Below are positions 1 to 64,000 of a DNA stretch of 64,000 bases, in pieces (the stretch's first letter is position 1; the number at the start of each line of letters is the position of its first letter). Location of the stretch: positions 124,001 through 188,000 of the forward strand of contig NZ_FQYX01000005.1 of NCBI RefSeq assembly GCF_900141935.1. Direction: 5' to 3'. Source of the DNA: Arenibacter nanhaiticus. GTDB taxonomy: Bacteria > Bacteroidota > Bacteroidia > Flavobacteriales > Flavobacteriaceae. The position numbers and the translations under genes were made by a program. Below the pieces are notes generated by a model. That model was not told where the DNA came from. It was given only the letters and a program-made list of their open reading frames with translations, and made no database searches.

Positions 1-480
1 CACTGCCAAATCTAAGCTGTGGGACAATGGAATTAATTTCATATCCATGGTCAATGCCGTATCTCCAGCAATATAGAGCTGTTTTCCTTTAGAAGAAATT
101 ATAAATCCGCCTGGCTGACCACCGTAAGATCCATCCGGAAAGGAAGAAGTATGGACAGCATTAACGTACTTAAGGCTTCCAAAATCAAAATCGAAACTAC
201 CCCCATGGTTCATAGGATGTACTTTAATTCCTTTATTCCCGTAATGGGTAGCAATCTCGTAGTTACTAATGACCACGGCGTTCGTATTTTTAGCGATCTG
301 TTCTACATCCAAGGTATGGTCTTGATGGGCATGGGTTACCAGAATATAATCCGGGTCCAAATCATCGAGCGTTACTTTTCCGGCCACTTTTTCGTTGCCA
401 GAAATAAATGGATCTACCAATAATTTTTTACCATCGGCCAAAATCATTAGGGAGGCATGTCCTAGAAAGGTAATTTTCAT
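1..480 (-). CDS. UPF0173 family metal-dependent hydrolase, 3' part missing
   Basis: The reading frame starts at the ATG at 480 and runs off the left edge, so only the first 160 residues are present. It opens with MKITFLGHASLMI and contains the metallo-beta-lactamase metal motif THAHQDHTLD at about residues 49-58, followed by a conserved HxxNHGGSFDFDFG-like stretch. This matches the UPF0173/YtkL group of MBL-fold hydrolases (usually about 225 aa), predicted to bind two metal ions in the cytoplasm; the substrate is unknown. It lies 21 bp downstream of the sensor kinase on the same strand and could be co-transcribed with it. Family call is confident; function is not. Confidence 0.85.
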   Translation of the reverse strand, partial: MKITFLGHASLMILADGKKLLVDPFISGNEKVAGKVTLDDLDPDYILVTHAHQDHTLDVEQIAKNTNAVVISNYEIATHYGNKGIKVHPMNHGGSFDFDFGSLKYVNAVHTSSFPDGSYGGQPGGFIISSKGKQLYIAGDTALTMDMKLIPLSHSLDLAV

Positions 481-501
481 AGAATTTGTTTTTCCTCAAA
501 G

Positions 502-2481
502 TTATTTAAAATTGAACCAAAAACGAACTCCTTCCTTAGTTTTATCGATGTTTAGTGTAGACTGTAATTGATTTACCAAACGATTCATAAGCCTTATCCC
601 CATAGAGGAATTAGCTCTTTCACTACTATCCTCTGGCAAACCAATTCCGTTATCCGTATATTCAAAATACCCCTTCTCACCGTTTTTACTTAAATGGATA
701 TGAATTTTGCCGTTCTCATCATTATCAGGAAAGGCATATTTAAAGGAGTTAGAAACAAGTTCGTTCAATATAAGTCCAAACGGAATAGCTCTATCAATAT
801 CTAACTCGACCCCTTCTGCGTCTATAAATATATTTATATTATGACCCCCTTTTTTATATACCGATTGCACACTATTGATGAGGCTTTCGATATATTCTTG
901 CATTTCGATGACCGAAAGATCATCGTTTTGATATAGTTTCTGGTGTATTAAGGCCATGGCTTTCACCCTTGTTTTCCCTTCTTCCAAAGCTTGAATAGCG
1001 GCCTTGCTTTTGGTGTTTTTGGTTTGCAGACTCAACAAACTAGAAACCATTTGAAGATTGTTCTTTACCCTATGGTGAATTTCTTTCAACAGTGAATCCT
1101 TCTCTATCAGGGCCGATTCTATTATTTGTTTTTGTTCTGCAATCAGGCGTTGTGTTTTTATACTTTTTAGATAGGCATACACCACAGCAGCAAACCCCAA
1201 TAAGGTAAACACCAAAGAAATAAATACAATATTTATACGTTCGTCCTTTGCCTGCATTTCGCTTCTAGATTCTTCAAGGGCAATTTTCTGCTCATCCATT
1301 AACCTTTTGGAATACTCAATTTCCTGTCCTGCTACCGCAGCCAATTGTTGTTTTTTTAGACCAGCATCACTTTGGTTTAGGGAATCCCGTATTTTTACTG
1401 TTCTTTTTAGATACTCTGTAGCATTTTTAAAATCGCCGATTTTATCATAATACGCCGCCAAGAGTCGATTCCTTTTTATAATATTTTGAACTTTTACAGG
1501 ATAATCGCCATATAAAAGAAGTTTTTTGGCTTTTTCAAATTCCTCTTGCTGCAAATAGACATCCGCCAATTCTAAGGAGTTCTCATTTTTTTCGGAAGAA
1601 TATTTATTGGAACTATATTCCCCAATAATAGCTATGGCACTCTCTAGCTCTAGGGCAGCGATATCGTATTCTTTTAACCGGGCGTAACACTTGCCTATAT
1701 TTCCTTTTATAATCCCCTTAAGGTAGTTGCCCTTAATAAGTTCTTGTTCGGACTTTTGTCGACTTATATCATTTAAATACACATCTATAAATCCTTTTGC
1801 TTGTTTAAAATTGGTCAAGGCAACCGCTGTAGACATATCTAAAAGCAAATAGGTCCCTATATTGTTCAAATATTCGGCCTGGGCATAATAGTCACCTTCC
1901 CGAACGGTTTTCAGCATGTCTTTAATGTAATCTTCCATAGCCTTTCGATGGAGACCCAAATTGGAATAGATATCATAAAAAACAATTTTATCGGTAAGCC
2001 CCAGCCTTAGTTTCTCCTCTCTTATTTCGAACTGCCTATCGTAAAGCCCTAATTTGGCATAATTATGATCTATTAAATCCAGAAGGATACTTTTGGTAGG
2101 CTCATCAAAATGCGCTTTGTTTTTATAGAGGTCTTTGGCTATGGCAACACTTTTGCTATAATCGCCAATATCGTAAAAAAGTTGGGCATGCATAAGCTCA
2201 TACTTCATTGTGCCTAGGCTGTCATTTACCTTCAGTGAATTAGTGTGGTATACATTTACTTTGGCTTGCCAATCATAGGCTGAATTCTCTGAATAGCGGT
2301 TTGGGATATTAAAGAAAAACTGCAATCTTTTTTCTGGGGTGGTAATGTTCTGAAATTCTTGAATTAGGCTTTGTTCTGGGATAGAGACTTGAGCATAGGA
2401 ATAGCTCATAGCCAGTATTAAAAAGAGCATACTCTTCAATACTTTTCTAAAAGCAACATTTACCCTACCGTTGTTGTCCAT
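502..2481 (-). CDS. TPR sensor histidine kinase (HisKA_2/HATPase_c)
   Basis: A 659-residue membrane sensor kinase. Residues about 12-30 look like a signal peptide ending in YSYAQ. Residues 90-370 are helical repeats of tetratricopeptide type, probably periplasmic. One membrane segment lies at about 417-437, followed by a coiled coil. The HisKA_2 motif EIHHRVKNNLQ puts the phospho-accepting His at about 470. The ATPase shows an N-box (LNELVSNSFKYAFP), DNGIGLPED and the G2 glycine in SSMGIRLMNRL. This architecture is common in Bacteroidota, where such kinases usually act on a separate response regulator; none is encoded next to it here, so it is an orphan. The signal sensed is unknown. Confidence 0.9.
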   Translation of the reverse strand: MDNNGRVNVAFRKVLKSMLFLILAMSYSYAQVSIPEQSLIQEFQNITTPEKRLQFFFNIPNRYSENSAYDWQAKVNVYHTNSLKVNDSLGTMKYELMHAQLFYDIGDYSKSVAIAKDLYKNKAHFDEPTKSILLDLIDHNYAKLGLYDRQFEIREEKLRLGLTDKIVFYDIYSNLGLHRKAMEDYIKDMLKTVREGDYYAQAEYLNNIGTYLLLDMSTAVALTNFKQAKGFIDVYLNDISRQKSEQELIKGNYLKGIIKGNIGKCYARLKEYDIAALELESAIAIIGEYSSNKYSSEKNENSLELADVYLQQEEFEKAKKLLLYGDYPVKVQNIIKRNRLLAAYYDKIGDFKNATEYLKRTVKIRDSLNQSDAGLKKQQLAAVAGQEIEYSKRLMDEQKIALEESRSEMQAKDERINIVFISLVFTLLGFAAVVYAYLKSIKTQRLIAEQKQIIESALIEKDSLLKEIHHRVKNNLQMVSSLLSLQTKNTKSKAAIQALEEGKTRVKAMALIHQKLYQNDDLSVIEMQEYIESLINSVQSVYKKGGHNINIFIDAEGVELDIDRAIPFGLILNELVSNSFKYAFPDNDENGKIHIHLSKNGEKGYFEYTDNGIGLPEDSSERANSSMGIRLMNRLVNQLQSTLNIDKTKEGVRFWFNFK

Positions 2482-3008
2482 GAATTAATTTCTACATAAT
2501 TAGTGGTAATGACCTACAAAACCAGCAGTCACACCAAAAAAGATATCAGTAAACCAAATTACCGATACGTATAAAACCAGCTCCAAGACAATTTATTGCA
2601 AAAGAAAGGTTTAATCCAACCCTTATCAGGTTTTGCATTGAGTCCGAACAACTATAATTCTATATAGTTGCTCTATAGGTTTCTATAAACCTACAGAAAC
2701 TGCTGCTATGGAGCATAAGTAGAAATTAAAAAGACACTTCAATAGAAACCACTTTTTAATTTTTGACAAGATTTTGGGAATCCAATTCGAGTTAAAAATA
2801 TAAACTAGATCTTATAAGTGCTTCATATTGTTGTATAATTACCATTTATTGTGGTAAAAAAGGAAGAATTCGGGCCGAAAGATATTTTAGTCGAATTTAT
2901 ATGTATTTCATCGATAGTGTCTTTAGCCAATCTTGACCATAATTTGCATAAAAACAGCGCTTTTATTCTTAAATACATGCCCCCCTTATCATTTAACAGG
3001 TTACTGGG
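2482..3008. other. Intergenic gap without a recognisable gene
   Basis: About 530 bp between the sensor kinase start and the repressor stop. It is AT-rich and holds short inverted repeats near 2660-2700 (for example ATAGGTTT...AAACCTA), but no convincing ORF or RNA. The promoter of the kinase presumably lies in its left part. Confidence 0.5.
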
Positions 3009-3776
3009 CTAATTTTTGACGTTTTTCAGTTGATTTTTTAGCTCCTCCATAGATTCCTGCAATTGTTTCAACAGTCCTCTTTCGGAAGTGGCATCTACTC
3101 CGAAGGTTATTTTACTACTAACCTGCCAAAGTTCTTGTATCTGATCGATTTTAATACTGTAGGGCGGATAGTTTTCGTTTAGGGAAATCAGGGAAATCTC
3201 CATAGGGTTGGGCGTTTTTTCTATTTTTTTCACCAATACAGCATCATGTAGGACCACGACATACATTTTATTGGCACTGATAGCCTGCAAACCTTCTACT
3301 GCTTTGGCCAGCACCCATTCACCCGGCCTTAGGTTTGGTAACATACTATCGCCTTCTATTTGAAAACCCCGATAAGAAGCATTTCGGAATTCTGGTAAAG
3401 GGATATCGAAAGCCGGTAATTGCCGGTACCAACTTACATCCTGTATATTTTGAGGATATCCTGCTGCTGCCTTAGCGTTCACCAAGACTATATTTTCTTT
3501 TTCAGAGGAATCTACGGTTACCACTTTTGGTATAAAACTGACTGTTGAAGTAGCTAAATATTTCTGGGTGTTTTCTCCAAAAAGCCAAAGGGGATTAATT
3601 TTAAATTGCTTCAACAATTCGGCCACCACTTTTCCCGACAGCTTGGTTCGCCCGCGTTCTATATCGGCAGTAGTATTGGAAACTCCCAGTAATGTTGCAA
3701 ATTCAGCCTGTGTATATCCCAATTCCCTTCGGATTTCAGAGAATCGTTTTATTGCAATTTCCATATCGTCATTCAT
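3009..3776 (-). CDS. LexA-like XRE-family repressor with S24 self-cleaving peptidase domain
   Basis: A 255-residue regulator. Residues 7-67 form an XRE/Cro-type helix-turn-helix (TQAEFATLLGVSNTTADIERG). The C-terminal half is an S24 (LexA/UmuD) domain with a likely Ala105-Gly106 cleavage bond in AKAAAGYPQ, a catalytic Ser144 in EGDSMLPNLRPGEW and Lys183/184 in VLVKKIEK. The spacings resemble LexA. A longer frame back to 3926 exists, but it would run through the operator palindromes and its N-terminus does not look like protein, so the ATG at 3776 (MNDDMEIAI) is chosen. It is divergent from a DNA-repair-type gene pair, which suggests a DNA-damage-responsive repressor that controls itself and those genes. 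The damage response is an inference. Confidence 0.88.
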   Translation of the reverse strand: MNDDMEIAIKRFSEIRRELGYTQAEFATLLGVSNTTADIERGRTKLSGKVVAELLKQFKINPLWLFGENTQKYLATSTVSFIPKVVTVDSSEKENIVLVNAKAAAGYPQNIQDVSWYRQLPAFDIPLPEFRNASYRGFQIEGDSMLPNLRPGEWVLAKAVEGLQAISANKMYVVVLHDAVLVKKIEKTPNPMEISLISLNENYPPYSIKIDQIQELWQVSSKITFGVDATSERGLLKQLQESMEELKNQLKNVKN

Positions 3777-3871
3777 ACCATATATAATTTTATGCCAGTT
3801 TATCGACACCCCTTTGCGCCAATTTACAAGCTTGTTACTTCTAATCATCCGTTGCCCAAATATACATCTTT

Positions 3872-3944
3872 TGGATATAATCCAAAAATAATTTTGGACT
3901 ATATCCATTATTCGGAATTTTTCCATAAATTTGGATTATCTACA
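3872..3944. promoter_or_regulatory. Cluster of four TGGA-N5-TCCA operator-like palindromes
   Basis: Between the divergent repressor and the 3956 gene lie four 13-bp sites: TGGATATAATCCA (3872-3884, extended by 8-bp arms TTTTGGAT/ATCCAAAA), TGGACTATATCCA (3895-3907), CGGAATTTTTCCA (3913-3925) and TGGATTATCTACA (3932-3944). The first two are perfect in the TGGA/TCCA arms; the others carry one mismatch each. Start-to-start spacings are 23, 18 and 19 bp. They are the natural operator candidates for the neighbouring S24 repressor. Confidence 0.65.
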
Positions 3945-3955
3945 AATTATGCCTT

Positions 3956-4144
3956 ATGACTTGTAATGATATTCAACAAACTTTAAACTTCTTGGTATTT
4001 TCAGGAATGCAGGACGAAAACAATTCGTCAGAAGCTGTTTCTACATCCAAAAAAGAGATACAATCCGCCAAAAAGCCAAGAAGTAAGAGCACTATTAGCA
4101 AGGCAACAAAAAAAGATAGCATACAGCTTAATTTATTCGACTAG
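3956..4144 (+). CDS. Small basic protein with C-terminal clamp-binding-like motif
   Basis: A 62-residue frame starting just after the operator cluster and ending 2 bp before the DUF4130 gene, so the two are probably co-transcribed and translationally coupled. The middle is rich in Lys, Ser and Thr and probably disordered. The last residues QLNLFD resemble the bacterial beta-clamp-binding pentapeptide QL(S/D)LF. An internal ATG at 4007 is an alternative start. In many genomes the TIGR03915 gene follows a radical-SAM DNA-repair-type protein of roughly 420 aa. This short ORF sits in that slot and may be its remnant or a replacement. I do not recognise it as a known family. Confidence 0.5.
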   Translation: MTCNDIQQTLNFLVFSGMQDENNSSEAVSTSKKEIQSAKKPRSKSTISKATKKDSIQLNLFD

Positions 4145-4146
4145 TT

Positions 4147-4860
4147 ATGGAAAAGGCAAAAACTTTAATGTACGAAGGAGGTTTTAACGGATTTTTAACC
4201 GTTATATTTAAGTCTTTTAAAGAAAATTTAAATGTTTCCGATATCCAAAAACAACGCGATATCCAAAAAGGCCTTTTTTCAGAAACAGAAACGGTCCAAT
4301 TGCAGTCAGACAAGGCCAAACGTGTTTGGGACGGAATTCAAAAAAAGGACAGGACTGCCCTAAAGACCATATACTTTGCATATTTAAGTGAAAAAACAGG
4401 CATAGAATTTCTGCTTTACCAATATATCCACCACATGTTTTTTGGTGAGGCAAAGATATCTTCCGAAGCCATAAAGGATGTGTTTTTAAAACTACACCAA
4501 TATGCTGGCATGGTGGCAAGAGAAAAGCACCGTATTGAGGCAATTGCCACCTTTAAAGATTCCCAAGATCAAATTCACTACACGGCAGTTACCCCTTACC
4601 ACGATGTTCTCCCTTTGTTATCGAGATACTACCGGTCAAAATTTCCAGGCAAAGAATTCCTTATCTACGATAATAAAAGAAAATATGCCCTTTTTTATAA
4701 TCTGCTCACCATAAGCCACATTTCTATGGAAATTCCGACTGATTTTTTCAAAACACAATCTTCCTCAAAACCACTCAAACCGTTGATTACAAAAACGGTC
4801 CCCTATCCATTTTCTAGAAGAGCGAATTTCAAAAATTCAAATCAAAAAGCCGCGGTATAA
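4147..4860 (+). CDS. TIGR03915/DUF4130 probable DNA metabolism protein
   Basis: 237 residues opening with LMYEGGFNGFLTVIFKSF and containing the conserved MVAREKHRIEAIATF and YHDVLPLLSRYYRSKFPG stretches typical of the TIGR03915 (DUF4130) family. The family is usually encoded next to a radical-SAM protein and is thought to act in DNA modification or repair; no reaction has been established to my knowledge. Here the radical-SAM partner is not next to it: the upstream neighbour is a 62-aa ORF. The divergent S24 repressor and operator cluster suggest damage-inducible expression. The C-terminal 30 residues are basic and probably flexible. Confidence 0.82.
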   Translation: MEKAKTLMYEGGFNGFLTVIFKSFKENLNVSDIQKQRDIQKGLFSETETVQLQSDKAKRVWDGIQKKDRTALKTIYFAYLSEKTGIEFLLYQYIHHMFFGEAKISSEAIKDVFLKLHQYAGMVAREKHRIEAIATFKDSQDQIHYTAVTPYHDVLPLLSRYYRSKFPGKEFLIYDNKRKYALFYNLLTISHISMEIPTDFFKTQSSSKPLKPLITKTVPYPFSRRANFKNSNQKAAV

Positions 4861-5080
4861 ATTTGGTCAAACTTGAGCCTTTTGTAATTTTTAAATCTTA
4901 TTCTTCCATAATTTTTAGCGGTTATTTTTTTAGGGACAGGAAGCGTAATAAACAGGTCTCATTATAACCTCGCTATAGACCTCTTCTGCCATTAGCGCTG
5001 CAATTCGGACCAATTTATCTCCGTTTTTAGTACTACTCTATTTGGCCCTTCAAGACCTAAAACCGAAATCCCAACTGGGC

Positions 5081-5608
5081 TTACTTACTTTTTTCTCCTA
5101 CAAAATTGTCACTCGGGTTTTTAAAAAGCACATTAAAGGTCGTGAGGCTACCATAGATGCGGGTAATATATTGTTGAAGATCTACTTTTTCCTGATCGTT
5201 TAAATTCTTGCTGCTATTTATTTTCTGTTCCATTACCCTTATCCTGTCGCGTACCATTACAATTTTATGAAAGAAGGCATCCAATGGAATTTCCTTTTCG
5301 GACAACTTGGCGTCTCCAGGTTTTAAAATCAGGGAACCTCCTTTCCACTTATCTGCTATCGGGGTTATCGCACTCGTGTCGCTCCACCGTCTTAAGATAG
5401 AAATTAATGACTGCTCTACTTCCGAAAAACTAATGGTATCTACCGCGTCTTCAACACTTTCGACAATTTCAAAATCGGCATTTAAATCAATTGTCTCCAA
5501 ACCGTTTTCAATAAAGGTTACCCAATAATGTTTAGAGGTTACATTGGTAACTACTCCTTTACCAAATTCCTTGTGCTGTATGCGCGAACCGATTCCTAAA
5601 AGCTGCAT
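5081..5608 (-). CDS. Conserved flavobacterial protein with Tudor/KOW-like N-terminus
   Basis: 175 residues. The first 45 (GIGSRIQHKEFGKGVVTNV, then a V-F-G-x-E-T-I pattern) resemble the small beta-barrel at the C-terminus of UvrD/PcrA helicases, including the one encoded at 20431-22752. The remainder is mostly helical, with a region at about 65-150 that I do not recognise. No signal peptide or membrane segment. It is divergent from uvrA, with 123 bp between the starts. A role in nucleic-acid transactions is plausible from the N-terminal domain and neighbour, but this is inference. Confidence 0.6.
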   Translation of the reverse strand: MQLLGIGSRIQHKEFGKGVVTNVTSKHYWVTFIENGLETIDLNADFEIVESVEDAVDTISFSEVEQSLISILRRWSDTSAITPIADKWKGGSLILKPGDAKLSEKEIPLDAFFHKIVMVRDRIRVMEQKINSSKNLNDQEKVDLQQYITRIYGSLTTFNVLFKNPSDNFVGEKSK

Positions 5609-5731
5609 CTATTTTAATTTTAAAATTTGAATCGCTAATGTATCGCTAAGCATTTAAACCACAAAATTCTACAGAGGCTCAACTTCATAATTAGAGGTCA
5701 ATATCGTAACTTCGCATCTTTACGAAAGCCC

Positions 5732-8566
5732 ATGATTAATTACGAAGAAAATATAGAGGTTAAAGGTGCTCGCGTACATAACCTTAAAAATATAGATGTT
5801 ACCATTCCTAGGGAGAAACTCGTTGTGATCACTGGACTATCGGGCAGTGGAAAGTCCTCTTTAGCCTTTGACACCATATATGCCGAAGGGCAACGTAGGT
5901 ATATAGAAACCTTTTCTGCCTATGCCCGTCAGTTTTTAGGAGGCTTGGAGCGACCGGATGTGGATAAAATAGACGGACTTTCTCCGGTAATTGCTATTGA
6001 GCAAAAAACCACCTCTAAATCGCCCCGCTCCACTGTTGGTACCATCACCGAAATTTACGATTTCCTAAGGCTATTGTATGCTCGTGCCGCAGATGCTTAC
6101 AGTTATAATACTGGAGAAAAAATGGTCAGTTATAACGATGAACAGATCAAAGAATTGATCATATCATCGTACAAAGGCAAAAAAATAAATGTATTGGCCC
6201 CAGTGATTAAATCTAGGAAAGGGCATTACCGCGAACTTTTTGAACAAATCGCAAAACAAGGGTTTGTCAAGGTAAGGATAGATGGTGAAATCAAGGATAT
6301 TGTAAAAGGCATGAAAGTGGACCGTTATAAGACCCATGATATTGAAATTGTCATTGATCGCCTTAAAATCATTGAAAATTCAGACTTGGACAAACGCATT
6401 TCCGAAACTATCAATACGGCGATGTACAGTGGCGATAATGTTTTGATGGTTTTGGAGGAAGGCCGAGATGAGCCGCGATATTTTAGCAGGGATTTAATGT
6501 GCCCTACCACTGGTATCTCTTACCCATCCCCTGAGCCCAACACCTTTTCTTTTAACTCACCAAAAGGAATGTGTCCGGATTGTAATGGTCTGGGCCATGT
6601 TTTTGAAATTAATGAGCACAAAATTTTCCCCGACAAAAAACTTTCCATTAGCAGTGGTGGCATTGCTCCTTTGGGAGCTTACAAAAAATCATGGGCCTTT
6701 AAGCAGATCGAAACCATAGCGCAACGCTACAACTTTGACATGGCCGAGCCTATCTCAAAAATCCCCGAAGCGGCGATAGAAATATTGCTTTATGGCGGAA
6801 AGGAAAGCTTTGAGGTAGATTCCAAGACTCTTGGTGTTAAGCGTACCTACAAAATAGACTACGAAGGCATTGCCCATTTTATAAAAAGCCAGTTTAACGA
6901 AGCTAGCTCAACCACTATTAAACGTTGGGCCAAGGAATATATGGACAAAATTGAATGTCCGAACTGCCATGGCAGCCGATTACAAAAAGCCTCTTTAAAT
7001 TTTAAAATTTCCGAAAAGAATATTGCCGAACTTTCGAATTTGGATATTAGGGAATTGGCCGATTTTTTTAATGGACTTGAAAAAGAACTGGATAGCACCC
7101 AACTAAAAATTGCAGAAGAAATTTTAAAAGAAATTCGGTCTAGGATTCAGTTTTTATTAGATGTAGGCTTGGATTACCTTTCTTTAGGACGCAGCAGCAA
7201 ATCCCTTTCTGGTGGGGAAGCCCAGCGGATCAGACTAGCGACACAGATAGGCTCACAACTGGTAGGGGTTCTTTATATTTTAGACGAACCTTCCATTGGA
7301 CTGCATCAAAGAGATAATGAACGCCTGATAAAGTCTTTGGAAGCTTTGCGCGACTTAGGGAACTCTGTATTAGTTGTAGAACATGACCGCGATATGATAG
7401 AACGCGCAGACCATGTGATCGATATAGGCCCAAGGGCCGGAAAACACGGTGGCGAGATTATCTCACAAGGAAAACCGGCCGACCTGATCAAGCAACACAC
7501 GCTTACGGCAGATTACATTACTGGGAAATTACAAATAGAAGTCCCCAAGACTCGAAGAAAAGGCAATGGAAAAAACATTGTTTTAACAGGCTGTACCGGT
7601 AATAATTTAAAAAATGTTTCGGTTAGCCTTCCTTTAGGAAAAATGATTGGAATTACCGGTGTTTCGGGCAGTGGAAAATCTACCTTAATCAATGAAACCC
7701 TATACCCTATTCTGAATGCCTATTATTTTAACGGGGTGAAGAAACCCATGCCGTATAAAAAAATTACCGGCCTTGAACACATCGATAAGGTAATAGACAT
7801 CAATCAATCTCCAATTGGAAGAACACCCCGTTCTAATCCCGCTACCTACACTGGAGTGTTTAGCGAAATCCGCTCCCTGTTCACCAAAACCCAGGAAGCT
7901 GCTATAAGGGGCTACAAGCCAGGGCGTTTTAGTTTCAATGTAAAGGGCGGTAGATGCGAAACCTGTCAAGGAGGAGGTCTTAGGGTTATTGAGATGAATT
8001 TTCTCCCCGACGTTTATGTAGAGTGTGAAACCTGTAACGGGAAACGCTTTAACAGAGAAACCCTAGAAATTAGGTACAAAGGAAAATCTATCGCCGACGT
8101 GTTGGAAATGACCATCAACGAATCGGTGAAATTTTTCGAAAACATCCCAAAAATATACAGAAAACTAAAAACAATACAAGATGTAGGCCTAGGCTACATC
8201 TCTTTAGGGCAGCAATCGACAACCTTATCGGGAGGAGAGGCCCAGCGTATAAAATTGGCCACGGAACTTTCTAAAAGAGACACCGGAAACACTTTTTATA
8301 TTTTAGACGAACCCACTACAGGTCTTCATTTTGAAGATATTAGGGTGTTGATGGGCGTACTTAACGAACTGGCTGACAAAGGGAACACCGTTGTTGTCAT
8401 AGAACATAATTTAGATGTTATCAAAACAGTAGATTATATCATAGACATTGGTTATGAGGGTGGCCGTGGGGGTGGTATGATAGTAGCCAAAGGCACTCCC
8501 GAAGAAGTAGCAAAAGACAAAAAAAGCTATACTTCCAAGTTTCTTAGGAAAGAATTAAGCCTCTAA
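5732..8566 (+). CDS. uvrA: Excinuclease ABC subunit A
   Basis: A 944-residue UvrA, the DNA-damage recognition ATPase of nucleotide excision repair, acting as a dimer with UvrB. Two ABC ATPase modules are visible: Walker [10 protein letters not shown] (Lys41) with signature [12 protein letters not shown], and a second Walker [10 protein letters not shown] with [12 protein letters not shown]. Each is followed by a Walker B ILDEPS/T motif. Zinc-binding Cys pairs occur in [14 protein letters not shown], and CETCQGGG...CETCNG. Length is normal and the gene is intact. A TAACTTCG sequence at 5707-5714 could be its -7 promoter element. Confidence 0.98.
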
Positions 8567-8658
8567 TAGTGGTTATAACTTCAAAAATATGTTAATTAGT
8601 AGAATATTATCTTACAAAAATTTTTGGTTAATTAATACTTAAAATCCCATCGAAACGA

Positions 8659-9345
8659 ATGAGAAAAGAAAGACATCATAAAGGATGGAACGAAATAAAA
8701 ACTAATGATTCTTGGGCCCTTTTTAAGATTATGGGTGAATTTGTCAATGGATTTGAAAAAATGAGCGCTATTGGCCCTTGTGTTTCCATTTTTGGATCGG
8801 CAAGGACAAAACCAGGAGATAAATATTATGAATTAGCCACAAGTATTTCTAAAAGCATTTCAGAAGCCGGATATGGTATTATAACAGGTGGTGGCCCTGG
8901 AATAATGGAGGCAGGTAACCGCGGAGCCCATTTGGCTGGCGGAACATCGGTTGGACTCAATATAGATTTGCCTTTTGAGCAACATAACAATCCATATATA
9001 GACAATGACAAAAGTTTAGATTTTGACTATTTTTTTGTTCGCAAAGTAATGTTCGTCAAATACTCACAAGGCTTTGTTGTTTTGCCAGGAGGCTTTGGTA
9101 CACTTGATGAATTATTTGAAGCCATTACCCTGATCCAAACCCATAAAATAGAATTGTTCCCAATTATTTTGGTAGGTACCGAGTTTTGGGAAGGCTTAAT
9201 GGAATGGATTAAGAAAACAATGCTGACCATTGGAAACATAAGTGCTGAAGATTTAGATCTGATAAAAATCGTAGATACCGAGGAAGAGGTTGTAGAAATT
9301 ATCGATGCCTTTTATAAAGGAAACATTCTCAGTCCAAATTTTTAA
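8659..9345 (+). CDS. LOG family (TIGR00730) Rossmann-fold protein
   Basis: 228 residues with the LOG signatures GGGPGIMEAGNRGA and PGGFGTLDELFE. Proteins of this family are nucleoside 5'-monophosphate phosphoribohydrolases (nucleotide or cytokinin-precursor hydrolysis); the PGGxGTxxE motif carries substrate-binding residues. Cytoplasmic. The gene follows uvrA by 92 bp and precedes the peptidase-like gene by 13 bp, suggesting a shared transcript with the latter. The physiological substrate cannot be read from sequence. Confidence 0.88.
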   Translation: MRKERHHKGWNEIKTNDSWALFKIMGEFVNGFEKMSAIGPCVSIFGSARTKPGDKYYELATSISKSISEAGYGIITGGGPGIMEAGNRGAHLAGGTSVGLNIDLPFEQHNNPYIDNDKSLDFDYFFVRKVMFVKYSQGFVVLPGGFGTLDELFEAITLIQTHKIELFPIILVGTEFWEGLMEWIKKTMLTIGNISAEDLDLIKIVDTEEEVVEIIDAFYKGNILSPNF

Positions 9346-9358
9346 TTAATACCATTAT

Positions 9359-12205
9359 TTGAAAACCAAAACCAACCTATTCATTCGTTTTTTATTCCTC
9401 GTAGTTGTCATGACATGCGGCAAAGGTATAGCCCAGCATACCAACGTGCTTTCCGCAACATTGACCGAAGAGAATAAAGAGATCAGCATTCAACAAGCCC
9501 TAGAATATGTAAACGACTCTAGGGACACCTTGTTGTTGCTATATTTTAACGATTGGGCCAATGCGTATGCCGATAAAAATACGGCTTTGGCAAAGCGGTT
9601 TTCCGAGGAGTTTAAAAAAGGCCTGCACTTGGCCAAAGATGAGGAACGAGGGTATACAAAGATTGTTAGCGTCGTAGACAATGATTATCAGGGATTAGTC
9701 TGGAATTATACTTCGGGACGTGATATAGTTAAAATAGATTTAAAGGAACCCTTGCTTCCAGGAAGCTCGGCAAAAATCTTCTTGACCTACAAAGTAAAGC
9801 TTCCTCCTAATAAATTCACCCCTTACGGATATGACAATAGAAGGAATTTTTATTTAAAAGACTGGTACCTTACTCCAGCCGTCTATGATGGTACCTGGCA
9901 TTTATATTCCAATAAAAACCTAGAAGATTTATATACAGGCATAACCAATACCACCATCAACCTATTTATTCCCAAGGACCTGTTTATAGCCTCCAATTTT
10001 TCTACAACCCATAAGGTCACACTATCTCATGGAAAACACATTACTTTGACCGGCATCAAGCAAAAGAGTTGTGAAATTATCCTAGCCCCTGTAAATCGTT
10101 TCACCAAACACCAAACCCCTAGCCTTAACCTGGTTACGGACTTGGAAACCTTCCGATATGATCCGATATCATCGGGAATTTCAATAAATAGAATTGCAGA
10201 TTTTATTCAAAAAAACCTGGGCGATTATCCACATCCACAGTTACTAGTCAGTGAAATAAATTACAACAAAGACCCCTTGTACGGTATCAACCAGTTACCA
10301 TCTTTTATCAGGCCTTATGAAGAGCAGTTTCAATTTGAAATGAAGGTTTTAAAAACCGCGCTTAACAGCATTGTTAAAGAAACTTTATTCCTAAATCCAA
10401 GAAAGGAAAAATGGGTTACAGACGCCATTGTAAACTACCTGATGATTGCCTTTGTGGAGGAGTATTATCCAGATCAAAAATTATTAGGGAAATTATCCTC
10501 GCTATGGGGGGTGCGAAATTTTCATCTGGCCCAAATGGATTTCAACGAGCAATATCCCTTATTGCAGATGTTATCGGCCCGTCGAAATTCGGATCAGTCC
10601 TTAAGGACGGAAAATGATTCTTTAATAAAATTCAACCAAAAAATAGCCAACAGGTACAAAGCAGGCTTAGGATTAGCGTATTTGGCAGACTACACTGGCA
10701 CCCATCAGGTTGATAATAGCATCAGAGCTTTTTACAAAAACTACCAGCTAAAACCTGTGACCGAAGCAGACTTTAAGTTTATGGTTGTTGAAGGATCCAA
10801 TAAGGATGTAAACTGGTTTTTTGACGAATATGTATCAACCACAAAAAAAATAGATTTTAAGATCAAGAATGTTGAGAAGACAACCGATTCTTTAAAAGTA
10901 ACTTTAAAGAACAAACAAGGAACCAATGTTCCTATTTCGCTATTTGGCATCAAGAACGACACTGTAGTTTCTAAATATTGGTTTACCAACATCACTTCGG
11001 AAAGGACTATTGTGATCCCAAAAAGCGGAGAAGAACGTTTAGTATTAAACTATGACCAAACCATTCCAGAATACAACCAAAGAGATAACTGGAAATCTTT
11101 AAACGGATTTTTCTCGAGCAATAAAAAAATAAAATTCCAATTTTTTAAGGATGCCGAAGACCCGTATTACTATCAGGTTTTTTATGTCCCAGTTTTGGCC
11201 TTCAACCTATACGACGGATTGACCCCAGGATTGCGCCTTCACAACAAAACCCTTTTAGAGAGGCCCTTTGTTTTCGATTTTTCGCCCTCCTATGCCACTT
11301 CTGAAAAATCTTTAGTTGGGTACGGGAAATTCAATTTCAGGGATTATCACGGCAAAAGCGGATTATACGTAACCAACTATTCTTTAACAGGATACACCTC
11401 TCATTTCCAAAAAAACTCTCGATACAGCACTATAAGCCCGGCCGTAGGCTTTGGATGGCGACCAAGCAATTTATTGCTTAACAAAAGATCTTCCTTAGTA
11501 TTGCGTTCCGTCAACGTTTTCAGGGATCTCGATCCAAATTTAAAAGAAACCGATTTGGAAACAGAACCAGATTACAGCGTTTTTAATATCAAATACACCA
11601 ATACTTCCAACAACATTTTAAACTATTTATCTTGGTCCGTAGACGCCCAATATTCTAATAAATTTAGCAAAGTAGCCTACGAATTGGAATACCGTAAACT
11701 GTTTCAAAACAACAGACAGTTTAATTTCCGATTCTTTGCCGGGAAATTTTTACGCAACGAAACTGCAGGATCGACGGATTTTTTCAGTTTTGCATTAGAC
11801 CGGCCAACCGACTACCTTTTCGATTATGAATTCTTAGGAAGATCAGAAGGCGAGGGCATCTATAGCCAACAAATAATTATTGCCGAAGGTGGCTTTAAGT
11901 CAAAGTTAGCCTACCCCTACGCCAACGATTGGATGACAACTGTTAATTCGAGCATAAATATTTGGCGGTGGATTGAGCTCTACGGGGACTTTGGCTTTGT
12001 AAAAAACAAAGGGATTTCACCTAAAATGGTATACGATTCTGGAATTCGCCTGAATCTATTGACCGATTATTTCGAATTATACCTGCCTTTATACTCCAAT
12101 AACGGTTGGGAAATAGCCCAATCACAGTACGATCAAAAAATTAGATTTGTTATAACCTTTAGCCCAAGAACCCTAACTGGCCTATTTACTAGGAAATGGT
12201 TTTAA
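9359..12205 (+). CDS. M1-peptidase-like exported protein with C-terminal beta-barrel
   Basis: 948 residues read from a TTG codon; that start gives a proper signal peptide (MKTKTNLFIRFLFLVVVMTCGKGIAQ-like, cleaved after about residue 25), whereas the next ATG would remove its basic end. Residues 30-270 resemble the N-terminal beta domain of M1 aminopeptidases. Residues 300-480 resemble the helical catalytic domain, but no HExxH zinc motif is present; the equivalent stretch reads WVTDAIVNYLMIAFVEEYYP. The last 380 residues alternate aromatic and polar residues and end in RKWF, as in outer-membrane beta-barrels. The protein is therefore probably an outer-membrane protein with a non-catalytic peptidase-like periplasmic domain. 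Confidence 0.72.
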   Translation: MKTKTNLFIRFLFLVVVMTCGKGIAQHTNVLSATLTEENKEISIQQALEYVNDSRDTLLLLYFNDWANAYADKNTALAKRFSEEFKKGLHLAKDEERGYTKIVSVVDNDYQGLVWNYTSGRDIVKIDLKEPLLPGSSAKIFLTYKVKLPPNKFTPYGYDNRRNFYLKDWYLTPAVYDGTWHLYSNKNLEDLYTGITNTTINLFIPKDLFIASNFSTTHKVTLSHGKHITLTGIKQKSCEIILAPVNRFTKHQTPSLNLVTDLETFRYDPISSGISINRIADFIQKNLGDYPHPQLLVSEINYNKDPLYGINQLPSFIRPYEEQFQFEMKVLKTALNSIVKETLFLNPRKEKWVTDAIVNYLMIAFVEEYYPDQKLLGKLSSLWGVRNFHLAQMDFNEQYPLLQMLSARRNSDQSLRTENDSLIKFNQKIANRYKAGLGLAYLADYTGTHQVDNSIRAFYKNYQLKPVTEADFKFMVVEGSNKDVNWFFDEYVSTTKKIDFKIKNVEKTTDSLKVTLKNKQGTNVPISLFGIKNDTVVSKYWFTNITSERTIVIPKSGEERLVLNYDQTIPEYNQRDNWKSLNGFFSSNKKIKFQFFKDAEDPYYYQVFYVPVLAFNLYDGLTPGLRLHNKTLLERPFVFDFSPSYATSEKSLVGYGKFNFRDYHGKSGLYVTNYSLTGYTSHFQKNSRYSTISPAVGFGWRPSNLLLNKRSSLVLRSVNVFRDLDPNLKETDLETEPDYSVFNIKYTNTSNNILNYLSWSVDAQYSNKFSKVAYELEYRKLFQNNRQFNFRFFAGKFLRNETAGSTDFFSFALDRPTDYLFDYEFLGRSEGEGIYSQQIIIAEGGFKSKLAYPYANDWMTTVNSSINIWRWIELYGDFGFVKNKGISPKMVYDSGIRLNLLTDYFELYLPLYSNNGWEIAQSQYDQKIRFVITFSPRTLTGLFTRKWF

Positions 12206-12314
12206 ACAATTATTATATTCCTAGAATTGTAGTGTATTTTTTATCATATTGTTATTTTAGAAAAATCTAAGGATTATTCTTTAAACATTATTCATCATTA
12301 TAGCTTTCTATAGG

Positions 12315-12345
12315 TTGCAAAAACCATTCTGATTTGATATTTTTG
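12315..12345 (+). promoter_or_regulatory. Flavobacterial promoter of the E1 dehydrogenase gene
   Basis: TTG at 12315-12317 and TATTTTTG at 12338-12345 are separated by 20 bp, fitting the Bacteroidota consensus TTG-N(17-23)-TAnnTTTG. The start codon follows 21 bp downstream. Confidence 0.6.
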
Positions 12346-12366
12346 TGAGAAACCATTTGTTCTATA

Positions 12367-14778
12367 ATGAATATAAACTCCAAAGTAAGCAATGACATCT
12401 CTTTCGATGATTTTCAAGTACAAATACTGAAAGACTACGAAATAGCTGTCACCAGTAGAGAATGTAGCCTATTAGGGCGAAGGGAAGTCTTAACAGGAAA
12501 GGCAAAATTCGGAATCTTTGGCGATGGCAAAGAATTGCCGCAATTGGCCATGGCCCGTTCTTTCCGCAATGGAGATTTTAGAAGTGGGTATTACCGCGAC
12601 CAAACCTTTATGATGGCGCTAGGCCTCCTTACTCCCAAAAACTTTTTTCACGGACTATACGCTACTACGGATTTAACCAAGGACCCTATGAGCGGCGGCA
12701 GGCAAATGGGAGGGCATTTTTCTACCTTTAGCCTTAACGAAGATGGTAGTTGGAAAGATCTTACGAAACAAAAAAATAGCAGCTCGGACATTTCTTGTAC
12801 TTCTGGCCAAATGCCAAGATTACTAGGATTGGCACAGGCTTCAAAAATATACAGAAATGTCAAGGGTTTAAAAGGGGACAAATTTTCGGTCAACGGAAAT
12901 GAGGTTGCATGGGGTACCATTGGAAATGCCAGTACTAGTGAAGGTGCCTTTTTTGAAACCATCAACGCTGCGGGGGTATTGCAAGTGCCTATGGTCATCA
13001 GTGTTTGGGACGACCATTATGGAATTTCGGTACATGCAAAACACCAGACAACCAAGGAAGATATTTCTGAAGTTTTAAGTGGATTTCAACGCGATAAGGA
13101 AAAAGCCGGTTTCGAGATCCTTAAAGTCAAGGGATGGGATTATACCGCATTGATTCACGCCTATGAAAACGCCGCGGATATCGCTAGGGAACAACATGTT
13201 CCCGTGCTTGTCCATGTAACGGAACTTACCCAGCCCCAAGGGCACTCCACTTCAGGATCGCATGAGCGTTATAAAAGTGAAAAACGACTGGAATGGGAAA
13301 GGGAAAATGATTGCAACAAACGCTACAGGGAGTGGATTTTAGAAAATAAAATTGCCACAGAAGAGGACTTAAAAATTCTCGAAAAAAACATAAAAAAACA
13401 AATAAGGACAGCGAAAAAAGAAGCCTGGGAAGAATTTTTAGCACCTCATAAAGCGCAGAAAAAAGCCCTTGTACAATTATTGGATAATGTTTCCAATGGC
13501 AGTGCCAACAAAAATTTCATTATCAAACTTAAAAACGATTTGATAGCGATCGAGGAACCTATCAAGAAAGACTTGGCTTCCAAAGCGCGAAAAGCAATAC
13601 GCTATTTGATAGGTGAAAACAGCGTCGAAAAAGAAGCCTTGGTCAAATGGACCCAGCAGTTTTTAGCGGATTCACAATCAAAATTCAGTTCACATTTATA
13701 CAATGAATTGGATAATAATGCCCTTAATGTTCCTGAGGTAAAACCCACCTATGATGCGGATGCCGAGAAAATAGATGGCAGAGTAATTTTAAGGGACAAT
13801 TTTGACCTCTTATTTGAAAGACATAAAGAAGCCTTAATTTTCGGAGAAGATACAGGAGCGATAGGCGATGTAAACCAAGGACTGGAAGGGCTGCAGAAAA
13901 AATATGGGGAGTTAAGGGTTGCCGACACCGGCATTAGAGAAGCCACCATAATAGGACAAGGAATAGGGATGGCTATGAGAGGACTGCGTCCAATAGCTGA
14001 AATTCAATATTTAGATTATATCTTCTACGCACTTTATACCTTGACCGATGATTTAGCGACCCTGCTTTACAGAACCGTAGGGAAGCAAAAAGCCCCCTTG
14101 ATCGTTAGGACCCGTGGGCACCGTTTAGAAGGAATATGGCACTCTGGATCCCAGATGGGAGGCCTAATACACCTATTACGAGGCATGTATATTCTAGTTC
14201 CTAGAAACATGACCAAAGCAGCTGGATTCTATAATACCTTAATGAAGGGAAATGAACCCGCATTATTGATCGAAAGTCTAAACGGATACCGCCTAAAAGA
14301 ACCCCTACCCAATAACTTAGGGGAGCTATGTACTCCAATCGGGGTCGTAGAAACCGTAAGAGAAGGAGAAGATATTACCTTGCTTTCTTATGGCTCTACG
14401 CTTAGGATTGTTTTACAGGCAGCAAAGGAATTACAAGAAGTAGGAATCAACGCAGAAGTTATTGACGCTCAATCCTTATTGCCTTTTGATATTAAGCACG
14501 ATGTTGTAAAAAGTGTTCAAAAGACAAATCGATTGTTAATTATAGACGAGGATGTGCCCGGTGCTTGTTCTGCTTATTTAATGCATGAAGTTGTTGAAAA
14601 ACAAGGCGCTTACAAGTATTTGGATAGCGCCCCGCAAACACTCACCTCTAAACCGCACAGGCCTGCCTATGCAACGGATGGTGATTATTTCTCCAAGCCT
14701 AACCTCGAGGATATTTTTGAAAAAGTGTACAGCATTATGCATGAGTCGGATCCCAAAAGTTTTCCCGCCTTTATCTAA
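12367..14778 (+). CDS. Fused alpha/beta E1 subunit of a branched-chain 2-oxoacid dehydrogenase
   Basis: 803 residues in which the E1-alpha (about 1-400) and E1-beta (about 450-803) subunits are joined in one chain, as is usual in Bacteroidota. The thiamine-diphosphate region of the alpha part is seen in GTIGNASTSEGAFFETINAA and in the MGGRQMGGHF-like stretch. The beta part shows FGEDTGAIGDVNQGLEG and GIREATIIGQGIGMAMRG. It should decarboxylate 2-oxoisovalerate-type acids and pass the acyl group to lipoyl E2. No E2 or E3 lies beside it. It may feed branched fatty-acid precursors, in contrast to the biosynthetic ilv/leu genes later in the window. Substrate choice is inferred from family. Confidence 0.88.
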   Translation: MNINSKVSNDISFDDFQVQILKDYEIAVTSRECSLLGRREVLTGKAKFGIFGDGKELPQLAMARSFRNGDFRSGYYRDQTFMMALGLLTPKNFFHGLYATTDLTKDPMSGGRQMGGHFSTFSLNEDGSWKDLTKQKNSSSDISCTSGQMPRLLGLAQASKIYRNVKGLKGDKFSVNGNEVAWGTIGNASTSEGAFFETINAAGVLQVPMVISVWDDHYGISVHAKHQTTKEDISEVLSGFQRDKEKAGFEILKVKGWDYTALIHAYENAADIAREQHVPVLVHVTELTQPQGHSTSGSHERYKSEKRLEWERENDCNKRYREWILENKIATEEDLKILEKNIKKQIRTAKKEAWEEFLAPHKAQKKALVQLLDNVSNGSANKNFIIKLKNDLIAIEEPIKKDLASKARKAIRYLIGENSVEKEALVKWTQQFLADSQSKFSSHLYNELDNNALNVPEVKPTYDADAEKIDGRVILRDNFDLLFERHKEALIFGEDTGAIGDVNQGLEGLQKKYGELRVADTGIREATIIGQGIGMAMRGLRPIAEIQYLDYIFYALYTLTDDLATLLYRTVGKQKAPLIVRTRGHRLEGIWHSGSQMGGLIHLLRGMYILVPRNMTKAAGFYNTLMKGNEPALLIESLNGYRLKEPLPNNLGELCTPIGVVETVREGEDITLLSYGSTLRIVLQAAKELQEVGINAEVIDAQSLLPFDIKHDVVKSVQKTNRLLIIDEDVPGACSAYLMHEVVEKQGAYKYLDSAPQTLTSKPHRPAYATDGDYFSKPNLEDIFEKVYSIMHESDPKSFPAFI

Positions 14779-14830
14779 AGCAGGGTAAAAACAAGAAAAA
14801 GATTTACCTTGTTTAAGATACATATCACAT

Positions 14831-14870
14831 AAAAAGACACCTCCACAATAATCGGAGGTGTCTTTTTTTT
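14831..14870 (+). terminator. Intrinsic terminator after the E1 gene
   Basis: Perfect 14-bp stem AAAAAGACACCTCC (14831-14844) / GGAGGTGTCTTTTT (14854-14867) with a 9-nt loop and a T tract running to 14870. Confidence 0.92.
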
Positions 14871-14937
14871 ATTTTTCATTTAAATAGAAACACATAAAAT
14901 TATGGTTATTTTAGCCTTAAAAAGATAAAATTACTAC

Positions 14938-15315
14938 ATGAAAAATTCCATTTTAAAAGACATTGGACTTGCGTTTTTACGGATGGGTGCCGCTGCCATG
15001 ATGATCACCCACGGATTGCCTAAATTTCAAAAACTCGTCAGCGGAAATCTTCAATTTGCTGACCCTATTGGTATTGGAAGTACACCTTCCTTAATACTAA
15101 CGGTACTAGCCGAGTTCGTATGTCCCATTCTAATTTTTGTAGGATTTAAAACGCGTTTGGCTAGCGTACCAGTTGTAATTACCATGTTGGTCGCTGGTTT
15201 GATAGTGCATGCTTCCGACCCGTTTAAAACAAAAGAGATGGCACTTTTATATGCCCTTATCTTCATTACCATTTTAGTATTGGGACCAGGAAAATATAGT
15301 TTGGACAGAAAGTAA
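14938..15315 (+). CDS. DoxX family membrane protein
   Basis: 125 residues with about four hydrophobic segments and the DoxX signature near the N-terminus (GLAFLRMGAAAMMITHGLPKF) followed by FVCPILIFVGFKTRLAS. DoxX proteins are small inner-membrane proteins of varied or unknown role, some linked to thiosulfate or redox metabolism. It is a single-gene unit between two terminator hairpins, so nothing can be inferred from an operon. Confidence 0.85.
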   Translation: MKNSILKDIGLAFLRMGAAAMMITHGLPKFQKLVSGNLQFADPIGIGSTPSLILTVLAEFVCPILIFVGFKTRLASVPVVITMLVAGLIVHASDPFKTKEMALLYALIFITILVLGPGKYSLDRK

Positions 15316-15323
15316 ATTAAAGA

Positions 15324-15354
15324 TACCAATGGGTGTTACAATCACCCATTGGTA
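15324..15354. terminator. Bidirectional terminator between convergent DoxX and holA genes
   Basis: Perfect 12-bp inverted repeat TACCAATGGGTG (15324-15335) / CACCCATTGGTA (15343-15354) with a 7-nt loop. It begins 2 bp past the holA stop and 8 bp past the doxX stop. The flanks are AT-rich rather than strong T tracts. Confidence 0.75.
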
Positions 15355-15355
15355 G

Positions 15356-16354
15356 TTAAAATATTCTTATCAATAATTCTTTTAGAAGATCTTGTTGAGT
15401 CATTCCGGCCCCTACTCCTTTTCCTTTTACATCTAATTGCCTTAAATGCGACACTATTTCGCTCACCCTTCTCATAGGATAATTTTTTGCCGCTAACTGA
15501 ATTTCAGGAACCAAAAAAGGTCTAACCCCAAGGGACGATACAACATTTGCTTTAGAATGGTCTTTTAAACCGTGATACCCCAACAACTGAATAAAGAAAG
15601 AATACAACAAGGAAACGGTCAACACAAAGGGGTTGTCCTTAGGATTCTGCGAGAAGTAATTCACTATCCTAGCCGCCTTTACAAAGTCGCGTTCTATAAC
15701 GGCTTTTTTTAATTCAAAATTGTTGTAATCTTTACTAATCCCAATATTAAGCTCTATTGCTTCTGGCGTAATTTCTACACCCTTTGGAACCATCATACAC
15801 AATTTATCCAGCTCTTTATCGATCCTTCCTAAATCTGTCCCTAAAAATTCTACCAATAATTCGGCCGCTTTATGGGTTATCCCATAGCCTTTAACCTTTA
15901 ACACCTTTTTAATCCAGTCTGCGACCTTGTTTTCATATAATTTTTTGCTCTCAAAAAAGACACCTTTTTTTTGAATTTCCTTATAGAGCTTTTTTCTTTT
16001 ATCTAGTTTACTGTTCTTATAGCATACAACCAAAACTGTAGAAGGTTGTGGTTGTTCGGCATATGCTGCCAACCCTTCTATGGTACGAGACAAATGTTGT
16101 GCTTCTTTCACAATTACCACCTGCCGCTCTGCCATCATAGGATACCTTTTGGCGTTCCCTACAACATCTTCGACAGTGACGTCCTTCCCGTATAGCACCA
16201 CTTGGTTAAACCCACGTTCTTCCTCTGATAGAATACTTTTTTCTATGAACTCGGAAATCTTATCTATAAAATAAGGTTCCTCTCCGGTCAGAAAATATAT
16301 TGGTGCTATATTTCCTTTTTTTATATTGCCAACAATCAGTTTTACTTCATCCAT
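15356..16354 (-). CDS. holA: DNA polymerase III subunit delta
   Basis: 332 residues. The order of motifs is that of HolA: IYFLTGEEPYFIDKISEFIE at the N-terminus, the AKRYPMMAERQVVIVKEAQ stretch, a lysine-rich connector (YKNSKLDKRKKLYK), and the C-terminal collar domain ending QQDLLKELLIRIF. Delta opens the beta sliding clamp within the clamp loader. The start at 16354 is 26 bp from the divergent start of the HsdR_N-like gene, so the two share a very short promoter region. Confidence 0.93.
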   Translation of the reverse strand: MDEVKLIVGNIKKGNIAPIYFLTGEEPYFIDKISEFIEKSILSEEERGFNQVVLYGKDVTVEDVVGNAKRYPMMAERQVVIVKEAQHLSRTIEGLAAYAEQPQPSTVLVVCYKNSKLDKRKKLYKEIQKKGVFFESKKLYENKVADWIKKVLKVKGYGITHKAAELLVEFLGTDLGRIDKELDKLCMMVPKGVEITPEAIELNIGISKDYNNFELKKAVIERDFVKAARIVNYFSQNPKDNPFVLTVSLLYSFFIQLLGYHGLKDHSKANVVSSLGVRPFLVPEIQLAAKNYPMRRVSEIVSHLRQLDVKGKGVGAGMTQQDLLKELLIRIF

Positions 16355-16380
16355 TTAAAAAAATTCATCAACTTTGCCCT

Positions 16381-16830
16381 ATGCAGCCATTAAATTACCC
16401 CGCATATGACTTTCGATTCAAAAATAGGGAAAATAAAGTCTATATATTTGATGCCGTCCGCAAAAAATTTGTGGTTTTACAACCCGAGGAATGGGTACGG
16501 CAACATGTTGTACAACACTTGGTATCCGAAAAAAAATACCCCATCAGCCATATCAATGTCGAAAAACAACTCACTGTCAATAAATTAAAAAAAAGGTATG
16601 ACGTGGTTATTTTCAACCCTAGCGGGACTATTGAAGTCCTCGTGGAGTGCAAAGCACCAAAAGTAGTCATCACTCAGCAGGTCTTTGATCAAATTGCCAG
16701 GTACAATCTTCAATTAAAAGCGAAGTATTTGATCGTTACCAATGGCTTAGATCATTTTTTTTGTGAAATGGACTTTGAGAATGAACAATATAATTTTTTA
16801 AGAGACATCCCCGATTACAAGGTCCGGTAA
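16381..16830 (+). CDS. Type I restriction HsdR N-terminal-like protein
   Basis: 149 residues. The PD-(D/E)xK nuclease core is seen as YDVVIFNPSGTIEVLVECKAPK (D...E-x-K), as in the HSDR_N_2 domain. Stand-alone proteins of this size are widespread in Bacteroidota beside holA and are not part of a restriction system here, since no HsdM or HsdS is present. The start at 16381 is preferred over an upstream start at 16300, which would read back into holA; a CAACTTTG sequence just before the ATG resembles the TAnnTTTG element and suggests a nearly leaderless mRNA. Confidence 0.85.
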   Translation: MQPLNYPAYDFRFKNRENKVYIFDAVRKKFVVLQPEEWVRQHVVQHLVSEKKYPISHINVEKQLTVNKLKKRYDVVIFNPSGTIEVLVECKAPKVVITQQVFDQIARYNLQLKAKYLIVTNGLDHFFCEMDFENEQYNFLRDIPDYKVR

Positions 16831-17052
16831 GACTAGGCTGTCCTCTATCACAAAAGAGAAAGGACATTTACCTCTAAGCTCACCTTTGCCATTATATAGA
16901 TCCACGCGCATTTTTCTATTTCCTTAATAATGGCGGTGCAGCGACCCCTAATCATATATAGGAGTGGAATTAGAAAATAAATCTTTAAATTGCCCTCTTA
17001 ACCAAAGTTTAATCAAAAACCCGAATCGCCATAATATTCGGGACTCACATAG

Positions 17053-18057
17053 ATGTCAAAAATAGCAATCGTTATACTTAACTGGAACGGAAAAGTTCTT
17101 TTGGAAAAATTTCTCCCTTCCGTAATCAAATATTCCAAGGGCGCAGATATATATGTAGCCGACAATGCATCAACCGATACATCTGTTCCTTTTATCAAAG
17201 CAAACTTCCCGTCGATAAAAATCGTTCAAAACACAGAAAACGGCGGTTATGCTAAGGGATACAACGACGCCTTAAAACATGTAAAGGCGGAAATTTATTG
17301 CCTGTTAAATTCAGATGTAGAAGTCACCCCAAACTGGCTGCTCCCGATAGAAAATGAATTTAACCGTAACCCTGAAGCGGCTATACTGCAGCCAAAAATA
17401 TTGGATTACAACCAAAAACATTTGTTTGAATATGCCGGCGCAGCAGGTGGCTTTATGGATCAGTTAGGATATCCTTTTTGCAGGGGCCGAATATTCCAGG
17501 AAATAGAGCAGGATAAGGGACAATACAATGACCTTAAAGAAATATTTTGGGCCTCTGGCGCCTGTTTTTTTATAAGAAGCGAGGTTTTTCACAAATTTCG
17601 GGGCTTCGATGAGGATTATTTTGCCCATCAGGAAGAAATAGACCTATGTTGGCGAGCAAAAAACCATGGGTACAAAGTCTTTTATGTAGGGACCTCACAG
17701 GTGTATCACGTAGGCGGATCGACCCTAGATACTATGAATCCCAATAAAACGATGTACAATTTCAGGAACTCTTTATTCTCAATCCTGAAGAATCTACCGT
17801 TAAAAAAGTCCCTACTCATTATATTTTTACGGCTTTTACTCGACGGAATTGCCGGGATGAACTATGTTTTTCAGGGTAAATTCGACCATTGTTGGGCCAT
17901 TTTTAGGGCTCATTTGAGTTTTTACAAGCATTTTCCAAAAATGTTAAAGAAAAGAGAAACAGACAATTTTACTACTAATTATTTCATAACCAAGTCTATT
18001 GTATGGGCACACTACGTATATCATGTGAAAAACTTTAACGTTTTAGTAAAATATTAA
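17053..18057 (+). CDS. Family 2 glycosyltransferase (rhamnosyltransferase-like)
   Basis: 334 residues with a GT2/GT-A fold: the start IAIVILNWNGKVLLEKFLPSV, the nucleotide-sugar site VADNASTD, and the DxD-like LLNSDVEV at about residues 85-92. Later residues include WASGACFFIRSEVF and GFDEDYFAHQEEIDLCWR, the ED-type acceptor/catalytic region. A hydrophobic stretch in the C-terminal third (SLLIIFLRLLLDGIAG) suggests membrane association. It probably adds a sugar to a cell-surface polysaccharide; the sugar is unknown. It stands alone rather than in a polysaccharide cluster. Confidence 0.9.
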   Translation: MSKIAIVILNWNGKVLLEKFLPSVIKYSKGADIYVADNASTDTSVPFIKANFPSIKIVQNTENGGYAKGYNDALKHVKAEIYCLLNSDVEVTPNWLLPIENEFNRNPEAAILQPKILDYNQKHLFEYAGAAGGFMDQLGYPFCRGRIFQEIEQDKGQYNDLKEIFWASGACFFIRSEVFHKFRGFDEDYFAHQEEIDLCWRAKNHGYKVFYVGTSQVYHVGGSTLDTMNPNKTMYNFRNSLFSILKNLPLKKSLLIIFLRLLLDGIAGMNYVFQGKFDHCWAIFRAHLSFYKHFPKMLKKRETDNFTTNYFITKSIVWAHYVYHVKNFNVLVKY

Positions 18058-18102
18058 CGAATAAGCACTAGTAAGACCCTTCTTTTTATATATTTTTACC
18101 CT

Positions 18103-18110
18103 TACTTTTG
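18103..18110 (+). promoter_or_regulatory. Probable -7 element of the OmpA gene
   Basis: TACTTTTG matches TAnnTTTG and lies 51 bp before the start codon. No clear TTG is seen at the -33 position. Confidence 0.45.
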
Positions 18111-18161
18111 GAAACTTATAGAGAACCAAAATTTTAAACTATTAACACTATTTAAATAATT

Positions 18162-19001
18162 ATGAAAAAAATCATTTTAGGCTGTTTAGGAGTGACCCTT
18201 TTGTTATCCTCATGTGTATCATCAAAAAAATACGCTAATCTAGAGGCCAAACAAAAAGAAACACAAGATTTATTAAATTCAGCTACGGTTAAATTAAACA
18301 CTTGTTTAGCTAACACTTCTAGAATGCAAACTTTAGAAGAGCAAAACGCATTCTTAAAAGCTAACAACCAAGAGTTAATCAACAACATGGGTAATTTAAC
18401 TACCCTAACAAGCAAAGGGGCTGCCAACTTAGAGAAGTCTTTAGAGAGCCTGAGAGAAAAAGACCTTACTATCAGAAAATTAAACGATGCTATCACAAGA
18501 AGAGATTCTGTGAACTTATCTTTAGTTCAGAGCTTAAAAGGTGTTCTTGGAAACTTGGATGATGAAGATATTGAAATCAGCGTAGAAAAAGGAGTTGTAT
18601 TCGTTTCTATCTCTGACAAATTATTATTTAGCAGCGGAAGCTACAATGTAACTTCAAAGGCTAAGGAAGTTTTAGGAAAAGTTGCCAAGGTAGTTAACAA
18701 CAAGCCAGATTTTGAATTTATGGTAGAAGGTCACACTGACACTGTACCTTACAAGAGCAACGCTGTCATTAAAGACAACTGGGATCTTTCTGTAAAACGT
18801 GCTACTTCTGTTGTTCGTATCTTACAAAATGAATTCGGTGTAGATCCTAAGCGTATGACTGCTGCTGGAAGATCTGAATACATCCCTGTATCTGCTACTG
18901 ATAAGGCTAAAAACAGAAGAACCCGTATCGTTGTTCTTCCTAAAATCGACCAATTCTACAGCATGATCGAAGAAGGAATGAAAGATCCTAAGATCAACTA
19001 A
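18162..19001 (+). CDS. OmpA family lipoprotein
   Basis: 279 residues. A lipobox LLLSSC puts the lipidated Cys at residue 18. Residues 25-110 form a coiled coil. The C-terminal OmpA domain (about 140-265) has the diaminopimelate-binding signature: VEGHTDTVPY and the NWDLSVKRATSVV stretch carry the key Asp and Arg. It should tether the outer membrane to peptidoglycan. The gene has its own promoter element and a strong terminator. Its codon use is T/A-ending and regular, consistent with high expression. A degenerate paralogue is encoded at 24926-25735. Confidence 0.93.
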   Translation: MKKIILGCLGVTLLLSSCVSSKKYANLEAKQKETQDLLNSATVKLNTCLANTSRMQTLEEQNAFLKANNQELINNMGNLTTLTSKGAANLEKSLESLREKDLTIRKLNDAITRRDSVNLSLVQSLKGVLGNLDDEDIEISVEKGVVFVSISDKLLFSSGSYNVTSKAKEVLGKVAKVVNNKPDFEFMVEGHTDTVPYKSNAVIKDNWDLSVKRATSVVRILQNEFGVDPKRMTAAGRSEYIPVSATDKAKNRRTRIVVLPKIDQFYSMIEEGMKDPKIN

Positions 19002-19022
19002 GACATATCTTTTTTAAAAGAG

Positions 19023-19051
19023 AAAAAGCGACCTAATGGGTCGCTTTTTTT
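19023..19051 (+). terminator. Intrinsic terminator of the OmpA gene
   Basis: Stem AAAAAGCGACC (19023-19033) / GGTCGCTTTTT (19039-19049), 5-nt loop, T tract to 19051. Confidence 0.92.
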
Positions 19052-19162
19052 ATTTCTATACTTTTTTAAAAATGTCGCTTTGGACGTTTTTTATAAAAAG
19101 AAGCGGATACAAATTATAGCATAATCTCTGCGAAATCCCCATTCTTCTTGGTATTATAGTAT

Positions 19163-19243
19163 GGGCGTTCCCTCCTTCGTCGGGCGGGCCCTTAGCTATA
19201 TCCCTTGCGTTGCTGCGGGGATGCCGCCGCGGTCCCTAACGCA
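19163..19243 (-). repeat. Dispersed intergenic element, copy A
   Basis: 81 bp in minus orientation that matches copy B (38230-38310) at 77 of 81 positions by my alignment. The ends carry complementary GCGTT and AACGC. It lies between the convergent ompA and yciO-like genes; the remaining parts of the 19052-19482 gap show no gene. Confidence 0.8.
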
Positions 19244-19482
19244 AATGATTGCCAGAATGTAACTGTGGGGCTTCATAATTATAAAAGAGGTTCTAAGGTT
19301 ACGATGGTTCCAGCAACCTTCTTAAAAATGAAGCTCCTTTAGAGCGAGCTTTATTCGATAATAACCACCACAAATGGTTAGCAACCTACTATTTATTTAG
19401 CAGTATACCTATCTCATTTAAACTATCACAGGGGCCCACCTATAACATATAAGACAGCTCTAAAGGCTACAAAAACACCCTG

Positions 19483-20103
19483 TTAAAATATATCTATATC
19501 TCCTTTGCCTTCCCTTATAACAATAGGCTCGTCTTCCGATAGATCTATCACCGTCGAAGCTGTGTTATCACCATACCCCCCATCGATCACTACATCGACT
19601 AAATTTCTCCATTTTTCATAGATCAATTCTGGATCCGTAGTATATTCCAATACATCGTCTTCATCCCTAATAGAGGTAGAAACGATCGGGTTCCCCAAGG
19701 CTTCTACCAAAGCTCGGGCTATGGAATTGTCAGGAACACGTATCCCTACGGTTTTTTTCTTTTTAAACTCTTTTGGCAAATTGTTATTTCCAGGAAGAAT
19801 AAAGGTATAAGGCCCTGGTAAGGCTCGTTTTAATATTTTAAAGGTTGCGGTATCTATCTGCCTAACATAATCCGAAAGATTGCTTAAATCGGCACAGATA
19901 AAAGACCAATTGGCCTTGGCCAATTTAACGCCTTTTATTCGCGCTATTTTCTCCAATGCCTTCGTATTGGTAATATCGCAGCCCAAACCGTATACCGTGT
20001 CTGTGGGATATATAACCAATCCTCCTTTTCGCAAAATATCGACAATCCTTTTTATTTCTTTAGGGTTGGGATTTTCCGGATATATTTTAATAATTTCAGA
20101 CAT
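19483..20103 (-). CDS. YciO-type member of the Sua5/YrdC/YciO family
   Basis: 206 residues, the length of E. coli YciO, and with the same layout: IVDILRKGGLVIYPTDTVYGLGCDI at the N-terminus, then PGPYTFILPG, VGIRVPDNSIARALVEALG, and a tail ending VIREGKGDIDIF. The fold binds ATP and threonylcarbamate in true TsaC/Sua5 enzymes, which make threonylcarbamoyl-AMP for tRNA t6A37. The usual K/R-rich segment after the PTDT motif is less conserved here, as in YciO. It may therefore be the YciO paralogue rather than the essential enzyme. Often annotated as L-threonylcarbamoyladenylate synthase. Confidence 0.82.
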   Translation of the reverse strand: MSEIIKIYPENPNPKEIKRIVDILRKGGLVIYPTDTVYGLGCDITNTKALEKIARIKGVKLAKANWSFICADLSNLSDYVRQIDTATFKILKRALPGPYTFILPGNNNLPKEFKKKKTVGIRVPDNSIARALVEALGNPIVSTSIRDEDDVLEYTTDPELIYEKWRNLVDVVIDGGYGDNTASTVIDLSEDEPIVIREGKGDIDIF

Positions 20104-20430
20104 ATGATAACTTGAAAATTAACAATATAACAAAGTAAACAATAAATTTATGATGTAGGGGCAAGCTCACCTACTTAAAATGGAATTCTGCCTGCTATAA
20201 AAGTACTTCTCTTAAACCTTACCTTAAAGCTGCGAGCCGTATTACCACCATGAAAATAAAGAATATTTTTAAGAAGAGAACGGATAACCGATTAATGACC
20301 GTTGTTTTAGCCTAAAAAATAGAGACTTAAAAATGAAACTGTCGGATATTAGGCCAAAGAACAGCTCGTAGAAAAAGCAAACCACAACAAATATACTATT
20401 GGCTGTGGCTTGCTCCTGAATTATGAGGTG
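20104..20430. other. Intergenic gap, nothing recognised
   Basis: 327 bp between the YciO-like start and the helicase stop. AT-rich, no ORF of credible composition and no strong hairpin with a T tract. Confidence 0.5.
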
Positions 20431-22752
20431 TTACAACACCTCTAATTTGGCAAAACGGAGCAACAGTTTTTTGATATCTCCTTTGTCAAATTTTATTTCG
20501 GCTTTACGGTCATTCCCTACTCCCTCTATTTTTATCACTTGCCCCCTACCAAACCTAGTGTGGTTGATTAGGGAGCCCTCTGTTAAATTAGGATCGGACA
20601 CATTGGTGTTACCCACCGGCGTGCTCAATTCTGGTTTTAACTTACGAAGTTTCCGAAGCTGACTTTCTTTTGGCTTAATAGAACTCGGAGGCGATCCCTG
20701 AACTGGTTTCTGCTGCCGGAGCTTACTCTTATCTACCTCTCCAAAGATATCTGAATCTATCAAAGGCTTGTATCGATAATTCTGTATTGGGGTTAGGTTT
20801 TCTATATATTTATCATCTATTTCTTCAATAAACCGACTAGGTTCCGCATCGACCAGTTTCCCCCATCGGTACCTATTCTGTGCAAAGGTGAGGTAGGCTT
20901 GTTTTTCGGCCCGCGTCAGCGCTACATAAAACAAGCGCCGTTCTTCTTCCAGTTCGCTTCTTGTATTCATACTCATGCCCGAAGGAAAAAGATCTTCCTC
21001 CATACCTACGACGTACACGTAGGGAAACTCTAATCCCTTGGCCAAATGTATGGTCATAAGGGCAACCCTATCATCATCTCCGGTATCCTTATCCAAATCG
21101 GTAGCAAGGGCAACATCTTCTAAAAACTCGCCCAGCCCTCCCGTAGCGTCTGCCAATTCCTTTTGACCTTCGACGAAATCCTTAATACCATTTAAGAGCT
21201 CCTCGATATTCTCCATTTTCCCAATACCTTCTGGAGTGCCATCTTTTTTAAATTCTAATAAAACCCCTGTTTTTTTGGCCACATGCTCGGAAAGCGTAAA
21301 GGCATCGGAGGTTTCGTTCATGATCTGAAAACTCTTGATCATGGTCACAAAATCGGTTAGTTTCCGTTTTATTCCAGCATTAATTTTCAAATCTACCCTA
21401 TCCAAGTTTTCCATCACCTCATAAATAGAGCGGTTATAGTGGTTGGCAGCAACCGTAAGTTTGTCAATAGTACTCTGTCCAATTCCCCTGGCCGGGAAAT
21501 TAATAACCCGTTTTAAAGCCTCTTCATCTTTAGGGTTTATGATCAGTCTTAAATAAGACAAGACGTCTTTAATCTCTTTACGCTGATAAAATGAAAGTCC
21601 ACCATAAATCCGATAGGGAATATCCCTTTTCCTTAAGGCATCTTCCATGGCCCTCGATTGGGAGTTGGTTCTATAAAGAATCGCAAAATCGCCATTATCC
21701 ATTTGATTTTCCATCTTATTCTCAAAAATAGACCCTGCTACGAACCTACCCTCTTCCGCATCTGTAGGACTGCGGTGTACTTTTATCAAAGGACCGTCGT
21801 CATTAGAGGTCCACACGACTTTCTCTAGCTGGTTTTTATTCTTAGCAATAATAGAGTTGGCTGCATTTACGATATTTCCGGTAGACCTGTAGTTCTGTTC
21901 CAAGCGGTACATCCCTACGTTTTCATAATCCTTTTGAAAATTAAGAATATTATTAATATTGGCCCCTCTAAAGGAGTAAATACTCTGGGCATCATCACCA
22001 ACAACACAAATATTATGAAACCTGTCCGAAAGTGCCTTTACAATTAAATACTGGGAGTGGTTTGTATCTTGGTACTCATCTACCAAAATATACCGAAACC
22101 TATCCTGATATTTTGCCAAAACTTCTGGGAACCTGGTCAGTAACTCATTCGTTCTTAACAACAAATCATCAAAATCCATCGCTCCAGCCTTAAAGCATCG
22201 ATCTACATAGTTCTGATAAATCTCGCCCATTCTAGGACGTTTTGCCATGGCATCGGCTTCTATCAAATCACGATCGTTAAAATAAGCTTTCACGGTAATT
22301 AGGCTATTCTTAAAGGACGATATTCTGTTTTGAACCTGTTTGTACTTATAGATATCCTTATCCAATCCCATTTCTTTTATAATAGCAGAAATAAGGCGTT
22401 GAGAATCTTGAGTATCATAGATGGTAAAGTTACTTGGGAAGCCCAATTTGTGGCCATCGAAGCGCAAAAGCTTGGCAAAAACAGAATGGAAGGTTCCCAT
22501 CATTAAATTTTTTGCCTCAGACGCCCCTACGATATCTGAAATACGTTGTTTCATTTCCCTAGCAGCCTTATTGGTAAAGGTGAGGGAAAGAATATTAAAG
22601 GCATCTACGCCCTGATTCATTAAATATGCTATTCTATACGTCAATACCCTGGTCTTTCCGGAACCAGCTCCGGCAATCACCATTAAAGGCCCATCCTTAT
22701 GTAATACGGGAGCTTTTTGGGCCTCATTCAACTCATTTATAAATTTTTCCAA
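20431..22752 (-). CDS. UvrD/PcrA-type ATP-dependent DNA helicase
   Basis: 773 residues of superfamily 1A helicase. Visible motifs are Q-motif LNEAQKAPV, Walker A GAGSGKTRVL, motif Ia TFTNKAAREMKQR, DEYQDTN, GDDAQSIYSFRGA, LEQNYRST, and motif V/VI MTIHLAKGLEFPYV and VALTRAEKQAYL. It unwinds duplex DNA 3'-5' in excision repair and replication restart. The C-terminus carries a small beta-barrel (NHTRFGRGQVIKIEG) that in PcrA binds RNA polymerase; a similar domain starts the 5081-5608 protein. The family is confident; whether to call it uvrD or pcrA is a naming choice. Confidence 0.95.
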   Translation of the reverse strand: MEKFINELNEAQKAPVLHKDGPLMVIAGAGSGKTRVLTYRIAYLMNQGVDAFNILSLTFTNKAAREMKQRISDIVGASEAKNLMMGTFHSVFAKLLRFDGHKLGFPSNFTIYDTQDSQRLISAIIKEMGLDKDIYKYKQVQNRISSFKNSLITVKAYFNDRDLIEADAMAKRPRMGEIYQNYVDRCFKAGAMDFDDLLLRTNELLTRFPEVLAKYQDRFRYILVDEYQDTNHSQYLIVKALSDRFHNICVVGDDAQSIYSFRGANINNILNFQKDYENVGMYRLEQNYRSTGNIVNAANSIIAKNKNQLEKVVWTSNDDGPLIKVHRSPTDAEEGRFVAGSIFENKMENQMDNGDFAILYRTNSQSRAMEDALRKRDIPYRIYGGLSFYQRKEIKDVLSYLRLIINPKDEEALKRVINFPARGIGQSTIDKLTVAANHYNRSIYEVMENLDRVDLKINAGIKRKLTDFVTMIKSFQIMNETSDAFTLSEHVAKKTGVLLEFKKDGTPEGIGKMENIEELLNGIKDFVEGQKELADATGGLGEFLEDVALATDLDKDTGDDDRVALMTIHLAKGLEFPYVYVVGMEEDLFPSGMSMNTRSELEEERRLFYVALTRAEKQAYLTFAQNRYRWGKLVDAEPSRFIEEIDDKYIENLTPIQNYRYKPLIDSDIFGEVDKSKLRQQKPVQGSPPSSIKPKESQLRKLRKLKPELSTPVGNTNVSDPNLTEGSLINHTRFGRGQVIKIEGVGNDRKAEIKFDKGDIKKLLLRFAKLEVL

Positions 22753-23212
22753 AGCGTCTTATAATTTAGTTCCTACGGAACGGTGAAATTAACCATAAAT
22801 AGGCTTAACTAAAAGCCGATGGTTTATTAATTATACACAAAGAAAACTATTAATAAGGGTATTTTATATAATCTTATTAATATTTAATTCTTTAAAATAT
22901 TCTCGGTTTTTGTTTTCTTCAGGGCTTCCAACGCCTTGAAAGAACCTTTGCTCTCCCTACAATCCTAAAATTAACATCTCTAGGGCCTAGTAATTTTAAG
23001 TATTACAAGGAGTTATCGAATAACAAAAAACTAGCTGTTATTTCATCACCTTCACCCTATCCATTTTATAATTGACGCTTGAAAAATGATGTTGGGAGTC
23101 AAGTTATTTTCAGAAATATTCCTTGATTTTTTAGCCTATTAGTTAACGAATATTAACTAGGAAAATCTAAAAACAATAAAGACCTTTATGCCTAAATTTT
23201 AGATAAAAATTC
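22753..23212. other. Divergent intergenic region, nothing specific recognised
   Basis: 460 bp between the divergent helicase and glutamate-synthase-like genes, which must contain both promoters. No ORF, strong palindrome or RNA structure was identified. Confidence 0.4.
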
Positions 23213-24847
23213 ATGGAATCGGTTTTAAACATTTTATGGGGTTTTCCCTGGTGGACCTGGGTCTTATTTTTTTTAGTACTGGTAGCTATTAGGGACATTT
23301 TTGTCCAAAGAGCGCATACCATTTCACACAATTTCCCGGTAGTAGGCCATTTGCGATATTGGTTAGAAAGCATTGGGCCGGAAATGCGACAGTATTTTGT
23401 GGCCAACAATAGGGAAGAACTTCCTTTTAATAGAATAGAAAGAGGGTGGATTTACGCTTCTGCCAAAAGAGAAAATAATTACGAAGGTTTTGGCACCGAT
23501 AGGGATATCTATGCGCATCAGCATATATTTATTAAAAACCAAATGTTGGCGTATAAAAACCCAACGGACCATCCTAACAATATAGATCCTTCCTTTATAC
23601 CTTGTGCCAAGGTAATGGGGGCTTACAATAACCGCAGAAAACCCTATAGGCCAGCTTCTATCATCAATGTATCGGCCATGAGTTTTGGCTCCCTATCTGC
23701 GGCTGCAGTAGAGGCTATGAACCGAGGGGTGATGAAATCGGGTGCCTTTCACAATACTGGAGAGGGAGGTTTATCTTCTTACCACAAACAAGGCGGCGAT
23801 GTTGTTTTTCACTTTGGCACGGGGTATTTTGGGGTACGCGATAAGGAGGGAAACTTTTCTATGGAAAAGATGCGCCAATTGGTTGCCGATAATCCCTGTA
23901 TAAAAGCTATCGAAATAAAACTTTCCCAAGGGGCAAAACCCGGGAAAGGAGGAGTCTTGCCAGGGGCTAAAATAACCCCTGAAATAGCAGAAATAAGAGG
24001 GGTAGAATTAGGCATTGACGTATTGTCTCCTGCCACACATTCTGCCTTCAGCAATATCCCCGAATTAATCAAATTCATAGAGGACATTGCCGAAAACACA
24101 GGGCTTCCGGTGGGCATAAAAGGAGCTATTGGAAAATTGGACCAGTGGGAGGAATTGGCTTTAATAATGGTTAAAACGGGGAAGGGACCAGACTTTATTA
24201 CCATCGATGGTGGGGAAGGCGGTACCGGAGCAGCACCTCCTAGTTTTGCCGATCACGTTTCCTTGCCTTGGACCTACGGCTTTTCGAGCTTGTACAAATT
24301 GTTTGACAAATACAACCTCACGGAACGAGTTGTTTTTATCGGCAGTGCCAAACTAGGCTTCCCGGCAAAAGCGGCCATGGCCTTTGCTATGGGTGTAGAC
24401 TGTATTAATGTAGCCCGTGAAGCCATGATGAGTATCGGTTGTATCCAGGCCCAGGTATGCCACACCAACCGTTGTCCGGCCGGGATAGCCACCCAGAGCA
24501 AATGGTTGCAAAGAGGTATTGATGTTCCTTTAAAATCGGACCGGTTGGCACAGTATTTTAAAACGTTCAGAAAAGAATTGATTGAAATCACCCATGCGGC
24601 GGGATACGAACACCCATGTCAGTTTACCATGGACGATGCCCAAGTAAACGTAGATGACAATGACCTTAACAGGGCGCTGTCGGCTACCTATGTCTACAAT
24701 AAAAACGCTGTTCCCTTTAAAGGTATGCAGCATTTATTAGACTGCCCTTATTTAGGAGGCAAGGCCTATGTCGCAGATATACAAAAAGAACAAAATACCT
24801 CCAAAGAAGTATTAAATAAAACAGTATTGGAGCCACAAAAATTTTAA
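23213..24847 (+). CDS. FMN-binding glutamate-synthase-like (GltB-family) protein
   Basis: 544 residues. An N-terminal hydrophobic segment (WWTWVLFFLVLVAIRDIF) anchors the protein. The rest is the FMN/3Fe-4S domain of glutamate synthase: INVSAMSFGSLSAAAVEAMN, TIDGGEGGTGAAPPSFADH, and the cluster cysteines in CIQAQVCHTNRCPAGIAT. The amidotransferase domain of full GltB is absent, as is usual for this short family, so it is not by itself a glutamate synthase. It is probably a membrane-bound flavin/iron-sulfur oxidoreductase of unknown substrate. A single-gene transcript appears likely. Confidence 0.88.
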   Translation: MESVLNILWGFPWWTWVLFFLVLVAIRDIFVQRAHTISHNFPVVGHLRYWLESIGPEMRQYFVANNREELPFNRIERGWIYASAKRENNYEGFGTDRDIYAHQHIFIKNQMLAYKNPTDHPNNIDPSFIPCAKVMGAYNNRRKPYRPASIINVSAMSFGSLSAAAVEAMNRGVMKSGAFHNTGEGGLSSYHKQGGDVVFHFGTGYFGVRDKEGNFSMEKMRQLVADNPCIKAIEIKLSQGAKPGKGGVLPGAKITPEIAEIRGVELGIDVLSPATHSAFSNIPELIKFIEDIAENTGLPVGIKGAIGKLDQWEELALIMVKTGKGPDFITIDGGEGGTGAAPPSFADHVSLPWTYGFSSLYKLFDKYNLTERVVFIGSAKLGFPAKAAMAFAMGVDCINVAREAMMSIGCIQAQVCHTNRCPAGIATQSKWLQRGIDVPLKSDRLAQYFKTFRKELIEITHAAGYEHPCQFTMDDAQVNVDDNDLNRALSATYVYNKNAVPFKGMQHLLDCPYLGGKAYVADIQKEQNTSKEVLNKTVLEPQKF

Positions 24848-24864
24848 TAACCCGAAAGGGATGT

Positions 24865-24872
24865 TATTTTTG
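24865..24872 (+). promoter_or_regulatory. Probable -7 element of the second OmpA-like gene
   Basis: TATTTTTG matches TAnnTTTG, 53 bp before the start codon at 24926. No clear -33 TTG. Confidence 0.4.
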
Positions 24873-24925
24873 TCCTTGAATGTACGGGAGGCCAATCAAT
24901 CTTCCTTAATTAATCTATATTATCA

Positions 24926-25735
24926 ATGAAAAGAAATACAATTACAGTTCTAATTTTATTATTTACCCTTCATTTTTCTACAGCCCAGAGCAAAAGAGAA
25001 TTAGTACAGGAAATTGACGGCCTTAAGACTAAAATTCAAGATACCGAAGTAGCTTTGGCAGAATCAAGACAGGAAAACAGAATCGCTTCGGCCAAGCTAA
25101 GTGCTTATGAAACGCAGATCAGCCATTTAAAACAAACCAATGCCTCTCTTCTTAGCAATCTGAATGGATTTTTAGAAGCTTCGACCAAAAAATCGGAAAA
25201 TATAGGGAGCACTTTAGAAAGCCTTCGTCAAAAGGAAATTCAACTAAGAACTATTAGCGACGCTATTAGCCATCACGATTCCCTGACATTAGCTACCCTG
25301 ACCAACTTTAAAAAAGTATTGGGCAATGAGCTATCTATGTCACTAAGTCACGGAGCCTTGGCCATCTCCTTACCTAATACTATGATATTTGGCGAGAATA
25401 CAAAAAACTTTAAGGTTTCTGAAAAGGCCGATATGCTTTTGAGCAAAATTGCCTCAGCTTTACAGGCGCAACCGGAATTAAAAATAGAAGTTGTCAGCAA
25501 TAGCAATGCTGTAGAGACTAAGGAAAACAAATTGGACAATTGGGAAATAAGTACCCAACAAGCCGCTGCCATCGCTAAGGTTTTACAAAAAAAATACCAG
25601 ATCGATGCCAGTAGAATTCAGGCTAAAGGAAAAAGCGAATTAGGTTTTGACAGTATTGAAACCAAAACCCAGATCATTATCCAGCCAGCGTTTTATAATT
25701 TCTTCAAATTGGTAAAGGAAAACATAAAGAACTAA
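24926..25735 (+). CDS. OmpA-like paralogue with degenerate peptidoglycan-binding site
   Basis: 269 residues with a Sec signal peptide (cleaved after FSTAQ at about 20), a coiled coil to about 110 and an OmpA-like C-terminal domain. It is clearly related to the 18162-19001 protein (compare SLRQKEIQLRTISDAIS with SLREKDLTIRKLNDAIT). At the positions of the ligand-binding residues it reads EVVSNSNAVET instead of VEGHTDTVPY, and ISTQQAAAI instead of LSVKRATSV. The Asp and Arg that contact diaminopimelate are both lost. It also lacks the lipobox. Probably periplasmic and no longer peptidoglycan-binding. Confidence 0.82.
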   Translation: MKRNTITVLILLFTLHFSTAQSKRELVQEIDGLKTKIQDTEVALAESRQENRIASAKLSAYETQISHLKQTNASLLSNLNGFLEASTKKSENIGSTLESLRQKEIQLRTISDAISHHDSLTLATLTNFKKVLGNELSMSLSHGALAISLPNTMIFGENTKNFKVSEKADMLLSKIASALQAQPELKIEVVSNSNAVETKENKLDNWEISTQQAAAIAKVLQKKYQIDASRIQAKGKSELGFDSIETKTQIIIQPAFYNFFKLVKENIKN

Positions 25736-25861
25736 GTTTAGGATAAAAGGACACTATAGAAAGCACTTAGGTTTTCGGCGACAAAATTAGAATCTTTCCA
25801 TAATTTTTAAATCATTAGGACGTTCTAGATGCTAGTAAGTTCTAACCAAATGATCATTAAA

Positions 25862-26380
25862 ATGACTACACAAGAAATATTTCAATTATTTGCTTACGTT
25901 TTACCTGCTTTAGTTACGGGTCTGGTGTCCTTTTATTTTTTTAGATTGCACACTAACAATGAGGAAGGCAGAAGACGCTATCTTTTGCATAAGGACACCC
26001 AAACAACCACCCTTCCCGTTCGTCTTCAGGCGTATGAAAGAATGGTCTTATTCTTAGAAAGGATCTCCATTCCTAGTTTGGTCGTCAGAGTTGCCCCTAA
26101 AACGAGCAACAAAAACGATTATGAAAACTTATTGATCAAAAGTATTGAGGTTGAATTTGAGCATAATCTAGCCCAACAAATTTACCTGAGCGATGACTGT
26201 TGGAATATTATCAAAGCCGCAAAAAGCGCTACCATTCAAATGATCCGAAAGGCAGGAATGAGCGAATCGGATACCGCGGACAAGCTTCGTGAAGACATCC
26301 TTAGCTTAACGATGGACAAGCAATCGCCATCGGCAACGGCCTTATCGTATTTAAAAAAGGAAATAAGTGCACTTTGGTAG
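25862..26380 (+). CDS. Conserved Bacteroidota protein with one membrane anchor (DUF7935-like)
   Basis: 172 residues from the chosen ATG (MTTQEIFQLFAY); upstream in-frame ATGs at 25829 and 25850 are possible. Residues 6-25 form a single membrane segment with a short N-terminal tail, and the rest is a soluble helical domain (LPVRLQAYERMVLFLERI, SDDCWNIIKAAKSATIQMIR). Proteins of this shape are widespread in Bacteroidota without a known role. It ends 4 bp from the convergent patatin gene. Confidence 0.72.
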   Translation: MTTQEIFQLFAYVLPALVTGLVSFYFFRLHTNNEEGRRRYLLHKDTQTTTLPVRLQAYERMVLFLERISIPSLVVRVAPKTSNKNDYENLLIKSIEVEFEHNLAQQIYLSDDCWNIIKAAKSATIQMIRKAGMSESDTADKLREDILSLTMDKQSPSATALSYLKKEISALW

Positions 26381-26384
26381 GCGC

Positions 26385-27281
26385 TTAATCCATATATACG
26401 GTCGAAAACTTTTCTTCGGCATAGGAAAAGCCTTGTTGCCACCATTCGGCCATCAATTTTTTATTAAAGACCAGAGAATTTTCCGTGAGTTTGGTGGGCG
26501 TGTAATAGATATTTAATTGTACCCCATTGTGTTTGGCCGCCAATACGCCTTCGGATATATCGTGATATTCTATCTGATCTAACACAAAACCATAAATACT
26601 CAACATTAAAGAAAACGGATTTTTCCCCAAAACTTTATTGTGCTCCATATTTTCCGACTCCAATACTATGGCATCGATTTCAGTAGCTCCTCGCCTAATG
26701 GCTTCGCGAATAGGGACAACACATCCTAGGCCCCCATCACCATATTCAAATCCATCCTTTTTGACCAAGGACATAAAAGGGATATAATTACAGGAGATCC
26801 AAATCCAATCGCAAAACTCTTCATAGGTAAAATCTCGAATAGATTTATATTCTATTCTATTTTTAGACAGGTTAGATACGGTAATGACTACCTCCTTTTC
26901 ACTACTCTTTATAGCCTTAAATTCTTCTTTGGTAAAATTTCTTTTAATAGTCCGGTGCAAGGCCTTGCTCTCTCCAAAGGTTCGCTTTCTTTTTACAAAC
27001 TGTAAAAAGGTGGTCAAAAAATTAATGGACACATATTCCCTACCCTCCTTTTTACGCACTACAAAAGGATTTAGGCTAAAAATTGTACTTTGATGGACAT
27101 TGGTAAAAACATCATATAGTTTTCCAACATTGTTTAGGGCCAAATGTGGAATTAACAAACTCCCTGTAGAGGTCCCTACCAAAATATCGTATTTCCGTTT
27201 TTCTACTTCCATAAGGTATTGGGCAACGCCTCCAGCAAAAGCCCCTTTGCTTCCGCCTCCGCTAATCACTAATGCTCTCAT
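26385..27281 (-). CDS. Patatin-like phospholipase, copy 1
   Basis: 298 residues with all patatin landmarks: oxyanion glycine loop ISGGGSKGAFAGG at the N-terminus, the nucleophile elbow GTSTGS (Ser at about 41), and the catalytic Asp in YGDGGLG. No signal peptide, so cytoplasmic or membrane-associated lipid acyl hydrolase activity is expected. It overlaps the 3' end of the second patatin gene by 20 bp and is the last gene of the M1 peptidase-patatin-patatin operon. Close similarity along the whole length indicates a tandem duplication. Confidence 0.92.
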   Translation of the reverse strand: MRALVISGGGSKGAFAGGVAQYLMEVEKRKYDILVGTSTGSLLIPHLALNNVGKLYDVFTNVHQSTIFSLNPFVVRKKEGREYVSINFLTTFLQFVKRKRTFGESKALHRTIKRNFTKEEFKAIKSSEKEVVITVSNLSKNRIEYKSIRDFTYEEFCDWIWISCNYIPFMSLVKKDGFEYGDGGLGCVVPIREAIRRGATEIDAIVLESENMEHNKVLGKNPFSLMLSIYGFVLDQIEYHDISEGVLAAKHNGVQLNIYYTPTKLTENSLVFNKKLMAEWWQQGFSYAEEKFSTVYMD

Positions 27282-28188
27282 ATGTATCTAATTCAATCTG
27301 GTTGGTTTCACTGTTTTTATGTTGTGCAAAAGAAAATCCGCTTTCCCACCAAAGCCCCATCTTTTCCTTATCAAAAATAAGTGAATTAGTAGTTAATACG
27401 GTAGGGGTATAATAAAAATTTATGATGGCATTGTTATGGCTGGCTACGAATTTACCGATCCGTATGTTTTGTTTTTCAATCCGATCGAGCATAAAAGCAA
27501 ACATATTGGTCAATAAGGAAAACACATTACGGGACGGCATACGGTTTATTTGGGTAACTTCTGTCTGTAAAATAATAGCATCGACAATGGTAGCCCCCCG
27601 TCTTATGGCTTCTTCAATAGGCACCATGGAACCTAGGCCTCCATCGGCATATTCGCAGCCATTTTTTTTCACCAAACTCATAAATGGGGTATAATTGCAC
27701 GAAATCCAAATCCACTCACAAAACTCCGCATAAGAATAGTCCTGAACGGATTTATATTCTACTTGATTCAGGGATAAGTTAGAAACGGTCACCACAAGCT
27801 CCAAAGCTTGGGATTTTATCAAATCGAATTCTTTTTCCGTAATGGTATCCTTGATCAATTGGAGTAAATTTTTGCTCTCCCCGAAAGTTTTACTGCCTTT
27901 GGCGAAATTTTTTAAGACATTAAAGTGATGTATCCCAATATTATCGACTCCGTGCTTTTTTCGCACCACAAATGGACAGTTGTTAAAAATATTGTCTTGA
28001 TTTACCGAGGTGTAGATTTTTTTTATTTTTTCTATTTTTCCCAACGCTAAATGGGTGATGAGCAAGCTTCCTGTAGAAGTTCCTATAAAAAGATCGTACT
28101 GATGGTGCAATTCTTGCATCAGATATTGTGCAACACCCCCAGCAAATGCGCCTTTACTACCACCTCCAGAAATTACCATTGCTCTCAT
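27262..28188 (-). CDS. Patatin-like phospholipase, copy 2
   Basis: 308 residues, paralogous to its downstream neighbour: ISGGGSKGAFAGGVAQYLM, GTSTGSLLITHLAL (Ser nucleophile) and YADGGLGSMVP (catalytic Asp). Ser-Asp dyad hydrolase, no export signal. Its ATG overlaps the M1 peptidase stop in the sequence ATGA (28185-28188), and its 3' end overlaps copy 1 by 20 bp, so translation of all three genes is likely coupled. The two copies differ mainly in the C-terminal quarter. Confidence 0.92.
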   Translation of the reverse strand: MRAMVISGGGSKGAFAGGVAQYLMQELHHQYDLFIGTSTGSLLITHLALGKIEKIKKIYTSVNQDNIFNNCPFVVRKKHGVDNIGIHHFNVLKNFAKGSKTFGESKNLLQLIKDTITEKEFDLIKSQALELVVTVSNLSLNQVEYKSVQDYSYAEFCEWIWISCNYTPFMSLVKKNGCEYADGGLGSMVPIEEAIRRGATIVDAIILQTEVTQINRMPSRNVFSLLTNMFAFMLDRIEKQNIRIGKFVASHNNAIINFYYTPTVLTTNSLIFDKEKMGLWWESGFSFAQHKNSETNQIELDTYESISD

Positions 28189-30269
28189 TCAGCTCCTAAA
28201 TTATTTTTAATATAACGTTTTTCTGCCTCATTTAGTTTTTCCGACAAACCGATAATTCTTTTTCTGTATTCTTTATGCCCCATAAGCTCTTTTAACATGG
28301 TTTGGGAAAACTTTTTAAACTGCCAAGAATGGTGTTGGGAGGCATTGATCAGATCTAAAAGGTTGTTGTCGGAAAAACCTATGGTATCCCACAATAACTG
28401 AAAGGCATTTTGGCGGACTTCCATCCCAAATTCGGGTGCGGTATACCCGCTGAGCTCCTTAAAATACACCGCCTTATTATGGGGCTCAAAATCCTTGGTC
28501 AACAAGGCCAATGTCAACCATAGAATACGTACATTTTTACTGGGCAAACCAACAACCTCTTTGGTCCTTAACAAATAGTCTGACCGGTCTTGTGGAAAAT
28601 TGATCCATAATTTATAGAGCACATGCTCTATAGTGATATAGCTATGGTCTTCTAAAAGGGATTCAAATTCATCTTTTAATCCGACAGGAACCTCAGGGGC
28701 TGCGATGGCTATAGCTTGTCGGAGCACTATATCATTACTATCAAAAATCTCTTTTATTAATTCTTGGGGAAGCGATTTGTAATAGGTTTTTACCAAATGG
28801 GATTTAAATTGGGGCACTGCTGTTTTATTCCAATACTTTTGGATAGCAATAGAACGATTGACCTGACTAGTGATTAACTCTTGTTCTAGGTTAAAAAGTT
28901 CTAACAGGGATTCGGATCCTTTTTTAAGGCTTCCTTTTGCCACGCTAAAGGGAAATATTTTTTCTTGTAACCATTGTTCCTTAAACAAGCTTAAATCTTT
29001 CCCACTTACCAAAGCCATTTCTGCTAAAAAGGCTTCGATATTGGTGTTTTTAAAGCTGTTTTTCCTCAAATATTGATTCACTCCTTCTTTAAAAGCTGTT
29101 TCCCCTATATTTTCTCTTATAATATGAAGGGCCCACGCTCCTTTTTCATAGAAGGTCAGACTACTGGCTGTGGGATCTAACAAAGACTCCCCTTGACCCT
29201 TCGCCGATAGCTCTGCAAGCTGTTTGGCGGATTCATATAATTTCCAATAATAATATTCGGCACCAAAAATTTCCTTCTCGGCGAGCAAAGCATAATAAGT
29301 AGCAAACCCTTCGTGCAACCAGTGACTTTCACTACTCTCTTGAGTGACCAGATTGCCAAACCATTGATGTGCCATTTCATGGGCATTGATATTGACAAAG
29401 TTTCTGTCATTAAAAGCAATGCTATCAATCATATAAGCATCAGAAAAAATAGTAGCCGACGTATTTTCCATCCCGGCATATAAAAAATCACGGACCGGAA
29501 TTTGCTTGTAATTTCCCCAAGGATACGGCACCCCTATTTCTTTTTCAAAAAAATCGAAAATTTCCTGGGTATATTTATAGGTAGGAGCTACCAATGCGCT
29601 GTCTTGGGGATAATAATAGAGTTCTACAGGAACCTTAGTCGCCGTAAACAATTCCTTTTTCTCATAATCTCCAATAGCAAAGGCCAACAAATAACTGCTC
29701 ATTGGCTTATCCATGCTATAGCGCCATGTTTTAATACCATCGACTGTTAGGGTATCCTGTAACTCCCCATTAGCTATTGCCTTGTAATCTTTATCGAAAC
29801 GAATCTCCATATCGAAAACCACTTTCTCGGTCATGTCGTCAAAACTAGGGAGCCAATGGCTCGTATACTTCCCCTGTCCTTGGGTCCACACCTGTTTATT
29901 GGGCAAGTTGCTGTCCCATCCTATGAAGTAAACCGCTTGTTTTGGTTGTACCTTATAGTTCAGATCCAGGGTATAAGTTTTATTTTTTTTAAGCTTTTTA
30001 TAGAGTATCAACCTTTGGTCATCGGCCTTGAATTTAACTTTTTTATTATTTAACAAAACCGATAAGAAAGTCATGTTTTTAGCATCCAAAAAAACGCTGT
30101 CTACCTTTTCCAAAGCGGTAAAGGAATAGTTTACAGATCCCTGAATACTTTTATTTTTGGGATGAATCCCTAGACTAATCTTCCCTTTAATAAAATTGAC
30201 CTTATCTTGATGCTGCCCATGGACTATACATACAACGAGCAGGAATACTATATACAATAGGTGTTTCAT
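28185..30269 (-). CDS. M1 family metallopeptidase (aminopeptidase), exported
   Basis: 694 residues from the ATG at 30269, which gives a clean signal peptide (MKHLLYIVFLLVVCIVHGQ). A longer frame to 30380 would bury this signal and is rejected. The N-terminal beta domain runs to about 215. The gluzincin core has GMENTSA (substrate amino-end recognition), HEMAHQWFGN (zinc His297, His301, catalytic Glu298) and the third ligand Glu320 in WLHEGFATYYA. The remaining residues are the helical C-terminal domain. It should remove N-terminal residues from peptides in the periplasm. Unlike the 9359 gene, its active site is complete. Confidence 0.93.
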   Translation of the reverse strand: MKHLLYIVFLLVVCIVHGQHQDKVNFIKGKISLGIHPKNKSIQGSVNYSFTALEKVDSVFLDAKNMTFLSVLLNNKKVKFKADDQRLILYKKLKKNKTYTLDLNYKVQPKQAVYFIGWDSNLPNKQVWTQGQGKYTSHWLPSFDDMTEKVVFDMEIRFDKDYKAIANGELQDTLTVDGIKTWRYSMDKPMSSYLLAFAIGDYEKKELFTATKVPVELYYYPQDSALVAPTYKYTQEIFDFFEKEIGVPYPWGNYKQIPVRDFLYAGMENTSATIFSDAYMIDSIAFNDRNFVNINAHEMAHQWFGNLVTQESSESHWLHEGFATYYALLAEKEIFGAEYYYWKLYESAKQLAELSAKGQGESLLDPTASSLTFYEKGAWALHIIRENIGETAFKEGVNQYLRKNSFKNTNIEAFLAEMALVSGKDLSLFKEQWLQEKIFPFSVAKGSLKKGSESLLELFNLEQELITSQVNRSIAIQKYWNKTAVPQFKSHLVKTYYKSLPQELIKEIFDSNDIVLRQAIAIAAPEVPVGLKDEFESLLEDHSYITIEHVLYKLWINFPQDRSDYLLRTKEVVGLPSKNVRILWLTLALLTKDFEPHNKAVYFKELSGYTAPEFGMEVRQNAFQLLWDTIGFSDNNLLDLINASQHHSWQFKKFSQTMLKELMGHKEYRKRIIGLSEKLNEAEKRYIKNNLGAE

Positions 30270-30569
30270 ATGTAGACAAACATTGTTTTTTTTAGCGATC
30301 GTACTTCGGATGGGCTCAGGACAGGTATCTAATTCGCATAGCTGAATTCGTCTTTGTGTCCAAATATCGAGTATGGTCATTTCATTTCCTAAAAATAAAC
30401 TTTTTTAACGGGAAACACCCTTTGTTTTAACGGTAGTAGAGCCCCTTTTCACTAAAGCACCAATCTTCTATATTAGTCCCATCCTCTTGACGTTGGACCA
30501 ATAAAATCTTTTTCAAATTTAGCATTTTAGATTATTGCAGTTGTATGCCGTAAGCCCTATTTTAGTCCC

Positions 30570-32669
30570 ATGAACACCAATGTACTTCAAACACCCATTG
30601 CATATTTAAAAGGTGTAGGTCCCAACCGGGCCGAAACGCTTAAAACTGAGTTAGGTATACATACCTATCAGGATTTGATCAATTTATTTCCCAACAGGTA
30701 TATAGACAAAACCCAATATTATAAAATAAATCAATTACAGCGAAATAGCGCCGATGTACAAGTAATCGGTAAAATAACCCATATAAAATCGGTCGCCCAA
30801 AAGAAGGGCCAACGATTGGTGGCCAGATTCGTTGATGAGACCGGAGAAATGGAATTGGTATGGTTTAGAGGACAAAAATGGATTCGGGAAAACCTTAAAT
30901 TAAACACTCCCTATGTTATATTTGGCAAAACCAATTGGTACAGCGGCATTTTTTCCATGCCACATCCAGAAATGGAATTGCTTTCTGAACACCAGGGTGG
31001 CCTAAAGGTCAGCATGCAACCGGTATATCCTTCCACCGAGAAATTGGGCAATACGGGAATCACCAATAGGACCACCAACAAATTAATCCAACAGCTGTTC
31101 ATGGAGACCAAGGGGAGGTTTTCCGAGACCCTCTCTCCTAGCCTTTTGAAGGAATTGAATCTTATTTCCAAGAGCGAGGCCATGTTTAATATACATTTTC
31201 CAAAAAGTCAGGAATTGTTGGCCAAATCCCAGTATCGATTAAAGTTCGAGGAGTTGTTTTATATTCAATTACAGCTTATCGCTAAAAACGCGCAACACAA
31301 ACAAAAGATAAAAGGGTTTACTTTTGACCAAGTCGGCACCCGTTTCAATGAGTTTTATAGTGAGTATTTACCGTTTGAACTGACCAATGCCCAAAAAAGG
31401 GTGATCAAAGAAATTAGGGCCGATTTAGGGAGCAATGCCCAAATGAACCGATTATTACAGGGAGATGTGGGGTCTGGAAAGACCATTGTGGCATTAATGA
31501 CCATGTTATTGGCCATCGATAATGGGTATCAAGCCTGCCTGATGGCGCCAACCGAAATATTGGCCAACCAACATTATATAGGTATTAAAGAGCTGCTAAA
31601 AGATATGGGCATCAATATTGCCCTACTTACAGGATCGGTAAAAAAGTCGGCTAGAAATATCATCCATGAACAGTTAGAAAACGGGGAATTACATATTATT
31701 ATAGGCACCCATGCTTTATTGGAAGATAAGGTGCAGTATAAAAATTTGGGATTGGCCATAATAGATGAGCAACATCGGTTTGGTGTTGCCCAACGCTCTA
31801 AACTATGGCATAAAAACAATATTCCCCCCCATATTTTGGTCATGACCGCCACCCCTATTCCCAGAACTTTGGCAATGAGTCTGTACGGTGATCTTGATAT
31901 TTCGGTGATAGATGAATTGCCTCCGGGCAGAAAACCTATCAAAACAGTTCACCGGTTTGATTCGAACAGGTTAAAAGTTTTTCAATTTGTCAGGGATGAA
32001 ATAAAAAAGGGCAGGCAAGTTTATGTGGTGTATCCATTAATCCAAGAATCGGAGGCGATGGATTACAAGGATTTAATGGACGGGTACGAAAGTATCGCCC
32101 GAGATTTCCCTTTACCGGACTACCAGATTTCTATTGTTCACGGACAAATGAAACCCGCGGACAAGGATTACGAGATGGAAAGGTTTGTCAAGGGGGAAAC
32201 CCAGATCATGGTAGCCACCACTGTAATTGAGGTGGGGGTAAACGTGCCCAATGCTTCGGTGATGATTATAGAAAGTGCGGAGCGCTTTGGCTTATCCCAG
32301 CTCCATCAGTTAAGAGGAAGAGTAGGGCGTGGTGCCGATCAGAGTTTTTGCATCCTAATGACCAGTCACAAACTTTCTGCCGATTCTAAAACCCGTTTAG
32401 AAACCATGGTAGCGACCAATGATGGGTTTGAAATTGCAGAGGTAGATTTAAAACTTCGAGGCCCTGGCGATTTAATGGGAACCCAACAAAGTGGAGTGCT
32501 CAATTTAAAAATTGCCGATATCATCAAGGATAATGATCTTTTAAAAATGGCCAGACATTATGCTCAAAAATTCTTAAAGGAAGATCCTTACCTATCTCAG
32601 AATCCGGTTATCAAACACGCCTATGAACAATTGGTCAAACATAAAAACATCTGGAACTACATAAGTTAA
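30570..32669 (+). CDS. recG: ATP-dependent DNA helicase RecG
   Basis: 699 residues. The N-terminal wedge/OB domain (about 1-240) precedes the helicase core with Walker A QGDVGSGKTIVA, motif II DEQH (IIDEQHRFGV), TATPIPRTLAMS, and the C-terminal QLRGRVGRGADQSFC. RecG remodels stalled replication forks and Holliday junctions. Length and motif order are normal. Confidence 0.97.
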   Translation: MNTNVLQTPIAYLKGVGPNRAETLKTELGIHTYQDLINLFPNRYIDKTQYYKINQLQRNSADVQVIGKITHIKSVAQKKGQRLVARFVDETGEMELVWFRGQKWIRENLKLNTPYVIFGKTNWYSGIFSMPHPEMELLSEHQGGLKVSMQPVYPSTEKLGNTGITNRTTNKLIQQLFMETKGRFSETLSPSLLKELNLISKSEAMFNIHFPKSQELLAKSQYRLKFEELFYIQLQLIAKNAQHKQKIKGFTFDQVGTRFNEFYSEYLPFELTNAQKRVIKEIRADLGSNAQMNRLLQGDVGSGKTIVALMTMLLAIDNGYQACLMAPTEILANQHYIGIKELLKDMGINIALLTGSVKKSARNIIHEQLENGELHIIIGTHALLEDKVQYKNLGLAIIDEQHRFGVAQRSKLWHKNNIPPHILVMTATPIPRTLAMSLYGDLDISVIDELPPGRKPIKTVHRFDSNRLKVFQFVRDEIKKGRQVYVVYPLIQESEAMDYKDLMDGYESIARDFPLPDYQISIVHGQMKPADKDYEMERFVKGETQIMVATTVIEVGVNVPNASVMIIESAERFGLSQLHQLRGRVGRGADQSFCILMTSHKLSADSKTRLETMVATNDGFEIAEVDLKLRGPGDLMGTQQSGVLNLKIADIIKDNDLLKMARHYAQKFLKEDPYLSQNPVIKHAYEQLVKHKNIWNYIS

Positions 32670-33133
32670 ACTACATAAGCACACCGGCAAGTACTTAGCA
32701 ATATGGAAAGTTAATTTTCTGGGAATTTGGTTTAAAGAAGGTCCGAACCCGCATTAGGGGTACCCTTAACCGAACCATCTCTAATGTTTTTATAAAACAG
32801 TTTAAATCAAACTTTTTAAAGTCCATTATATCGCCTCTCTCAAATTAGATTTATAAAAAAAGACGCTAATCCGTTTATTCCTCTATTTAAAATATTCCGT
32901 TTTGATTTAGGAATTAAGGCGGGAAAAATGAGTGGCTAACTGCTATCCTTTAGCATAGGCCAAATATGAAAAACAAGTGGCATTTTTACAGCATACTAAA
33001 GAATTAGCTGTCATCTTCTATAGTTAGGCTATTCCATTCTTCCTCTGAGAACTATTAAAACAAAAGTCACAATTCTATGGTTGAACATCGTAATTCTAAC
33101 AGAGTATACCTTTCTATTTTATAAGTTTATTAA
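32670..33133. other. Long leader/intergenic region before leuC
   Basis: About 460 bp between recG and the likely leuC promoter. AT-rich with no credible gene. I looked for a leucine-rich leader followed by a terminator, as found before ilvD, and did not find one. Confidence 0.4.
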
Positions 33134-33141
33134 TAAATTTG
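33134..33141 (+). promoter_or_regulatory. Candidate -7 element of the leu operon
   Basis: TAAATTTG is a perfect TAnnTTTG match, 81 bp before leuC and 16 bp before a small upstream ORF. No clear TTG at -33. Confidence 0.4.
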
Positions 33142-33157
33142 GGAGGCTATAAGGAGA

Positions 33158-33226
33158 ATGAATTACCAAAAGCTATTTGGCTTGGAAGTATCCTTAATAA
33201 AATATAAAATTTATTACAAGAAATGA
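33158..33226 (+). CDS. Possible 22-residue leader ORF overlapping leuC
   Basis: ATG at 33158 opens a frame of 22 codons ([20 protein letters not shown] plus KK) whose TGA overlaps the leuC ATG as ATGA (33223-33226). It has three Leu, two Ile and one Val, and purine-rich GGGAGG and AAGGAG sequences in front. No terminator follows, so it could act only by translational coupling. It may be chance. Confidence 0.3.
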
Positions 33227-34617
33227 AAAAGACACTATTTGACAAGGTATGGGATTCCCATGTGGTTCATAAGATTGAAAATGGTCCTGATGTTCTATTC
33301 ATAGACCGTCATATGGTACATGAAGTAACGAGTCCGGTTGCCTTTATTGGATTAAAGACAAGAGGCATTCCTGTTATGTACCCAAACCGTACTTTTGCCA
33401 CTGCAGATCACAATACACCTACCATAAACCAACATTTACCTGTTTCGGACCCCCTTTCTGCCAACCAGCTTAAAGCCTTGGAAGAAAACGCTGCGGAACA
33501 CGGCATTTCTTATTGGGGCCTAGGTCATGAAAAGAACGGTATTGTACACGTAGTAGGTCCGGAATACGGAATTACCCAGCCTGGGGCTACTATTGTTTGT
33601 GGAGATTCCCACACATCTACCCATGGTGCCTTTGGAGCAATTGCTTTTGGTATCGGTACCTCGGAGGTAGAAATGGTATTGGCTACGCAATGTATTATGC
33701 AGCAAAAGGCCAAATCGATGCGAATCAATGTAAATGGTGAACTGAACAAAGGGGTTACTCCTAAGGATGTTGCCTTATACATCATTTCTAAACTAACCAC
33801 TTCCGGTGCTACAGGATACTTTGTAGAGTATGCTGGGGACGTCTTTACCAATATGTCTATGGAAGGCAGAATGACGGTTTGTAACTTAAGCATAGAGATG
33901 GGTGCCCGTGGGGGAATGATTGCTCCAGACCAAAAAACATTCGATTATATCCAAGGGAGAGAATTTACGCCAGTAGGTGCAGATTTAGAAAAAGCCCAAG
34001 AATATTGGAAAACATTAAGTACCGATGAAGGTGCCGTATTTGACAAGGAGATCAGTTTTGATGCTTCTGACATAGAACCTATGATTACCTACGGAACCAA
34101 TCCAGGAATGGGTATCGGAATTTCTAAGGGTATTCCTTTGGCCGAAGCGGTGGAAGGTGGTGTAGCTACTTACAAAAAGTCGCTTCATTATATGAACTAT
34201 TCCGAAGGAGAGGATATGATTGGCAAACCGATTGATTTTGTCTTCTTAGGAAGTTGTACCAATGGCCGTATCGAAGACTTCAGAGCTTTCGCATCTATTG
34301 TAAAAGGCAGAAAAAAGGCCGACAATGTAACGGCATGGCTGGTTCCAGGATCGCATCAGGTAGAAGCCGCTATTAAGGAAGAGGGAATTTTAGACATTTT
34401 ACACGAAGCAGGTTTTGAATTACGCGAACCAGGATGTTCTGCATGTTTGGCAATGAACGACGATAAGGTACCTGCAGGAAAATATGCAGTAAGTACTTCT
34501 AACCGGAATTTTGAAGGCAGACAAGGACCTGGCTCTAGAACACTGTTGGCCAGCCCGTTAGTCGCTGCCGCCGCTGCGGTAACCGGAAAAGTCACCGACC
34601 CTAGGGAATTCCTATAG
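33223..34617 (+). CDS. leuC: 3-isopropylmalate dehydratase large subunit
   Basis: 464 residues, aconitase family. Iron-sulfur ligands are seen in [23 protein letters not shown] and GCSACLAMN; the C-terminus [16 protein letters not shown] is typical. With LeuD it isomerises 2- to 3-isopropylmalate in leucine synthesis. First gene of leuC-leuD-leuA-like-leuB. Confidence 0.97.
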
Positions 34618-34695
34618 CAATAAGGAGGCGGGTAGCTTTTACGCAGTTCCCTACTCTTTGTCACTATGATGTTTAACTTTTAATTATTACAAAAA

Positions 34696-35292
34696 ATGGC
34701 ATACGATAAATTCAATATACTTAAAACTTCCGCTGTCCCACTTCCTATAGAAAATGTGGATACCGATCAAATTATACCTGCCCGTTTCTTAAAAGCGACG
34801 GAAAGAAAAGGGTTTGGAGATAACCTTTTCCGCGACTGGCGTTATAATCCAGACAATACCCCAAAAGAAGATTTTGCCTTGAACAATCCAAAATACAGTG
34901 GTAAAATTTTGGTTGGCGGGAAAAATTTCGGATCTGGTTCTTCTCGTGAGCATGCTGCTTGGGCGGTGTACGATTACGGTTTCAGATGTGTAGTTTCTAG
35001 CTTTTTTGCCGATATTTTCAAAAACAACTGTCTTAATATAGGTGTGCTTCCGGTACAGGTAAGCCCTGAATTTTTGGAGAATATTTTTGCTGCCATCGAA
35101 GCAGATCCAGAAACGCTTCTTGAAGTTAATTTGCCCGAGCAAACTATCACCCTGACCACTACTGGGGAACAAGAGCATTTTGATATCAACGATTACAAGA
35201 AGGAAAACATGCTCAACGGTTTCGATGATATTGACTACCTCTTGAATATAAAGGAAAACATAAGGGAATTTGCCCTTAACGCTCCTCTATAG
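34696..35292 (+). CDS. leuD: 3-isopropylmalate dehydratase small subunit
   Basis: 198 residues with the swivel-domain signatures [13 protein letters not shown] and [18 protein letters not shown]. It forms the active enzyme with LeuC, encoded 78 bp upstream. Length is normal for bacterial LeuD. Confidence 0.97.
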
Positions 35293-35386
35293 CAATTTGT
35301 AGTCTGGGCAATTTTTGGTCAATCAACGCTTTGTGGCCCTACAAAACCACCAAAATGAACCCTTAATAATTAGTGGCTAGACACTC

Positions 35387-36904
35387 ATGAAGAAAAGAAA
35401 AATTGAAATAATGGACACCACCCTTAGAGATGGGGAACAAACCTCTGGGGTGTCCTTTTCAGCGTCCGAAAAACTTACTCTGGCAAAATTATTGTTAGAT
35501 GAATTACAGGTAGATAGGATTGAAGTGGCCTCGGCCAGAGTTTCCGAAGGAGAGCTATCGGCGGTGCAGCAAATTACGAAATGGGCCAATACAAAAGGTT
35601 ATCTAGATCGTGTAGAAGTATTGACCTTTGTCGATGGCGGCGTATCCTTGGAATGGATGGAAAAGGCTGGTGCAAAAGTACAGAACCTTTTAACGAAGGG
35701 TTCTATGAACCACTTGACCCATCAGTTAAAAAAAACACCGGAACAGCATTTTAGGGAGATAGACATGGCTATAACGGCAGCTACTGCCACTGGCATCGCT
35801 ACCAATGTTTATTTAGAGGACTGGAGTAATGGGATGCGAAACTCTAAATCTTATGTTTTCGAATTTCTAGATTTCCTCTCCAAGCAACCTATAAAGAGAG
35901 TCTTGTTACCAGATACCTTGGGAATCCTTACCCATTCGGAAACATTCGATTATATTTCAGAAATTGTACAACGTTATCCAAATCTGCATATAGATTTTCA
36001 TGCCCATAACGATTATGACCTAAGTGTTTCCAATATCATGGAAGCGGTAAAGGCTGGTTGCCACGGGCTTCACCTTACGGTCAACGGAATGGGAGAAAGA
36101 GCGGGAAATGCCCCTATGGCCAGTGCGGTAGCCGTTTTAAACGACTTTTTCACCGATGTAGAAGTAGGAGTCAATGAAACTTCCCTTCATAAGGTCAGTA
36201 AATTGGTTTCGGCATTTACCGGTTTCGGAATTCCGGCGAACAAACCTATTGTAGGCGATAACGTATTTACTCAGACTGCGGGCATACATGCAGATGGGGA
36301 TAGTAAAAAGAATTTGTATTTTAACGATTTAATGCCAGAGCGTTTTGGCAGAATCCGGAAATACGCTCTTGGAAAAACATCCGGAAAAGCCAATATCCAA
36401 AAGAATTTACAGGAATTAGGGCTGACCCTTAATGATGACGAATTAAAAAAGGTAACGGCTAGAATCATTGAACTTGGCGACAAAAAAGAAAAAGTAACCA
36501 AGGAAGATTTACCTTTTATTATTTCTGATGTTTTAGATAGCGACACCTTTCAACAAAAGGTATTTATAAAATCGTACGTACTTACCCATTCTAAAGGACT
36601 AATGCCTTCGTCTACCTTGGCCTTAGAAATCAATGGCGAACTTATTGAGACCCATGCCCAAGGGGATGGTCAGTACGATGCCTTTATGAATGCCCTAAAA
36701 AAAGTATATGCTACCAAGAATCTAGCCTTGCCTACCTTGGTAGATTATGCCGTTAGGATTCCGCCCGGAAGTAATTCTGATGCCCTTTGCGAAACCATTA
36801 TTACCTGGGAGCGCAACGGAAAGGAATTTATTTCGAGGGGATTGGATTCTGACCAAACCGTGTCTGCTATTAAAGCCACGGAAAAAATGCTGAATATTAT
36901 ATAG
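35387..36904 (+). CDS. 2-isopropylmalate synthase-like enzyme (possibly citramalate synthase)
   Basis: 505 residues of the LeuA/CimA family: the DTTLRDGEQTSGVSFS start, metal ligands in DFHAHNDYDLSV, GMGERAGNAPMA, and a C-terminal allosteric domain (about 380-505). In the leu operon it should condense acetyl-CoA with 2-oxoisovalerate. The N-terminal region (IEVASARVSEGELSAVQQI) differs from classical LeuA, and family members from this group have also been assigned to (R)-citramalate synthesis from pyruvate. Operon position favours leucine synthesis, but the complete ilvA nearby means a citramalate route to isoleucine is not required. Confidence 0.8.
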   Translation: MKKRKIEIMDTTLRDGEQTSGVSFSASEKLTLAKLLLDELQVDRIEVASARVSEGELSAVQQITKWANTKGYLDRVEVLTFVDGGVSLEWMEKAGAKVQNLLTKGSMNHLTHQLKKTPEQHFREIDMAITAATATGIATNVYLEDWSNGMRNSKSYVFEFLDFLSKQPIKRVLLPDTLGILTHSETFDYISEIVQRYPNLHIDFHAHNDYDLSVSNIMEAVKAGCHGLHLTVNGMGERAGNAPMASAVAVLNDFFTDVEVGVNETSLHKVSKLVSAFTGFGIPANKPIVGDNVFTQTAGIHADGDSKKNLYFNDLMPERFGRIRKYALGKTSGKANIQKNLQELGLTLNDDELKKVTARIIELGDKKEKVTKEDLPFIISDVLDSDTFQQKVFIKSYVLTHSKGLMPSSTLALEINGELIETHAQGDGQYDAFMNALKKVYATKNLALPTLVDYAVRIPPGSNSDALCETIITWERNGKEFISRGLDSDQTVSAIKATEKMLNII

Positions 36905-37022
36905 AAGACAGCAAGCCCTTAAGATTACCCGGATTGATACACAGTAATTTAATTTAGAAACCATAGATAAATTTTAGCACTGCCTTTATAGTGCAGTAAC
37001 TATACTAACAAACACAAACATA

Positions 37023-38078
37023 ATGAAATTAAACATTGCCCTTTTAGCCGGAGACGGAATAGGCCCTGAAGTCATTGACCAAGCGGTAAAAGTATCGAAT
37101 GCTATCGCTAAAAAATACAATCATGAAATAAACTGGACTCCTGCCCTAACAGGTGCTGCGGCTATTGATGCCGTTGGAGAACCTTATCCAGACGACACCC
37201 ACGCGGTTTGTGAAGCGGCAGATGCTGTTTTATTTGGAGCTATAGGACACCCTAAATTTGACAACGATCCGTCTGCTACGGTTCGTCCAGAACAGGGATT
37301 GTTAAAAATGCGCCAGAAATTAGGATTGTTTGCCAATGTACGCCCTACTTTTACCTTCCCTTCTTTAATAGATAAATCGCCTTTAAAAAGAGAGCGTATT
37401 GAAGGTACCGATTTAGTGTTTTTAAGAGAGCTTACAGGGGGCATCTATTTTGGCAAAAGAGGAAGAGAAGACAATGGCAATACTGCCTATGACACTTGCA
37501 CCTATACACGAGTAGAGGTAGAGCGTTTGGCAAGAAAGGGATTTGAATTGGCCATGAACAGATCTAAAAAATTATGTTGTGTAGATAAGGCCAATGTACT
37601 GGAAACTTCTAGATTATGGAGAGAAACGGTACAAGGTTTAGAAAAAGAATATCCAGAAGTAACAGTTTCTTATGAGTTTGTAGATGCCGTTGCCATGCGT
37701 TTGGTACAGTGGCCAAATTCTTATGACGTCCTTATCACGGAAAACCTTTTCGGAGATATTTTAACCGATGAAGCTTCTGTTATTTCAGGATCTATGGGGC
37801 TTATGCCATCGGCTTCTTTAGGAACCAAAACTAGGTTATACGAGCCTATTCACGGGTCGTACCCTCAGGCTGCCGGAAAAGACATCGCCAACCCATTGGC
37901 TACTGTATTATCGGCTGCCATGATGTTTGAAGATTTCAATTTAACGGAAGAAGCACAAGCGATTAAAGATGTAGTAAACAAGTCTTTGGTAGAAGGAATT
38001 GTTTCCGAAGATTTAGCTGAAGGCAAAAAAGCCTATAAAACAAGTGAAATTGGAGACTGGTTAGCTAGCAATATTTAA
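37023..38078 (+). CDS. leuB: 3-isopropylmalate dehydrogenase
   Basis: 351 residues with the isocitrate/isopropylmalate dehydrogenase signature NLFGDILTDEASVISGSMGLMPSA, the substrate Arg/Tyr region LTGGIYFGKRG and the NAD-binding GDGIGPEV start. It oxidises and decarboxylates 3-isopropylmalate. Last gene of the leu cluster, followed by a terminator. Confidence 0.97.
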   Translation: MKLNIALLAGDGIGPEVIDQAVKVSNAIAKKYNHEINWTPALTGAAAIDAVGEPYPDDTHAVCEAADAVLFGAIGHPKFDNDPSATVRPEQGLLKMRQKLGLFANVRPTFTFPSLIDKSPLKRERIEGTDLVFLRELTGGIYFGKRGREDNGNTAYDTCTYTRVEVERLARKGFELAMNRSKKLCCVDKANVLETSRLWRETVQGLEKEYPEVTVSYEFVDAVAMRLVQWPNSYDVLITENLFGDILTDEASVISGSMGLMPSASLGTKTRLYEPIHGSYPQAAGKDIANPLATVLSAAMMFEDFNLTEEAQAIKDVVNKSLVEGIVSEDLAEGKKAYKTSEIGDWLASNI

Positions 38079-38114
38079 CTGGTTTTCGGAAGCTTAGACT
38101 TCCATACACTTCAT

Positions 38115-38149
38115 AAAAGCCCTGTATCGAATTTCGGCACAGGGCTTTT
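38115..38149 (+). terminator. Intrinsic terminator of the leu operon
   Basis: 11-bp stem AAAAGCCCTGT (38115-38125) / ACAGGGCTTTT (38139-38149), 13-nt loop, 36 bp past the leuB stop. Confidence 0.85.
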
Positions 38150-38229
38150 CTATTATTATCATATTAATATTATCCTGAGTTGGCAGCACACCAATGGCCC
38201 CTTCCCTATTCCGAGCGGACAAATTTTTC

Positions 38230-38310
38230 TGCGTTAGGGACCGCGGCGGCATCCCCGCAGCGAAGCAAGGGATATAGCCAAGGGCCCGCCCGACGCAGGA
38301 GGGAACGCCC
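38230..38310 (+). repeat. Dispersed intergenic element, copy B
   Basis: 81 bp on the plus strand, starting TGCGTTAGGGACCGCGGCGG and ending GGGAACGCCC, near-identical to copy A. It lies between the convergent leuB and MFS genes. It is strikingly GC-rich compared with its surroundings. Confidence 0.8.
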
Positions 38311-38392
38311 AAATCAGCATCCTATGAATAAAGATATTCATCCTAACTTTATTGGGAATTCACTGTAGCTTTCAGACATGTCCTAGAAAAGG

Positions 38393-39598
38393 TTATTGTG
38401 TATTTACCGCCATTTCTCTGGAGACTTTTGCTTTTTTATTTTTCCTAAAGAGAATGATCATAATAGCGATAAACACCCCTGTACCTGCCATGGCGGCCCC
38501 TACGATACTCGGCGATGTGAAACCATAACCTAAGGCTATAGGCAGGCCGGCAAAATACGCCCCGGAAGCATTCCCCATATTAAAGGCACTGTGGTTCATT
38601 GACGACCCTACCATTTCCGACCCCTTAGAGGCTTTAATGATCGCCATTTGTATAGGGGTAGATACGCTGAAGGATATAAAACCGACCACAAAGGTCCACA
38701 CTAAAATAAGGGTGGGGTTTACGGCAAGAACGCTATTGATCAGCAATACGGTCACCATAAGGGATAAACTTATCATTACGGCCTTTATAGGCGAAAATAT
38801 TTCTGCCATTTTAGCGCCCAGGAAATTTCCAAAAACCATCCCTAATCCCGCTAATACCATGGCATAGCTTACGATTGTTTCTGGATGCCCGGAAACTTTT
38901 GTGATCAGGGGGGCAATATAACTGTACCAAGCAAAAAACCCACCAGTACCTACGGTTGTCAAAAGAACCATCACCCAAAGTTCCAATTTTTTAAAAACCT
39001 TTAGATCTTTTTTAAATTTACCGGTAGAGGAAGGACTTAATTTTGGCATCCAGAAATAGATGCTGAGCATGGTCAGTACCCCAATGACACCGACTATTAT
39101 AAAGGATAGTCCCCAGTTGTACTGATGTCCGAGATAGGTCCCAATTGGCACCCCTATTACATTGGCAACGGTTAAGCCGGTAAACATGGTAGCTATGGCT
39201 TGTGCGGTTTTCCCTTCTTTGGCCAATTTGGTGGCAACCACAGCACCGATCCCAAAAAATGCCCCATGAGGCAATCCCGATAAAAAGCGCGAAACTAGCA
39301 GCATTTCATAGCTTGTTGCAAAGGCAGAAAGGGCATTAAAAACAGTAAACCACCCCATTAAAAAGAGCAACACTTTATGTGCCGGCCACTTTCCGCTTAA
39401 TAAGGTTAGGGTTGGCGCACCTACAACGACCCCCAATGCGTAGGCAGATATAAAGTGTCCGGCCTGTGGAATGGTTATCTGTAAGGCTTTGGCAACATCG
39501 GGGAGAATCCCCATGATAACGAATTCTGTCATCCCTATTCCAAAACCACCCATTGCCAAGGCTATTAGTGCTTTTTTATTGTAATTTTCATTCTTCAT
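38393..39598 (-). CDS. MFS transporter, DHA1 drug/arabinose-efflux type
   Basis: 401 residues from the ATG at 39598 (MKNENYNKKALIALAMGG); a start at 39625 would add nine residues. Twelve hydrophobic segments, with the loop 2-3 signature LSGKWPAHKVLL and the motif FLSGLPHGAFFGIGAVVATKLA characteristic of the AraJ/YdhP branch of DHA1 exporters. It should expel small molecules by proton antiport. The substrate is unknown; lying between leu and ilv genes may be coincidental. Confidence 0.88.
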   Translation of the reverse strand: MKNENYNKKALIALAMGGFGIGMTEFVIMGILPDVAKALQITIPQAGHFISAYALGVVVGAPTLTLLSGKWPAHKVLLFLMGWFTVFNALSAFATSYEMLLVSRFLSGLPHGAFFGIGAVVATKLAKEGKTAQAIATMFTGLTVANVIGVPIGTYLGHQYNWGLSFIIVGVIGVLTMLSIYFWMPKLSPSSTGKFKKDLKVFKKLELWVMVLLTTVGTGGFFAWYSYIAPLITKVSGHPETIVSYAMVLAGLGMVFGNFLGAKMAEIFSPIKAVMISLSLMVTVLLINSVLAVNPTLILVWTFVVGFISFSVSTPIQMAIIKASKGSEMVGSSMNHSAFNMGNASGAYFAGLPIALGYGFTSPSIVGAAMAGTGVFIAIMIILFRKNKKAKVSREMAVNTQ

Positions 39599-39980
39599 AA
39601 GTACCTTATTTAATCTTTTAACCAAGGTAAAATTGGTTGAAATTCTCAGCCCTAGTCTTTTACTAGGCTGGTAGGAGTAAAAACCTGCAAATTTAGGAAG
39701 CTTTAAAGGACTAATAGCACTTTTAACAATTAATAAACGTTATCTTATAGATTCCTAAAAATTGATTAATTTTATATAAGTCTTTTCCGTTTATATTAGA
39801 TATTTAATGCCTCTCAGAAGCTAAGGACCAAGGAGGTCAGCTATGCAGACGAATTTTATACAACACTACTAGACGGCATTATCTATTGACGAATCTATAG
39901 AAAAAGATTTATATTTATTGTTTAAGCCTGTTAAAGGGGTATTGTTCGTCTTCCTTCTTTTGGGGAGTATTTAGTAATCA
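39599..39980. other. Divergent intergenic region
   Basis: 382 bp between the MFS transporter and the FIST gene, holding both promoters. An imperfect hairpin (CAGCCCTAGT...ACTAGGCTG, about 39647-39670) lies upstream of the MFS start; no gene seen. Confidence 0.4.
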
Positions 39981-41117
39981 ATGCATGTCATGAAAATATA
40001 CCAACATAAGGTTTTGAGTATTGCGGATATAGAAACTATAGCGTTGGATTTTACACCCGATGTATTTTTTCTTTTTGTTTCCCCGTCTTTTAAAGAGGCC
40101 GAAGAATTTGTTAAACAACTGCATCAACAATTTGACACCGCCATCCTTTTTGGTTGTTCTACAGCAGGAGAAATTCTAGGAAACAAAATTTTTGATGCTT
40201 CTATAGCTTTGACGGCTGTTTGCTTTGAACATACAAAGTTACGATGTTCAGCAATAGATCTAAATGCTTATGAAATGGATAGTTTCAAAGCCGGAAAAGC
40301 GCTCAGCGAGAATTTAGCGGAACAAAACTTACGACATATTTTTGTGCTCAGCGACGGTCTTTTTGTCAATGGTGCGGAATTGGTCGACGGACTTACAGCC
40401 CCTTTAGACACATCTGTTAGCATTACTGGCGGCCTGGCTGGCGATGGTGCCAATTTTGAAAAAACCTTTGTTATCTGTAAGGACCGACTAATATCCAAAA
40501 AGATTGTAGCCTTGGGCTTTTATGGTGACGACCTAACTATAGGTTTTAGTTCTAAAGGGGGCTGGGACAGTTTTGGCATTGAGCGTATGGTCACAAAATC
40601 TGACCATAACATCCTCTATGAATTGGATGGTATACCAGCCTTGGATCTTTATAAAACCTTTTTAGGGGAAAAGGCAAAAGAACTGCCAGGTTCGGGATTA
40701 TTATTTCCCTTAAGTATGCGCGATGAGACGAACAAATCACCAGTGGTCAGAACCATTTTAGGAATCGATGAAAGAGCAAAAAGTCTAACCTTTGCCGGCA
40801 ATATTCCTCAGGGGTCTTATGTACGACTCATGAAAGCCAATATAGATCGGATTATCAACGGGGCAGAACACGCGGCCGGTGTAGCACAGACCAATGCTAG
40901 GAAACAGCCGCAATTGGCTTTCCTAATTAGTTGTGTTGGCCGGCGACTGGTAATGAAACAACTGGCAGAAGAGGAGGTCGAAGCGGTCAATGACGTCTTT
41001 GAAAATACGGTTTATAGCACTGGTTTTTATTCTTATGGGGAAATTGCGCCCTTTGATAAGTTTACACCTTGTGCGCTACACAACCAAACCATGACCATAA
41101 CCACCTTCTCTGAATGA
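39981..41117 (+). CDS. FIST domain sensor protein
   Basis: 378 residues with an N-terminal FIST domain (DVFFLFVSPSFKEAEEF, LFGCSTAGEILG, TGGLAGDGANF) and a C-terminal FIST_C domain (ELPGSGLLFPLSM, AFLISCVGRRLVM, GFYSYGEIAPF). FIST proteins are proposed intracellular sensors of small ligands such as amino acids. The stop overlaps the start of the hybrid histidine kinase in ATGA (41114-41117), so the two are translationally coupled and probably form one signalling unit. A second ATG at 39990 is an alternative start. No membrane segments. Confidence 0.92.
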   Translation: MHVMKIYQHKVLSIADIETIALDFTPDVFFLFVSPSFKEAEEFVKQLHQQFDTAILFGCSTAGEILGNKIFDASIALTAVCFEHTKLRCSAIDLNAYEMDSFKAGKALSENLAEQNLRHIFVLSDGLFVNGAELVDGLTAPLDTSVSITGGLAGDGANFEKTFVICKDRLISKKIVALGFYGDDLTIGFSSKGGWDSFGIERMVTKSDHNILYELDGIPALDLYKTFLGEKAKELPGSGLLFPLSMRDETNKSPVVRTILGIDERAKSLTFAGNIPQGSYVRLMKANIDRIINGAEHAAGVAQTNARKQPQLAFLISCVGRRLVMKQLAEEEVEAVNDVFENTVYSTGFYSYGEIAPFDKFTPCALHNQTMTITTFSE

Positions 41118-42871
41118 AAGACTTTCACCGATTATTAAAAAGACAGTTAGCCAAGGCCGATTTAGATGAACAAACCCTAATGCGGATAACCCCCTTACTC
41201 GGCCAAATTGATCTGGCCTATAAAGAATTTGACAAGGATATTCTTCATACAGAGCACATTCTTGAACTGAGTTCCCAAGAGCTATTTGAGGCCAATCAAC
41301 AGCTTAAAAAAAGCGTTGAAACCATTAGCGGGCAATTATCAAAAATTGCAGAGAATATAAAAGATATCATCTTTGAAATGGACCTTGATGGAAATTGGTC
41401 CTATCTCAATCCGGCTTGGGAAAATTTAACCGGATTAAAAGTACAGGATTGTTTGGGGCACCCCTATACTAATTACCTAAAAGACGAAGAGGGAAAACCA
41501 TACGATCTCTTAATAGAATTTAATCGCGAAAGCCTCAATGTTTTTGCTAAAACCATACAATTTAAAACCGCGGAGGGTCGGATAAAATGGCTCGAATTTT
41601 CATTAAAAAGCATTCCCTCTAAAAAAGGCAAGGCCGAAGGTTTTATAGGAACCATCGTCGATATCAGTACGCTCAAGGAAACAGAACTAGCCTTAACAGA
41701 AGCCAAAGAAAAGGAATCTAGGGCTAACAAGGCTAAGGACGAATTCTTGTCTACCATGTCGCACGAAATAAGAACACCCCTGAGTGCGGTAATAGGAATA
41801 AGCCATCTCTTGCTTTTAGAAAACCCTAGACCCGATCAAATGGAAAACATGGAAACCTTAAAACACTCCTCGGCCCATTTGCTCTGTTTGGTAAACGACA
41901 TTTTAGATTTTAACAAAATAACATCGGGGGTGTTAGAGCTAGAGGAAGCCAATTTTAGCATTCACCACCTTTTGGACGGTATTCATAGTATTTTTAACAA
42001 TATCGCCAAAAGCAAAGGAATACGACTCAACATAAAGAAAGACAGTGCCTTGGCCCCTAGTTTTATTGGGGACAGCACCAGGATTACCCAAATTTTCTCG
42101 AACCTGATCAATAATGCCATAAAATTTACGGAGCAGGGAAAGGTACTCCTAGACATTGAAGTAGTGCAGGATACGGAAGACTTTCAGGTATTGGAATGTA
42201 AGGTCGTAGATACCGGGATAGGAATACCCGCCCTTAAACAGGAAAAAATATTCCAATCCTTTACCCAGGCCAATTCCGATACCACAAGAAAATATGGCGG
42301 AACAGGCTTAGGGCTGGCTATTTGTAAACAATTGTTAGAGCGAATGAACAGTAGCATACATTTGAAAAGTCAGCTAGGAAAGGGATCTACCTTTAGTTTT
42401 GCGCTTACACTTCCGAAAGCAATTTCAAACGAAGAAATTGAGAATATCGGCAACCAGTATCAGTTAGGTTTTGAACAGTACCATTCCCTAGACGGGATAA
42501 AGATTTTGGCGGTAGACGACAATAAGATCAACATGATGGTGCTCTCAAAATTCTTGACCAAATGGCGTGTCGACTACCATACAGCAGAGAATGGTCTGAT
42601 TGCCTTGGAAAAAGCGAAAGTAAACCCCTATGATCTTATTTTAATGGATCTACATATGCCGGTACTGAACGGATTTATAGCCAGTAAATTGATTCGGGAA
42701 ACAGACAATACACCTAACAAAACAACTCCTATCTACGCTTTTTCGGCCTCTATTGGTATGGATGTCAAAAAAGAAACCGAAAAATATGGTATTGACGGGC
42801 TGATCTTGAAACCCTTCGACCCCTTTAAACTCAACACTACCCTGTCTCAAATAATAGCACAACACAAGTAA
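41114..42871 (+). CDS. Cytoplasmic hybrid histidine kinase (PAS-HisKA-HATPase-REC)
   Basis: 585 residues without membrane segments: coiled coil at 40-75, PAS domain at about 75-187, HisKA with phospho-His217 in STMSHEIRTPLSAV, HATPase with VVDTGIGIP and GGTGLGLAICKQL, then a receiver domain (about 462-583) with Asp512 in LILMDLHMPVLNG. No separate output domain or Hpt is present, so phosphate would move on to an unlinked Hpt or regulator. It is coupled to the FIST gene by a 4-bp overlap, suggesting that FIST ligand binding controls the kinase. Confidence 0.93.
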   Translation: MKDFHRLLKRQLAKADLDEQTLMRITPLLGQIDLAYKEFDKDILHTEHILELSSQELFEANQQLKKSVETISGQLSKIAENIKDIIFEMDLDGNWSYLNPAWENLTGLKVQDCLGHPYTNYLKDEEGKPYDLLIEFNRESLNVFAKTIQFKTAEGRIKWLEFSLKSIPSKKGKAEGFIGTIVDISTLKETELALTEAKEKESRANKAKDEFLSTMSHEIRTPLSAVIGISHLLLLENPRPDQMENMETLKHSSAHLLCLVNDILDFNKITSGVLELEEANFSIHHLLDGIHSIFNNIAKSKGIRLNIKKDSALAPSFIGDSTRITQIFSNLINNAIKFTEQGKVLLDIEVVQDTEDFQVLECKVVDTGIGIPALKQEKIFQSFTQANSDTTRKYGGTGLGLAICKQLLERMNSSIHLKSQLGKGSTFSFALTLPKAISNEEIENIGNQYQLGFEQYHSLDGIKILAVDDNKINMMVLSKFLTKWRVDYHTAENGLIALEKAKVNPYDLILMDLHMPVLNGFIASKLIRETDNTPNKTTPIYAFSASIGMDVKKETEKYGIDGLILKPFDPFKLNTTLSQIIAQHK

Positions 42872-42879
42872 CTATAAAA

Positions 42880-42919
42880 AATGCCCCCGATTCTTTCTTT
42901 TAAAAGAATTAGGGGCATT
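42880..42919. terminator. Bidirectional terminator between convergent genes
   Basis: Outer stem AATGCCCC (42880-42887) / GGGGCATT (42912-42919), with the inner arms ATTCTTT (42890-42896) / AAAGAAT (42903-42909). It separates the hybrid kinase from the GapN-type gene. Confidence 0.8.
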
Positions 42920-42949
42920 CTTGTACATTACAGCTGTCGACAGTAACTT

Positions 42950-44536
42950 TTATAAAATATAATCTGTACTTATAAAATTGGATAGTTTAGTATCTAACAA
43001 CTTTTCTACAGTGTCTGTGTTCAATTCGTTATCCTTAAAGGCTACAAACGTCCTGACCGAAAAAGACCGCAGGGCATCGTGTACACTAAGGGTCGATTGG
43101 GCAGAGTCTTTTCTTCCTGTAAATGGGTATACATCTGGTCCACGTTGGCAAGAGCTGTTTAGGTTTACTCTACACACCAAGTTCACCAAGGTATCTATTA
43201 AGGGTGCTAAGGCGTAAACATCCTTACCGAACAAACTTACCTGTTGCCCGTAATTAGATTCGGCCATATCATCTAAAGGCTCCTCGATATCCGTAAAGGG
43301 CACAATTGGAATTATGGGTCCAAATTGTTCTTCTTGATACACTCGCATGTCACTGGTTACAGGATATAGTACTGCTGGCCAAATATAATTATCAAAACGC
43401 TGGCCTCCTCTTTCATTTAATATTGTTGCCCCTTTGGCCACGGCATCGTCTATTAGTTCCTGAATATATGCCGGTTTTTCTGGTTCTGGCAATGGTGTTA
43501 ACTGCACTCCATTTTCCCAAGGGTTTCCAAATTTCAAAGCATCAACTTTTTTGGCAAAACGCTTATTAAATTCTTTGGCTATATCCTTATGTACATAAAT
43601 TATTTTTAAGGCCGTACAGCGTTGTCCGTTAAAAGACAAGGTCCCGGCTATACATTCGTTTATAGTAAGGTCTAGGTCTGCATCTGGTAAAATAATAGCA
43701 GGGTTTTTTGCCTCTAAGCCCAATACCAATCGCAATCTATTGCTTTTTGGATGTTGATTCTGTAGGGCATTGGCAGATTTACTGTTCCCGATCAATGCCA
43801 ATACATCAACCTTTCCTGTTTTCATTATGGGGCTAGCGACTGCTCTCCCGCGACCGAAAATTATATTGACGACTCCTCTAGGAAAACTAGTCTGAAAAGC
43901 CTCCAATAGAGGGGTTATTAACAAAACGCCATGTTTTGCAGGTTTAAAAATAGTGGTATTCCCCATCATGATAGCCGGAATCAATAGGGCAAAAGTTTCA
44001 TTTAAGGGATAGTTATACGGCCCTAAACAAAGCACCACTCCAACAGGTCCTCTTTTTATATGGGCGTACACGCCATCGTGTTTCTGAAACTTGGAAGAAT
44101 TCCTATCTAACTGCTTATAATCTTCAATGGTATCTTCTATATAATCTACGGTCCTATCGAATTCCTTTTGCGAATCTGGAAGCGATTTACCTATTTCCCA
44201 CATCAAGAGCTTTACGATTTCTTCTCGTTTGGTCTTCATCTTTTTCACAAAGATCTCCATACATTCTATTCGCTCCTTGACTCTCATGGTCGGCCAAGCT
44301 CCCTGTCCTCTATTGTATGCCAATAGGGCAGCATCCAACGCTCCCAGGGCTTCTTCTTCACCCATATCCGGAATAGATCCCAAAAGTGTAGGAGCATACT
44401 CTTCTGTCGATGAAATAGTAGAATACACTTCAGTAGACTTTCCTTCCCATGGTTTTAACACTCCATTGACCAAATAAGATTTTTGGTGAATAAGAGAGGT
44501 GATTTTATATTCCTCGGCGATATCTGTGTTGTTCAT
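42950..44536 (-). CDS. gapN: NADP-dependent glyceraldehyde-3-phosphate dehydrogenase (GapN-type aldehyde dehydrogenase)
   Basis: 528 residues of the aldehyde dehydrogenase superfamily. The catalytic Cys lies in [10 protein letters not shown] and the general base Glu in [18 protein letters not shown], which is the GapN-like variant of the usual ELGGKN. The C-terminal [18 protein letters not shown] and [14 protein letters not shown] sequences are typical of the ALDH11 group. It would oxidise glyceraldehyde-3-phosphate directly to 3-phosphoglycerate with NADP, giving NADPH without ATP. Substrate assigned from family resemblance. Confidence 0.82.
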
Positions 44537-44700
44537 AATATATCTTTTAATTTTTGATGGAATCCTAATTCCAAAATGCTCTAATTGCTAATTTAGTAAT
44601 TCTGATTGTCTTTTAACATATAAATTAGGGGAGCAAAGGCATTATTAAAACGAAAACGTTTTAGTTTTTGACTTTATAATAAAAATAGAATCAAATGTGA

Positions 44701-45954
44701 TTAAATCAAATATTGGAACAAATCTGGCTTATCGTTAATATACTCCCCAAAAAAGTTTTTCTCTTTCATTCGTTGTACAAGTGGCTCCAAATCTTCGGGG
44801 CTTTTTAACTCGATTCCTACGACTGCCGGAGCATTTTCCTTACTCGATTTTTTTGAATACTCAAAATGGGTAATATCGTCATTAGGTCCCAATATTTCTG
44901 CCACAAACTGCTTTAGGGCACCAGGACGTTGCGGGAATCGAACGATGAAGTAATGCTTTAATTTTCCAAATAACAAGGCGCGTTCTTTTATCTCTGCGGT
45001 CCTTGTTATATCGTTATTACTTCCACTGACAATACAAACAACATTTTTTCCTTTGATTTCTTCTTTAAAATCATCCAATACACTTATTGTCAACGCTCCT
45101 GCTGGTTCTACCACTATGGCATCCCTATTGTAGAGGTCCAATATTGTTTGGCACACCTTCCCCTCTGCCACGGTGACCATATCGTGTAAGTACTCCTTAC
45201 AGATAGAAAAGGTATAATCGCCTACTCGTTGCACGGCGGCTCCATCTATAAACTTATCAATTTGATTTAATTTTGTATTGACGCCCTTTTCCATGGAAGT
45301 TTTCATGGATGGTGCTCCTTGAGGTTCCACGCCAATAATTTTTGTATTTGGCGACAAGGTTTTAAACACACCACATAAGCCCGAGGCAAGACCTCCTCCG
45401 CCCACGGCTACGAAAAGGTAATCTATTGGGGTCTTGGCCTGTTCTAATATTTCGAGCCCTACGGTCGCTTGGCCTTCAATTATTTTTGGATCGTCGAAGG
45501 GATGGACAAAGGTTTTTTTATATTCGGCACAAAATTTCATCGCCGCCTTTGAAGAATCGTCAAAAGTATCTCCTTCCAATACAACGGTAACCCAATCTCC
45601 CCCAAACAACTTGGTTTGTTCTACCTTTTGTTTTGGAGTTACGGCAGGCATATATATAGTACCTTGAATACCCAGATGGTTGCATGCAAAGGCAACCCCT
45701 TGGGCGTGGTTTCCGGCACTGGCACAAACAACGCCATTAATTAGCTCTTCTTTGGAAAGGGAACTGATTTTATTAAAGGCTCCTCGTATTTTATAGCTCC
45801 TTACACGATGTAAATCTTCTCTTTTCAGCAGAATATTAGCATCAAATTCTTTGGAATAGCGAATGCTTTGGGTTAATGGGGTAATGTCTGCAACTTGGCG
45901 AATGGTTATTGCTGCCTTACGGACATCTTCTATATTGGGAAAATATGGGGTCAT
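44701..45954 (-). CDS. ilvA: Threonine ammonia-lyase (threonine deaminase), biosynthetic
   Basis: 417 residues. The PLP lysine is in RVRSYKIRGAFNKI, the phosphate-binding loop in VGGGGLASGL, and a single C-terminal ACT-like domain (about 325-417) follows, as in the short IlvA form. It makes 2-oxobutyrate for isoleucine. It lies downstream of ilvC on the same strand but beyond a terminator and a 385-bp gap, so it may have its own promoter or be reached by read-through. Confidence 0.94.
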   Translation of the reverse strand: MTPYFPNIEDVRKAAITIRQVADITPLTQSIRYSKEFDANILLKREDLHRVRSYKIRGAFNKISSLSKEELINGVVCASAGNHAQGVAFACNHLGIQGTIYMPAVTPKQKVEQTKLFGGDWVTVVLEGDTFDDSSKAAMKFCAEYKKTFVHPFDDPKIIEGQATVGLEILEQAKTPIDYLFVAVGGGGLASGLCGVFKTLSPNTKIIGVEPQGAPSMKTSMEKGVNTKLNQIDKFIDGAAVQRVGDYTFSICKEYLHDMVTVAEGKVCQTILDLYNRDAIVVEPAGALTISVLDDFKEEIKGKNVVCIVSGSNNDITRTAEIKERALLFGKLKHYFIVRFPQRPGALKQFVAEILGPNDDITHFEYSKKSSKENAPAVVGIELKSPEDLEPLVQRMKEKNFFGEYINDKPDLFQYLI

Positions 45955-46282
45955 ATTCTTTTCTTTAGTATTTGTATTGAGAGGTTAAAACGGTGAAGAA
46001 TTGCTTTTGCAATAGTGGCTACCGCAGTGTTATAGGTTTATATTAAACCACCCTCTTTCATGCTGTTCCCTCTTAGGCTTTTATTACTTAGGGAGGGACC
46101 AGCGACGGTCTTTTTTAATTTTCTTATTCTCAGGCGTGTCAAACCGCCTTCTCTTTTAAAGCTGCCAGCTAATTTATTGTAGCTCTTCAAGAAAGCCCCG
46201 TTCCAAGGCCATCAAAGAGACCGCTTGCAGTAGTGGTACTTGTATTGTATTGGGAATCATTAAAATCAACATTCAAAAAAAT
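45955..46282. other. Leader region upstream of ilvA
   Basis: 328 bp between the ilvC terminator and ilvA. On the minus strand a 28-codon ORF (46174-46260) contains six Leu, two Ile and two Val; a GACC/GGTC hairpin with poor T tract lies after it. Neither is strong enough to call an attenuator. Confidence 0.35.
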
Positions 46283-46317
46283 AAAACCTGTCGAGTAACG
46301 AACACAAGACAGGTTTT
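46283..46317 (-). terminator. Intrinsic terminator of the ilvD-B-N-C operon
   Basis: 10-bp stem AAAACCTGTC / GACAGGTTTT (46283-46292, 46308-46317), followed on the minus strand by ATTTTTTTG. It lies 22 bp past the ilvC stop. Confidence 0.88.
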
Positions 46318-46339
46318 AAATTTTTCTTCCAAGAGTGTG

Positions 46340-47815
46340 TTACACTATCGGCTTCATCGCTGTCATAGATGCGCGAAGTCTTGCTCCGACAACTTCTACC
46401 GGATGCTCTCTCAAGGCTTTATTAACGGCAATAAGCTTAGCGTTATCTACCCCTAAATTATTTGGGTCGGCAAATGGCTTTCCTATAACATCAGTTTCTA
46501 CAGTAGTCATAAAGTCGGCCAATAAAGGCTTACAAGCATGATCAAAAAGGTAACAACCGTATTCTGCAGTATCAGAGATCACTCTGTTCATTTCGAACAA
46601 TTTCTTTCTTGCAATGGTATTGGCAATTAATGGAGTTTCGTGCAAAGATTCGTAATATGCCGACTCTGCAATAATTCCGGATTCCGTCATTGCCTCAAAG
46701 GCCAATTCCACACCTGCTCTTACCATGGCTACCATAAGCACACCATTATCGTAGAATTCCTGTTCAGAAATTTCGTCGTTTCCGGCTGCTGTCTTTTCAA
46801 AGGCCGTTTCTCCAGTGGCGGCTCTCCAGGTCAATAGGTTTTTATCGTCATTTGCCCAGTCTTCCATCATGGTTTTAGAGAAATGTCCTTCCATAATATC
46901 ATCCATATGCTTTTGGAACAAGGGACGCATGATATCTTTTAGTTCTTCTGAAAGTTCAAAAGCCTTAATTTTTGCTGGATTCGACAAACGATCCATCATA
47001 TGGGTAATTCCTCCGTATTTCAATCCTTCGGTAATAGTTTCCCATCCGTACTGGATCAATTTAGAAGCATAGCCTGCATCGATTCCTTTTTCGATCATTT
47101 TATCAAAGCAAAGAATAGATCCTGTTTGTAAAAGTCCACATAAAATGGTTTGTTCCCCCATTAAATCAGATTTTACTTCTGCCACAAAGGAAGACTCTAG
47201 TACCCCTGCCTTATGGCCACCTGTTGCTACTGCATATGCTTTGGCTTCGGCCAAACCTTTTTCTTGAGGATCGTTATCAGGATGTACTGCTATTAGGGTA
47301 GGTACACCAAAACCTCTTTTAAATTCTTCACGTACTTCAGATCCTGGGCATTTAGGCGCCACCATGATGACGGTCAAATCCTCACGGATCTGCATACCTT
47401 CTTCTACGATATTAAAACCATGAGAGTACGACAAGGTCGCTCCTTTTTTCATCAAAGGCATAATTGCAGATACTACTGCTGTATGCTGTTTGTCTGGAGT
47501 AAGGTTTACCACTAGGTCTGCTGATGGCACCAATTCCTCGTACGTACCTACTGTAAATCCGTTTTCCGTTGCATTTAAATAAGATTGTCTTTTCTCTTTA
47601 ATCGCCGCTTCTCTAAGAGTATAAGCAATATCTAATCCAGAATCGCGCATATTCAATCCTTGGTTTAGCCCTTGAGCCCCACAACCAACGATAACGATTT
47701 TTTTACCCTTCAAAGCTGATACACCATCTGAAAATTCAGAAGATTCCATAAACCTACATTTCCCTAATTGGGTCAACTGTTCTCTTAGAGATAGTGTATT
47801 GAAATAATTTGCCAT
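46340..47815 (-). CDS. ilvC: Ketol-acid reductoisomerase, class II
   Basis: 491 residues, the long class II form with a duplicated C-terminal helical domain. The NADPH site is [19 protein letters not shown] near residue 35, with [13 protein letters not shown] and [17 protein letters not shown] carrying metal ligands Asp and Glu. It rearranges and reduces acetolactate or acetohydroxybutyrate. It is 47 bp downstream of ilvN and closes the operon. Confidence 0.97.
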
Positions 47816-47862
47816 TTTTTAAACGCGTTTTTTAATTTCCGATAGCGATCGGAGTTTATAAT

Positions 47863-48387
47863 TTATTGATTAAATTCTTTTATTAATTTCGAAATCTGCA
47901 TTTCTGCTTTGGAGACAGCAATCCTTCCAGAGCGCACAAACTGCATAATTCCAAAAGGCTTTAACTGTTCGTACATTTCCTCGATTTCGCTTCTTCTGCC
48001 CGATTTTGACAATACGAAAAAGTCCCTAGAAACCGTTACGATCTGAGCATTGCTTTCTTTAATAATGTTCTGAATATTTCTTTCGTCGAACAACAAAGAA
48101 GAAGCAATTTTAAAAAGCGCAGATTCCTGATAGATAGTTTCCTCATCGCTATGGCTAAAAGCCTTGATCACTTCAATTTGTTTTTCTATCTGCCCCACAA
48201 TATTATGGACCCATTCTGGAGTGGTATAGACCACTATGGTAAATTTAGAAACGTTTTCTATTTCTGATTTAGAAACATTTAGACTCTCTATATTGATATG
48301 ACGTTTTAAAAATATCCCCGAAATTCTATTCAGCAACCCTACATTGTTTTCCGAGTACACTGAAATCGTAAACCATTTTTTTTCCAT
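47863..48387 (-). CDS. ilvN: Acetolactate synthase small (regulatory) subunit
   Basis: 174 residues from the ATG at 48387 (MEKKWFTISVYSEN); an ATG five codons upstream at 48402 is possible. It has an N-terminal ACT domain (ENNVGLLNRISGIFLKRHINIESLNVS) and a C-terminal ACT-like half. ACT domains bind valine and confer feedback inhibition on IlvB, encoded directly upstream. Confidence 0.95.
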   Translation of the reverse strand: MEKKWFTISVYSENNVGLLNRISGIFLKRHINIESLNVSKSEIENVSKFTIVVYTTPEWVHNIVGQIEKQIEVIKAFSHSDEETIYQESALFKIASSLLFDERNIQNIIKESNAQIVTVSRDFFVLSKSGRRSEIEEMYEQLKPFGIMQFVRSGRIAVSKAEMQISKLIKEFNQ

Positions 48388-48438
48388 ATTCCTCTCCGCC
48401 ATTGCTTGCTGCTATGGCTTCTTTAATTATTTTATTAT

Positions 48439-50172
48439 TTATTTCAACCGTACTTCGGAAACTGAAGCGCCTGCAGGGATCATCGGAAAAACGTTGTCTT
48501 CCTTTTCCACGCAAACCTCTAGAAAATAAGCATCTTTGGAAGCTAACATTTCTTGGATAGTTGCTTTTAAGTCCTTTCGTTCACTTATTCTTTTGGACTC
48601 GATATGGTATCCTTCGGCTATTTTTACAAAATCGGGATTGGTCATCACTGTAGAGGCATACCTCTTTTCAAAGAACAATTCTTGCCATTGGCGTACCATT
48701 CCCAAATGCTCGTTATTAAGCACTACGATCTTCACTGGGGTTTTATTTTGGAAAATGGTCCCCAATTCCTGAATGGTCATCTGGTACCCTCCATCGCCTA
48801 TAATGGCTACTACTTCCCTATCCATGGCACCCATTTTAGCGCCTATGGCCGCAGGAAGGGCAAAGCCCATAGTTCCTAGTCCACCAGAAGTAACGTTACT
48901 TTTAGATTGCTTAAACTTGGCATATCGGCAAGCGATCATTTGGTGTTGCCCTACATCCGAAACAATTATAGCATTATGATCGGAAGCAATATTTATTTCT
49001 TCTATCACCTCGGCCATGGTAATTTTCTCCTTGGTAGGATATACGTCGTTTTTTATAACGGCATCGAATTCTATCTTGTATTTTTCTTTAAACTCATTAT
49101 GCCAATCTTGGTGGCTGTTAGCGTTTATCAAAGGCAACAACATAGACAATGTTTGTTTGGCATTCCCCAATACCGCCACATCGGCCTTTACATTTTTATT
49201 GATCTCTGCCGGGTCTATATCAAAGTGAATGATTTTTGCTTGTTTGGCATAAGTATCCAAGCTACCGGTTACCCTATCGTCGAACCTCATCCCGATGGCT
49301 ATCAGCACATCACATTCATTCGTAAGAAGGTTAGGGCCATAATTTCCGTGCATCCCTACCATTCCCACATTTAGTGGGTGACTGGAATCGAGGGCAGAAA
49401 GTCCCAAAATTGTCCAAGCCGCCGGGATTCCCGATTTTTCGACCAATTCTTTTAGTTGTTCTTCTGCTTCCCCCAAGATTACTCCTTGTCCAAAAACAAT
49501 AAGGGGTTTTTGGGCACTGTTGATCAATGCTGCGGCAGTTTCTACGGCCGTAGCATCTGGAGTAGGATATGGCTTGTAACTACGTACGGCTTTACATGGC
49601 TCGTATTCAAAGTCAAATGTATCGATTTGGGCATTTTTGGTAATATCGATTAACACAGGACCTGGTCTTCCTGATCTGGCGATATAAAATGCCTTTGCCA
49701 AAATTTTCGGGATTTCAGCAGCTTCCGTTATTTGGTAGTTCCATTTGGTAACTGGAGTAGAAATGCCAATGATATCTGTTTCCTGAAAAGCATCGGTGCC
49801 CAACAAATGACGTGCTACCTGTCCGGTAATACAAACCATTGGAGTAGAATCTATCTGGGCATCTGCCAAACCGGTCACCAGGTTTGTAGCTCCAGGACCA
49901 GAAGTAGCAACGGCCACCCCTACTTTTCCTGTCACCCTAGCAAACCCTTGAGCGGCATGGGTAGCCCCTTGTTCGTGCCGGGTCAAAATATGGGTTAATT
50001 TATCTTGAAACTTATAGAACTCGTCATACAAAGGCATTATGGCCCCCCCTGGATATCCATAAATTAGGTCTACTCCTTCTGCCAATAAGCAATGGATAAT
50101 AGCCTCAGCACCACTAATTCTGATAGTGTTCTGTTTTGTCGTTTTTGCTTTTTCCTTTTTCAATGTTTCCAT
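48439..50172 (-). CDS. ilvB: Acetolactate synthase large (catalytic) subunit
   Basis: 577 residues, thiamine-diphosphate enzyme: catalytic Glu in HEQGATHAAQGFARV, FAD-region RFDDRVTGSLD and the TPP motif GDGGYQMTIQELGTIFQN. It condenses two pyruvates, or pyruvate with 2-oxobutyrate, the first common step of Val/Leu and Ile synthesis. It lies between ilvD (89 bp gap) and ilvN (36-51 bp gap). Confidence 0.97.
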   Translation of the reverse strand: METLKKEKAKTTKQNTIRISGAEAIIHCLLAEGVDLIYGYPGGAIMPLYDEFYKFQDKLTHILTRHEQGATHAAQGFARVTGKVGVAVATSGPGATNLVTGLADAQIDSTPMVCITGQVARHLLGTDAFQETDIIGISTPVTKWNYQITEAAEIPKILAKAFYIARSGRPGPVLIDITKNAQIDTFDFEYEPCKAVRSYKPYPTPDATAVETAAALINSAQKPLIVFGQGVILGEAEEQLKELVEKSGIPAAWTILGLSALDSSHPLNVGMVGMHGNYGPNLLTNECDVLIAIGMRFDDRVTGSLDTYAKQAKIIHFDIDPAEINKNVKADVAVLGNAKQTLSMLLPLINANSHQDWHNEFKEKYKIEFDAVIKNDVYPTKEKITMAEVIEEINIASDHNAIIVSDVGQHQMIACRYAKFKQSKSNVTSGGLGTMGFALPAAIGAKMGAMDREVVAIIGDGGYQMTIQELGTIFQNKTPVKIVVLNNEHLGMVRQWQELFFEKRYASTVMTNPDFVKIAEGYHIESKRISERKDLKATIQEMLASKDAYFLEVCVEKEDNVFPMIPAGASVSEVRLK

Positions 50173-50261
50173 AATTGTAGCCCTAATCGGTTAACATGTT
50201 TCGGTATAAATACCGCTTAAAATCCCATAGGGGAATTTGATTATTTTTATTTTGTGAATTC

Positions 50262-51938
50262 CTAAAACTCATCGGTCACACAACCTACGGAAGCCGAAGA
50301 AACCGTATTGGCATATTTGTACAAACTTCCTTTGCCAACCTTTAATGCTGGTTGTACCCAATTAGCTCTGCGTGTTTCGATCTCTTCATCGGTCAGGTTC
50401 ACGGAAATAGTATTCTTTTCGGCATCGATGGTAATAATATCGCCATCTTGGACCAATGCAATCGTACCACCGTCTTGTGCTTCTGGACTCACATGGCCTA
50501 CTACAAATCCGTGCGTACCACCAGAGAAACGACCATCGGTTATCAAGGCTACGTCTTTTCCAAGACCTGCCCCCATAATAGCTGCTGTAGGCTTCAACAT
50601 TTCCGGCATTCCAGGACCACCTTTAGGACCTTCATAGCGAATCACCACTACATCTCCTTTTTTCACCAATCCTTTTCCGATTCCGGCATTTGCCTTAAAC
50701 TCATCATCGAATACCTTTGCTGGTCCGCTAAAATGCAAACCTTCTTTTCCGGTAATTTTGGCTACCGATCCTTGTTGCGCCAAGTTGCCATATAATATAC
50801 GAAGGTGACCCGATTCTTTAATTGGGGCATTCAATGGCTTAATTACATCTTGTCCTTCGCTTAAGCTAGGCACCTCTGCTAAATTTTCTGCCATTGTTTT
50901 TCCGGTAACAGTTAAACAATCGCCATGCAGCATACCGTTTTCCAACATAAACTTCAATACTGCCGGCGTACCACCTACTCTATGAACATCTTCCATCAGG
51001 TACTTACCACTAGGCTTTAAATCGGCCAAGAAAGGGGTCGTATCGCTAATTCTTTGAAAATCGTCCAAGGTAAATTCTATATCGGCAGCTTTTGCTATGG
51101 CCAAAAAGTGTAATACTGCATTGGTAGACCCTCCCATTACGGTAATTAAACGCACGGCATTTTCCAAGGATTTTCTGGTAATGATATCGCTAGGCTTGAT
51201 ATCGTTCTCCATAAGATATTTTAAGGCCTTCCCTGCATTGATAGAGTCCATTTTCTTTTCTTTTCCGATCGCCGGATTGGAAGAGTTGTATGGCAAGGCC
51301 ATCCCCAAAGCTTCAATGGCAGATGCCATTGTATTAGCGGTATACATTCCGCCACATGCACCAGCTCCTGGGCAGGCATTCTGTATCACTCCTTTAAAGT
51401 CCGCTTCGTTCATAGTACCGGCAACTTTTTCTCCCCATGCTTCAAAAGCAGAAACAATATCTAATTTTTTGTCTTTAAAACAACCAGAAGCTATTGTTCC
51501 TCCATATACCAAAACAGATGGTCTGTTTAAACGGATCATTCCCATCAGGGCTCCAGGCATATTTTTATCACAGCCTACCACGGTAACCAGGGCGTCGTAA
51601 TTCATGGCCTGTACTACCGTTTCCATAGAATCTGCAATAATATCCCTAGATGGCAAGGAATAACGCATCCCGTAAGTCCCCATAGAAATCCCATCACTAA
51701 CACCAATTGTATTAAATACCAAGCCTACCAATCCACTTTCATTGGTACCTTCTTTTACAAACTGGGCCAAGTCATTTAAATGCATATTACAAGGGTTTCC
51801 CTCATACCCTGTACTTCCTATCCCTACTAAAGGTTTTTTCAAATCTTCTTCGGTCAGACCAATGGCGTGCAACATCGCTTGAGCAGCAGGTTGTGTTGGG
51901 TCTTGTGTTACGTTTTTGCTATACTTATTCAATTCCAT
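50262..51938 (-). CDS. ilvD: Dihydroxy-acid dehydratase
   Basis: 558 residues. The iron-sulfur cysteines are in [12 protein letters not shown] and [16 protein letters not shown], with [19 protein letters not shown] near the C-terminus. It dehydrates dihydroxy acids to 2-oxo acids. First gene of ilvD-B-N-C, preceded by about 340 bp of leader beyond the attenuator terminator at 52275-52311. Confidence 0.97.
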
Positions 51939-52274
51939 TAATATGTGTTCTTTCTATGTTTATTTGTAAAAAACTCTATATAACTATCAAAGATAAATGT
52001 TTATATACCCTTAATTTTTTAACTCTAACTATTGGTTTAAACTCAATATCTAAAAAATAAATCTAATATACTGATTTCTAACTTATTACACCCTTAAATC
52101 ATATCATATTCAGTAATTTTTTATTCTTTAATCCCGTCAATGTTTTTAACTTTATACTGACAATTCTACAAACAAAGAGTATAAAAGCCACTAAAAACTC
52201 ATCTACAGATATCTAATTCATTAAGCCTTCTTATTTTGGCCATAGTTTTTGATTCTGACATCAAAAAACAAAAA
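51939..52274. other. ilv operon leader between attenuator and ilvD
   Basis: 336 bp of AT-rich sequence without an ORF. In the transcript it would form the rest of the ilvD 5' untranslated region after read-through. Confidence 0.45.
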
Positions 52275-52311
52275 AAAAGCCTGTATCAAAGTTTATCTGA
52301 TACAGGCTTTT
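52275..52311 (-). terminator. Attenuator terminator of the ilv operon
   Basis: On the minus strand, the perfect 14-bp stem AAAAGCCTGTATCA / TGATACAGGCTTTT with a 9-nt loop is followed by further T residues, a strong intrinsic terminator. It lies 20 nt after the stop codon of an Ile/Val-rich leader peptide and 337 bp before ilvD. Its 5' arm (GTATCA) can alternatively pair with TGATAC at the leader stop codon (52328-52333), which would act as antiterminator. It may also stop transcripts from the pxp operon. Confidence 0.8.
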
Positions 52312-52330
52312 AAATTAATAACGATCCGTA

Positions 52331-52387
52331 TCACCCCATTTCCGGGATAATAATGACTACATTAATAATGTTGTTATTGATTTGCAT
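52331..52387 (-). CDS. ilv leader peptide, Ile/Val-rich
   Basis: An 18-residue ORF on the minus strand, MQINNNIINVVIIIPEMG, with six Ile and two Val (8 of 18), mostly at residues 7-14, and a TGA stop at 52331-52333. It is followed at once by the antiterminator-like segment and the terminator hairpin. It is read here as the regulatory leader peptide: slow translation at Ile or Val codons would leave TGATACGG free to disrupt the terminator. Too short for standard gene prediction. Confidence 0.78.
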   Translation of the reverse strand: MQINNNIINVVIIIPEMG

Positions 52388-52557
52388 AAGGCAATATTAT
52401 AAAAATTCGAATCAGCATCAAAGAAAAACTTTAAAAAACTTATTTTTCTTTTAATGAAGGGGCCAAAAGCCAATTGGTTTCGTGAATCTTTGGTTCATTC
52501 GTCTTCTTTTTACGGCCATGGTTCATGGTCACCTCAACGAAACTTTATAACAGGGAT

Positions 52558-53400
52558 TTAAATTAACTTAAAGGTAAAATGATCTCCCGATTTCTTTTGG
52601 GACAGTACAGCAATAGCCTCGTCGGACAATTGTAAAATCCTAGGATACCCTCCGGTGGTCTGTCCATCTTTCATCAAAATGATCAATTTTCCGGCTGGTG
52701 TCAACTGTACCGTTCCCGGTAGTGTTGCCGAGGTAAGCATAGATACCTGATATCCCTCTATTGTTTCGTTAACCTGGTAGGCCATTCGATTATTTTCTTT
52801 GGCCACGGAAAACTCCGTATAAAAAAGCTGCTCTAACTGATTTGGATGTAACTGTTGAAACTCGGGTCCCTTATACACTTTTAGAACCTTGGCTTCTATA
52901 ATACTGGCATCAACCTTTAATTCTGTGATCTTAGGTTTAAAATCTTTACAAATCCCATAGGGTAAGCTGGTATGGTCCTTTACTGAATTATGTTGCGTCA
53001 CGGGTTTGTAAAAAGACCTACTTCCGAGAATCGGTTCGGTAGTAAAACCGCCTTTTACCCCTAAATAGTTTCTTATCCCATTTTCTAATTTCCCATAGGA
53101 CAGCACATCTCCTTTTTTAATTTGATACACCCTATAATTACGAATGGGCAGATCGTTTAAAAAAACCGCCATTTCGGCACCGCCAAGGGCAATAAATGTA
53201 GGTTCCTCAAAACTGAGCACTGGGCCGGTCATGGTAATTTCCAATACTGCATCGTTATCATCGTTCTCTAACAAGGCGTTTATTTTAGATACCGCCATGG
53301 TATCCATCACCCCAGACACGGGCACTCCCATATTTCGAAATAAAAATCTCCCCTGATCTTGCAGGGTGGTAAAAAATCCGGCTTTTATAATATTAAGCAT
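52558..53400 (-). CDS. pxpC: 5-oxoprolinase subunit C (biotin-dependent carboxyltransferase fold)
   Basis: 280 residues of the KipA/PxpC family: GFFTTLQDQGRFLFRNMGVP at the N-terminus and the PAGKLIILMKDGQTTGGYP stretch near the C-terminus. PxpABC hydrolyses 5-oxoproline to glutamate with ATP. Its ATG lies within the end of pxpB (8-bp overlap). Confidence 0.92.
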   Translation of the reverse strand: MLNIIKAGFFTTLQDQGRFLFRNMGVPVSGVMDTMAVSKINALLENDDNDAVLEITMTGPVLSFEEPTFIALGGAEMAVFLNDLPIRNYRVYQIKKGDVLSYGKLENGIRNYLGVKGGFTTEPILGSRSFYKPVTQHNSVKDHTSLPYGICKDFKPKITELKVDASIIEAKVLKVYKGPEFQQLHPNQLEQLFYTEFSVAKENNRMAYQVNETIEGYQVSMLTSATLPGTVQLTPAGKLIILMKDGQTTGGYPRILQLSDEAIAVLSQKKSGDHFTFKLI

Positions 53401-54130
53401 CCCATTTCAATTTTTCCATTTTATAAATCCCCACTTCACTTTCTATTTTATGCAATTGGTATTCTGCCTTTGAAATGGGATAGAACTGTACTTTGTCGCC
53501 TACTTTGAGGAAACAGGGCGTTTTGCTCTTTGCATCGAACATAGACACGGAACAAATCCCAATAATATTCCATCCTCCCGGGGAATCTTGTGGATATATC
53601 CCAGTTTGTTTTCCAGCAATACCTACGGAGCCCTTAAAAACCTTTGCTCTTGGTACTGGTTTTCTTGGTATTTCCAAAGCCTCTGGCAAGCCTCCCAAAT
53701 AAGTAAAACCAGGCAAAAACCCTATGCCGTATACGGTATATATGGCACTGCTGTGCAGTTTTATGATTTCTTGGAAACTGATGCCCAAATGGTCAGATAC
53801 TTCTTGTAGATCGACCCCGTATTCCGCATCATAACACACTGGTAAACGCCAAAGGTATTGTTCCAATAAAACTGGCTCTTTCTTTGCCAAATACCATTCT
53901 TCCAGCTTTGGTTTTAAAACGCCAAAATCTATTTCGGCATCCCTACAGATCAAGGTTAAGGAATTATAGGCCGGGATAAACTCCCATGCTGTTTCCTTCA
54001 GGTGGTATTTTTTTAAATATTGAACAAACTCCAATATCTCGTTCAATATGGCTTCTTCGATCTTTACCGGCCATTCTACTAAGATAGCATGTATTCCGAA
54101 AGGCCGAATCGATATTTTATGGCTGCTCAC
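53393..54130 (-). CDS. pxpB: 5-oxoprolinase subunit B
   Basis: 245 residues of the KipI/PxpB family, with GFLPGFTYLGGLPEALEIPRK and the QTGIYPQDSPGGWNIIG motif typical of the C-terminal cyclophilin-like domain. The start codon is GTG at 54130, overlapping the pxpA stop by one base (TAGTG). Overlaps pxpC by 8 bp, so all three subunits are translationally coupled. Confidence 0.92.
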   Translation of the reverse strand: MSSHKISIRPFGIHAILVEWPVKIEEAILNEILEFVQYLKKYHLKETAWEFIPAYNSLTLICRDAEIDFGVLKPKLEEWYLAKKEPVLLEQYLWRLPVCYDAEYGVDLQEVSDHLGISFQEIIKLHSSAIYTVYGIGFLPGFTYLGGLPEALEIPRKPVPRAKVFKGSVGIAGKQTGIYPQDSPGGWNIIGICSVSMFDAKSKTPCFLKVGDKVQFYPISKAEYQLHKIESEVGIYKMEKLKWDA

Positions 54131-54867
54131 TATTTTATATATATTAGGTTCTTTGGTAATTCTACCGAAAGATAGGTTAATATTTCACTTACCCGTACAC
54201 TATCGCCATGAATACAAAAAGTCTCGGCAATTATTGCTCTTTTATCGCCATTTAAGGTAGTTACCACTTGTTCTTTCACCATGGCTACCAGATGTCTAAG
54301 CACATCCTTGGGGTCATTGATCACAGCTTGAGGATGTTGCCTAGAGACCAGGGTTAGATCGCTATTGTAATTTCGATCGGCAAAGGCCTCATACTTTATG
54401 TTAAATTCCTGCTCCAAGGCTTCTTTGGCAATCACCGAGTTATAGGGTACATAAAGATATATTCCCTTTCTATAAGGAGCAAGAACCTCTAAAAATATCT
54501 TAGCCAAGGCTTGGTCCTTAGCCAGATCGTTGTACAGGGCCCCATGGGGCTTTATATGGTTTAGGGGAATCTCCTCTTCCTTTAATAGTTGACAAAAAAC
54601 TTCTAATTGGGATCCTATACTTTGTTTTACTTCAGCTGGAGCCATGGTCATAGAAATGCGGCCAAAATGCTCCTTATCGGGATAGGAAGGGTGTGCCCCC
54701 ACTAACACTCCATGTTGTTTAGCCAATAAGGCCACCTTTCTCATGGTTTCTAGATCGCCAGCATGGCCGCCACAAGCAATATTACATGAAGAAATTAATG
54801 GCAATAGAATATCTTCATTCTCCAAGCCTTCCCCCACATCGCAATTGATATCAATCCTATATTCCAT
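54130..54867 (-). CDS. pxpA: 5-oxoprolinase subunit A
   Basis: 245 residues of the LamB/YcsF family: IDINCDVGEGLENEDILLPLISSCNIACGGHAGD at the N-terminus (split here by DVGEG, NIACGGHAGD), VGAHPSYPDKEHFGR and HIKPHGALYN. It is the first gene of pxpABC, which recycles 5-oxoproline arising from glutamine or glutathione breakdown. No transporter gene accompanies the operon. Confidence 0.94.
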   Translation of the reverse strand: MEYRIDINCDVGEGLENEDILLPLISSCNIACGGHAGDLETMRKVALLAKQHGVLVGAHPSYPDKEHFGRISMTMAPAEVKQSIGSQLEVFCQLLKEEEIPLNHIKPHGALYNDLAKDQALAKIFLEVLAPYRKGIYLYVPYNSVIAKEALEQEFNIKYEAFADRNYNSDLTLVSRQHPQAVINDPKDVLRHLVAMVKEQVVTTLNGDKRAIIAETFCIHGDSVRVSEILTYLSVELPKNLIYIK

Positions 54868-55112
54868 TTGTTCTTTTGGTTTCGAGTTTAAAAATTAGTG
54901 ATGGCTTCCGATCTTGTTATTAAAAATAAAAAACTATTCCCGTTGCTTGCTCAAATAAGATTAATAGCTGTTTTTGTCCCTACAAAACAAATCCCCTCCC
55001 TGAAAAATACAGAACAGCTATTATCTGCCCCCTAATTTTAAATGGTCATTTGTTTTGAGATACGGTGATGGTCTGTTTTGCCTATTTAAGATTGTTCCAT
55101 TCATATGAGCTT

Positions 55113-56213
55113 TTATTGGGAAGCGTTCAAGGCATAGAGAGCAAAACTCCCTAACCAATGGGTACCACTATAATTATCATCTACAATATTGGGAAGTGAA
55201 TACTGCAGATGTTCGTTTGCCATTTGCGTTAAGTGGCCGTATTCTGGCAATGTTTGGGCTATTCCGTATAAACACCAAGCCCTACTAAAGTTTAAACCGT
55301 CTAAATGCACCAGTTTCCCATCGGTGCGATCGGATACTTTTCCCGGCTCCAATTTAAAATTTGGATTTTCCAGCTGAGGCATAAAGGCCTTTAACCATGT
55401 CCTAAACTTTTTTTGGCCATACACTTTCCGCACTAAATTAGCTTCTTCCAAACAAGGCGACAGAAAATCGAATCCGCTTGGCTCCCATGACAAGGGGCAC
55501 CCGGAATCAGATTTATAAAATCGGTCAACATTTGTTGTAATTGCTGCCTTCAAATCTTCCCTTTCCAAGGCCAGTGCATAATCCCAAGCCAGGGAAAGTC
55601 CAAAAGCGGTATTAGTATGTTCTCCCACTCGAATGGGATAGTTTAATTTTGGCAAGAATTCTAAATAAGCATTCTCGATATACATCGTCAAAGGCAGCAG
55701 GTTGTTTTCCAAATCCCTAGCCAATGGATCGTCCCAAGAGTGAAGCTCTTCTGCTAATTTAAGGATCCAAGCCCAACCGTAGGTACGCTCATAGGTTTGG
55801 TTGCCTTCCATTTTAAAATAAGCAACTTCTTTTTCGATATTTTCCTTGGAAATATTTTCTACCAGAATTCTTCTAATGCTTTCTGCCTGATTTAAACTAG
55901 GAAATTGTTTTAACAGAGAAATTAACGACCAATGGCCGTGTACCGAGGAATGCCAATCATAACAGCCATAAAAAGCTGGGTGCAAAGTTTTTGGAGCGGC
56001 TAAATGCGTGGCATCGTGCAGGGACTGGTTTAATTTGTTAGGGTATTCTACCTGTAGGCATTCTAAAGGCAATCGGGCTAGGCGATTGGCTTCTTTAAAA
56101 TGCAATTCTGGCGCTTTAAGGGATTTTGAAACTTCCAATTCCAGCTTTTTTTCTTCCTTGCATCCTGTAAAAAAAATTAAGACTACAGAAAAGAGCAATA
56201 TTTTATTACCCAT
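55113..56213 (-). CDS. DUF2891 domain lipoprotein
   Basis: 366 residues. A lipobox (VLIFFTGC) puts the lipidated Cys at about 18. The mature part is the DUF2891 domain, with LHPAFYGCYDWHSSVHGHWSL, GEHTNTAFGLSLAWDYA and GCPLSWEPSGFDFLSPCLEEA. The fold is expected to be an alpha/alpha toroid; no activity is known to me. The DWHSSVHGHW and EPSGFDFLSPC stretches look like an active site. Same strand as pxpABC but 245 bp upstream of it. Confidence 0.9.
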   Translation of the reverse strand: MGNKILLFSVVLIFFTGCKEEKKLELEVSKSLKAPELHFKEANRLARLPLECLQVEYPNKLNQSLHDATHLAAPKTLHPAFYGCYDWHSSVHGHWSLISLLKQFPSLNQAESIRRILVENISKENIEKEVAYFKMEGNQTYERTYGWAWILKLAEELHSWDDPLARDLENNLLPLTMYIENAYLEFLPKLNYPIRVGEHTNTAFGLSLAWDYALALEREDLKAAITTNVDRFYKSDSGCPLSWEPSGFDFLSPCLEEANLVRKVYGQKKFRTWLKAFMPQLENPNFKLEPGKVSDRTDGKLVHLDGLNFSRAWCLYGIAQTLPEYGHLTQMANEHLQYSLPNIVDDNYSGTHWLGSFALYALNASQ

Positions 56214-56443
56214 GGTTTTTATGGTTTAAAGTGGTCGGTTAACAGTTATTGGTAAATATAAAAGCTTCACTACAAAATAGCACAGCCTTTTCTAAAATTT
56301 ACCCCAGAAATAAGAAAACACAACAGTCGTTCATCTAAAAAGTTGCTGTTCGTCTAAAAATCGGATATTAATTTAAGGTTGATATAATATTTCTAAATGT
56401 CTAAGGTTATAATAGTCCCAAATTAATTATTTAACCTACTTAA

Positions 56444-56887
56444 ATGACATGTTTAGAATGTAAAAAGGCGCTTAGTTATATTGACCATAGAAATGCCATG
56501 GATACACTAGGTCTTGAACTTTGCAGTAGACACAAAGGAAGAATAGAAAAATTAATCAAGTTAAAAAGGACTCCCAAGGAGGCGATTCTTCTCTATTATG
56601 GACTGAAAGAGGTTGGTATTCATCCTACCTTGGAATGGTGGGACGGAAAAAAATCTGTCGACATTTCTATATCCAGAGTAAAACTTAATATAGAAATAGA
56701 CACTGCCTACAATTTAATAACCCACGACCAAGCGATTCAGAATTTGGAAGAAGCCATGCATTCCTTTAGAAATGGATTTACGACCATAAGGATTCCGCAT
56801 ATTCTCATAAAACACTATTTAAAAGAGACCGTCGCTAATATAAAGGGGATTTCTGAAAGCTTAAAAACAAATACCAAGACCATTTAA
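56444..56887 (+). CDS. Small protein with CxxC/CxxH motif and nuclease-like core
   Basis: 147 residues. An N-terminal CLEC (3-6) and CSRH (27-30) suggest a zinc ribbon. The C-terminal half (VDISISRVKLNIEIDTAYN, then D-x(20)-G-F-T-T-I-R-I-P) resembles the core of small PD-(D/E)xK proteins of the Vsr/DUF559 type, with E-I-D as possible metal ligands. No methylase or partner is adjacent. I do not recognise the exact family; nuclease function is a guess. Confidence 0.55.
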   Translation: MTCLECKKALSYIDHRNAMDTLGLELCSRHKGRIEKLIKLKRTPKEAILLYYGLKEVGIHPTLEWWDGKKSVDISISRVKLNIEIDTAYNLITHDQAIQNLEEAMHSFRNGFTTIRIPHILIKHYLKETVANIKGISESLKTNTKTI

Positions 56888-56941
56888 GCGTTATGGTTAA
56901 TTCGAGAATTTGAAAATGAGGGAATTTGAAAATTAAATTAT

Positions 56942-57245
56942 TGTACTAATTGGTTAATGTAACAATGAATTAATAAAGCAATGTACCAATTGAGGTTTTC
57001 CAAGTTGAGAGGCTGATAGCCTTTTAACGTGACAATTGGGATATAATGTTATAAAAATCAGGGAGTTTTAAAATTGAGTTGGATCTTAACGGAGGGGATT
57101 ATTGTTTTTTGATGTATCAATTAGCTAATGTAACTATGTACTAATTGGGATTGTGGTAACTGAAAGACCTATAGCCATTTAATGTAATAATTGGGTTCTA
57201 ATATTTTGAAAATCAAGGAGTTTTAAAATTGAGTTGGATCTTAAC
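56942..57245. repeat. Diverged tandem intergenic repeat
   Basis: Two degenerate units with a period of about 155-170 bp. The sequence GGAGTTTTAAAATTGAGTTG and nine further bases are identical at 57062-57090 and 57217-57245. Each unit begins with a TGTAxTAATTGGTTAATGTAAC-like block; a 26-bp block at 56942-56967 recurs at 61701-61726 with two mismatches. The remainder of the 56888-57536 gap has no gene. Confidence 0.7.
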
Positions 57246-57536
57246 TGATGGCCAGATGACTTATTAATATAACAATGATTTAGTGTACCAATGGGTTAAT
57301 TCTTTAAACTGAAATTGCCGAAAATAACCACTATGGAACATCAAAAAAGAAGATTCAAGAAGAGCAAGAAGAGCTGGTTTTGCTGCGATTATCATTGGGA
57401 ATATAAATGAACCTCAAAGTCGGTAGGTTTTCGGAACAGGCTCTTTTAAATTAGTGCAGTCCTAGTTTTTTTTTACTGTACGGGTACAAGGGTGACGCTC
57501 GCTGCCCAGGTAAATTTTTGCATTTTCCCTTCGGTA

Positions 57537-58433
57537 CTAAACCGACATCTGCATTTTAGGTTTATTGGTAACCTTGCTTAAATCCCAACGGCTAATATCT
57601 TGTTGAAAGCCATTAGCTTCGTAAAACATATAGGCCATATCGGTTACCGCCCCAACATTCCAACGGCCAATATCCTGATTGAAGGCCTTTGCCCCATAAA
57701 ACATCATGGACATGGTTTTAACACTAGCGACATCCCAAGAACCTATATCCTGGTTAAAACTATAGGCATTAAAAAACATCTTTGACATATTGGTTACCTT
57801 ACCAACATTCCAACTCCCGATATCCTGATTAAAACTAAAGGCATTAAAGAACATACCGGTCATATTAGTGACATTACTAACATCCCAAGCACCAATATCC
57901 TGATTAAAGGCTTTAGCCTCATAAAACATACAACTCATATTGGTCACCAAGGACAGGTCTGGGACATCCTTGGCATTTATAACCATATTGGAACATTTAT
58001 AAAAGCTGTAATACATAGAGACCCATTGTTGCGACCCCCATTGTTCTACGGACAATAGTTTTTCGCTATCACTGTGGCTAGGGAAATATAGGTGTGGAAA
58101 ATCACCGCTAATTCTAACGGTATAGACCCCTGGTTCTTGGTATGTATGGGTAGTGCTCTCGGTATAGACTTCTGTATCTATGGAACCATCGCCCCAATCG
58201 ACCGTATAATGAAACCTTCCCAGTCCTGTGGGTAAGCATATTTGGTTGGACAAGGATTTTCCAAAGTTGTCAGTTTTCCAAACGGTAATAAAATCTTTGC
58301 TGTTATTGACCTTACCGCCTTGAACAGTACTGCCGAATACTGCCTTTTCACCATGCAATTCATTATTAAAGGACGTTTCTTTTACTGACATACTTTTTAA
58401 TTTGAGGTTCCTACAAATAGCCTTTTTATCCAT
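57537..58433 (-). CDS. BspA-like repeat protein (DUF285) with PKD-like domain
   Basis: 298 residues. A beta-sandwich-like region (about 50-110; [18 protein letters not shown], then [14 protein letters not shown]) has the PKD pattern. It is followed by five tandem 25-residue BspA/DUF285 repeats of the form MFYxAxxFNQDIGxWDVxxVTN. Such proteins are usually cell-surface adhesins. Here no signal peptide, lipobox or C-terminal sorting domain is visible from either candidate start (58433 or 58391), so export is uncertain. It stands alone, downstream of a TTGACATATGTCAA palindrome. Confidence 0.85.
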
Positions 58434-58489
58434 TTAGGAACGACAATTTCCTAAAAATAAGATAAAAGACTCCGATTAATTTTAATCGA

Positions 58490-58505
58490 CTTGACATATG
58501 TCAAG
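58490..58505. promoter_or_regulatory. Crp/Fnr-like palindrome upstream of the BspA-like gene
   Basis: CTTGACATATGTCAAG is a perfect 16-bp palindrome of TGAC-N4-GTCA form, centred about 64 bp before the 58433 start. Confidence 0.5.
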
Positions 58506-58973
58506 AAACACCCTGTCTTTTTTACTATTTCCTTGGAAATAGCTATCCAATGTACGATTTATATTTCTTTTTAATGTTTTTAATCCTGCAATTTAATCAA
58601 AAACTCAAGACCGAATAAAGCTTTATTTTTTTATAATTATCCAAATTGTTTTATAAAAACCAGTACAATATTGGGAAGGTTTGCCCATTTTAGATATGAC
58701 TATTGTTATTTGAAACAACTTTTATCCGACCTCCTCTACACCGCTATCAATGGTGTATTGTCAATAGTTTTTGGATTGATATGATTCCACAACTTAAAAG
58801 CACCCCTCCACAACTGTCGTTCCTATTTATACGTTTATTCACTTTTCCTTTATATATCATATTTATTGGCATATTTGGCAAGAGGTACATCATGATATCC
58901 TTAACTTTACCATACGACCATAACTATTAACAGGAAGGGCGACTATTCTACTTCCTACAAAACGATCGACAAC
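58506..58973. other. Intergenic region before the aldehyde dehydrogenase
   Basis: 468 bp, AT-rich. A 75-codon hydrophobic frame at 58703-58930 has a TTG start and no coding character. The dehydrogenase promoter should lie near 58920-58970 but no clear TAnnTTTG was found. Confidence 0.4.
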
Positions 58974-60335
58974 ATGAAAAATACGGTGAAGTCTATAAAC
59001 CCTTTCAACAATGAATTATTGCAGGAATACAAACTGTTTTCTGATCAACAGATAGCGCAGGTGTTACAGCAAACGGCATCAAGTTTTAGCAAATGGAAGA
59101 AGGAACCTATTGACGACAGGGCCAAATTATTGTCTAAGGTGGGCAAGCTATTGGAATTGCAGAAATATAAATTCGCCAAACTTATTACTCAAGAAATGGG
59201 CAAACCTTTGGTACAAAGTATCACTGAAGTAGAAAAATGCGCTTGGGTATGTGAATTTTATGCGGTCAACGCTGATGATTTTTTGTGCGATGATCTTATT
59301 GAGACCGAGGCTCGAGAGAGTTTTATCAGTTACGACCCTTTGGGATGTATACTGGCCATCATGCCATGGAACTTTCCCTTTTGGCAAGTATTGCGCTTTG
59401 CGGCACCCACCCTAACGGCAGGAAATACCGTTATCTTAAAACATGCCGCCAATGTAAGCGGATGTGCCATGGCGCTAGAGCAATTATTTGAGGAGGCGGG
59501 CTACCCTAAAGGATGTTTCCAAGTTATTATTGCCGACCACCAGCAGGTAGAAAGCCTTATAGAAAACACTATTGTCAAGGCCGTCACTTTAACTGGCAGT
59601 GAAAAGGCTGGCAGACACATTGCCGCCATCGCTGGAAAAAACCTAAAAAAAACAGTCTTAGAACTCGGTGGCAACAATGCTTGCATCGTATGGGAAGATG
59701 CCGATTTGGATGCCCATGTAAAAACGATGGTGAATGCTCGGATGTTAAATGCGGGGCAAAGCTGTATTGCCGCGAAACGATTCATCGTAGTGGCCGATAT
59801 TTACGAGGAATTCATAGCGAAATTCCAGCAACAAGTACAATTACTTCACCAAGGCGACCCTATGGATCCGGAGACCGACATCAGTGTATTGGCCCGTCCG
59901 GATTTGGCCGATATCGTTGCGCAACAGGTAACCGACTCCGTTGCAAAGGGGGCAGAAGTCCTTATAGGCCACAAAAAGGACAAGGCTTATTATGCCCCTA
60001 CCATTCTTACTAAAGTGACTCCCGACATGCCTGTCTTTAAAGAAGAAGTATTTGGTCCTGTAGCCGCCATTATCAAGGCCAAGGACAGAGAAGAGTCTTT
60101 AGCCTTGGCCGCCAATACCGCTTTTGGATTGGGCACCATGCTTTTTACCCAAGACTTAAAAGCTGCCCGTCATTGTATCGATCAAATAGAGGACGGCGCA
60201 TTTTTCATCAATGAGATGGTAAAATCGGACCCAAGGCTGCCCTTTGGAGGTACCAAAGCATCGGGCTATGGCCGAGAACTTTCCAAAGAGGGCATCTTAG
60301 CATTTGTCAATAAAAAAACGGTCTACCTACACTAG
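58974..60335 (+). CDS. NAD(P)-dependent aldehyde dehydrogenase, succinate-semialdehyde type
   Basis: 453 residues. PWNFPFWQVLRFAAPTLTAGN, catalytic Glu in LELGGNNACIVWEDADLD and catalytic Cys in NAGQSCIAAKRFIV are intact. The short length (no N-terminal arm beyond SINPFNNELLQEY) and RLPFGGTKASGYGREL match the succinate-semialdehyde dehydrogenase (Sad/YneI) group. It would oxidise succinate semialdehyde or a related aldehyde. It is convergent with a saccharopine-dehydrogenase-like gene; a joint role in lysine or amino-acid breakdown is possible but unproven. Confidence 0.87.
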   Translation: MKNTVKSINPFNNELLQEYKLFSDQQIAQVLQQTASSFSKWKKEPIDDRAKLLSKVGKLLELQKYKFAKLITQEMGKPLVQSITEVEKCAWVCEFYAVNADDFLCDDLIETEARESFISYDPLGCILAIMPWNFPFWQVLRFAAPTLTAGNTVILKHAANVSGCAMALEQLFEEAGYPKGCFQVIIADHQQVESLIENTIVKAVTLTGSEKAGRHIAAIAGKNLKKTVLELGGNNACIVWEDADLDAHVKTMVNARMLNAGQSCIAAKRFIVVADIYEEFIAKFQQQVQLLHQGDPMDPETDISVLARPDLADIVAQQVTDSVAKGAEVLIGHKKDKAYYAPTILTKVTPDMPVFKEEVFGPVAAIIKAKDREESLALAANTAFGLGTMLFTQDLKAARHCIDQIEDGAFFINEMVKSDPRLPFGGTKASGYGRELSKEGILAFVNKKTVYLH

Positions 60336-60344
60336 TATCTCAAC

Positions 60345-60384
60345 ACGGTAAGGTGAAAGGCTTATTACGGCTACACCTTACCGT
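60345..60384. terminator. Bidirectional hairpin overlapping the end of the 60371 gene
   Basis: Perfect 11-bp stem ACGGTAAGGTG (60345-60355) / CACCTTACCGT (60374-60384). The right arm contains the last codons of the saccharopine-dehydrogenase-like gene (tail YGKV plus stop region). No strong T tract. Confidence 0.6.
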
Positions 60385-61513
60385 ACACAGGAATTATAAA
60401 ATCCCCGTTTAAAAAAGGTTCTGGATTTATGGTACTCTGAAGGATTACTCCAGATTGAGGTCTCTCTAGCAACATTTGGGCCGCTTGTAGCAAGGGCACG
60501 GCCGTAGTGGTCTGGATGGCCCTTAGCATATGTTTCCCCACTTTTTGCGGTAGTATCCGTTTGGCGACTTCCCTCCTTCTTAGAATTCCACGGGCGTCTT
60601 TTCCCTGTACAGCGGCATATAGAATTATCTGATCGTCTTGGATAAGGGGAATTTTAGCGATCATTTTTTGCTGCAATTTCACCACGGGATTAGCGGCATT
60701 GCCCAAATTTCGTATTTGCTCCTGCACCCAGGCATAATGGCCCGGATGCCGCAGTGTTTTATAGTCTAGGGAAGCTACTTTTCCGGCCAGGGCATTTGGT
60801 AAATCTGCTGCCCCGCCCGAAGTCAGGTCCTCTTCATAAGCGATACCGTCTATCAAAATAGTGGCCCGTTCGGACAGGGCCGGAAGTTTTACCTTTTTAT
60901 AGTCTCGTAGTGCTTCGGCCTCTTTTAAATATTCCGTGGCCACTCCGACCGGACTCCATGTAAACCCGTAATAATGGGGCCCAACGGCATGTTTGGTAAG
61001 GGCTCCTACCTTAAATTCTAGGGTGTCGACCTTTTCTACGCTATAATCTTTACAAAACTGTTGAAAAAGCATATTTGCCAAAACATCTATATACCCCGGT
61101 GCCAATCCGGTCTGCAGTACAAATCCGGTTTTAGCATCTTTTGCCAAAGCCATTATTTGATTGGTCTCGGCTACATATTCGGTAAGGTTGGCATAGTGCA
61201 TCTGGTAGTCTTTTGCCAATTGGGCCATTTTTGGGGCCATCGCTCCCGGCAGGCAATCGAGCAAGACATCGGCAGTGCGCATTAGCTCCTTCATTTCTGG
61301 AGTGATGCCGTCCTCAGGAAGGTGAAAAGCCGTTAATGAACATGCTTTTGTGGTGCCGGTTTCGATCCACTTAGCTACCCTTTGTGCCTTTTCGAGGGTT
61401 CGGTTACCGATAAAAATATTGGGGGCAACTTGACTCCATTCTGCCAAAATGAGTCCCGCTGCCTCTGCGATGCCCCCGGCCCCGGCAATAAGGATATTGT
61501 ATTGCTTTTTCAT
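60371..61513 (-). CDS. Saccharopine dehydrogenase-like oxidoreductase
   Basis: 380 residues with an N-terminal Rossmann motif ILIAGAGGIAEAAGLILAEW and a saccharopine-dehydrogenase C-terminal domain (TGLAPGYIDVLANMLF, LRHPGHYAWVQEQI). Related enzymes form or cleave saccharopine or carboxyspermidine/carboxynorspermidine using NAD(P)H. The exact substrate is not clear. It is convergent with the aldehyde dehydrogenase, their 3' ends separated by 35 bp. Confidence 0.85.
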   Translation of the reverse strand: MKKQYNILIAGAGGIAEAAGLILAEWSQVAPNIFIGNRTLEKAQRVAKWIETGTTKACSLTAFHLPEDGITPEMKELMRTADVLLDCLPGAMAPKMAQLAKDYQMHYANLTEYVAETNQIMALAKDAKTGFVLQTGLAPGYIDVLANMLFQQFCKDYSVEKVDTLEFKVGALTKHAVGPHYYGFTWSPVGVATEYLKEAEALRDYKKVKLPALSERATILIDGIAYEEDLTSGGAADLPNALAGKVASLDYKTLRHPGHYAWVQEQIRNLGNAANPVVKLQQKMIAKIPLIQDDQIILYAAVQGKDARGILRRREVAKRILPQKVGKHMLRAIQTTTAVPLLQAAQMLLERPQSGVILQSTINPEPFLNGDFIIPVYGKV

Positions 61514-62151
61514 ATATAGCTATTTTAGGTTTTTAAGGGTCATACTTCGGCTTCGATCAGTACAGGAGATGTATTTCGCATATTGTCATTCGTCTTTACC
61601 ACCAGTGTTCGGTCATGCTTCTTCCATATAAGAAAGATACTATTTTCTTGGGAGATTTTGGTGAGCCTAATTGGAATTTGTGGGGGTTGGTTTTTATTAA
61701 TGTACCAATTAGTTAATGTAACAATGGATTAATTGGGGAATTGTCTTAGTTGAGGGGCATTTGGGTTTTTAATGATCTGCATGGGATTGTAGACACATGG
61801 GAATTTTTTCTCGTCACTCCCAGGAGTCCTCATTTTAGGACGATGAAGGGGTCTCACCAACATGGTTCTTTCATCTTTTAAGGACAGTTTTCTTACTCTT
61901 TCCGGTACGAGCGTGACGCTTGCGCTAGCGGGGGTTCATGTGGAAATGTACCAATTAAATAATCTAGCAATTGGTTAATGTACCTATTGGAAAAGTTTCG
62001 TTTGAAAATTGGTTTTTGATACCTTGAGGATTTTGGGATTCCATTCGCGACAATCATAGCCCCGGAGGGGCCTCATATTAATAATGATGGTATTATTTGT
62101 ATTCATAGGTATCGTGGATTCGGTCCTATCTTTTTCATTGATCATTGTATT
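61514..62151. repeat. Intergenic region rich in dispersed repeat fragments
   Basis: No gene. Contains TGTACCAATTAGTTAATGTA-type blocks (61701-61726, and near 61946-61990) shared with the 56942-57245 region, and GGTACGAGCGTGACGCTTGC (61904-61923), 17 of 20 identical to 57483-57502. Confidence 0.6.
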
Positions 62152-62240
62152 CGCGTTAGGGATTGCAGCGGCATCCTTTTTTAGGGGCATCGCCCCTAAA
62201 AAAGATACAGCGGAAAGCCCGGCCCGATAGGGGAACGCCC
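62152..62240 (+). repeat. Dispersed intergenic element, copy C
   Basis: Begins CGCGTTAGGGATTGCAGCGG and ends GGGGAACGCCC, aligning with copies A and B at both ends but with a divergent centre. The centre holds a perfect hairpin TTTTTTAGGGGC (62177-62188) / GCCCCTAAAAAA (62192-62203) with a 3-nt loop, which could serve as a terminator for the Usp gene that ends at 62275. Confidence 0.75.
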
Positions 62241-62274
62241 AACCAATAACAACCCTTATAAGGAGGATACTATT

Positions 62275-63117
62275 TTACAGATTTGCCTTGTGATAACTCA
62301 GTAGCGGAATGCTAATATGGTCTTCTATTTTTTTGACCAAGCTTTTGTGGAACAACCTTTTAAGGATGCCCTTTTCTTCTCTTTCTAGCACTACCAAAAG
62401 GTCTGCACCAATGATTTCGGCATGGGTTTTTAGTTTTTCCTCAATAAAATCGGAAAAAATTAGCTTAAACTCCACTTTCTCATACGCTACTTTTTTCGCC
62501 AACATATCCTTAAACCATTCCATTTGGTCCATCCCGGCATATTCCTTTTCCGTGGAGATATGGGCGATAGATATTTTTGCATCCAAGGCCTTAGCCAGGG
62601 GCACTATTTTTTTGATCGCAGCAATATCGGCCTCTTCAAAATCGGAGGCATAGAGGATATTCGTTATCGCCATCTCTTCCATACCATTGGGAACGATCAG
62701 CAGCGGACAGGGAACTTTGTCCTGCAGTCCTTTGCCGATATCGCCCACAAACAATCCACGTTCGGTATGTTTGTCCTTACGCCCTATGATAATTAACCCT
62801 ACCCCCAATTCCTTGGCCTTTTTTAGAATCCCCTGAGAGATGAGTTCCACACGCTCTACCACACATTCCACGGCCTTGCCTTCTAGATGGCCCAAGTGTT
62901 TGGAACAATAGGCCGTTAATATTTCTTGTTGCTCCTTGATTACATGGTGGGCTATTTGCTGAGGCGGACGCGATACCGACACCCGTATCATCGGCATTTC
63001 ATGGCCATAGTACACCATTAATTTTGCTCCTAAACGAAGACTTAGTTCGTAGGCGTATTTTAGGGCTGCAGCAGAATTTTCTGTGCGGTCGGTAGCGTAC
63101 AAGATGCTTTTTATCAT
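62275..63117 (-). CDS. Tandem-domain universal stress protein
   Basis: 280 residues with two Usp domains (about 1-145 and 150-280). The first has ILYATDRTENSAAALKYA and the ATP-loop-like IIIGRKDKHTERGLFVGDIGKGL; the second starts ILYASDFEEADIAAIKKI and ends in SIPLLSYH. Usp proteins bind nucleotides and are induced under growth arrest or low oxygen. A TATGAC-TTCG-GTCATA palindrome lies 48 bp upstream of the start, suggesting Crp/Fnr-type control. The next gene upstream is another Usp. Confidence 0.92.
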   Translation of the reverse strand: MIKSILYATDRTENSAAALKYAYELSLRLGAKLMVYYGHEMPMIRVSVSRPPQQIAHHVIKEQQEILTAYCSKHLGHLEGKAVECVVERVELISQGILKKAKELGVGLIIIGRKDKHTERGLFVGDIGKGLQDKVPCPLLIVPNGMEEMAITNILYASDFEEADIAAIKKIVPLAKALDAKISIAHISTEKEYAGMDQMEWFKDMLAKKVAYEKVEFKLIFSDFIEEKLKTHAEIIGADLLVVLEREEKGILKRLFHKSLVKKIEDHISIPLLSYHKANL

Positions 63118-63164
63118 ATCTACATTATTTATCGTTAAAACTATGGGCTTTTAGGCTTACTTTT

Positions 63165-63180
63165 TATGACTTCGGTCATA
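63165..63180. promoter_or_regulatory. Crp/Fnr-like palindrome upstream of the universal stress gene
   Basis: TATGACTTCGGTCATA, perfect 6-bp arms around TTCG. A TAGTTTTA sequence on the minus strand at 63136-63143 would put the transcript start near 63130, about 42 bp from the palindrome centre, the usual position for a Crp/Fnr activator. As RNA it could also fold into a TTCG-capped stem. Confidence 0.5.
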
Positions 63181-63210
63181 TTATAAAGCCTCCCGTATAA
63201 CGGTAGCAGA

Positions 63211-64000
63211 TTACTTGGCTTTAGGGAGTGCCAAAAAGGGTACTTTACTCACAAAAACAAGGTGATGCACCACGGCTTCGCGCAACAGTTTTTCAAAAAA
63301 ACTACGCTTGTTGTAGACCATTGCGACCATCCCAATATGTTGATTTTCTTTTTCTAATAATAGAAGGGTGGCCGCGATAGAAGTACTCCTTGGAACTTCT
63401 AAAAACCTGGGCTTTACCGTTTTAAACATTTCCCTAAGGGATTCTCTATTGGCCTCTTGAGACTCCGTAAGCTGTTTTTCTGAAGCTATATGAACTACGG
63501 TTAAGGCAGAATTCCACCATTGACAGATCTGAATAAGGGGGTTTAATTCCGATTTTTGGAATTCACTTTTATAGTCATTGGCAAAAACAACCTCATCGGG
63601 AATATCGTAATCATAATTTTCGGGAACCGCTATAATGGGGCAGTTTTGAACCAGTTGTATCGCCTTCATGGTGGTGCTGCCAAAGAGTACGTTCTCTATA
63701 GCGGACGCTCCCTTGGTGCCCATAAAAACACACTCGATATTCCAGTCCATAACCGTACAGTTAATGGCATTGACGGGCGAATCGTTTATAGAAACGGGCA
63801 TAAACCTATGGTGTTTATTTTCTTTTTTGGCCTCCATTTTTTTAATGATTGCTGCCAACCCCTCCTTGGAGGCCTTTACAGCGTCTTCTCCCCCAATGTT
63901 CCTATAATAGGCATGGAGTATATAAAAAGTACAATCGTGCTTTTCTAAAAGATAGACGGCATAATCGATGGCCTTTTGGGCCCTATTGGAAAAATCTGTG
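63211..64000 (-). CDS. Universal stress protein, 5' part missing
   Basis: The frame is open to the right edge; 263 residues are visible, beginning TDFSNRAQKAIDYAVYLLEK, which is the conserved start of a Usp domain (so only a few residues are missing). It contains two Usp halves, with FMGTKGASAIENVLFGSTTMKAI as the nucleotide loop of the first. It lies 93 bp upstream of a second Usp gene on the same strand. Confidence 0.88.
   Translation of the reverse strand, partial: TDFSNRAQKAIDYAVYLLEKHDCTFYILHAYYRNIGGEDAVKASKEGLAAIIKKMEAKKENKHHRFMPVSINDSPVNAINCTVMDWNIECVFMGTKGASAIENVLFGSTTMKAIQLVQNCPIIAVPENYDYDIPDEVVFANDYKSEFQKSELNPLIQICQWWNSALTVVHIASEKQLTESQEANRESLREMFKTVKPRFLEVPRSTSIAATLLLLEKENQHIGMVAMVYNKRSFFEKLLREAVVHHLVFVSKVPFLALPKAK

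Follow-up and report, generated by a model that had tools for sequence, protein, structure and literature searches.

What controls the branched-chain amino acid operon encoded here, in which ilvD is preceded by a short reading frame rich in isoleucine and valine codons and by an intrinsic terminator? The window, by which we mean the whole 64-kb stretch of DNA that was analyzed, carries the following genes of the operon.

50262-51938, minus strand: ilvD, dihydroxy-acid dehydratase (NCBIfam TIGR00110 and NF002068, over cut-off)
48439-50172, minus strand: ilvB, acetolactate synthase large subunit (TIGR00118, over cut-off)
47863-48402, minus strand: ilvN, acetolactate synthase small subunit (TIGR00119, over cut-off)
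46340-47815, minus strand: ilvC, ketol-acid reductoisomerase (NF003557 and TIGR00465, over cut-off)
44701-45954, minus strand: ilvA, threonine ammonia-lyase (NF006390 and TIGR02079, over cut-off)

An earlier note on this DNA had placed ilvD-B-N-C downstream of the terminator; all four genes were recognized by NCBIfam, and ilvA follows in addition. Directly upstream, positions 52558-54867 of the minus strand hold the 5-oxoprolinase-type genes pxpC, pxpB and pxpA, of which pxpC scored below its family cut-offs. Elsewhere in the window, a CimA-like citramalate or isopropylmalate synthase (35399-36895, plus strand; NF042433, 657.8 bits against a cut-off of 950) possibly provides an alternative route to isoleucine precursors, and positions 62145-62228 of the plus strand match the Flavo-1 RNA (RF01705, 59 bits), which is widespread in Flavobacteriaceae and has no known function.

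The region between the pxp genes and ilvD contains the leader and the RNA segments listed here.

52331-52387, minus strand: leader ORF MQINNNIINVVIIIPEMG plus stop codon TGA (read directly)
52344-52352, minus strand: segment 1, UAUUAUCCC, the last Ile codons and 5′ arm of the protector hairpin 1:2 (minimum-energy fold and covariation)
52326-52337, minus strand: segment 2, GGGGUGAUACGG, overlapping the stop codon, partner of segment 1 or 3 (covariation and masked folding)
52298-52305, minus strand: segment 3, CUGUAUCA, partner of segment 2 (antiterminator) or segment 4 (terminator) (conserved pairing with segment 2)
52275-52311, minus strand: intrinsic terminator hairpin, segments 3:4, with a U-rich tract on to 52263 (-20.8 kcal/mol, z -8.9)

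Direct reading bore out the 18-codon frame, with six Ile and two Val codons, its ATG at 52387 and its stop codon at 52333-52331 of the minus strand. The perfect 14-bp terminator described previously is indeed a run of 14 continuous Watson-Crick pairs, which a G-U and an A-U pair extend to a stem of 16 bp before the U tract; its spacing from the stop codon is 19 nt and not 20 nt, and it lies 336 bases from ilvD. The 113-nt leader folded with -38.3 kcal/mol (z = -6.7), and none of 200 shuffles was as good. Pairing of the stop-codon segment with the 5′ arm of the terminator also held, since TGATACGG (52333-52326), which overlaps the leader stop codon, is complementary to CTGTATCA (52305-52298) over 8 bp with one G-U pair. 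A bulged version of this antiterminator was dropped in favor of the continuous helix. What the first reading missed is that the segment holding TGATACGG also pairs upstream with the Ile codons: in the minimum-energy fold, UAUUAUCCC (52352-52344) is joined to GGGGUGAUA (52337-52329), which gives a helix 1:2.

Is this arrangement conserved? We searched for ATG-initiated frames of 8-45 codons that are followed by a terminator and rated each for a Bacteroidota promoter; in each region the detector picked the ATG with the best sum of Ile/Leu/Val fraction and promoter score, a choice that favors good promoter scores. An ilvD leader had to contain at least 33% Ile, Leu and Val before the terminator. 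Both strands of the 64-kb window yielded 53 combinations of a short frame and a terminator, among which the ilv leader was the sole one with a promoter score of at least 6. Before counting, four duplicate regions were excluded, as was L027 throughout, where the match and the contig begin inside ilvD. The Ile/Val/Leu-rich frame anticipated upstream of ilvD in relatives was found, followed by a terminator, in 61 of 113 distinct upstream regions compared with 9 of 565 dinucleotide-shuffled copies, and with a promoter score of at least 5 in 48 of 113 compared with 2 of 565. The detector found no such leader in 52 of the 113 regions (L014 counted as a miss). Arenibacter sp. 6A1 was the nearest named relative among the matches listed, with an ilvD that is 99% identical. 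For 20 of the 21 closer loci (L014, missed by the detector, was omitted), the Ile/Leu/Val fraction was 0.52 in the leader frame, whose openness was a selection criterion; the other two frames had fractions of 0.20 and 0.09 and contained stops in 19 and 13 of the 20 loci. Ile codon use in these leaders was ATT 40, ATC 31 and ATA 27.

A wider sample of the phylum had ilvD matches in 109 genomes, of which 69 upstream regions were covered; one of these regions repeats an earlier one. Leaders were scored in 19 of the 69, several of them weak matches (L229, L238, L267), and by the detector 50 of the 69 were without one. Family f35 contributed 12 leaders in 15 loci, with peptides like MLSTVISLVIIRVIGITYRPGKALC; one of the 12, L238, is unlike the others. 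The Ile/Val leaders of this family (L235-L247) have YRPGK-like tails and a terminator that ends about 25-55 nt 5′ of ilvD, and no good promoter box was found near their leader ATG.

Pairing was evaluated in an alignment (A3) of 34 loci chosen for sharing the helix type of the window, with L014 added by hand. Helix 1:2 was paired in 97.7% of 306 cells, compared with 31.7-61.7% in slid controls, and contained 13 cells changed on both sides, in four pairs; its covariation score was matched by 0 of 500 shuffles and its number of both-sided pairs by 19 of 500. Helix 2:3 was paired in 98.2% of 272 cells, and only 22.8-46.3% in slid controls, with a single both-sided change and a covariation score reached by 14 of 500 shuffles. 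The antiterminator is strongly conserved, and its covariation is weak because the helix is nearly invariant. Helix 3:4 was paired in 97.7% of 475 cells; changes on both sides affected 13 cells and 7 of the 14 pairs, and 0 of 500 shuffles scored as high. The loci are related, and none of these conservation and covariation counts are independent trials. Compensatory changes had been expected in both of the helices first proposed; the terminator shows them, but the antiterminator offers just the one. In L045, segments 2, 3 and 4 change in concert (TGACAT/GTGTCA/TGACAC). In other genera the leader, antiterminator and terminator persist while the helices are built from unrelated sequences, such as GGGAGGGTT/AGCCTTCC in L024 and TGGAAG/CTTCCA in L028, and several Aquimarina, Tenacibaculum and Winogradskyella loci likewise spell them in other letters.

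Across the helix types, the 2:3 duplex beat the shuffle mean in every one of the 61 leaders (median z -1.9, p below 0.05 in 32), and the window's own duplex reached only p 0.09. In 55 of the 61, the leader end folded better than its synonymous recodings did on average (median z -1.1, p below 0.05 in 20), and the window's own test was not significant (p 0.11). The recoding test gives helix 1:2 broader but weaker support. In other helix types, the local fold is in some cases a hairpin that lies within the ORF and does not include segment 2 (L081, L084), so that helix 1:2 is established for the window's helix type only.

Folding was then modeled on the transcript up to the terminator loop, without segment 4, with a ribosome-sized mask placed at each codon. 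With the ribosome stalled at codons 7-14, the predicted antiterminator probability in the window was 0.86-0.98; it was 0.87 at P15, 0.31 at E16 and 0.00 at the stop codon, the last value agreeing with the original proposal that a ribosome there hides TGATACGG; in the model without a ribosome it was 0.21, with 0.59 for helix 1:2. Seven of the eight Ile/Val codons fall inside the codon 7-14 stall range (permutation p 0.008), and the results were barely altered by footprints reaching 9 to 15 nt downstream or by temperatures of 20-37 °C. Averaged over the 61 leaders, the antiterminator probability was 0.74-0.87 with the ribosome 4-9 codons ahead of the stop, falling to 0.02 at the stop itself, and was 0.32 without a ribosome. 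The best Ile/Leu/Val stall exceeded the stop state in all 61 and the ribosome-free state by more than 0.1 in 49; in the other 12, no Ile, Leu or Val stall lifted the antiterminator more than 0.1 above the ribosome-free state. At full-length equilibrium the terminator prevailed (0.96-0.97) even with a stalled ribosome, and therefore the switch would depend on folding during transcription. In known attenuators the decision is held to fall before segment 4 is transcribed.

Overall, the aligned sequences and the folding model make it very probable that the ilvDBNC-ilvA operon is controlled by ribosome-mediated transcription attenuation and that the element has the classical four segments. The proposal of leader-peptide attenuation is thereby well supported: the leader is conserved and precedes its cognate operon, the helices exclude one another and are kept in relatives, and the modeled switch falls at the right codons. 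We provide a putative mechanism. RNA polymerase would start at or within one base of the leader ATG, and a ribosome would load on the leaderless or near-leaderless mRNA. When Ile-tRNA and Val-tRNA are ample, the ribosome would reach the stop codon and cover segment 2, the 3:4 terminator would form and transcription would stop. When Ile or Val is short, a stall at codons 7-14 is predicted to cover segment 1 and free segment 2, which could then capture segment 3 before segment 4 is made, an order that requires co-transcriptional folding, and allow read-through into ilvD. If no ribosome loads, the favored fold would be 1:2, and termination would ensue. The conserved box 3′ of the terminator, described below, may allow expression that is independent of the attenuator.

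The start of the transcript in this mechanism is suggested by a putative promoter, P1, upstream of the leader.

52419-52422, minus strand: TTTG, -33 element of P1 (from the sequence; conserved in the loci)
52392-52399, minus strand: TAATATTG, -7 box of P1, differing from TAnnTTTG at one base

On the minus strand these elements read TTTG-N19-TAATATTG (52422 to 52392), then four bases and the leader ATG. We compared 21 loci with a GCCTGTATC-type terminator, taken from 29 oriented loci; outside this set were L024 and L028, which have other helices, and L016, L019, L021, L022, L026 and L029, where no leader was seen. With a lenient box pattern (TA, two bases, then TTTG, TTTA, ATTG or TTTN), a P1-type box ended 4 or 5 nt 5′ of the leader ATG with TTG at -33 in 21 of 21 loci. 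TTTG-N19-box itself occurred in 20 of 21 loci, the other being L015, which has TTGC (19) or ATTG (20) and another ATG 2 nt after the box. Among the 61 leaders, the box score was at least 5 in 48, with 31 of these boxes at 4-5 nt from the ATG; other ATGs in the same regions had such a score in 159 of 1465 cases, a comparison in which the detector's choice of ATG favors good scores. In Flavobacterium psychrophilum, according to the portion of PMC9723704 that deals with its map of transcription start sites, the -7 box TAnnTTTG occupies positions -12 to -5, leaderless mRNAs make up just 5.5%, and Shine-Dalgarno sequences are absent in Flavobacteria. Because the last base of the P1 box lies 4 nt before the ATG, this box position puts the predicted +1 on the A of the leader ATG. 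The ilv leader mRNA is thus probably leaderless or nearly so, a view derived from box spacing. The layout that the earlier note had called compact is so at the 5′ end, as the predicted transcript has next to no untranslated stretch ahead of the ATG, but it comprises four segments and not two.

A second box lies 3′ of the terminator.

51988-51995, minus strand: TATCTTTG, box of the candidate second promoter P2, a perfect -7 box 57 nt 5′ of ilvD

It was present in 18 of 18 loci compared, at -57 or -58 in 16 of them. Among the 59 of 61 leader-bearing loci with 110 nt or more downstream, a TANNTTTG box at -110 to -25 was found in 34, where mononucleotide shuffles predict 5.0. Two conserved blocks between the terminator and ilvD (52116-52100 and 52046-52033, minus strand) are possible activator sites. 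From these sequence features, P2 may be a second promoter that depends on an activator and lets transcription bypass the attenuator. A transcript start downstream of the terminator had been named at the outset as evidence against attenuation; P2 would limit the attenuator's share and would not abolish attenuation.

Several other explanations were weighed against the four-segment attenuator. The closest is that the attenuator functions while P2, perhaps activator-dependent, gives most of the ilv expression. This is compatible with our preferred reading, and we regard it as unlikely but well worth considering: the perfect, position-conserved -7 box and the two conserved blocks speak for it, but no TTG was found at a spacing of 18-21 in the 34 box-bearing loci or at -33 in the window, and the 25 of 59 loci that lack the box keep leader and terminator. 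The earlier note itself had argued for two competing helices in place of a four-segment layout. In such a layout the antiterminator would oppose the terminator alone and ribosome-free RNA would read through. Both of these helices are real, and the Mycobacterium tuberculosis ilvB1 leader is described, in the relevant part of PMC13236596, with two mutually exclusive structures. However, the conserved helix 1:2 covaries and is the favored fold in the absence of a ribosome, so that the two-helix layout was rejected and we consider it improbable.

It is more doubtful again that the hairpin merely terminates transcription of the upstream pxpABC genes and that the ORF is incidental. Although a pxpC gene precedes the leader on the same strand, both in the window and in 29 of the 61 leader-bearing loci, the stretch examined contained no pxpC in the other 32, and in 12 of those 32 the nearest open frame of at least 100 codons is on the opposite strand. 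Moreover, the promoter box, the leader ORF and the rival pairing are all conserved alongside the hairpin, and this reading, too, was rejected. Finally, a long 5′ region with a terminator before a biosynthetic operon might point to a metabolite-binding riboswitch, a T-box or a protein-bound leader as what controls the terminator. That would be most surprising, since conservation tracks the Ile/Val-rich frame and the three helices, and no Rfam family reached its gathering score in the region.

The four-segment attenuator is not the only amino-acid leader of this genome, which also carries MKNKNTHHHHFHTGDQAR before hisG (L126), MKNRISNTWWWTNLRQTS before trpE (L158) and MTKQYFWIGFYFNFFFQRGMGLF before pheA (L200), each followed by a terminator. 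His-rich leaders occurred in 15 of 17 hisG loci. Of the 16 trpE loci scanned (L150-L165 of 22 loci; L166-L171 were left out), 14 had Trp-rich leaders, and 16 of 17 pheA loci had short ORFs rich in Phe/Tyr, with terminators judged by eye. In masked folding, the his leader switched (0.72-0.74 at four His codons, 0.07 at the stop, 0.50 without a ribosome) and the trp leader did so weakly (0.32-0.50 at Trp codons, 0.13 at the stop, 0.38 without a ribosome); the phe leader of L200 gave no switch, with 0.84 at the stop by a measure that counted any pairing of the terminator arm. A -7 box ends 7 nt before the his ATG and 5 nt before the trp ATG, and no -7 box was recognized at the phe leader of this genome. 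At leuA, none of 22 loci had a leader with a promoter score of at least 5. At thrA, where for 21 of the 22 loci L128-L149 the gene's frame extends beyond the stretch covered and the upstream region lies outside it, a Thr/Ile-rich ORF without a clear terminator was found in 3 of 31 loci scanned (L211, L215, L216). In these three, the short ORF, for example MIVNNSDILKFYAPIVIGTITTTTIGTTTPLG, stands shortly 5′ of a gene found with the homoserine dehydrogenase family, and at the end of the ORF an ACCCC/GGGGT hairpin may act at the level of translation. We tentatively suggest, at somewhat less than even chances, that attenuators form a family-wide system in flavobacteria, with each leader peptide translated from a leaderless mRNA. 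The promoter box, the ATG, the cognate codons and the switch would be packed together at set distances in the Ile/Val leader, and almost as strictly in the His and Trp leaders, so that the ribosome would load as the 5′ end emerges, without a Shine-Dalgarno sequence and with the polymerase barely off the promoter; for ilv, a second downstream promoter would provide a bypass.

Enteric attenuators of the E. coli type, at ilv, leu, thr, his and trp, consist of segments pairing as 1:2, 2:3 and 3:4, a leader with cognate codons and an intrinsic terminator. The window has in common with them the four segments, the cognate-codon leader peptide, the intrinsic terminator and the cognate operon, whereas its leader is probably leaderless and lacks Rfam sequence membership. 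The highest Rfam leader score at the ilv leader was that of Phe_leader (25.9 bits), followed by Thr_leader (23.3 bits), both below the cut-off of 55; the Leu, His and Trp leader families gave no match at E up to 10 in the region. Unrelated families scored about equally, such as the trpB motif with 25.8 against a cut-off of 59.

The Corynebacterium ilvBNC attenuator (ilvB-II motif), in the sections of PMC10272879 and PMC11857589 that treat it, likewise has a branched-chain-rich leader before ilv genes. For C. glutamicum, a passage of PMC11857589 discusses leaderless initiation and describes hairpin H1 as an anti-antiterminator beside the antiterminator and the terminator, and an entry in the reference list of PMC10272879 names a study on Corynebacterium leader formation without a ribosome binding site. 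That system belongs to another phylum and its operon begins with ilvB and not ilvD, and we liken the two by these partial descriptions, not by sequence. The trpL transcript of Sinorhizobium meliloti begins at the leader ATG, as an excerpt of PMC7298713 states, and so shares the start predicted for the window; it differs in being a Trp leader of an alphaproteobacterium. In Bacteroides, sORFs reminiscent of leader peptides are mentioned in a passage of PMC7366714.

The nearest precedent is F. psychrophilum, for which the pertinent part of PMC9723704 gives strong indications of leader-peptide attenuation upstream of amino-acid operons, with structured 5′ elements before pheA and hisG that are present in other genera. 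It belongs to the same bacterial family and concerns the same class of mechanism as the window; that part of PMC9723704 gives no segments, and ilv has 0 occurrences in its main text. No paper on the window's element was among the matches listed for such attenuators in Bacteroidota, a literature search that left subscription journals mostly uncovered. The ilv element is a well-supported further case of an attenuator of known kind, and leader attenuation in flavobacteria was already suspected (PMC9723704); the probably leaderless leader is its most interesting feature. Given the lack of Shine-Dalgarno sequences reported for Flavobacteria in part of PMC9723704, a leader ORF at the very end of the transcript suits the study of how ribosome loading is coupled to transcription. 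One genome carries Ile/Val, His, Trp and Phe leaders, which offer flavobacterial genetics candidate control elements that respond to amino acids. Compared with the searchable papers, which only suspected such control in Bacteroidota, the window supplies a worked, testable ilv attenuator.
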